From a virus: a stretch of DNA of 26,440 nt. The stretch covers positions 1 to 26,440 of IMG/VR virus record IMGVR_UViG_3300032116_001144. One strand, written 5' to 3'. A program made the position numbers and the translations under genes. This document shows positions 1-26,440 of the stretch, in pieces. The notes beneath the pieces were generated by a model. It ran no database searches. It was given only the letters and a program-made list of their open reading frames with translations, and had not been told where the DNA came from. Position 1 is the first letter of the stretch. Each line of letters begins with the position of its first letter.

Positions 1-1
1 C

Positions 2-358
2 GAGCAGTTTTCGCGGCGCGGAACCCTGTCGGACGCGCAGGTCTCCGCTCTGGTCCGCATCCGCGAGCAGGACGCCGAGCGCGCCGCGAAGGGGACCGAT
101 AGCCAGCATGTCGGCGTCGTCGGCGATCGTCATAGGCTCGTCCTCCGCGTCCGCCTCGTCCGCTCGTTTGAGAGCGCGTTTGGGATCATCTGGCTCCACG
201 TCTGCGAGGACGAGGGCGGCAACGTCGTCGTCTACAAGGGCAGCAAAGAACTGGCCGCGCGCGGAGAGACGGTCACCGTGATCGCGACCGTGGCCGAGCA
301 TGGTGAGCGCGAGGGCGTGAAGCAGACCATCATCAAGAGGCCAAAGATCGTCGCTTGA
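2..358 (+). CDS. Hypothetical phage protein, C-terminal part (cut by window edge)
   Basis: The frame is open from the left edge to a TGA at 356-358, giving 118 residues with no start in view. The first ~35 residues are charged and helical (LSDAQVSALVRIREQDAERA). From about residue 37 a compact beta-rich module follows, with the segments GIIWLHVCEDEGGNVVVYKG and ETVTVIATVAEHGEREGVKQ and a basic end (IIKRPKIVA). This pattern of alternating strands ending in a TVTVxAxVxEH-like strand resembles small domains seen at the end of many phage hypothetical proteins, possibly an OB-like fold; that is inference. No catalytic motif is visible. The TGA stop lies inside the -35 box of the next gene's promoter. 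Function unknown. Confidence 0.7.
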   Translation, partial: EQFSRRGTLSDAQVSALVRIREQDAERAAKGTDSQHVGVVGDRHRLVLRVRLVRSFESAFGIIWLHVCEDEGGNVVVYKGSKELAARGETVTVIATVAEHGEREGVKQTIIKRPKIVA

Positions 359-396
359 CGTGCCCTGTGGGCAGGGGTACGCTCCTGCCCACTACC
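355..396 (+). promoter_or_regulatory. Promoter with embedded TGCCC-N3-GGGCA operator, copy 1
   Basis: TTGACG (355-360), a 17-base spacer and TACGCT (378-383) make a sigma70-like promoter with a weak -10. The spacer begins with the dyad TGCCC-TGT-GGGCA (361-373), and a third half-site TGCCC lies at 386-390, so GGGCAGG and CCTGCCC flank the -10 as a 9-bp inverted repeat (367-375 with 384-392). It ends in CTACC. The same arrangement occurs on the minus strand at 4751-4710 (32 of 42 positions identical) and in shorter form at 5093-5057. The expected transcript starts near 391 and leads to the gene at 419. Repressor or activator binding is inference. Confidence 0.6.
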
Positions 397-418
397 ACTT
401 CATCTAAAGGAGATTGAT

Positions 419-679
419 ATGTCGAATTGGAGCTGCAAGAAAACGAAGCGCGTGAGCGTCTACAAGGTCGCAATGTGCGACGCCTTCAAGCTCGGCATTG
501 CAGACTATCGTGCCGGTCATCCGTTTCGCGATATCAATAATGAAAAGGATGCGGTCAACTATGAGCGCGGGCGCCACTTCGCCGCGCTCTACGCCGGTCG
601 CATCTATCAGGGGCGCGGACTGAACTGGTGGGCGAAGTCGGCACTTGATAGCGCGGTACATGCCAAGTGGGTCTTCTGA
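419..679 (+). CDS. Hypothetical 86-residue phage protein, single-gene unit
   Basis: The start is well supported: AAAGGAG at 406-412 sits six bases before the ATG. The protein is basic in its first third (KKTKRVSVYK), and its middle reads FKLGIADYRAGHPFRDINN followed by NYERGRHFAALYAGRIYQGR. The DYRAGxPF…YERGRxFAxLYAGR pattern looks like a small phage family that I recognise only as hypothetical. There is no membrane segment or signal peptide. It has its own promoter/operator (355-396) and is closed by a strong hairpin terminator (701-726), so it is probably transcribed alone. It shares its operator with the leftward replication unit, which suggests timing with early genes. Function unknown. 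Confidence 0.75.
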   Translation: MSNWSCKKTKRVSVYKVAMCDAFKLGIADYRAGHPFRDINNEKDAVNYERGRHFAALYAGRIYQGRGLNWWAKSALDSAVHAKWVF

Positions 680-700
680 TACAAAACAGAGATTGAATGG

Positions 701-726
701 AAGAGGGGCCGAAAGGCCCCTTTTCT
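701..726. terminator. Bidirectional rho-independent terminator
   Basis: GGGGCC (705-710) pairs with GGCCCC (715-720) around a GAAA tetraloop, extended by A-rich/T-rich flanks (AAGA at 701-704, TTTTCT at 721-726). On the plus strand the stem is followed by TTTTCTATTT; on the minus strand the reverse complement gives TCTT after the stem. It lies between two convergent genes (419-679 and 725-1645) and serves both; the leftward gene's stop codon is immediately next to it. Confidence 0.85.
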
Positions 727-1645
727 ATTTCTGGGCCAGAAGGACATCGTTGAAGTCCGTCCCCGGCGCATCCGGGACAAATACCGTCGCGCGCTTTCCC
801 GACGCGACGATCCTCTGAGCCAGCCTGTATGCCGCAGCCTGCCCGGCATAGCTGCGGTCGTTATCCGCGAATATCGCGATCTCCTCCGCCTCCGCAGGCG
901 CTTCCCATTTCGCCAGCATCGCAGCGGACAGGCAGGCCCACACCGGCATTTTGTAAATGATCGCTGCCGACATCGCGGTTTCTATTCCTTCCGCTACACC
1001 CATGACATTTCGAGCGGGCCAAAGGCGAACAGCAGATCCATCCGGGATCTTGCCCGCTGCGAGGCGGCGACAGGGATCGACATCGGCCTTCCGCCCGTCA
1101 GGCGACAGGTAGGTCATATGCAGGCTAACTCCCGCCCCATCCGGGCCAGAGATTCGGGCGACCATGGCGGGGTAGGCCCGGTCGGTCTCGGGATGGTGCA
1201 GCGAGGGGTGATGGCGGATCGCTGAGGAGGGCCAGAAACGCCCGAGACGGGTCGAGAGGTAGGTAGAGGTGGGCGAGCCTGCTTCCGGCGCTGTAGCCCC
1301 CCTCCAGACGCGAAGGAGAGCGTGTCTGTCGGGACTGGTCACCCTGCCGCCGCCGATCCGGGGCGGCGGAGCGTCCCTGAGCAGGTTCCTGACCTCGTCG
1401 GCAAGGGTCGCGAACGGCTTGCCGGTCACAGCCCCCGCCAGCATGAACCCGTCCCCCGCCCCGCAGGCCGAGCAGATGTAACCTCCGGTCGAGTTCTGAT
1501 CGTCCCAGCGGTAGCGGTCAGTTCCGCCGCACATCGGGCAGGGGCCGTGCTTCCGGTTCAGGGCTGTCGCTGGCACGCCGAGCTTGGGCAGGAGATATTC
1601 CCAATGCCCGCGAGCGGCTTCCTTGATCGGGATATTATCACGCAC
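725..1645 (-). CDS. DNA primase, zinc ribbon plus TOPRIM domain
   Basis: Likely the phage primase making RNA primers, in the style of the P4/T7 zinc-binding-TOPRIM primases but without a fused helicase. A four-cysteine zinc ribbon is visible at the N terminus: CPMCGGTDRYRW (C36, C39) and CSACG (C58, C61). The TOPRIM core follows at about residues 213-300, with GVAEGIETAMSA carrying the conserved glutamate E219 and IFADND carrying D261 and D263. At 306 residues it is the size of stand-alone phage primases. The start ATG lies inside the end of the helicase gene (8-base overlap), so the two are probably co-translated. It is the last gene of the leftward unit, next to the terminator at 701-726. 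The primase-type assignment is firm; its exact priming behaviour is inferred. Confidence 0.9.
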   Translation of the reverse strand: MRDNIPIKEAARGHWEYLLPKLGVPATALNRKHGPCPMCGGTDRYRWDDQNSTGGYICSACGAGDGFMLAGAVTGKPFATLADEVRNLLRDAPPPRIGGGRVTSPDRHALLRVWRGATAPEAGSPTSTYLSTRLGRFWPSSAIRHHPSLHHPETDRAYPAMVARISGPDGAGVSLHMTYLSPDGRKADVDPCRRLAAGKIPDGSAVRLWPARNVMGVAEGIETAMSAAIIYKMPVWACLSAAMLAKWEAPAEAEEIAIFADNDRSYAGQAAAYRLAQRIVASGKRATVFVPDAPGTDFNDVLLAQK

Positions 1646-3119
1646 GCCGCTGCCTCCTCTGGCTGCGCGCCCAAGCGATATTCCGGTGCGTGATCCACGA
1701 TTGCGTCGTCGGGGAGATCTCGTCCGCCAAATCCTTCCTCAATTCGTATGGGGGCCAGTTTCCAAACTTGTCCTTGTAGGTCACCGCTGCCCAGCCGGGT
1801 TTGTATCCGCGCAGATGAGCGTGGAGCAAAAGCTCCGAATAGAATTGCTGCTTCTGGACCAGCGTCGAATACATCGAATCCGCGATGACCGTCTTACGAG
1901 CGGTAAGCTCGACCAGATCGCCGGTCATTTCCTCGACATCGGTCTTGGGCTTCTTTTCAAAACCGCACGATGGGCAGGTCTTGGTTTTCGGCGGCATCAG
2001 AAACGCGCACGACGGGCATTCCTTTGGCAGGGGCTTCGCATCCCGAGGACGAGCAGGGCCGCTCTTGTTTCCGTCGTCCAGAAGCTCGTGATGGATATCG
2101 GTAACGAAACCGAGCCGCACGGTCGTGTCGGAATGATCGAGGATCAGGCAATGGTTCTTGTCGCTCGCAGGACGCAGGCCACGACCGATCATTTGGACGT
2201 AGAGCATTTCGCTCTTGGTCGGGCGAGCGAGGATGATGCAGCGAACGTCAGCGTCGAAGCCCGTCGTGAGAACACCGACGTTGCACAGGATGCGAGTATC
2301 CCCGCCAGAGAAACGCTTCACGATCTGCGCGCGCTCCTCCATCGGCGTGAATGCATCCATGTATTCGGCAGCGACGCCCGCCTCGACAAAACGGTCGCAG
2401 ATATTTTTCGCGTGGAGCCGATCCACCGCGAACGCAACGGTCGGACGATCCTCGCCGCGCTGAAGCCAAGTCGAAACGATATCCGCGACCAGAGCGCCAC
2501 GCTGCATCGCTTCGCTCAGTCCCTTCAAATCGAAATCACCGGCAATCGTCTTGACGCCGCTCAGGTCGGGATGCGCCGGGGCATAGCACTTGAACGCAGA
2601 CAGGTGACCAAGCTCGATCAGTTCGCTCGTCGTCGTCGCGATGATCAGATCATCCCAAACCAGACCCATGCCTTTTGCCCATGGCGTCGCGGACAGTCCG
2701 ACGAACGGGATATCCTTCCAGTTCTCGCGTCCCATCCACTCGATCAGGAATTTGAATTGAACGTGGCACTCGTCCACGATCACCATATCGACGGTCGGAG
2801 AGTTTCTCCGCGCCAAGGTTTGAATCGAGCAAACCTGTACCGGCATATTCGGGTCGGTCATTTCATGGTTCGACTGCATGACGCCGATTTCCCAAATGCC
2901 ATTCGATTCAAACCGGGCGACGGTCTGGTCGATAAGCGTCAGGGACGGGACGACGAAGGCCACCCGCTTATTCTTTTCCCGAGCCGAGCGAATGAGCGAA
3001 GCGGCAATAACCGTCTTGCCCGCGCCGGTCGGAAGAGCCATCACGATGCGCTTCTTGTTGTTCTGTAGACTTTCACGAAGTCTAACAATTGCATCTGTTT
3101 GATATGATCTTAGTTGCAT
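1638..3119 (-). CDS. SF2 DEAD/DEAH-type helicase with C-terminal zinc ribbon
   Basis: An ATP-driven DNA helicase of the type III restriction subunit/UvsW-like superfamily 2 group, probably the phage replication or recombination helicase. The 493-residue product begins MQLRSYQTDA, with the Q-like motif RSYQ. Walker A is ALPTGAGKT (about 28-36), Walker B is VDECH (115-119), motif III is GLSATP (141-146) and motif VI is QMIGRGLRP (309-317). A CPSC…CPSC zinc ribbon (C368, C371, C382, C385) follows. I chose ATG 3119, which has AGGA eight bases upstream; an in-frame TTG at 3143 would add eight residues but has no clear ribosome site. There is no nuclease or methylase partner, which argues against a restriction system. 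Directly upstream is an unusual pyrimidine mirror repeat. Confidence 0.9.
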   Translation of the reverse strand: MQLRSYQTDAIVRLRESLQNNKKRIVMALPTGAGKTVIAASLIRSAREKNKRVAFVVPSLTLIDQTVARFESNGIWEIGVMQSNHEMTDPNMPVQVCSIQTLARRNSPTVDMVIVDECHVQFKFLIEWMGRENWKDIPFVGLSATPWAKGMGLVWDDLIIATTTSELIELGHLSAFKCYAPAHPDLSGVKTIAGDFDLKGLSEAMQRGALVADIVSTWLQRGEDRPTVAFAVDRLHAKNICDRFVEAGVAAEYMDAFTPMEERAQIVKRFSGGDTRILCNVGVLTTGFDADVRCIILARPTKSEMLYVQMIGRGLRPASDKNHCLILDHSDTTVRLGFVTDIHHELLDDGNKSGPARPRDAKPLPKECPSCAFLMPPKTKTCPSCGFEKKPKTDVEEMTGDLVELTARKTVIADSMYSTLVQKQQFYSELLLHAHLRGYKPGWAAVTYKDKFGNWPPYELRKDLADEISPTTQSWITHRNIAWARSQRRQRRA

Positions 3120-3234
3120 GACTACATTCCTACAAAGTTGCAAAGTTATCGCGCGGGGATAGTACAGGTGTTTCAGGATAGAGTGCTACAATGTGTTTTG
3201 ATTCCTTGGCGGGGATTCACCAGATCATTTGAAA

Positions 3235-3286
3235 CCCCCCCTCTCCCCCTTCCCCCCTATAGTCCCCCCTTCCCCCTCTCCCCCCC
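3235..3286. repeat. Perfect homopyrimidine/homopurine mirror repeat
   Basis: The plus strand reads C7-TCT-C5-TT-C6, then TATAGT, then C6-TT-C5-TCT-C7. The two 23-base arms (3235-3257 and 3264-3286) are exact mirror images with a six-base centre. Such sequences are the classical substrate for intramolecular triplex (H-DNA). The minus strand has six runs of five to seven guanines, which could also form a G-quadruplex in DNA or in the leftward transcript. The stop codon of the gene at 3257-3538 sits in the centre, and the helicase start is about 115 bases downstream. Function unknown; replication start, pausing or attenuation are possibilities. Confidence 0.9.
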
Positions 3287-3538
3287 TAACATTGGACTTG
3301 GGCGATTGTGCGGTGCAGCATGGTCAGATTGCTGCGGTGCAACATCGCCTCGATGGGCCAGCATCAGGTCGAGGAGACGGACGGCAGACAGGGGTATCGA
3401 CCGCTCGCCCGAAAGCCACTTGTACAACGTACGGTCGTGGACCCCGAGCGCGGCAGCAGCCTCCCGGTCGAGCAGGTTTAGCCTCCAGAGCCGGGCGCGG
3501 AACTCCTCTCGCGCGACCTCGCCAGCGACATATGCCAT
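3257..3538 (-). CDS. Small helix-turn-helix DNA-binding protein
   Basis: Ninety-three residues. The segment LDREAAAALGVHDRTLYKWLSGERSIPLSAVRLLDLML (residues 22-59) has the spacing of a Cro/XRE-type helix-turn-helix: helix, turn at LGVHD, recognition helix RTLYKWLSGE. A basic, disordered tail follows and runs into the guanine-rich mirror repeat, so that the last residues are GGERGKGGL. The ATG overlaps the previous stop by one base (TAATG), with GGAG eight bases upstream, so translation is coupled. It is the last small gene before the helicase. Probably a phage transcription regulator, perhaps acting on a promoter in this region; its target is not evident. The low-complexity tail may only reflect the DNA element beneath it. 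Confidence 0.75.
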   Translation of the reverse strand: MAYVAGEVAREEFRARLWRLNLLDREAAAALGVHDRTLYKWLSGERSIPLSAVRLLDLMLAHRGDVAPQQSDHAAPHNRPSPMLGGERGKGGL

Positions 3539-3801
3539 TACTGATTCTCCTCGTGCAGGAAGTTAATCGCCAATTGTTTGGAGTTGGTATTTATGCGCTG
3601 CCCTCGGATCGTCCGGGCTAGATATTCGCCGGGCCGGATGCGGGTTATCCAGCCGAGCGGTCGATTATCAAGATAGATCGTCGTGATGTCGTCCTCCTGC
3701 TCAATACGGGTGGACGGTTCGATCCGTTTGATCTGACGCGGGCGAGGCGCGTCGAGGACGACGCCGCACATATCCGCTATGTGGCGGGGAAGATCGGTCA
3801 C
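3538..3801 (-). CDS. Hypothetical 87-residue phage protein
   Basis: The start is a GTG at 3801 inside a GTGA overlap with the stop of the preceding mini-gene, so translation is coupled. The N terminus MTDLPRHIADMCGVVLDAPRPRQIKRI is followed by a strand-rich part (ITTIYLDNRPLGWITRI, EYLARTIRGQ) and an asparagine-containing C terminus. No known motif, membrane segment or metal site is visible. The pattern of a short polar N terminus plus a small beta domain is compatible with a DNA-mimic or accessory protein, but nothing identifies a function. It is kept because it is exactly packed between two coupled neighbours in the leftward unit. Confidence 0.65.
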   Translation of the reverse strand: MTDLPRHIADMCGVVLDAPRPRQIKRIEPSTRIEQEDDITTIYLDNRPLGWITRIRPGEYLARTIRGQRINTNSKQLAINFLHEENQ

Positions 3802-3899
3802 CAGTAAATCTCCATCAAGATATTGATCACGATAAACGCCCAGCCAGCGACGATCGCCAGCACGACGAGGATCAGGTCAATCCGTTCCGCGCGGCTCAT
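3798..3899 (-). CDS. 33-residue single-pass membrane mini-protein
   Basis: Begins MSRAERID, then a continuous hydrophobic stretch (LILVVLAIVAGWAFIVINIL, residues 9-28) ending MEIYW. This is one complete membrane helix with basic residues on the N-terminal side. ATG 3899 overlaps the upstream stop as ATGA and its TGA overlaps the next start as GTGA, so it sits exactly in a chain of coupled genes. A 93-residue reading that starts further upstream in the same frame is arginine-rich and runs through the neighbouring gene, so I use the short form. Role unknown; small phage membrane proteins often affect host membrane functions, superinfection or lysis timing. Confidence 0.6.
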   Translation of the reverse strand: MSRAERIDLILVVLAIVAGWAFIVINILMEIYW

Positions 3900-4123
3900 T
3901 CTCCGTCCTCCTTCGCCTGCGCGACGCGGATCGCCTCGACCAGAGCGATGCGGTCGTCGGTCACATCGATTTTGATGAACGTGAGCGGGGCGGCTCCGCC
4001 GCCGATCAGCACAACGATGATCGGATACAGGCTGCGCGCCCTCCACGCCTGCGCGATGTCCGCAGCCGCGTGCGGGCAAGTGGTCGTGTGATAGTGGTCG
4101 AGGTCGCCGGTGATGTGGATCAT
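3896..4123 (-). CDS. Hypothetical 75-residue phage protein
   Basis: Begins MIHITGDLDHYHTTTCPH and continues with a central hydrophobic strand region (YPIIVVLIGGGAAPLTFIKIDV) and an amphipathic helix (RIALVEAIRVAQAKEDGE). The early His/Cys cluster (HITGDLDHYHTTTCPH) could hold a metal, but there is no second cysteine pair to complete a standard finger. The IIVVLIGGGA stretch is too short and Gly-rich to call a membrane helix with confidence. It starts three bases after the previous stop and overlaps the next gene by four. No family recognised. Confidence 0.65.
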   Translation of the reverse strand: MIHITGDLDHYHTTTCPHAAADIAQAWRARSLYPIIVVLIGGGAAPLTFIKIDVTDDRIALVEAIRVAQAKEDGE

Positions 4124-4126
4124 CGG

Positions 4127-4459
4127 TCAGCCCTTCTCCTCGATCAGGGCGACGCAGCAGCGCAGCAGCGACGAGAGAAGCTCGGCCTCGCTCAGGCTGT
4201 GGTCCTCCTGATGCCGCAGAAGGGCGGCGGCGAACTCCGGCACCTCGCGCTCGATGCGCTTGAGGACCGGATGTCCGAAGCCCTTCTCCTCGACCGCGAG
4301 CATGACGCAGCCAGCCATGAAGTCGGCGTGGCTCATCGGCGGCACGTTGCCGCGACCGTACTGGCTGGCGTCGATCCAGCGGACGGTTTTGCCGACCGCG
4401 TGGACCGCCGCCCAGTCGCGGGCGTGGGACGGGTGGATGATCTTGTAGGTGGTCTTCAT
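4127..4459 (-). CDS. Hypothetical 110-residue phage protein
   Basis: A mixed protein beginning MKTTYKIIHPSHARDWAAVHAVGKTVRWIDASQ, followed by two helical segments (SHADFMAGCVMLAVEEKG; VPEFAAALLRHQEDHSLSEAELLSSLLRCCVALIEEKG). The C-terminal ~45 residues look like a helical hairpin. There is no catalytic motif; the adjacent cysteines near the end (LLRCCVAL) are not in a known metal pattern. Its ATG overlaps the previous gene's stop as ATGA, so it is co-translated in the leftward unit. I do not recognise the family. Confidence 0.65.
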   Translation of the reverse strand: MKTTYKIIHPSHARDWAAVHAVGKTVRWIDASQYGRGNVPPMSHADFMAGCVMLAVEEKGFGHPVLKRIEREVPEFAAALLRHQEDHSLSEAELLSSLLRCCVALIEEKG

Positions 4460-4665
4460 GGCGTGACTTCCTTTCGAGATAGTGCTTCGAGACGCTGGAC
4501 AGCTTCCTCCGCCGTCATCGTTCCGGCGGAGACCTTGTCCATGATGGCGTAGAGTTCAGGGGTCGCGGCGCGCCTGCGCTCGTGGCGAGCGGCCTCTTCG
4601 CGCGGGTCAGGGGCGACGGTGTTGGACTTGCGCCAGCGCGCGACGGTCCTGTTCGGGTTTGCCAT
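4456..4665 (-). CDS. Hypothetical 69-residue basic phage protein
   Basis: The first half is strongly basic and polar (MANPNRTVARWRKSN, then REEAARHERRRAATPE). The second half is a predicted two-helix unit, LYAIMDKVSAGTMTAEEAVQRLEALSRKE. The NRTVARWRKSNTV opening resembles the end of a helix-turn-helix recognition segment but is too short to claim one. It is the first gene after the operator-bearing promoter at 4751-4710, with an AGGA ribosome site about seven bases before the ATG. Being first in line after an operator makes a regulatory role plausible, which is inference only. Confidence 0.65.
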   Translation of the reverse strand: MANPNRTVARWRKSNTVAPDPREEAARHERRRAATPELYAIMDKVSAGTMTAEEAVQRLEALSRKEVTP

Positions 4666-4709
4666 TTCGGGTTCCTTTCCGGTTCAGAAATTGGTCGGGA
4701 CGTACCGGA

Positions 4710-4751
4710 GGTAGCGGGCAGGATGTTATTCCTGCCCGCCGGGCAGATCAA
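4710..4751 (-). promoter_or_regulatory. Promoter with embedded TGCCC-N3-GGGCA operator, copy 2
   Basis: Read on the minus strand: TTGATC (4751-4746), a 17-base spacer opening with TGCCC-GGC-GGGCA (4745-4733), TAACAT (4728-4723), then CCTGCCC and GCTACC. This matches the plus-strand copy at 355-396 at 32 of 42 positions with no gap. GCGGGCAGGA (4714-4723) and its complement (4730-4739) form a 10-bp dyad around the -10. The -35 overlaps the TGA stop of the gene at 4748-5017, just as copy 1 overlaps its upstream stop. It is a hairpin in sequence but lacks a following T run, so it is not a typical terminator. It would drive the gene at 4456-4665 and those after it. Confidence 0.65.
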
Positions 4752-5017
4752 ACCGCGACGACGACGCGGGGCTTGATGCGGATCGTCTCGACCTGCGTCG
4801 TGCGGGTGCAGGCCGCGACCTGCTCCGTGGTCAGGTACTGCGCCGCCGCCTTGGCGTCGAAGCTCTTACGCTCGCTCAGGCTCAGGGTGACGAGGACATG
4901 CGTCCCCTCGATCACCTCGCGCCCGAGAGCGCGGATCTCGCCCTTGACGAGATCAAGCTCCGCATTGATGCGGTCGGACTCGGCCTTGAGGATCGCGTAC
5001 TTGTCAGCGAGGTTCAT
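4748..5017 (-). CDS. Hypothetical 89-residue coiled-coil phage protein
   Basis: From MNLADKYAILKAESDRINAE onward the N-terminal ~40 residues form an amphipathic helix, probably a coiled coil. A beta/helical part follows with VLVTLSLSERKSFDAKAAAQYLTTEQVAACTRTTQ. The REVIEGxxVxVTLSLSERxxxDxKAA pattern is one I associate with a widespread family of uncharacterised phage proteins located near replication genes. I chose ATG 5017 because GGAG lies six bases upstream; ATGs at 5029 and 5047 would add four and ten residues. The promoter with the third operator copy lies directly upstream. Function unknown. Confidence 0.7.
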   Translation of the reverse strand: MNLADKYAILKAESDRINAELDLVKGEIRALGREVIEGTHVLVTLSLSERKSFDAKAAAQYLTTEQVAACTRTTQVETIRIKPRVVVAV

Positions 5018-5056
5018 CTCAATCTCCATCTGTATCCCGATCACCACAACGATGTC

Positions 5057-5093
5057 GGTAGGCGCATCATACGGATGCCCAGCGGGCAGTCAA
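5057..5093 (-). promoter_or_regulatory. Strong sigma70-like promoter with operator, copy 3
   Basis: On the minus strand TTGACT (5093-5088), a 16-base spacer and TATGAT (5071-5066) each match five of six consensus bases. The dyad TGCCC-GCT-GGGCA (5088-5076) starts with the last base of the -35 box and fills most of the spacer, so a bound protein would block or realign RNA polymerase. The element ends in CTACC like copies 1 and 2, but is four bases shorter and lacks the third TGCCC half-site. It lies between the RusA stop (5133) and the start at 5017, so it can transcribe the rest of the leftward unit independently of the regulator/RusA pair. Confidence 0.7.
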
Positions 5094-5132
5094 CAACTTT
5101 CTTTGCAGAAAGACGCAGCCGATATCAATGAC

Positions 5133-5489
5133 TTAGCCAATCGACACCAAGGTCACTTCGCATGATCGACCCGCGCCGCGCCAGCAGAGATGGATCTCCT
5201 CCGCATCGCAATCGTCCGCTAGAACCCCGGCATCCACCAGCGCATCGCTCAAGGCCTTGAGCAGGTTGTCGAGGTCGCGGCGACGCTTGTCCGGTCGCTG
5301 GAACGCAACAGCGATGCTGTATCGCCCGTCAATGCTTGCCCCGCGAGCTTGCAGCTTGATCGACCAGATCGCCTCGTTACGCCACGCGCTGTACTCCGCG
5401 CTGCGGTACATTCGCCCCTTGCCGCTCCTCCACAGCCGATTGACGCTAGGCGGCAGCGGCAGCGTGAGACGGATCGTCTCAATCGGCAT
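5133..5489 (-). CDS. rusA: RusA-family Holliday junction resolvase
   Basis: A dimeric, metal-dependent endonuclease that cuts four-way DNA junctions, used by phages to clear recombination and replication branches before packaging. At 118 residues it has the usual family length (E. coli RusA is 120). The N-terminal signature LTLPLPPSVNRLWR is present. The catalytic aspartates are visible in RRRDLDNLLKALSDALVDAG (D72, D74), and LADD (D92/D93) matches the third acidic residue; in E. coli RusA these are D70, D72 and D91. The ATG lies 11 bases inside the upstream regulator gene, so the pair is coupled. It complements the exonuclease and ERF protein encoded on the opposite arm. Confidence 0.93.
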   Translation of the reverse strand: MPIETIRLTLPLPPSVNRLWRSGKGRMYRSAEYSAWRNEAIWSIKLQARGASIDGRYSIAVAFQRPDKRRRDLDNLLKALSDALVDAGVLADDCDAEEIHLCWRGAGRSCEVTLVSIG

Positions 5490-5685
5490 ACAGGTCCGGT
5501 CGCAGCCGCGCGCGCGGGATCGAGGTCAATTCCTCGACGCGACGCAGATGCCGCAGCGGTACGCGACGCCAATGGCAAACCGCAGCCCGGCTGATGCCGA
5601 GCCGCCGGGCTAGCTCAGATTGCGAGCCAAGGGCCATAAGAGCGTCAAGGAGGGCCGGATCGCGGCGGAGGTAGGTGCGAGACAT
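5479..5685 (-). CDS. Cro/YdaS-like DNA-binding protein
   Basis: Sixty-eight residues. ALMALGSQSELARRLGISRAAVCHWRRVPLRHLRRVEELT is a complete helix-turn-helix of the Cro/YdaS superfamily: SQSELARRLG (first helix), then ISRAAVCHWRR (recognition helix). The tail SIPRARLRPDLYAD matches the common end of YdaS-like regulators (xLRPDLY). It is the first gene of the leftward unit and faces the recombination unit across the control region 5686-5801, the classical position for a Cro-type switch protein. The upstream Shine-Dalgarno is weak. A possible target is the dyad at 5710-5747; that is inference. Overlap with rusA is 11 bases. Confidence 0.85.
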   Translation of the reverse strand: MSRTYLRRDPALLDALMALGSQSELARRLGISRAAVCHWRRVPLRHLRRVEELTSIPRARLRPDLYAD

Positions 5686-5801
5686 GGCGACGATCTAGCA
5701 GCTTTTTTGTGCGCGTTGAAGTAGGTGTTGACAGGACTAAACGCGCAGGCTAAACGACTTCCTGCCGGGTTCTTCCGGTCACTTGAAATGGAGATCGATC
5801 A
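5686..5801. promoter_or_regulatory. Divergent control region with candidate rightward promoter and dyad operator
   Basis: This 116-base gap separates the leftward and rightward early units. A perfect TTGACA lies at 5728-5733, with TAAACG (5751-5756) 17 bases on as a weak -10 for the rightward genes. The TTGACA is flanked by an 8-bp inverted repeat, TGCGCGTT (5710-5717) and AACGCGCA (5740-5747). CTAAACG is repeated directly at 5737-5743 and 5750-5756, 13 bases apart. A T6 run is at 5703-5708. No convincing leftward promoter is seen, and the TGCCC-N3-GGGCA operator is absent, so this region is probably under a different regulator, the adjacent Cro-like protein being the first candidate. Confidence 0.5.
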
Positions 5802-6059
5802 ATGGCTCATCTTCTCGACACCGTCGGCTGCGCCATCGACGCGCAGGACGCAATCAAGCGGGTCCGGTCCCGCCTGCGCGGTCAGCTCAAGGCCGCTCTC
5901 AATGAGATCTGCGATGCCACCGCGCGCGGCTGCTCTTGCGGCACCGGCCTGTCCGACGAGGACATCGCCAGCATCGTCTCGCGCCTCGACGAGGACCTCG
6001 ACGAGATGCTGGCCGACACCATGTCCGATCTGGACGAGCGCGCTGGCGGGGAGGGCTGA
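5802..6059 (+). CDS. Hypothetical 85-residue acidic phage protein
   Basis: First gene of the rightward unit; GGAG lies eight bases before the ATG. It is mostly helical: IDAQDAIKRVRSRLRGQLKAALNEICDATARG, then a short CSCG element, then LSDEDIASIVSRLDEDLDEMLADTMSDLDERAGGEG, which is strongly acidic. The three cysteines are too close together for a normal zinc site. The long acidic helical half could mimic DNA or bind a basic partner. No known family is recognised. It is followed two bases later by the next start, so the two are coupled. Confidence 0.7.
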   Translation: MAHLLDTVGCAIDAQDAIKRVRSRLRGQLKAALNEICDATARGCSCGTGLSDEDIASIVSRLDEDLDEMLADTMSDLDERAGGEG

Positions 6060-6061
6060 TC

Positions 6062-6313
6062 ATGTCCATCCTCCCCAGCGTCACAACGAATGGCACCAGC
6101 AAAGCGCGGCTCATGGGCCAGCAACTGAACATGCTGCACGGGCTGCGAGAGGCCCGGTCGTGGATCGTGGACGCCGAGCCGAATGGCCGGGACTACGTCG
6201 GTCGGACGGCAGACTGGCTGGCTGCGCGGGATCATCATCTCGCGCGTCTCGCCCAGATCGACGCCATGATCGCTGAGATCGAGGCGTATTCAGAAGCTTT
6301 GGATCAAATGTGA
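6062..6313 (+). CDS. Hypothetical 83-residue helical phage protein
   Basis: The start ATG 6062 has GGGAGGG about eight bases upstream, in the end of the previous gene, and gives MSILPSVTTNGTSKARLMGQ. The body is helical, with QLNMLHGLREARSWIVDAE, a short loop containing NGRDYVGRTADWLAARDHHLA, and a C-terminal helix LAQIDAMIAEIEAYSEALDQM likely to form a coiled coil. A 125-residue reading from 5936 in the same frame would overlap the preceding gene extensively and lacks a ribosome site. The product is unknown; position just before the ERF gene suggests an accessory role in early recombination or replication. Confidence 0.7.
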   Translation: MSILPSVTTNGTSKARLMGQQLNMLHGLREARSWIVDAEPNGRDYVGRTADWLAARDHHLARLAQIDAMIAEIEAYSEALDQM

Positions 6314-6325
6314 GGAGAACTGAAA

Positions 6326-6964
6326 ATGCAGATGTCCAATTCTATCGCCGCCCTCGCTGCTGCTCTGTCGGCAGCGCAGGGGGCAATCGAGGCCGCGTCG
6401 AAGGGCGCGGTGAACCCGTACTTCAAGAGCAAATACGCTGACCTGAACGCTTTGCGCGAGGTCATTCGCGAACCGCTCGCGGCCAATGGTCTCTCGATCA
6501 CGCAGTTCGCGCGGACGGTTTCAAACGGCGAACGGGTCGAGGTCGAAACGATGCTGATGCATTCGTCAGGCGAGTACCTGCGCGATACGCTCGTCCTTCC
6601 GGTCGGTCGCAAGTATGACAAGGAGGGCGAGGCTATGCCGGTTGATGTCCAAAGCATTGGATCGGCCATTACCTACGCGCGACGCTATGCGCTCTCGTCT
6701 ATCCTGTCGCTGGCAGCGGACGATGACGATGGCAACGCTGCGGTCGGTTCTGCCCCGCCAGCAAGGACGCCGACCAGTCTAATGCGCGCCGGTCGCGAAG
6801 CTGCGGAGAAGGGCGAGGCCGATCTCCGGGCATGGTGGAACGGGCTGCACGAAAACGACCGGGGCCTGATCTCGCCGGGCGACCGGAAGATCCTGAAGGG
6901 AATCGCCGCGACGGCAGATTATCATCGCGAGAACCCTGACAAGCAGCAGGAGAATGAGGGATGA
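6326..6964 (+). CDS. erf: ERF-family single-strand annealing protein
   Basis: A ring-forming recombinase mediator that anneals complementary single strands, as in phage P22 Erf, and works with a 5'-3' exonuclease. The family core is clear: GAVNPYFKSKYADLNALREVIREPLAANGLSITQF (about residues 28-61), a strand region with VEVETMLMHSSGEYL, and the signature QSIGSAITYARRYALSSILSL followed by AADDDDGNA (109-138). The C-terminal ~70 residues are a variable tail. It is 212 residues long, normal for the family. GGAG eight bases before ATG 6326 supports this start; ATG 6332 is an alternative. Its stop overlaps the next gene as ATGA. The exonuclease gene follows four small genes later in the same unit. 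Confidence 0.93.
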   Translation: MQMSNSIAALAAALSAAQGAIEAASKGAVNPYFKSKYADLNALREVIREPLAANGLSITQFARTVSNGERVEVETMLMHSSGEYLRDTLVLPVGRKYDKEGEAMPVDVQSIGSAITYARRYALSSILSLAADDDDGNAAVGSAPPARTPTSLMRAGREAAEKGEADLRAWWNGLHENDRGLISPGDRKILKGIAATADYHRENPDKQQENEG

Positions 6965-7059
6965 GCGAGGAAATAATCACTCGTACTCACATCATCACCC
7001 TCACCCTCATCGCCTACCTAATCATGTGGGCCTGCGCCCTTTGGGAGTCCCTGCCATGA
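6961..7059 (+). CDS. 32-residue single-pass membrane mini-protein
   Basis: Starts at an ATGA overlap with the ERF stop and ends in an ATGA overlap with the following start, so it is exactly fitted between coupled genes. After MSEEIITRTH there is one hydrophobic stretch (IITLTLIAYLIMWACALW, residues 11-28), then ESLP. This predicts one membrane helix with a charged N-terminal end. The ERF gene's last codons (GGA GAA TGA region) may act as its ribosome site. It parallels the 33-residue membrane protein at 3798-3899 in the leftward unit, although the sequences are not alike. Function unknown. Confidence 0.55.
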   Translation: MSEEIITRTHIITLTLIAYLIMWACALWESLP

Positions 7060-7319
7060 GTGACGACAAGATCGCGGAAATCCGCGCGCGGTATGCGGGA
7101 TACAGCTTGAACTCAGGCAATGCTCACAAAGCAAACGAAGATCGCGGCTGGCTGCTGGCCGAGGTTGACCGGTTGCGCGCGGTGATCGAGCGGCTACGAG
7201 AGAATGTGGACCGGCTTGGTAAGGAGGTCGAGCGGGCGGATCGGTTGCGCGAGGAGATTGCGAGGGTGAAGGCCGATAACAGGTCCCTTGTCAATCGTGC
7301 GCTGATGGGCAAGCCATGA
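7056..7319 (+). CDS. Hypothetical 87-residue coiled-coil phage protein
   Basis: Begins MSDDKIAEIRARYAGYS at ATG 7056, overlapping the previous stop as ATGA. From residue 30 to 80 it is a heptad-rich helix (WLLAEVDRLRAVIERLRENV … LGKEVERADRLREEIARVKA), a good coiled coil. The IAEIRARYA opening with a following N-rich loop is common in small phage proteins of unknown function found in early operons. Its stop again overlaps the next start (ATGA, 7316). No catalytic motif. Probable role as an oligomeric adaptor or nucleic-acid accessory protein is inference only. Confidence 0.7.
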   Translation: MSDDKIAEIRARYAGYSLNSGNAHKANEDRGWLLAEVDRLRAVIERLRENVDRLGKEVERADRLREEIARVKADNRSLVNRALMGKP

Positions 7320-7507
7320 CCCGCCGCAAGAAGACAGATGGCGAGCGCATCGCGCAGCGCATGGCCGAGAGCTGGGCGATAAGCGGCGCTCACGTTGCAG
7401 TGACGGCCCGAGAAATCGACAGGATCATTAGGAAGAGGCAGCGCGAGGCGTGGGAGGCCGGATACAACTTCCGCGAGGTCATTGCCGAAATGGAGGCCAA
7501 TCCATGA
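7316..7507 (+). CDS. Hypothetical 63-residue protein, tandem paralogue A
   Basis: Begins MTRRKKTDGERIAQRMAESW and continues with ISGAHVAVTAREIDRIIRKRQREAWEAGYNFREVIAEMEANP. Its first 13 residues (MTRRKKTDGERIA) are identical to those of the following gene, and the REIDRIIRKRQREAWEAGY segment parallels DIDRLIRRRMAEAYEIGW there, so the two are tandem duplicates. The N terminus is very basic (RRKK). It is joined to both neighbours by ATGA overlaps. The (E/D)IDRxIRxRxxEAxExGxxF pattern recurs in phage proteins of unknown function. Nothing more can be said of the role. Confidence 0.7.
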   Translation: MTRRKKTDGERIAQRMAESWAISGAHVAVTAREIDRIIRKRQREAWEAGYNFREVIAEMEANP

Positions 7508-7788
7508 CCCGCCGCAAGAAGACCGATGGTGAGCGCATCGCTTTCGAGGTGTTCTCGGGCCGATATCAAGGGATGGCAATCCCTTCGGAGCTAGCTACTG
7601 ACATCGACCGCCTCATCCGCCGCCGCATGGCCGAGGCATATGAAATAGGATGGTTTCATGGCACCCATGAAGACCGCCCACACAAAAACCCATACCGAGG
7701 GAGGAAGAAGAAACAATGGAACAGAGAACCGCAGAATGGTTTGCGGCGCGCGCGGGAAAGGTCACAGCTTCCCGAGTTGCCGACGTAA
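7504..7788 (+). CDS. Hypothetical 94-residue protein, tandem paralogue B
   Basis: Starts at ATG 7504, overlapping the previous stop. The first ~60 residues are homologous to the preceding gene (shared MTRRKKTDGERIA and IDRLIRRRMAEAYEIGWFHG). The final ~30 residues (KKKQWNREPQNGLRRARERS) lie in a 73-base overlap with the exonuclease gene and are basic and low in structure, so they may simply be the by-product of reading through the exonuclease start in another frame. The paralogous core is credible; the exact 3' end relies on there being no earlier stop. A same-frame reading from 7450 has no ribosome site and was not used. Confidence 0.6.
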   Translation: MTRRKKTDGERIAFEVFSGRYQGMAIPSELATDIDRLIRRRMAEAYEIGWFHGTHEDRPHKNPYRGRKKKQWNREPQNGLRRARERSQLPELPT

Positions 7789-8345
7789 TCGCGAAAACCA
7801 AGAGCGGCTACTCGACCAGCCGGGCAAACTACGCTGCTGAACTGGTTGTCGAGCGTCTGACAGGGAAGCCTACGGAAGGCTTCACAAACGCTGCCATGCA
7901 ATGGGGGATCGACAATGAACCTCTGGCGCGGGCGGCGTATGAGGATCAGACAGGAGAAATTGTCGAGGAGGTCGGTTTCGTTAGACATCCTGTCATAGAG
8001 ATGTCTGGAGCTTCCCCAGATGGCAGAATTGGTGTCGAGGGACTGGTCGAGATCAAGTGTCCGATGACCGCTACCCATATCGAGACGTTGACCACCCGGC
8101 AGATCCCCGCCAAGTATGTGACGCAGATGCAATGGCAGATGGCATGCACGACTGCTAGCTGGTGCGATTACGTCTCGTTCGATCCGCGTATGCCCAAGCA
8201 CATGCGGCTGATAGTGATCCGACAGGATCGCGACAACAAGCTCATCGCAGAGCTTGAAAAGGAAGTGACTGCGTTCCTCAGGGAGATTGATGAGCGCATC
8301 GCAAAACTGAATGAACTCTATGAGGAGGATGACAATGGCATATGA
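7716..8345 (+). CDS. YqaJ/lambda-type recombination exonuclease
   Basis: A 5'-3' double-strand exonuclease of the YqaJ/Red-alpha family that produces single strands for the ERF protein. The fold's active site is the PD-(D/E)xK motif: GASPDGRI (D102) with VEIKCP (E112, K114). The preceding helix holds QWGIDNEPLARAAYE with E68, and the N terminus EWFAARAGKVTASRVADVI is the usual family start (R/G…TAS). QMQWQMACTTASWCDYVSFDP is also typical. Its 209 residues fit the normal ~200-230. An AGGAAGAAG-type ribosome site precedes ATG 7716. It shares the unit with the ERF, SSB-like and HNH genes. Confidence 0.93.
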   Translation: MEQRTAEWFAARAGKVTASRVADVIAKTKSGYSTSRANYAAELVVERLTGKPTEGFTNAAMQWGIDNEPLARAAYEDQTGEIVEEVGFVRHPVIEMSGASPDGRIGVEGLVEIKCPMTATHIETLTTRQIPAKYVTQMQWQMACTTASWCDYVSFDPRMPKHMRLIVIRQDRDNKLIAELEKEVTAFLREIDERIAKLNELYEEDDNGI

Positions 8346-8577
8346 AGTTCGCGACAACAGCGGCACTCTCTTCCGTAACGACAAGAAGCGGAATGAGAAG
8401 AGTCCAGAATACACAGGGGCCGCTCGCATCAATGGTGTGGATTATTGGATCAATGGTTGGGTGAAGGAGAGCAAGAACGGCACGAAGTTCTTTTCCTTTG
8501 CGTTCAAGGCAAAGGACGCTCCCAAGCAGGAGAGCAAGCCTGCAAGCACGAGCCTTGACGACGATATCCCTTTTTGA
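8335..8577 (+). CDS. Small OB-like ssDNA-binding candidate with SSB tail DDDIPF
   Basis: Begins MAYEVRDNSGTLFRNDKKRNEKSPEYTGAARI at ATG 8335, with GAGGAGG seven bases upstream, overlapping the exonuclease by 11 bases. A short beta-sheet part is evident (YTGAARINGVDYWINGWVKE, TKFFSFAFKAKD), then a flexible linker, then a C terminus LDDDIPF. The last six residues are identical to those of E. coli SSB, the acidic tip that docks SSB-interacting enzymes. Combined with position directly after the recombination exonuclease this suggests a mini-SSB or an SSB-tail mimic that recruits host repair enzymes. The family is otherwise uncharacterised to me; the strand part is too short for a full canonical OB fold. 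Confidence 0.75.
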   Translation: MAYEVRDNSGTLFRNDKKRNEKSPEYTGAARINGVDYWINGWVKESKNGTKFFSFAFKAKDAPKQESKPASTSLDDDIPF

Positions 8578-8585
8578 GGTGATCC

Positions 8586-8897
8586 GTGAGCAACCCTATC
8601 AGCGAGGAGTTCAGGATCATCGCTAAAAAATGGGTCGAGGCTGACGCGGCTGCGAACATGCTTGAAGAGAGCAAGAGCGCAGTCCTAGCCAAGATGATTT
8701 CCGCACAGGGAGACATGCCTGTGAACCGCGCGGAAACGCGGGTGAAGTCATCTGATGACTGGAGCGACTACATCAAGTCGATGGTAGACGCCCGCGAGAA
8801 AGCCTCGATGCTCAAGGTTCAGCTTGAATACATTCGGATGCGATTTTCCGAGTGGCAATCCTTTGAAGCCAATAGGCGAGCGGAGATGAAGTTATGA
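8586..8897 (+). CDS. Hypothetical 103-residue helical phage protein
   Basis: Starts at GTG 8586, eight bases after the preceding stop, with GAGGTGA just upstream as a ribosome site. It is almost fully helical: FRIIAKKWVEADAAANMLEESKSAVLAKMISAQ, then a loop containing MPVNRAETRVKSSDDWSDY, then DAREKASMLKVQLEYIRMRFSEWQSFEANRRAEMKL. The AETRVKSSxxWxDYIxxMVxAREKAxxLKVxLEYIRMRF pattern is that of a common phage family found near Red-like recombination genes, known only as hypothetical. Its stop overlaps the next start (ATGA). It may bind the recombination proteins, but that is inference. Confidence 0.75.
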   Translation: MSNPISEEFRIIAKKWVEADAAANMLEESKSAVLAKMISAQGDMPVNRAETRVKSSDDWSDYIKSMVDAREKASMLKVQLEYIRMRFSEWQSFEANRRAEMKL

Positions 8898-9142
8898 CAA
8901 CCTCAGATAAGGAAAAGATATGCCTCAACATCATGAAGCTTTTTGGATCTGAAGCTACTGAGGCTGATGTCATATCTGTCTTGATGTCTCTTCTGGTTGG
9001 CAAGGCAATCTATCTTTCATCGACAAAAGATGAAGCAATAGAGAAGATTGCAGATCTGTCCGCTCAAGCCCTGATCATGATCAACTCGTTCCAAGGCGCA
9101 GACATTTGCCATTGGAGGAGTGATGGGGAGTCCGTTCAATGA
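8894..9142 (+). CDS. Hypothetical 82-residue phage protein
   Basis: ATG 8894 overlaps the previous stop. The sequence is mostly helical and rather hydrophobic: CLNIMKLFGSEATEADVISVLMSLLVGKAIYLSSTKDEAIEKIADLSAQALIMINSF. No charged active site or metal motif is seen. The run VISVLMSLLVGKAIYLSS has the length of a membrane helix but it looks amphipathic, so a helical bundle is more likely. The stop overlaps the HNH gene start by four bases. Family unknown. Confidence 0.65.
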   Translation: MTTSDKEKICLNIMKLFGSEATEADVISVLMSLLVGKAIYLSSTKDEAIEKIADLSAQALIMINSFQGADICHWRSDGESVQ

Positions 9143-9489
9143 AGCGCGTCAGGATCAGCACCAAGACGCGCATGACGATCTTCCTGCGTCATGGTGGCGT
9201 CTGCCATATGTGCAAGGGCAAGGTTCAGATTGGGGAGGAATGGGACGTATCCCATGAGATCCCGCTGGAACTGGGCGGCAAGGACGATGAGTCGAATTGG
9301 CTTGTTGCACATCGTAAATGCCATCGTGTACAAACAGCGACGGTTGACGTTCCGCGTATAGCCAAGGCCAAGCGGCAACAGGCAAAGCATCTGGGTGCTG
9401 TTCGCAGCCGGTCCCCCATACCGGGGAGCAAAAGCTCTAAGTGGAAAAGAAAACTAGACGGAACAATTGTCCTTAGAAACGGAGAATAA
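9139..9489 (+). CDS. HNH endonuclease
   Basis: A small nuclease with an HNH/zinc beta-beta-alpha motif. CHMC (C22, C25) starts the zinc knuckle, WDVSHEIPLELGGKDDESNWLVAHRKCH contains the catalytic histidine (H39, in DVSHE), the asparagine N53, and the second zinc pair with C61 and H62. A basic C-terminal tail of ~45 residues (KAKRQQAKH … KWKRKLDG) would help DNA contact. In phages such proteins either help packaging next to terminase or act as free-standing homing-type nucleases. Here it lies in the recombination unit, so neither context is proven; the terminase genes are not in view. It is coupled to the gene before it. Confidence 0.88.
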   Translation: MKRVRISTKTRMTIFLRHGGVCHMCKGKVQIGEEWDVSHEIPLELGGKDDESNWLVAHRKCHRVQTATVDVPRIAKAKRQQAKHLGAVRSRSPIPGSKSSKWKRKLDGTIVLRNGE

Positions 9490-9490
9490 A

Positions 9491-9826
9491 ATGCGTTTTC
9501 TTGTCACTATGAATATGCCCTCGGCGCAGGGCTATTCTGTCCATCAGGTCACGGTCGATCATACCGCGCCAAGCCTGAACGAGTTCTGCGATCTTCTCAA
9601 CGAACACGACTTCATTTTCGTTCGCCTGATCTATCGCATCAAGGGACCGAACGGAGAGAGCCTGCTGCGTGATCGTGGCGACATGATCCTGAACACTTCG
9701 CATGTCGGCAAGGTTCAGGAGTTTGTTTCTCAGTCACCTGAAGAGAAGGATGGAAATGATGATGCGGTCGTTACCTATTCTGATCATCGCAACAATCCTC
9801 TTCGGATGCCCCGCAGGCGCGGGTGA
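9491..9826 (+). CDS. Hypothetical 111-residue phage protein
   Basis: I chose ATG 9491, which has GGAG six bases upstream; an in-frame TTG at 9467 would run into the HNH gene. It starts MRFLVTMNMPSAQGYSVHQV and forms an alternating strand/helix pattern: HQVTVDHTAPSLNEFCDLLNEHDFIFVRLIYRIKG, then SLLRDRGDMILNTSHVGKVQEF. The run of DLLNEHDFIFVRLIYR suggests a small alpha/beta fold. The last ~23 residues overlap the transglycosylase gene and are of low quality. No known family. It is the last unknown before the lysis-type gene. Confidence 0.65.
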   Translation: MRFLVTMNMPSAQGYSVHQVTVDHTAPSLNEFCDLLNEHDFIFVRLIYRIKGPNGESLLRDRGDMILNTSHVGKVQEFVSQSPEEKDGNDDAVVTYSDHRNNPLRMPRRRG

Positions 9827-10190
9827 AGCCGTCGTTGCAAACGTCGTCGCTAGGGTGGCGCACCGAGAACTCGGGCCTGAGTGGGTGCCAACTGCCCTAG
9901 CGATTGCGAATAAGGAATCGAAGCTGCGTTGCGATGCCTCTGGCAGGGGCAAGGCTCTAGGGATCTTTCAGGTGGTCCCCATCGCAGCGAAGCATCTTGG
10001 CTACGATCACAAGAGGATTAAGGAAGACTGCGTCTACGGCATCGAGGCTGGCATCGCCCATATGGTTGCCTGCCTCAAATCTGCCAACGGCAAAATGACC
10101 GCAAGGCAGATGAAAGCTTGTCATGTACATGGAATCAATGGATGGAGAATGCGTTATGGATATGCTTCCTTTGGGAACCCTTCGTCGTGA
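9756..10190 (+). CDS. Secreted lytic transglycosylase (SLT-type)
   Basis: Cleaves peptidoglycan glycan strands. The N terminus MMMRSLPILIIATILFGCPAGAG is a signal peptide, and LFGC could be a lipoprotein signal. The lysozyme-like domain follows with ALAIANKESKLRCDA, where E54 is the expected catalytic acid, and then GRGKALGIFQVVPIAAKHLGY, the usual G-x-FQ-P site; the end reads GIEAGIAHMVACLKSANG. Size is 144 residues. AAGG lies six bases before ATG 9756; other ATGs are 9750, 9759 and 9762. It overlaps the previous gene by 71 bases. An exported transglycosylase at the end of an early recombination unit is unusual; it may locally remodel the wall. Its Cys pair (C92, C106) could form a disulfide. 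Confidence 0.85.
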   Translation: MMMRSLPILIIATILFGCPAGAGEAVVANVVARVAHRELGPEWVPTALAIANKESKLRCDASGRGKALGIFQVVPIAAKHLGYDHKRIKEDCVYGIEAGIAHMVACLKSANGKMTARQMKACHVHGINGWRMRYGYASFGNPSS

Positions 10191-10671
10191 ATTGACAGAG
10201 AGAGACAAGCTGGTCCTGTCTCTCTGGAAGAAAGGTCTTACAGGCTCTCAGATCGGAGAGAAGATTGGCACGACCAGAAGCGCGATCCTTGGCCTGATCA
10301 ACAGGCTCAGGGCTGCTGGCTACGTCGAGTACCGCGCCAAGAATCCAAGGCCCAAGAAGGACACTCCTCCCAAGCCTAGGAAGGCTCCAGAAAAGAAGCT
10401 TGACCAGTTTGAGCGTCTGATGTCCTTCGCGCCTCCGCTCATCCCTGAGCCTGTGCAGGAGCCAAGCAAGCCCCTCACGATCATGGAACTGACGCGCCGG
10501 TCTTGCCGGTACATCCTGAACGAAGGCAAGCCGTCCTCTTTCCTGTTCTGCGGGAAAACGACGGACAAGGGATCTTACTGCCTAGAGCATCACAAGGTTT
10601 GCTTCACCAAGATCGCGAAGTCTAGCAAGCCGTTCATGATGAACAACAAGCTCACTTCATCAATAAGGTAG
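10156..10671 (+). CDS. GcrA-like cell-cycle transcription regulator
   Basis: GcrA of Caulobacter and relatives binds sigma70-RNA polymerase and activates promoters containing methylated GANTC. The N-terminal domain is visible as LTERDKLVLSLWKKGLTGSQIGEKIGTTRSAILGLINRLRAAG (residues 13-55). A proline/lysine linker (PRPKKDTPPKPRKAPEKK) leads to the C-terminal part LTIMELTRRSCRYILNEGKPSSFLFCGKTTDKGSYCLEHH, matching GcrA's L-x-x-L-T-x-x-(T/S)CRxP…FCG…YCxxH (C117, C132, C142, H146). The CRYIL here replaces the usual CRWPI/P. ATG 10156 has GGAG eight bases upstream; 10123 would add 11 residues. It overlaps the transglycosylase by 35 bases and ends 3 bases from the convergent late unit. It likely redirects host or phage transcription. 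Confidence 0.9.
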   Translation: MDMLPLGTLRRELTERDKLVLSLWKKGLTGSQIGEKIGTTRSAILGLINRLRAAGYVEYRAKNPRPKKDTPPKPRKAPEKKLDQFERLMSFAPPLIPEPVQEPSKPLTIMELTRRSCRYILNEGKPSSFLFCGKTTDKGSYCLEHHKVCFTKIAKSSKPFMMNNKLTSSIR

Positions 10672-10674
10672 CAA

Positions 10675-11511
10675 CTACGAAACGTCGTTAAGAATCGTGG
10701 CAGCGACCTTGGTTGTCGTTTGAGTGAAGTAGACAAGAATATCCACGGCATTTGCGGTGGATGTCAGAGAAGGAGCCGCGCCACCGGGGAATTTCCAATA
10801 GCTACCAAAAGACAGGGTGCGCCCCCCGGTGGCGTCCTGCGTGATGATGATGGCTCCGCTTTGACCCGCTGTGATGTTTGTAGGGTTGGCAAGCGTCCTG
10901 TTTCCGCCGATGGTCAGCGAAAAGTTGTTCGATACGGCAAAGTCAGGAGTGATGGTGGCAGCATCCGTAAGTGCGGAGATCGCGCCGCTCTGACCTGCGC
11001 TGAAGGAGTTTGCGGTCGTCAGGCCCGGAACAGACAGGTTCGACCTAGCTCCAGACGCTGTGCCGCTGCCCGTGCCGCCATTGGCAACAGACAGGGGAAG
11101 GCTCGCGCTCTCGACGTAGTCGATCTTCCTGATGTTGGTGCCATCGGAGATGACGACTGTCCTGTATCCGCGAGAGACGGTCGTGCTGGTCCCGCCCCCG
11201 CCAGAGGCAATCGTGATGGCATGAGGACCTCCGGAGGAGTCCGTCGTGCCGTTAAAGACGATCCATTGCCCTCCGACACCGGAAGGAATGGTGTAGGTGA
11301 CTGGCGCGGAGATCGCCCCCGTGATCGACAGGAACAGAGGCTCGTACTGGGCAGCAGTAAGAGTTGCGCTTCCGCCCGTTGCGTTCAGCGAGGTAGTCGA
11401 TCCAAAAGCCGCATCGATGACATCAAAGTTGCTATTGAGCGGAGTATTCCAATTGTCAATGTATGAATTGAATGCGGGCTTCTCGATGTTCTTGTTTGTT
11501 GTATTGGACAT
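10675..11511 (-). CDS. Tail fibre-like virion protein
   Basis: A beta-rich, Ser/Thr/Gly-rich protein of 278 residues, last gene of the late unit. The motif LSVANGGTGSGTASGARSNLSV (residues ~139-160) is the recurrent NGGTG-x-x-x-x-GAR-x-NL signature of phage tail fibres. It starts MSNTTNKNIEKPAFNSYIDNWNTPLNSNFDVIDAAF, a helix also typical of fibre-attachment segments. Repeated blocks of strands follow (SAGQSGAISALT, ITAGQSGAIIITQDATG, FGSYWKFPGG). GAGG lies six bases before ATG 11511. Probably the distal fibre or a spike subunit contacting the host. There are no chaperone or enzyme motifs. It ends 3 bases from the gcrA-like gene in opposite orientation, with no hairpin between. Confidence 0.8.
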   Translation of the reverse strand: MSNTTNKNIEKPAFNSYIDNWNTPLNSNFDVIDAAFGSTTSLNATGGSATLTAAQYEPLFLSITGAISAPVTYTIPSGVGGQWIVFNGTTDSSGGPHAITIASGGGGTSTTVSRGYRTVVISDGTNIRKIDYVESASLPLSVANGGTGSGTASGARSNLSVPGLTTANSFSAGQSGAISALTDAATITPDFAVSNNFSLTIGGNRTLANPTNITAGQSGAIIITQDATGGRTLSFGSYWKFPGGAAPSLTSTANAVDILVYFTQTTTKVAATILNDVS

Positions 11512-11519
11512 GACCGACC

Positions 11520-13907
11520 TCAGATGTGACGGTTGGCGACCGCGAGAGCCTGCACAACGTGTTCGTCGGGCTTCTCAAGGATCGTCTCAGTTTGCTTGCC
11601 GATGCTATTTTTTGCAATCTCTGCCGCGCGGATCAGCTTTTCTGCTGCATCCTCATGGACGATGCGACCACCGGAGGCGCGAGCGACACGACCGCCAGAG
11701 GCATAGATGCCAGCAGACTTCATCTTGTCCTCGTAGAAACGCTTGATCCCGCCGATAGTCTGGTTCCGCAGGTTAGGGTTCTGGCGCAGCAGCGTGGATG
11801 TCGTGAACTTCTCCCCAAGCCGCTGCCAAAAGTCCTCTGGAAGATCTGCAAACCGAGTGGAGGGCGGAAGTCCTAGAAGAGCGGTAGCACCAGAGGCACC
11901 AAAATAGTGAGCGAGGCCAAGATCCGAGTATGTGGGATTCCGGCCAAGCTTCTTCTTAAGGGCTTCGACGTTCTGATTGGTCAACCAAGCCGCAGCCTCA
12001 AACTGCTGCTGCTCTGTAGCCTGTCGCGGATCAGCAGGAAGGCCGGGGATCTGCTTTCGGATGCTGTTCCAAGTGTCCGGCATGAACTGATAGCGCCCAC
12101 GCGCGCCAGAAAGGGCATTCTCAGCATTAAGATTGCCACGGCTCTCAACCATGCCAATCGTCTCAAGATACTTCCTGAGCGCAGGCTCCTCGATCTGCTC
12201 TTCTGTCGTGCGCTGCGGTGCTGTAGCGCCATAGATGGCTGCGCGACCGGCGGGAGATGCCACCCTAGCCGCGCCTGCGCCCATGCGACCAGCGGCGTAA
12301 TTGACTGCTCCAAGTACCCTTGGAGAATGAGCGGCAAGACCAGCGATAGCAGCGGGGAAGCCAGCCGCTGCACTTGCAATGCCAGCACCAATACCTGTCG
12401 TTCCAAGGATCGCGCCACGAACACCATGCGGGAAAAGGCTGCTAAGTTCCGCGCCAGCAATCATGTACGGCAAGTTTGCATTGTGCTTGGAAAGCTCTGC
12501 CAGAAGACTGCGCTTGGTCTCGGAGTCCTTGATCTTGAGGATCTTCTTAAGAGCTGTGTATTGATTCTTTCCAGTTCCAACACCGAATTCAGAAATGATG
12601 GCACGAAGCTTATCACTAGCCTCCTGATAAGCCTTCATCGTGCTTGCGTATTGCTTTCCAATCTTGGGATCGTCTGTAATGGTTTTGAGAACCGCATCCC
12701 TGACCATGTCAACGGCTTTGCGATCAGGAGTCCCCTTTTGATAGGCACTCCCGATATCGTCTATTGCCATCTTGAGCTTATGCGCTCCTTCAAGCGTGGA
12801 GTGCATAGATCCGGGGGCAGCGGACTTAAATTCATTAACCTTGTTCACGACATCGTTCAATGCCTTGGCTGCGCCACCAACGATTTGGATTGTTTGACCG
12901 GAAATAGGATCAACGGAGTAGGCCAGCTTGAATGCATCGTTTATGGCCGGATCAATTCGTGAGACGTAATTTGTTGCGGGGACTCCGGTCGTTCCAAATG
13001 TGTCCTGATGTGATTTGAAAAAGTTCTGGTTCTTCTCATCGAATGCCTTGTACAGGGCATCCTTGAAGCTATCGACCATATCAATCGGCCGAGCAGCTCC
13101 AGTCTGATAAGCCCTGAAGACTTCTCGCTGCTCTGGTGTGCCGTACCTAGCAACCTTGCCAGCGTCCTTTAGGGATTCGACAGACGAGCCAGAGAGGAAG
13201 GATTCCGCATACGGCATCATCTTTGCCGCGCCAGCAAAAGGAAGCGCAGCAACTCTGGCACCGGAATAAATAGGATCTAGGAACTGCGCCGCCTGTCCTG
13301 TCTTCTCAAGAGCCTTCGCAGCAGCCCCAGCCATGCCGCTTGTCTTGCCAGCAACGCCAGTCAGCCTTGCGGCGGCGGATGTGCCACCCGTGATGAACAG
13401 GGACGCATCGCTGAGAACAGCAGCAGGATCTTCGGCCAGAGCCTTCTTGAACCCCTGAACCGATCCATACTTCTTGGCATACTCGTCCACAAAAGCGTCG
13501 AGCATTGACTCCTTCTGAGCCTTCTCCTGCGGATCTTGGCGAACACCAAGAGCGCCCTCTGCCTTGGAGTAGATGCCGCTTCCAAGCTGGCCGATAGCGC
13601 GACCAGTCTCTACGGGACTGGTAACCGCATGGAAGATGTCTTGGCCCATCTTGATGGTGGATGGGATCAGTTGCTCCTTGGCTCGGCCAAGGGTTTCCGA
13701 CCAAGTCTTCTCTTCTTCGGGAGCAACAGGAGCCTGCTGGCGCGGCACACGCATGGGAGGAGGACGTCCAGCCGTATCGGCTAGGCGGGATGGAGCCATC
13801 GGCGGGGAACGCTCTGGCGCATCCAGAATAAACTGGAGTCCGCTTCCGCCTTGCTGACCCGCAGACGGAGCCTGTCCCTCAGAGGGAGGACCAAGGATGA
13901 ATTCCAT
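11520..13907 (-). CDS. Large internal virion protein with C-terminal lytic transglycosylase-like domain
   Basis: 795 residues. The first ~75 residues are proline-rich and disordered. Then come helical segments and alanine/glycine-rich stretches (AGKTSGMAGAAAKALEKTG near 195, GVRGAILGTTGIGAGIASAAAGFPAAIAGLAAH near 500-535) that could insert into a membrane. A lysozyme-like domain spans about 577-690: YLETIGMVESRGNLNAEN with catalytic E588 and GARGRYQFMPDTW. A tail of ~60 residues contains paired ASGGR motifs. Architecture fits an ejected pilot protein that opens peptidoglycan during DNA entry. It starts at a TAATG overlap with the stop of the preceding gene. The lytic-domain assignment is strong; ejection is inferred from location and layout. 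Confidence 0.85.
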   Translation of the reverse strand: MEFILGPPSEGQAPSAGQQGGSGLQFILDAPERSPPMAPSRLADTAGRPPPMRVPRQQAPVAPEEEKTWSETLGRAKEQLIPSTIKMGQDIFHAVTSPVETGRAIGQLGSGIYSKAEGALGVRQDPQEKAQKESMLDAFVDEYAKKYGSVQGFKKALAEDPAAVLSDASLFITGGTSAAARLTGVAGKTSGMAGAAAKALEKTGQAAQFLDPIYSGARVAALPFAGAAKMMPYAESFLSGSSVESLKDAGKVARYGTPEQREVFRAYQTGAARPIDMVDSFKDALYKAFDEKNQNFFKSHQDTFGTTGVPATNYVSRIDPAINDAFKLAYSVDPISGQTIQIVGGAAKALNDVVNKVNEFKSAAPGSMHSTLEGAHKLKMAIDDIGSAYQKGTPDRKAVDMVRDAVLKTITDDPKIGKQYASTMKAYQEASDKLRAIISEFGVGTGKNQYTALKKILKIKDSETKRSLLAELSKHNANLPYMIAGAELSSLFPHGVRGAILGTTGIGAGIASAAAGFPAAIAGLAAHSPRVLGAVNYAAGRMGAGAARVASPAGRAAIYGATAPQRTTEEQIEEPALRKYLETIGMVESRGNLNAENALSGARGRYQFMPDTWNSIRKQIPGLPADPRQATEQQQFEAAAWLTNQNVEALKKKLGRNPTYSDLGLAHYFGASGATALLGLPPSTRFADLPEDFWQRLGEKFTTSTLLRQNPNLRNQTIGGIKRFYEDKMKSAGIYASGGRVARASGGRIVHEDAAEKLIRAAEIAKNSIGKQTETILEKPDEHVVQALAVANRHI

Positions 13908-16900
13908 TACTGCCTCGCTCCGCTAAAGTAACTGATAAGCCTGCGAGCGCGATCCTCTCCATATTGCTTGTTCAAAGCTGCAACAAAATTTGGATCATAA
14001 TTACCGGCATTCTTTACCATGTAAGAGAGAATTGACGGGCTAACTGTCACAATCTGACCAGATGCATTTCTCGCCTGAAGAGGATTGAATAGAGACATGA
14101 TATCAGCCTTGTCTTGAGCAAGCCTGCCGCGAGAAGCATTATTAAATGCCTCAGACAAACCATATCCAGAAACTCGGCTCTGATCTGGGCTAAGTTTATA
14201 TGTATCCTCAATGTGCCTGCGATAATTATCGTAAAATGCAGCCTCATCCCTAGCAATCATATCAGATGCAAGAAGTGAGGAAACAAGCTCCTTCTGGCCC
14301 TGCTTAGACTGAAAATCACTCGGAATTGAGCTAAGAATGTTTTCAATTGATTGAAATGCCCTTTGCTGCCTTTGATCGGAACTTGCAGATGCCATAGAGG
14401 TTCTAATTTTATTTATTACATCAATTGCAGCGGTTGTATCAGTAAATCTTGGAACTTCAAGCCCAACAATGTTCATAAGTGGAATAATTCTTTGAAAGAT
14501 TGGATTGAAAATCTGGGCTTGAAGGGGGCCTGACTGTCCTTCAGGCAACCTTGACATGGCATCTGCGAATGCAAGCGTCTGGGGCATGTTTGCGCGAGCC
14601 TGAAGGGCGCGCTCTTCAGCCGCAGTAAACGGATTTGCCGCAGGATCATTTACAAACTGCTGCGGATTTACATCTGCTGCTCTGGTTGCATTCTGCCCAG
14701 CAAGGTTCTCAATTTCAGGAGAGACAATCGCACCGGACTGCTGACTAGCTGGGATAGAAACTTGAGGAGGCAGAACGGGCTTGGCAGAGGAAATAGGAAC
14801 AAGCACATACCGGTTTGGATTTTGATTATAAACAGATCTGCGAATAGCCATCGGCATGTTATTGCTGTCTCGAACCATCACATATGGAACACCATTGGAT
14901 TCAAAGAAAGCTCCAACTGCTGTCTGCTGCTGAAGACGCTGAGTCTCAGCCTCAGTCCTCGCACGTTCAGCAGCCTTGGTCTGGACATTCTCATAAGCCT
15001 GCGCCCCAGCACCGACACCCTGAAGGATGGCAGAGCCGAGGTAGCGGCTGGGAGACGAGGCCATAGCGCCAAGGCCAGTCAGGAGAGGAACGAGGAAGTT
15101 CTCGCTGGCAACCGCGCCAAGGAGGCCTCGACCACCCTCACCTCCAGACATGGTGGCAGGCTGCTGCGCCTGAGCAGCGGCAACGCCAGCAGGGGCCTGC
15201 TGTGTGGCAGGCTCCATGACAACCCCTGTGGGCTGCGGAGCTTCTTCAGTTACGTCAGGCCTTCCTTGACCGGCAACGGGACCAACTTCAATCGGATTGA
15301 GAAGAGGCGGAGCCTGCCGACCAGCAACTCCCGGTGAAGGCGCGGGCGGCGGAGGAAGCGGAGGAAGCGGAGCAGCACCCTCCTCAACCTGTCGCACGGG
15401 AGGCGTTAGTCCGTACCTCTCTTCCATAGCCCTATTGGCGCGCTCTTGAAGAGTTTCCCCCGGACGAAATCCAAAAGGAATCCTGATGACATCAAGAGGA
15501 TTTGCTATGCGAGAGCCAGCGGTAGGATCAAAAGAGGTATTTGGGTCAACAAGATTATAAGGCTCGGATTCATTTGCAGGAGTATTTTGAGGCGCAGCGG
15601 GCGGAACAGTCGGAAGATTAGATGTCCGATGCCTTATATCGGACTGCTGCAAATCAGGACGAGCCGGAAATTGAGGCTGCGAGCGAGCAGCGGCATCGCT
15701 TGCAGCCCTTGCAGCGGCTCGCTCTGCTGCCTGTCTACGAGTGTTTTCATCAATAGTCGCGGCGCGCTGTTCGGGCGTCATATCGCCGGATGGAACGGCT
15801 CCAGCTTCTTGATAGTGAAGACGACCTGCGACGCCACCAGAAGCCATGCCCGGAATTGGCATGGGATAGGACGAAGACGATGGAGTCTGTGATCCAGACC
15901 CAAAGTCAGGAAGAAATTCCATGATACGATTGGGATTAGCAACAATCCCGCTTCCCGGCCTGTACTCCCCTCCAACCCCGACAAGCCCCGGCCTTGCAGG
16001 CTGCGCGGGAGTGCTTCCAGAGGCGGGGGTAGCAGCCTTGCCCAGTAGAGCGGTCTTGCCGGTGCTATAGGCTCCAGACGCCATCTTGTATGCGTCTTCT
16101 CCGCGCTTGGCGGACTCCTGAAGCTCTTGAAGACCTGTCTTGACGGGTTCAGGTGCGCGAGCAGGACGCAGCATCTCCATCGACTTGATGGGATCACGCG
16201 CCTGTCCAGCCGGGATGTTCAGGCCCGCAGGACGACCCATCTGGCCGTACATGCCCTGCTGCATGGCAATGATGCGGTCGAAGTCCATGCCGCCGCCATC
16301 AGCCATGTGGGGGACAAGCCCGCCAGAGGCGAAGCCACCACCCGCATGGATCGACGCAGCCATCCGGCCCATCTGCATCAGGTCTCGGACAGTCGGGTCT
16401 TGAACCGGACCTGTCGCTCCGCCAGCAGGCTTGAGCGACTGAGGAGTCATCGGCTTGCTGATGTCCTCCGGAACGTACTCCTCGGATGCCTCAGAGTAAG
16501 GAAGACCACCGGCAGCATACCCAACGACGCCACCGGCAGCGTACTGCGGAACACCAGCCGGGATGTCAGCCGCATAGTTCAGGGGACGGATCGTGATCGT
16601 CGTCGGCGCAAGCGGGCGCGACGGCACGTTGATCTCGCGCATGGTCGTGCTGTACGGACCCTTGCGCGGATCGGGATTCCCGTACAGGCCGGAATGACCG
16701 TAAGGAACCATCTCGCGATGCATGGTCAGGAGACGCTTAAGCTCCGCGATCTGACCACCGCGCGCGTACCCTTCGCCAGCCATGCTGGGAGTAACCGCTC
16801 CACCCTCCGATGAGGGCATCAGGCCGCCGCCATAAGCCTTCTTGTGCCGAGCCGCATCGTCCGTGGCAGCACGGTAGTCCACCGTCTTGTACCCGCCAGC

Positions 16901-17860
16901 AACGCCCACAGCGTCGGGATGATGCTTCTCAACCTCATCCGCCATGAGGCCGATATGCGTCCTGCCATCCGCCATCGTGTAGCGGTAGAGCTTCTGTCCG
17001 TCCTTGAGCTTGCCGATCTCCTCCACGTTCGCCTTGAGGCGACGATCTGAGAAGAAGCTTGACGGCTGCGTTGTCGTCGTCGTGGAGCCGGATAGCGCAC
17101 CAGTACCCATCGCGATGTTGGCGAGGAACTGAGCGACTTGGAACGGGTAGCCCTGCTCCTGAAGGAACTGATTGTAGCGAGCGGTAAGATCCGCCTGCTG
17201 GGTCTGCTGCTCGGCTGTACCGGCGGCAAGCTGGGCCTGCGCGCCCTGTAGAGCCGCCTGCTGCGCTCCCGCGCCAAGACCAGCGATCTGCTGACCTGCC
17301 TGCATCCGGCGAGCCAGATCCGCCGCCACGACACCCTGCTGCCCGGCAGCCGTCTGAACAGCCTGCCCGTAGCCCTGAGCGTAGATGGGGGCCATGGCCT
17401 GCGCTGTTCCTAGCTGCTGCTGGCGCGCAAGATTTGCCGCCACAAGGCCTGCACGATCACCACCAAAGGCACCCGCCCTGATGGCGTTCGCTGTCTGCCC
17501 CATCATCTCTTCCTGCTGCTGCTGACGCAGAGCCTGATAGGTCGGACGCGCGACGGACTCAATGTAGGGGTTCTCGTAGTAGGCAATCTGCCCCTGTGTC
17601 AGGGGACCGACATCCTGCGCTCCGGCCATAGTCAGGCCAGTTCCAGCCCCAAAGAAGGGCTGCGCCAGATTGGCCCCCGACGTAGTACCCTGAATACCAG
17701 CCTGCTGAGTGCCAGTCAGGGGCGCAACAAACTGTTCGGTGTACTGCTGGAATGGGCGCTGCGCGACCTGCTCTGCCCGAGTGTTTACAGCATTGTACCT
17801 CGCCAATACCTCCGGCGGGATCGAAACGCTCTGGGTAGATTGAGAGGTCTTGCCGCCCAT
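13907..17860 (-). CDS. 1317-residue virion protein with internal peptidase S74 domain
   Basis: The N-terminal ~265 residues are Gln/Ala-rich (NLARQQQLGTAQAMAPIYAQ and similar). A peptidase S74 (self-cleaving chaperone) domain lies at about 268-332: FFSDRRLKANVEEI with the Ser-Lys dyad S271/K276, HIGLMADEVEKHHPDAVG and YKTVDYRA. Past it are Gly-rich segments with repeated AxGG units (GVPQYAAGGVVGYAAGGLP), a proline-rich stretch, and a hydrophobic region near 905-945 containing LVPLLTGLGAMASS. The remaining ~350 residues are helical. S74 normally lies at a fibre's C terminus, so its position here is unusual. Residues from ~700 on are encoded by visibly more AT-rich DNA. Likely a pilot/ejection or tail-complex protein; the N-terminal part may be released by cleavage. 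Confidence 0.85.
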   Translation of the reverse strand: MGGKTSQSTQSVSIPPEVLARYNAVNTRAEQVAQRPFQQYTEQFVAPLTGTQQAGIQGTTSGANLAQPFFGAGTGLTMAGAQDVGPLTQGQIAYYENPYIESVARPTYQALRQQQQEEMMGQTANAIRAGAFGGDRAGLVAANLARQQQLGTAQAMAPIYAQGYGQAVQTAAGQQGVVAADLARRMQAGQQIAGLGAGAQQAALQGAQAQLAAGTAEQQTQQADLTARYNQFLQEQGYPFQVAQFLANIAMGTGALSGSTTTTTQPSSFFSDRRLKANVEEIGKLKDGQKLYRYTMADGRTHIGLMADEVEKHHPDAVGVAGGYKTVDYRAATDDAARHKKAYGGGLMPSSEGGAVTPSMAGEGYARGGQIAELKRLLTMHREMVPYGHSGLYGNPDPRKGPYSTTMREINVPSRPLAPTTITIRPLNYAADIPAGVPQYAAGGVVGYAAGGLPYSEASEEYVPEDISKPMTPQSLKPAGGATGPVQDPTVRDLMQMGRMAASIHAGGGFASGGLVPHMADGGGMDFDRIIAMQQGMYGQMGRPAGLNIPAGQARDPIKSMEMLRPARAPEPVKTGLQELQESAKRGEDAYKMASGAYSTGKTALLGKAATPASGSTPAQPARPGLVGVGGEYRPGSGIVANPNRIMEFLPDFGSGSQTPSSSSYPMPIPGMASGGVAGRLHYQEAGAVPSGDMTPEQRAATIDENTRRQAAERAAARAASDAAARSQPQFPARPDLQQSDIRHRTSNLPTVPPAAPQNTPANESEPYNLVDPNTSFDPTAGSRIANPLDVIRIPFGFRPGETLQERANRAMEERYGLTPPVRQVEEGAAPLPPLPPPPAPSPGVAGRQAPPLLNPIEVGPVAGQGRPDVTEEAPQPTGVVMEPATQQAPAGVAAAQAQQPATMSGGEGGRGLLGAVASENFLVPLLTGLGAMASSPSRYLGSAILQGVGAGAQAYENVQTKAAERARTEAETQRLQQQTAVGAFFESNGVPYVMVRDSNNMPMAIRRSVYNQNPNRYVLVPISSAKPVLPPQVSIPASQQSGAIVSPEIENLAGQNATRAADVNPQQFVNDPAANPFTAAEERALQARANMPQTLAFADAMSRLPEGQSGPLQAQIFNPIFQRIIPLMNIVGLEVPRFTDTTAAIDVINKIRTSMASASSDQRQQRAFQSIENILSSIPSDFQSKQGQKELVSSLLASDMIARDEAAFYDNYRRHIEDTYKLSPDQSRVSGYGLSEAFNNASRGRLAQDKADIMSLFNPLQARNASGQIVTVSPSILSYMVKNAGNYDPNFVAALNKQYGEDRARRLISYFSGARQ

Positions 17861-17861
17861 A

Positions 17862-18344
17862 TTAGTGTTCCTTTACCGCCCCGGTTGTAGCCCCGTAGAG
17901 GAAGAACGCTCCACTAGGCTTTCCAAACTGACGCTCGTACAGGCGAACCTTTGCCTCGGTACGGTCGTTAGACAATACACCAATGATCAGCGGAATGCCC
18001 AGCGCATCAGACACGGATTTGCTGAACTCGCAAAGCCGCCGAGCGCGCCCTCCCTTGGCATTTCGGTAGTCTGGGTGAATGAAGATTGCCTTCTCCTCCA
18101 GAACTTCCCTATCACTATACCACATATTCCCTACACGAAGCAAAACTGCTCCTTCAGGCTTTCCGTTAGCGCCAATGACGCCGACAACACCCCTGTCCTT
18201 GTTCAAGGCAGGCCAGATCTCCGCGAGAAGCTTGTGCGGATTCGGCTCCACAAAGCCGTTTTCGTCGCACGCAGCCAATGCAAGATCCATGATGTCGTGA
18301 ACGTCATTAGGCGTACCAACCCTCACCTTGATTTCGTCAGCCAT
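17862..18344 (-). CDS. GNAT-family N-acetyltransferase
   Basis: Transfers an acetyl group from acetyl-CoA to an amine. The acetyl-CoA loop and fold core are visible: IFIHPDYRNAKGGRARRLCEFSKSVSDALGIPLIIGV (about residues 88-124), with the R/Q-x-x-G-x-G/A-like segment at RNAKGGRARRL. The end has the usual beta-strand FFLYGATTG. It is 160 residues long, normal for GNAT. GNAT genes within virion gene clusters are seen in many podovirus-type phages and may modify a structural protein or a host target; substrate unknown. It lies one base before the S74 gene start, coupled. The RNAKGGRARR loop has its glycines a little displaced compared with the common QxxGxG/A motif. Confidence 0.85.
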   Translation of the reverse strand: MADEIKVRVGTPNDVHDIMDLALAACDENGFVEPNPHKLLAEIWPALNKDRGVVGVIGANGKPEGAVLLRVGNMWYSDREVLEEKAIFIHPDYRNAKGGRARRLCEFSKSVSDALGIPLIIGVLSNDRTEAKVRLYERQFGKPSGAFFLYGATTGAVKEH

Positions 18345-18358
18345 ATCCTTCCCCCTTT

Positions 18359-18907
18359 TTAGTCCTTCTTCGGTCCCGGCAGGGACTTCAGAGTAGCGAC
18401 AGTCTTTGCCCGCATTCTCTTGACAAAGCTATCCAAAACTTTATGCCCAGCATCCATGTCGCCATTTCCGATCCTGACCACGTCGTCAGGATGGATGACG
18501 TACTCCCCGCCAGCGGCAACAATAGGAACCGTCGAGGAGATCCCCGCATCCGCTCCCGGAGTCCCAAACTTGCGGGTCGAGAAGATGCTATTGGCGACCT
18601 TGAAGCCCGCCATCGTGTTCCCCTCGCCCATAGCTGAGATGATGTCGGCAGGGATCACATAGGCCCCGGACGGCACATGCATGGGGAGGTGGTCCGTCCT
18701 GCCAGCCACCGCGCTGTGGATCGGCCCCGTGTGGACCCTTTCGGTCGCGGGTTGGGCAGGAGCCATGAGCGGACCGCCCTCCGCGCGAGCCTTGCGGGCC
18801 GTGCTGAGAGCGATGGCGATTGCCTGCTTCTGGGGACGCCCGGACGAGACAAGCTCGCTGATGTTGCGGCTGATGGTCTTCTGCGACTTTCCCTTGGCGA
18901 GGGGCAT
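18359..18907 (-). CDS. Conserved phage structural-region protein (KGKS/RPQKQA family)
   Basis: Begins MPLAKGKSQKTISRNISELVSSGRPQKQAIAIALSTARKARA (182 residues), a pattern I recognise from small phage proteins near virion genes: KGKS-x-K-x-I-S-x-NI-x-ELV…GRPQKQAxAIAL. A linker is followed by SAMGEGNTMAGFKVANSIF and IVAAGGEYVIHPDDVVRIGNGD, resembling the short motif GEYVI-PxDVV that is common in phage virion proteins. I chose ATG 18907, eight bases after GGGA; ATG 18913, in an ATGA overlap with the previous stop, would add Met-Ile. Function in the particle is unknown. Confidence 0.75.
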   Translation of the reverse strand: MPLAKGKSQKTISRNISELVSSGRPQKQAIAIALSTARKARAEGGPLMAPAQPATERVHTGPIHSAVAGRTDHLPMHVPSGAYVIPADIISAMGEGNTMAGFKVANSIFSTRKFGTPGADAGISSTVPIVAAGGEYVIHPDDVVRIGNGDMDAGHKVLDSFVKRMRAKTVATLKSLPGPKKD

Positions 18908-18909
18908 GA

Positions 18910-19266
18910 TCATGTTCCCGCAAAGTAGGTCACGTTGATCGATTGTCCCGTGCCGGGAGAGATCACCAGACCCGTGTTGAAGACCTGACCAAGGGGATAA
19001 ATCCCAGCGGTCGTCGGAGTAGAGAATAGCTTGTTGCCAGCAGCCGTCGTGGTCGTGCTGGACGCATTGTAGATCGATCCAGCGGCGCTACCCGCAACCA
19101 CGACGCAGACATTGACCAGATACCCTCGGCCAGCGATGACAAGCGTGTTGCCGGTGACCGTAGCAGATGTCGCGTTTCCCTGCGCTCGCAGGATCGTCTG
19201 AGCCGTGTTGCTGAGAGCGACAACAGCGTTCTTCTGGGTAGTCAGGATGTCTGCAAGGCTAGCCAT
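18910..19266 (-). CDS. Small beta-rich virion protein
   Basis: 118 residues. A short N-terminal helix (MASLADILTTQKNAVVALSNTAQTIL) is followed by beta-strand material rich in Val/Thr/Ala (TVTGNTLVIAGRGYLVNVCVVVAGSAAGSIYNA, ending GTGQSINVTYFAGT). No enzyme motif. The sequence shape is that of small head-decoration or tail-tip proteins of dsDNA phages. It lies between the gp10-like gene and the KGKS-type gene and overlaps the former by one base (the start ATG abuts its TGA). Assignment as structural is inference from composition and location. Confidence 0.7.
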   Translation of the reverse strand: MASLADILTTQKNAVVALSNTAQTILRAQGNATSATVTGNTLVIAGRGYLVNVCVVVAGSAAGSIYNASSTTTTAAGNKLFSTPTTAGIYPLGQVFNTGLVISPGTGQSINVTYFAGT

Positions 19267-21332
19267 CAGAACTTACCATCCTGCTGGAATCGATACCTGA
19301 TATTACCAAGACGCCAGAATGTTCCGATGTCTTCACTTTCAATCTTGATGGAAACCAGTCTTCCCCGAAAGCGAGGAGTGATGAACTTCACAGACTGAGT
19401 AAGCGTATATGGACCGTAAGCAAGAGGAGTCTCGCCGGGATAATCAGTAACGTAGAATGTCAATTTGATATTTGCGTCCTGAACTCCACCATAATATCCC
19501 CACTTCATGTCGGGCCAGATCTGATCAATAAACATCTTCACGTCGGCTTCCGTCATGACGAAATAGCCAGTCTGGAAGGACGAGACCATCGGAGAGCCAT
19601 CATCATCAGTCGATGTCTCATGCTGATAGATGTACTGATTGGGAGCGGCTCCAATCGGAGGGCCAAGCACCGACTCGTTGATCCATGCGGTGCGTCCAAG
19701 CTCACCGTAATCCCACTCGTTCAGGATAACGTTGTACTTGACGTAGTGGCTTACCTCGCCGCCGTTGCTATTTGTCGGGTAATACCAAGTGATCTCACCA
19801 AAACGGCTGTTAGGGGCGATGCGGATCTTGTCGAGATTTGCTGTATCAAGATCCTGAAAAATTACATCCCAGACAGGGCAACGGATTGGCTCGACGCCCC
19901 CGCCAGAAAGACGAAAGAACTGGCTCTGGCCCATCCAATAAATGACACCGTTCATGGAGCCGGCAGCCTTACGACCGATCAATCCGCATCCGTTGCCAAT
20001 CTCATTGAACTGATAGACATACGGAGGGCCAGCATACTGCATCGCCCAGACGCCAAGATCCGTCCAGATCAGTCCCTGCTGCGGACCTTGGATGCATTGA
20101 ACGATGCGAGATCCCTTGGGAATGCGATATGAACCAGCCTGATTGGTAATCAGGGGAATCCAACTATCGTAGTTGTTTACATCGCACCAGCGAATGAGCA
20201 GCGGATCGATGATCCCAGTAAACGTAGATCCCCACGCAATAATCTGTCGCTGCGGCATTGCCACAAACATTCCTTCATTGACAGAAGGAGCGTTTGCAAT
20301 CGCCAATGCAATTTCAGCCCCGCCAGCAGGCGACCAGTAGTAGATAGGACCACCATAGGGACACGCGATAAGTATCTCGCCCCAATTATCCAATGTCCAA
20401 TCAACCGCATTGATCGGAGTGCCAAGGTCAGGGTCAGGAGCAGCACCGCTTCCGTAACCTCCAACACCGTACCCACCAACGCCATACCCAGTTCCAGACG
20501 CAAGGGGACCGACTCCGTTCAGATACACAAAATGTGCATCTCCAGCGTTTTGATCAGCAGTCGCGGTGGAGCTTGCCTGAGAACTTACAGCTATCGAGAA
20601 GATACTTGAGGAGGTAACGTCGATGACAATGTAATTTCCGTAGATTGTTATGCCACCGACAGAGGTTGCAACTAGGGCTGTAAACGTATCTCCAATAACA
20701 TAACCATGATTTGCAAGAGTCACATCTATAGTATTTGATCCGCTGGTGGTGTCATACTGAGAAACTGCTCCTCCGTTTGCAACAGTAGATGTAGCCAGAG
20801 CAAGATCTCCAAGCTTATCTCTAGCTTCAATTGAATAACTCGTAGATCCAATTGGAGTCACTTGATACTGCCCGAAAAGCACAAGCCCTCCGACGCTAAC
20901 CTGAGTCTGAATGTCAACAACATCATATCTGTCAACTGTAAAATTTGCGTCGATAATAGTTACCGTGCTGCTTCCAGATGAAGTTGAGAAGTCAACAGTA
21001 GCATCTGAAACTACTTTTTGAGGAGTGATGTCTGTTTCAACGCCGCTATTGATGACCTCAAGCGCCTGTCCACCACCGGCCGCGATCCCCTCCGCGCCAA
21101 CGGCAAGGTACGAATTGCTGTTGATGTCCTCCCAAGCCCATAGGCAGCGCACGATGCTTCCAATCGTGTCTGGGAAAAACTTTGTCCATCCACCGAGCTT
21201 CTGCACAAGGCCGCCAAGCGTTCGATCAGGAATGAACCTGATCAACTGGCTATTGCTGATAGCAGCCTCGTTGAGGGCGGGAGTCTTGTTCTGATCGACG
21301 CCCGGCAGGAGCTTGAAGGATGCGTGTGGCAT
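19266..21332 (-). CDS. Packaged-DNA stabilisation protein (P22 gp10-like) with inserted repeats
   Basis: 688 residues, starting MPHASFKLLPGVDQNKTPALNEAAISNSQLIRFIPDRTLGG. This opening (LLPGVDxNxTPALNEA…LIRFxPDR-GLxxKLGGW) is the recognisable start of tail-accessory/DNA-stabilisation proteins of short-tailed phages. The later part contains WGEILIACPYGGPIYYW and QGLIWTDLGVWAMQYAGPPYVY, the repeated propeller-like blades of that family, and MGQSQFFRLSGG. Residues ~112-262 hold an inserted pair of homologous beta domains followed by a Gly/Tyr-rich linker (GYGVGGYGVGGYGSG). The protein would close the portal below the adaptor (21339-22052) encoded just upstream. Function is by family analogy. Confidence 0.8.
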   Translation of the reverse strand: MPHASFKLLPGVDQNKTPALNEAAISNSQLIRFIPDRTLGGLVQKLGGWTKFFPDTIGSIVRCLWAWEDINSNSYLAVGAEGIAAGGGQALEVINSGVETDITPQKVVSDATVDFSTSSGSSTVTIIDANFTVDRYDVVDIQTQVSVGGLVLFGQYQVTPIGSTSYSIEARDKLGDLALATSTVANGGAVSQYDTTSGSNTIDVTLANHGYVIGDTFTALVATSVGGITIYGNYIVIDVTSSSIFSIAVSSQASSTATADQNAGDAHFVYLNGVGPLASGTGYGVGGYGVGGYGSGAAPDPDLGTPINAVDWTLDNWGEILIACPYGGPIYYWSPAGGAEIALAIANAPSVNEGMFVAMPQRQIIAWGSTFTGIIDPLLIRWCDVNNYDSWIPLITNQAGSYRIPKGSRIVQCIQGPQQGLIWTDLGVWAMQYAGPPYVYQFNEIGNGCGLIGRKAAGSMNGVIYWMGQSQFFRLSGGGVEPIRCPVWDVIFQDLDTANLDKIRIAPNSRFGEITWYYPTNSNGGEVSHYVKYNVILNEWDYGELGRTAWINESVLGPPIGAAPNQYIYQHETSTDDDGSPMVSSFQTGYFVMTEADVKMFIDQIWPDMKWGYYGGVQDANIKLTFYVTDYPGETPLAYGPYTLTQSVKFITPRFRGRLVSIKIESEDIGTFWRLGNIRYRFQQDGKF
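20547..21005 (-). repeat. Tandem beta-domain duplication inside the gp10-like gene
   Basis: Encodes residues ~110-262. Copy 1 (about 115-183) and copy 2 (about 195-261) align along their whole length: TSSGSSTVTI with TTSGSNTIDVT, VSVGGLVLFGQYQV with TSVGGITIYGNYIV, GSTSYSIEA with SSSIFSIAV. The DNA is more AT-rich than both flanks, consistent with a mobile domain cassette acquired and then doubled. The repeat is at protein level; the DNA copies have diverged. Confidence 0.75.
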
Positions 21333-21338
21333 CTCTCA

Positions 21339-22052
21339 TCACCTTGTGGGAGTTGCCGTCGCGGACTGAGACTGAGACGACCACGCCGCCGCCTCAAACT
21401 TCTTGCGGTTCTCTTCCGCCATCGCACCCTTCAGAAGAGCCTGATATTGGCTCTCATAGGTGATAGCCATTTGAGGATCATCGTTGGCGCGGCCAAAGTT
21501 TCTCTGGTAGCCAGAGATGTAGATCATGCTTGCCATGATCATAATATCTGGCAGGTAGAGGCTGATAAAGGTTGTCGGATTGCCGGACGACAAGCTCGAC
21601 GGTCGATAGGTGCCGACAATTTCAACCGTGTAGACTGCGTCAGGATACGGCCCAAGCAGGAATGTATAGTCATCGAACGGACAGAAGTACTTTGGAACCC
21701 CCCTGCTCGTAGACACTCCATACACGGCATCGAGAAACTCTTTGGTGCAAGGCAGAAGGGGAACACGGGTTCCAAGGTCTGGATTGCTGGTCCCGGCAGG
21801 AGTGATCACGTTGATCTGCTCAGGTACGACAAACGTACCAGAAGGAACTGCGATCTGCCTGCTTCCAACAGTCGTGCCATAACTTGTGTTTGAAATAGAT
21901 GTAAACAGGAAATCAAGATCGCGATAAATGCGATTTTCCGCATATGTGATCATTTGCGGAAGGATTGTCACGAACTCAGCATTTGCTTCCTCGACAACAG
22001 CCAAGGTCGCGATCTGCGTGACGTACTGCGAGTAGGTAAGTCCGGTCGTCAT
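21339..22052 (-). CDS. Head-tail adaptor protein (gp4/gp11-like)
   Basis: A 237-residue protein that in short-tailed phages forms the ring between the portal and the tail hub. It begins MTTGLTYSQYVTQIATLAVVEEANAEFVTILPQMITYAENRIYRDLDFLF, and the pattern of a helix followed by an 'ILPQMITYAENRIYRDLDF' segment is characteristic of these adaptors. The centre is beta-rich (YTFLLGPYPDAVYTVEIVGTYRP), and a long C-terminal helix follows (SQYQALLKGAMAEENRKKFEAA) with a short disordered tail. GGAG lies six bases before the ATG. The next gene begins six bases after its stop. Structural order adaptor then gp10-like protein supports the call. Confidence 0.85.
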   Translation of the reverse strand: MTTGLTYSQYVTQIATLAVVEEANAEFVTILPQMITYAENRIYRDLDFLFTSISNTSYGTTVGSRQIAVPSGTFVVPEQINVITPAGTSNPDLGTRVPLLPCTKEFLDAVYGVSTSRGVPKYFCPFDDYTFLLGPYPDAVYTVEIVGTYRPSSLSSGNPTTFISLYLPDIMIMASMIYISGYQRNFGRANDDPQMAITYESQYQALLKGAMAEENRKKFEAAAWSSQSQSATATPTR

Positions 22053-22085
22053 CGGTGACTCCGTTTCCCCCTCACTTTAGCACCA

Positions 22086-22691
22086 TCACCCGCCAGCGGA
22101 TAGCCTAGTGTAAGCATCCGCAAGCTTGGTGTCGTAGGAATTCTTTGCGTACCCGGGGCCGTTGTACCCTTTGGCAAACGCAGCCCAGTCCTTGAAGCGC
22201 AAGGGCCGAATTAGACCAGCATTTTTGATAAACATGCCCATCTGGCGGAGTTGACCTGTTTCGGATTTGCAAGCTTCGTCAACCATGTTCTCAACAGACT
22301 CATGTCCCGCCATCTTGAAATTGCTGCCCATGATCTGCCCAAGCCCCCAAGAGGTTGAGAGCAGGGCGGCTCGTTCATCGATGGCGCAGGCTCGCGTGAT
22401 CTCGTCGTAGACCGCATCAGAGCCTTTGGGATAGGGCTTCATGCCCCATGCCTTGTAAGCAAGACCCTCTTCAACGGCTCGCTTGTGAAGCTCCGGTTTG
22501 CTGAAGGTATGCTTGTAGAAGTAGTGTCGCTCAAACAGAGCCTTGGGACGCCCCTTGGCATCGAACCCCGAGCCAGCAGCTTCAACTGCAATCACAGCCC
22601 GAAACGCAGCAGGCTCGATCTCAAGATCCTTCGCGACCGAAACGACCTCATCAAGAGTAACCTTGCGAGCCTCACCCTGAAACGACCGCAT
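22086..22691 (-). CDS. Endolysin: N-acetylmuramidase (DUF3380/muramidase family)
   Basis: Hydrolyses the glycan backbone at lysis. From MRSFQGEARKVTLDEVVSVAKDL on, the family features are FRAVIAVEAAGSGFDAKGRPKALFERHYFY (E37 as probable catalytic acid), STSWGLGQIMGSNFKMAG (residues 112-129), and the end YNGPGYAKNSYDTKLADAY. At 201 residues it is the normal single-domain length. ATG 22691 lies in a TGATG overlap with the preceding holin-like gene, with GGAG eight bases upstream; a longer reading to 22772 would enter that gene. There is no signal peptide or signal-anchor, so it presumably needs the adjacent holin to reach the wall. Confidence 0.92.
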   Translation of the reverse strand: MRSFQGEARKVTLDEVVSVAKDLEIEPAAFRAVIAVEAAGSGFDAKGRPKALFERHYFYKHTFSKPELHKRAVEEGLAYKAWGMKPYPKGSDAVYDEITRACAIDERAALLSTSWGLGQIMGSNFKMAGHESVENMVDEACKSETGQLRQMGMFIKNAGLIRPLRFKDWAAFAKGYNGPGYAKNSYDTKLADAYTRLSAGG

Positions 22692-23209
22692 CACTTCTTC
22701 TCCGCTAGCATTGCCGTCTTCTGCTGGCTGCTGGACGACGAACCAAAATAATAGGCAACAACCTGCTCGCACTTTGCAGAAACAAAGCCGATCAAGGTTC
22801 CGACCGTTGTAGCCATCAACGGATCTTTCATGCCCTCGACAACGCCCATAAGAACCATGAATACAGTCGCCATGAACCCCGCCACGATAACAAAAGCAAG
22901 GATTCTTGGCATCCAGTCCCTGACCTGAGATTCCCGCTTGCGGGCACTATCCCGGTCGCTGGATGCGATCCGCTCAAGATCGATATCCAATTCCTTCATC
23001 CGCACGGCAAAGTCATTCTCAGCCTGCTTGAGAGCCAGAAGCTGATCTGGCGTCGCGTGGCTGATTGCCTTTGCCATGTCGTCCTTGGACGCATCGCTGG
23101 GGATGCCAAGAGCGTCCGTGATGAACTTCATCGCCATGCCACCAATAGGACCGCCAACAGCGGTGGCGAGCGTAGGAGCAACGGCCCCAATTACCTTCAT
23201 GAAGTCCAT
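22691..23209 (-). CDS. Holin-like protein (3TM holin/GTA-type candidate)
   Basis: 172 residues. The N terminus has a hydrophobic/Gly-rich amphipathic helix (GAVAPTLATAVGGPIGGMAMKF), then a cytoplasmic charged region (ALKQAENDFAVRMKELDIDLERIASSDRDSARKRES), then two membrane helices, at about 100-125 (ILAFVIVAGFMATVFMVLMGVV) and 133-153 (TTVGTLIGFVSAKCEQVVAYYF), ending YYFGSSSSSQQKTAML. The ASSDRDSARKRE…W…YYFGSS pattern is that of phage and gene-transfer-agent holins of the 3TM type. It is immediately upstream of the muramidase. ATG 23209 has AGGAGG five bases upstream in a TAATG overlap with the previous gene. Confidence 0.8.
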   Translation of the reverse strand: MDFMKVIGAVAPTLATAVGGPIGGMAMKFITDALGIPSDASKDDMAKAISHATPDQLLALKQAENDFAVRMKELDIDLERIASSDRDSARKRESQVRDWMPRILAFVIVAGFMATVFMVLMGVVEGMKDPLMATTVGTLIGFVSAKCEQVVAYYFGSSSSSQQKTAMLAEKK

Positions 23210-23562
23210 TACTTCCTCCTCTTGGCATTTTTCACGACAGGCTTTGAGTGAATTTTATTTATTGCAGCATCATACTGGCCAGTTGCAGCAAGATATAAAT
23301 ACCCAAAAGCGACCAAGCTAATTCCCGCATCTTTCAGCACCCATAATGGCATATCTGAATCGGATGGAGATATACCAGTATATAGAAATTGCACGTTCCT
23401 GAAAGCTTGAGCCGCAAGGCCAAGCGCAGCCACCAAAAGGCCCAGCTTATGCCAAGCTGGATAAAGACGCATTTTTTCTCGAAGTGCGCCAACAAAGATT
23501 ATGCAGGCGGCAGCAATATTCGTTATTGTAAGAACAAAAAATCCTACAAATTCAGCAGTCAT
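23209..23562 (-). CDS. Three-helix membrane protein, lysis cassette
   Basis: 117 residues with three hydrophobic segments: about 5-24 (FVGFFVLTITNIAAACIIFV), 39-57 (KLGLLVAALGLAAQAFRNV) and 73-93 (WVLKDAGISLVAFGYLYLAA). A basic C-terminal end (KIHSKPVVKNAKRRK) suggests a cytoplasmic tail. This is the size and topology of class I holins, so it may be a holin or antiholin partner of the protein encoded directly downstream. There is no sequence match I recognise. Its stop overlaps the next start (TAATG); its start overlaps the preceding gene (ATGA). Confidence 0.7.
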   Translation of the reverse strand: MTAEFVGFFVLTITNIAAACIIFVGALREKMRLYPAWHKLGLLVAALGLAAQAFRNVQFLYTGISPSDSDMPLWVLKDAGISLVAFGYLYLAATGQYDAAINKIHSKPVVKNAKRRK

Positions 23563-23963
23563 TTCCTCCTCCTCTTGGAAGAACCTTTTGCAGGATTTTT
23601 CTGCATAGACCTAATTTCAGATGCCACCTCAAATATGTCTTTGTCCTCTTTCTTTTCGAAAAAATTGACAAGTATGCTCAGAACGAACACAGACAAGACG
23701 CCAATCACATACCCGACTGCAAGCGCAAAGTCTGAATTGTTTACGTCTACTCCGATGTAATGGGAAATAATCCCGCCAAGAGTGATGGATGCTGCTACCG
23801 CAATTCCGCCAATTATTGCTCCCGCTGCTAGCTTCCCATATTGATGAAGTTTCTTAGGTTGCCAAAAAAACGAAACGGACAATCCGCCAAAGAAACCAGC
23901 AATAGCAGTCAGAGCCTTGCCAATTGCAAAACCGCTAGCTGCTCCGCTGACAGGCTCTGTCAC
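23559..23963 (-). CDS. Membrane protein of the lysis cassette, holin candidate
   Basis: 134 residues. Two clear membrane helices (AAGAIIGGIAVAASITLGGIISHYIG, about 46-71; FALAVGYVIGVLSVFVLSILVNFF, about 79-102), with a weaker Gly-rich first one (GFAIGKALTAIAGFFGGLSVSFFW, 11-34). The C terminus is strongly charged (EKKEDKDIFEVASEIRSMQKN … KRRRK), typical of holin-like proteins. It is coupled by four-base overlaps on both sides. Holin versus other membrane role cannot be decided by sequence alone. Confidence 0.65.
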   Translation of the reverse strand: MTEPVSGAASGFAIGKALTAIAGFFGGLSVSFFWQPKKLHQYGKLAAGAIIGGIAVAASITLGGIISHYIGVDVNNSDFALAVGYVIGVLSVFVLSILVNFFEKKEDKDIFEVASEIRSMQKNPAKGSSKRRRK

Positions 23964-24193
23964 TTGTCAGCCTTGCTATCTAGACGATCAAAGATCTTCT
24001 CAAGCATTGCCTTTATCTCCTTGACGCTGTCGGCAAATTCGTCCTTGCGAACGTAGCTCTTGGGAAGATCAACCTCGATCTCATGCAGGTCTCGTCGCAG
24101 TTCTTTCACAGCCTCCCATATCTGCCGGGAGAACCATCCAATACCGGCAAGGACAATTCCTATGCCGATGTTCATTAGCGACTGCATGTCCAT
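23960..24193 (-). CDS. Small membrane-anchored coiled-coil protein of the lysis region
   Basis: 77 residues from ATG 24193: MDMQSLMNIGIGIVLAGIGWFSRQIWEAVKELRRDLHEIEVDLPKSYVRKDEFADSVKEI and on. An N-terminal membrane helix (NIGIGIVLAGIGWF) precedes a WFSRQIWEAVKELR segment and a coiled-coil. The pattern IGWFxRQxWxAVxxLRxDLxxxEVDLPxxYVRxDEFxxSxKEIxxML is common in phage lysis regions, where it is usually hypothetical; a spanin-like role is possible but there is no lipobox partner here. ATG 24187 or 24193 could be the start; a longer version would enter the glycosyltransferase gene. It ends in an ATGA overlap with the next gene. Confidence 0.7.
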   Translation of the reverse strand: MDMQSLMNIGIGIVLAGIGWFSRQIWEAVKELRRDLHEIEVDLPKSYVRKDEFADSVKEIKAMLEKIFDRLDSKADK

Positions 24194-24197
24194 GGCA

Positions 24198-25307
24198 CTA
24201 CGCAACCTTCTCTCCGGGGTTTGCGATGTGATCTTCAATGTACTTCAGATTTCCTCTGAGTCGAAGATCATCTGGAGACTTCTCGACGGCAATTCTTGCC
24301 TGCTCAAGCGATATCTGTGTCATGCCCAACTGCCACGCCGAAATACTGGCCAGATCGTGCGGCCAATAGCCCCAGACCTCTGGGTCGCAGGTATAGACCA
24401 GAGCCTTGTCCTTGATCCGCAGGGCGCGCATGGAGAATGCAAAGCACTCTTCCCAGCGGTTCTGGCGGTACATGAGCATGGCAAGCTCGCACCAAGGTTC
24501 CCTTGTATCGGGAGCCTCTGCCGCTGCCTTGACGTACCAATGCTCTGCCTGCCTCTGGTCTCCAATCTCGTTGTGTGCCTTGCCAAGAAGGCGCATGGCA
24601 TAGCAACGCTCATTCGGCCACGTTGCACCGGGCAGGTCGAGATACTTGTGCAGGGCAGTAATAGCCTCATCCCAGCGAGCGTGAAACGTCAGTTCACGAG
24701 CGTAGTAGAAGCCGTTACGAGGGCAGTCTGGGTCTTCCTTGACCGATAGGGACAGGAGGTCAAGATACTGACCACGGCTTTTGGTCGGGTCTGGATGATG
24801 GCTGACAAGGAGCTTCTCCGTCTGCGCCCACATCTCCTTGATGCGACCGTCTGGCACGGGATACTCATGGCACGGGTGATGCCACATGTACCCGTGACGA
24901 GCGTGGATCTTTTCGTACAGGAACTTGATCCCGCAACCCCAGTCAAACATGTACCGCAGGCGAGTTGTCTCACCGAGCTTCCAGAGACGCTCGATCTCTT
25001 CTCGCCAACCCGGCTCCATGACCTCGTCTAGGTCTAGGCTGATGCAGACATCAATGTCGCGAGGGATCAGAGCCAGAGCGGCATTCCGTGCCAGATCGAA
25101 TCGCCAAGGAGTGATGCAGATGTCGTGGACCATGAGATTGGCCCTAGCATCGATAGAGTTTTCCCTCCAGCGACGAGCCTCTCCATCTGTATCATCCGTG
25201 CTTCCAGTATCGGCAATCAGGATCAGGTCGGCATCCTTGGCCGACTCGCAAAAGCGAGATACGAACTGCTGCTCGTTCTTGCTGATTGCGTAGACGCAAA
25301 TCTTCAT
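24198..25307 (-). CDS. Family 2 glycosyltransferase with TPR-like C-terminal part
   Basis: 369 residues. The GT-A fold core is visible: CVYAISKNEQQFVSRFCESAKDADLILIADTGSTDDT (residues 4-40) with the nucleotide-binding ADTGSTDDT, then CISLDLDEVMEPGWREEI with the metal-binding DLDE at 92-95. The HHPCHEYPVPDG and RNGFYYARELTFHARWDEAI segments lead into helical repeats (about 215-345) of TPR type, e.g. LLGKAHNEIGDQRQAEHWYVKAAAEAPDT. The TPR half would hold the acceptor or a protein partner. In this location, beside tail-fibre and lysis genes, it may glycosylate a virion protein or alter the host surface; that is inference. The next gene upstream ends in its ATG (ATGA). Confidence 0.88.
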   Translation of the reverse strand: MKICVYAISKNEQQFVSRFCESAKDADLILIADTGSTDDTDGEARRWRENSIDARANLMVHDICITPWRFDLARNAALALIPRDIDVCISLDLDEVMEPGWREEIERLWKLGETTRLRYMFDWGCGIKFLYEKIHARHGYMWHHPCHEYPVPDGRIKEMWAQTEKLLVSHHPDPTKSRGQYLDLLSLSVKEDPDCPRNGFYYARELTFHARWDEAITALHKYLDLPGATWPNERCYAMRLLGKAHNEIGDQRQAEHWYVKAAAEAPDTREPWCELAMLMYRQNRWEECFAFSMRALRIKDKALVYTCDPEVWGYWPHDLASISAWQLGMTQISLEQARIAVEKSPDDLRLRGNLKYIEDHIANPGEKVA

Positions 25308-25654
25308 GTTTGCGGCGTCTCTTGGCTAGGAGAGGAAACGGGCGGAATAGACTGCCTGATAGTTGCGATCTGCGTCTCTACATTCGCAAGCCAAGTCTTT
25401 CCCTCTTCAGTAAGAACTGCCTCCCTAAGCCTGCGGGGAGTGACGGAAGCCTCAAGGTTTCTGATCTCATCAAGAGGTGTCGGAACATATGGTGTAGGCT
25501 CAGGAGTTGGTTCCTCTGGAATTTCAATTGCTCCAAACTCAACTCGCTCTGCAACAGTCATGGATCGTATCCAATTAGACGGATACTGAATCTCATCCAA
25601 TACAAATGACTGATCGATGCGGACGGTCTGGCCGTCGGGAAGGGAAAATCTCAT
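25304..25654 (-). CDS. Fibre-adjacent hypothetical protein (tail-fibre assembly-like)
   Basis: 116 residues, MRFSLPDGQTVRIDQSFVLDEIQYPSNWIRSMTVAERVEFGAIEI and on. The opening F-(x)-LPDG followed by IQYPxNWIRxMTxAERxExGAxEI is typical of small proteins encoded next to tail fibres, often called tail fibre assembly proteins. A proline-rich linker (PEEPTPEPTPYVPTP) and a helical C-terminal part (RRLREAVLTEEGKTWLANVETQIATI) follow. No catalytic motif. It overlaps the fibre gene by four bases upstream and the glycosyltransferase by four downstream. A chaperone role is by analogy only. Confidence 0.7.
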   Translation of the reverse strand: MRFSLPDGQTVRIDQSFVLDEIQYPSNWIRSMTVAERVEFGAIEIPEEPTPEPTPYVPTPLDEIRNLEASVTPRRLREAVLTEEGKTWLANVETQIATIRQSIPPVSSPSQETPQT

Positions 25655-26440
25655 CGTGCCCTCGCGTACTTGAATGGGTTTTCGGCAAATGCAATGAACG
25701 CATACTTGTTGCCGCTGTTGTTCAATGAGTATCCACTCGGAGCGCGGACCTTGAAGCCGTTCGACAGAAGGTCGAGGCCGTAGGTGTTGGACAGTTCCTG
25801 AGCCGTCGAGTCAGAGAAAACTCGGACGACAACTTCATTCGCGGAGTTCGATGGGTTAACCATGAACCAACCCGTGCCGATATCCACGCCCTTTACCATG
25901 ACGAACTTGGGTGAAAAACCGCAAAACACAAATGGACCATCTGTTGATGCATTGCCGATGTAGCTGCCGATCCGAGAGAAGCCCGCAATAGACGAGAAGA
26001 AGTATCCGACGTAGACAACTGCATTGACGTTGTTGTAGCTGCCAACTCGAAACGTGGTGGATGTCGGCGCGGTGCTGTCGAACATAGTTGTATCGACAAG
26101 CTGTCCGGTAGCGGTTCCAAGGTCCATGTAGTAGGCGGCGCTAGTCATGCTGTTGAACCAGCAGGCCCATACCCGAGCATCCGTGCCGCGCAGCATCATG
26201 AACTCGGGCGTGACGCCTAGAGCATGATTGATCGTGCGAGCGCCCGTTCCGTCTCCTGTCCAGCTAAGGATGTCGAGGCCAGCCGTCGTGCTTTCCTTCC
26301 ACGCCCAGTCGACATAGGTGTTCGTGTTGATGTTGACGCCACGCGAAGAGGCATCGCTGCCCAGCGAGTAGCCATTGGCATTGAATGCCGTCAGCGTGTT
26401 GGTGTCGGTGTACTGAGCGTTGGGTCCGGTGGTCTGGATG
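25651..26440 (-). CDS. Tail fibre/tip-type virion protein, C-terminal part (cut by window edge)
   Basis: The frame is open from the right edge to the stop at 25651, at least 262 residues. It contains repeated units common in phage fibres: YVDWAWKESTTAGLDILSWTGDGTG then NHALGVTPEFMMLRGTD, and later GYFFSSIAGFSRIGSYIGNASTDGPFVFCGFSPKFVMVKGVD. The pairing of a 'Y-x-W-A-W-K-E' segment with a 'GxSPxFVMVK' segment is characteristic of a beta-sandwich domain found in tail-fibre proteins. The C terminus reads NKYAFIAFAENPFKYARAR, also typical (xAFAExPFK). A shorter reading from 26199 would begin in the middle of a domain, so the gene continues beyond the window. Confidence 0.85.
   Translation of the reverse strand, partial: IQTTGPNAQYTDTNTLTAFNANGYSLGSDASSRGVNINTNTYVDWAWKESTTAGLDILSWTGDGTGARTINHALGVTPEFMMLRGTDARVWACWFNSMTSAAYYMDLGTATGQLVDTTMFDSTAPTSTTFRVGSYNNVNAVVYVGYFFSSIAGFSRIGSYIGNASTDGPFVFCGFSPKFVMVKGVDIGTGWFMVNPSNSANEVVVRVFSDSTAQELSNTYGLDLLSNGFKVRAPSGYSLNNSGNKYAFIAFAENPFKYARAR

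Follow-up and report, generated by a model that had tools for sequence, protein, structure and literature searches.

A promoter/operator module shared by related aquatic phages, with an HTH_3 protein as its most likely regulator

Lambdoid Cro and P22 Cro proteins (YdaS, PF15943, PF14549) are small HTH repressors that act on early promoters during lytic growth, and the early-promoter/stem-loop (PeSL) cassettes of T4-type phages are reportedly promoter units that travel with small genes. In the published Aca families, an inverted repeat lies within the core promoter of the protein's own operon, and every family tested represses that operon (PMC9410906); the promoter concerned is a strong early one (PMC9410906, PMC9410881). 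In the cluster A mycobacteriophages (L5/Bxb1), one repressor recognizes many identical sites across the genome, and from phage to phage the motif and the repressor change together (PMC6550527).

We analyzed a whole IMG/VR record, a phage fragment of 26,440 bases referred to here as the window, in which three promoter-like sites share one dyad. By analogy, the circuit would resemble Aca or Cro repression, exerted through dispersed sites of the L5 type. Several identical sites occur per contig, as in L5 and Bxb1; covariation between operator and protein points to a single putative reader. The L5 sites, however, are 13 bp long, number 20 to 30, lie mostly outside promoters and maintain lysogeny, whereas the sites described here are symmetric, fewer and always in promoters. 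A search of 18 records, all of them fragments and including contigs of 39, 42 and 45 kb, gave no match to the integrase family PF00589, and in the absence of a Pfam tyrosine-family integrase from these records a role in lysogeny maintenance finds no support here.

Module copies in the window and in related phages

The promoter-like sites that the first-pass annotation had placed at 355-383 (+), 4751-4723 (-) and 5093-5066 (-) are all present, each with TGCCC-N3-GGGCA in its spacer and CTACC after the -10, and a direct count confirmed that copies 1 and 2 are identical at 32 of 42 positions. The features that enter the argument are as follows.

355..383, + strand: module copy 1, with -35 TTGACG at 355-360, dyad TGCCCTGTGGGCA at 361-373 and -10 TACGCT at 378-383
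419..679, + strand: 86-aa gene under copy 1, its start codon 58 bases after the start of the dyad
725..1645, - strand: Toprim/zinc-ribbon primase, in the putative module-driven operon
1638..3143, - strand: ResIII/DEAD helicase, in the same putative module-driven operon
3257..3538, - strand: HTH_3 protein of 93 aa, recognition helix GVHDRTLYKWL, the proposed regulator of all module copies
3538..3801, - strand: conserved gene of the operon, 87 aa, directly ahead of the HTH gene
4723..4751, - strand: module copy 2, TTGATC-N17-TAACAT, dyad at 4733-4745, a putative second, internal promoter of the leftward operon
4748..5047, - strand: gene that opens the leftward operon; members of its "LADKY" family have about 90-99 aa
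5066..5093, - strand: module copy 3, TTGACT-N16-TATGAT, dyad at 5076-5088, the putative promoter of the leftward operon
5479..5685, - strand: YdaS/P22-Cro-like protein of 68 aa (Pfam YdaS, E 6e-12), rejected as regulator
5728..5756, + strand: rightward promoter-like sequence TTGACA-N17-TAAACG, flanked by the YdaS gene and the recombination genes

Across the 26,440 bases we found three exact copies of the dyad, each directly after TTGA in a promoter-like spacer, and the backwards-read pattern, used as a control, is absent from the window. In 2000 dinucleotide-preserving shuffles the mean number of dyads was 0.05, and the mean for TTGA-N1/2-dyad was 0.001 against the three observed; no shuffle contained three of either. 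In two of the copies the TGA of TTGA also terminates the preceding frame: in copy 1 it ends the ORF that finishes at 358, and in copy 2 it ends gene 4748-5047. A sigma-70 consensus scan recovered copy 3 (10/12) as the sole module. The 86-aa gene behind copy 1 gave no Pfam or PHROG family, and the same module precedes a relative with 94% identity; gene 4748-5047 has a weak match to the RecE-like PHROG 434. The rightward promoter carries no module copy, as had been claimed, and it is kept in relatives, also without the module. The divergent region between it and the YdaS gene was rejected as a module site: its promoter is conserved, but a dyad of this kind is absent.

Scanning IMG/VR with the pattern TTGA-N1/2-dyad-N4-TANNNT returned 11 contigs, the majority of them relatives, and homology searches with 4748-5047 and 419-679 found relatives that all bear modules, often three to five per contig (one to six promoters per contig among the related phages). 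Pooling these with later loci gave 62 different module sequences, all from contigs of related aquatic phages. The first-pass annotation had proposed scanning related phages for the dyad near TTGA; it recurs there, with TTGAC one base before it in 58 of the 62. Among these 58 modules with the standard offset, TTGAC is near-invariant and each base of the dyad has an information content of 1.6-2.0 bits, with weak conservation past the dyad. The spacer is 17 bases long in 34 modules, 16 in 22 and 18 in 6; the -10 boxes are poor, most modules having three or four matches out of six. Sixty modules are followed at 35-80 bases by a start codon that has a ribosome-binding-like sequence, and in 22 modules the TGA of TTGA terminates the preceding frame. 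Two details noted in the window fared less well outside it. The third TGCCC, 12 bases after GGGCA, is present in copies 1 and 2 as described but in only 9 of the 62 distinct copies (6 further copies, all with an 18-base spacer, have it at 13 bases), and we rejected it as a general feature because it occurs in a minority. Likewise, CTACC after the -10 holds at the window's three sites but elsewhere is confined to close relatives.

This regular placement bears on the proposal that the dyads are RNA hairpins, terminators, or partition or origin sites and not operators. They are indeed short inverted repeats, and some of the intergenic regions also have GGGGC-N4-GCCCC terminators. The dyad, however, lies upstream of the expected transcription start, has only five pairs, lacks a T run, and in 58-60 of the 62 copies stands at a set distance from, and in a set orientation to, both TTGAC and the downstream start codon, so that we regard the proposal as scarcely credible.

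In 257 Gb of bacterial and archaeal genomes the pattern gave 40 scattered matches in many unrelated phyla, where simple arithmetic for 17 fixed bases predicts about 30 by chance. Because the two numbers are close, the module is not a common host regulon; two matches on one Rhodobacteraceae contig (L055, L057) were considered as such a regulon and rejected, their sequences being unrelated. That a host transcription factor reads the dyad, with the phage borrowing a host regulon, would fit the sigma-70 appearance of the promoters, and the host may be missing from the genome collection. Against this stand the near-chance number of genome matches and the finding, described below, that the operator changes together with a phage gene within the phage family, and we consider a host reader highly improbable. 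A near-identity search of the INPHARED phages gave no match, MW202675 and MW202879, which a structural protein identifies as the nearest named relatives, have no module, and a literature search for the motif strings returned unrelated papers only. Judged by its recurrence across contigs, the module is part of a widespread putative control circuit of phages and is not private to this phage.

Candidate readers of the dyad

An invariant dyad alone cannot tell which protein reads it. The first-pass annotation had suggested a phage regulon under one DNA-binding protein, a proposal that comparison across phages supports, and had named the HTH protein (3257-3538), the YdaS/Cro-like protein (5479-5685) or a protein encoded outside the window as candidates. 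We searched IMG/VR separately with the two proteins from the window, using no information on the module. Of the new loci found with the HTH protein, 12 of 14 had the module, and in the two without a TTGAC-linked module the sequence before the HTH gene is only 277 and 518 bases long. In every A-type locus (operator TGCCC-N3-GGGCA) that extends more than about 600 bases upstream, the HTH gene is preceded on its strand by a module at a distance of 0.2-1.6 kb, which places this gene in a putative module-driven unit, ahead of the helicase.

The YdaS protein has several things in its favor as the protein that binds TGCCC-N3-GGGCA: by its Pfam match it has a Cro-type HTH, its gene adjoins the early region, and while homologues of both proteins occur in larger relatives, it is present in all of the larger close ones. 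Nevertheless, the module does not occur wherever this protein does, since it is lacking from about 60 loci that have a YdaS homologue and no HTH homologue (62 such loci, 691 kb, contained no exact dyad, and three of them gave one match each, a mismatch included). Nor does the YdaS recognition helix follow the dyad: as a control, YdaS helices vary widely and freely among phages with the same dyad and overlap those of module-free phages, with the near-identical helix SRAALCHWQ found in L103, which has no module. The YdaS gene also stands outside the module-driven units. We consider it very unlikely that YdaS is the regulator. Co-occurrence, helix covariation and operon position thus favor the HTH_3 protein (3257-3538) over YdaS and make it the most likely regulator.

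Covariation of operator and recognition helix

All module-bearing phages have an HTH recognition helix of the form G[VI][HQ][DEN]RT[LIM]YKW; we refer to their dyad, TGCCC-N3-GGGCA, as operator A. At module-free loci the HTH helices are GCNQTTFYRW, GVNPRTFYRW, GCNPRTLFRW, GVNERTLYRW, GVSDRTLYRW and GIKERLFYKW. Where sister phages have the helix GxN..T..RW, with F or Y ahead of RW, a different dyad precedes the orthologous operon: TGGCA-N3-TGCCA, which we call operator B. It has the same 5-N3-5 geometry as operator A, with half-sites that differ at positions 3 and 5, and it lies in the promoter spacers of the NP/NQ helix group: L107 has four exact copies, others are in L101 and L105, and L102 and L108 have copies with one mismatch. 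Orthologues of gene 4748-5047 stand behind operator A or operator B in every related phage where they were found, and in L105 and L107 operator B also directly precedes the homologue of the 87-aa gene (3538-3801) before the HTH gene. The first-pass annotation had held that loss of the dyad with the genes retained would count against a regulon. Such loss does occur in the sister phages, but there operator B occupies the same place, and the finding of another dyad of the same geometry together with a changed recognition helix strengthens the regulon idea.

Helix class and operator class agree without exception, 13 A lineages having TGCCC-N3-GGGCA and 7 other lineages lacking it. The split gives a Fisher value of 1e-5 with kinship ignored, which overstates the independence of the lineages because the four B phages form one group in a tree of the first operon gene (80/81); the change between A and B may have been a single evolutionary event. 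Both classes track the phage tree. A blind scan with operator B gave 20 loci, three of them in this phage family and two of those already known; L188, the sole new family phage, has the helix GVNPRTLFRW and no operator A. Most of the other loci have no member of the HTH family and represent chance or other systems. Separately, less distinct dyads of other kinds lie directly upstream of the HTH genes in L103 and L110.

One gene is shared by phages of the two classes. Its copies in L088 and L107 are 86% identical at the DNA level over a stretch that starts immediately before the ATG and extends into the terminator, and their promoters are unrelated: L088 has operator A and L107 has operator B, so that the operator at this gene fits each phage's own regulator type. 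The extent of the exchange, from the ATG region to the terminator, recalls the PeSL cassettes, but here the gene moved without its promoter, and the promoter bears a putative repressor site.

A proposed repressor circuit

AlphaFold models the HTH protein with high confidence in a core of four helices (pLDDT above 94), and the Foldseek neighbors of this core are Aca10, Aca2, Aca1, HigA2, MqsA and C.Kpn2I, all autorepressors or antitoxins. Aca10 aligns with a TM score of 0.83 by target at 1.8 A and Aca2 at 1.1-1.2 A, with all E values above 0.02 because the protein is small. In a sequence-profile search Aca1 was the top match (E 0.001), and an NCBIfam search gave no Aca family at E 0.1.

The same HTH protein could be an activator, or a switch for middle genes acting with the host polymerase, and not a repressor. 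The often weak -10 boxes would suit an activator, as would a dyad fixed one base after the -35, where a polymerase-touching factor might need it. Yet the -35 is near consensus and the spacer is normal, a dimer bound in the spacer would block polymerase, and the solved neighbors of the fold are repressors. Moreover, operator A adjoins the -35, whereas operator B lies several bases further on, against the -10; a fixed contact would not tolerate this shift and occlusion would. Activation is thus unlikely.

The account that we favor, and hold to be probable, is that the HTH_3 protein is an autorepressor of sigma-70 early promoters that acts through operator A, with the three sites as copies of a single promoter/operator. 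Its basis in the sequence consists of the sites, their placement and conservation, the position of the HTH gene in the operon and the covariation of operator and helix. Host sigma-70 polymerase would use the strong -35 (TTGACA/C) with its spacer of 16-18 bases, and a dimer of the HTH_3 protein (3257-3538) would bind the operator, TGCCC-N3-GGGCA, in the first 13 bases after the -35 and block polymerase. The leftward operon, presumably transcribed from copies 3 and 2, encodes the HTH_3 protein, which would therefore repress its own operon, helicase and primase included; dispersed single-gene units such as 419-679 would be repressed as well. The predicted outcome is an early burst and then a self-limited shut-off with negative feedback, a timing suggested by the repression of their own operons by Aca families with core-promoter repeats. 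The rightward recombination promoter (5728-5756) would escape repression.

Like Aca1, Aca2 and Aca10, which are HTH proteins of 60-90 aa, the HTH_3 protein is encoded in the operon that it is predicted to regulate, and this operon has an inverted repeat in its own putative core promoter. The differences are that the HTH gene stands before the helicase, whereas the Aca gene stands at the end of an acr operon; that the protein appears to serve several dispersed promoters; and that the dyad is unlike the published Aca1 and Aca2 sites. Pfam and PHROG searches recognized no acr gene among the operon neighbors and ten module-driven genes without known function. The comparison with lambdoid and P22 Cro shows differences too: co-occurrence marks this phage's Cro-like protein as the wrong candidate, and the favored HTH gene lies inside the replication operon and not divergent to it.

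A wider reading is possible rather than probable: in podovirus-like phages, probably of alphaproteobacteria, an Aca-type autorepressor may have become the master switch of a dispersed early regulon, with operator and helix co-diverging and jumping genes taking up the local operator. If this is true, the module would tag fast-changing early genes, some of them perhaps anti-defence genes. The favored account by itself would give an uncultured phage lineage a regulon with a named, testable candidate regulator, and the two classes would represent two natural specificity states of a very small HTH protein, pairing TGCCC with H/Q..K helices and TGGCA with N..R helices. The gene shared by L088 and L107 is a natural experiment in which a moving gene keeps its coding sequence and takes the operator of its presumed new regulator. 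As a search tag, the module finds short early genes without known function, where counter-defence genes are sought.

Modules and neighbouring genes

In 22 of the 62 distinct modules (promoter-like sites with a TTGA −35 element and the operator A dyad, TGCCC-N3-GGGCA, in the spacer), the upstream gene uses the TGA within the −35 TTGA as its stop codon, as at two places in the window:

355-360, −35 TGA as upstream stop codon
4751-4746, the same

One gene is common to L088, an operator A phage, and L107, a sister phage with operator B (TGGCA-N3-TGCCA):

L088:12387-12781 and L107:12009-12404, 120-aa gene, 86% DNA identity

Its homology starts shortly 5′ of the ATG, and the promoter and operator types differ despite this identity. 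L075 (contig IMGVR_UViG_3300033076_000273, 15336), a more distantly related phage, has a single module among its structural genes, and neither HTH nor YdaS homologues were found on that contig:

L075:3336-3348, module 5′ of a 73-aa ORF

HTH homologues and other sites

Other dyads, possibly additional operator types, stand immediately 5′ of homologues of the HTH protein, the proposed module regulator:

L110:13202-13260, site at the homologue with recognition helix GIKERLFYKW
L103:4660-4717, site at the homologue with helix GVSDRTLYRW

The L193 contig codes for a weak relative of this family (helix GVHIRTI) and carries a promoter-like site; this may be an unrelated system:

L193:1228-1249, TTGAC-TGGCATTATGCCA

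In the window, a C-rich tract lies at the HTH gene's 3′ end and ahead of the helicase; relatives also have a Gly/Arg-rich tail at this position:

3230-3295, long tract rich in C, whose coding-strand sequence is homopurine

The repeats at the rightward promoter are conserved among close relatives and may be where the YdaS/Cro-like protein binds:

5728-5756, rightward promoter, CTAAACGC-type repeats

Phage GcrA and the host

The window and four relatives encode a homologue of the cell-cycle regulator GcrA, which suggests that the host of the window phage is alphaproteobacterial:

10123-10671 (+), GcrA homologue (Pfam E 7e-21)
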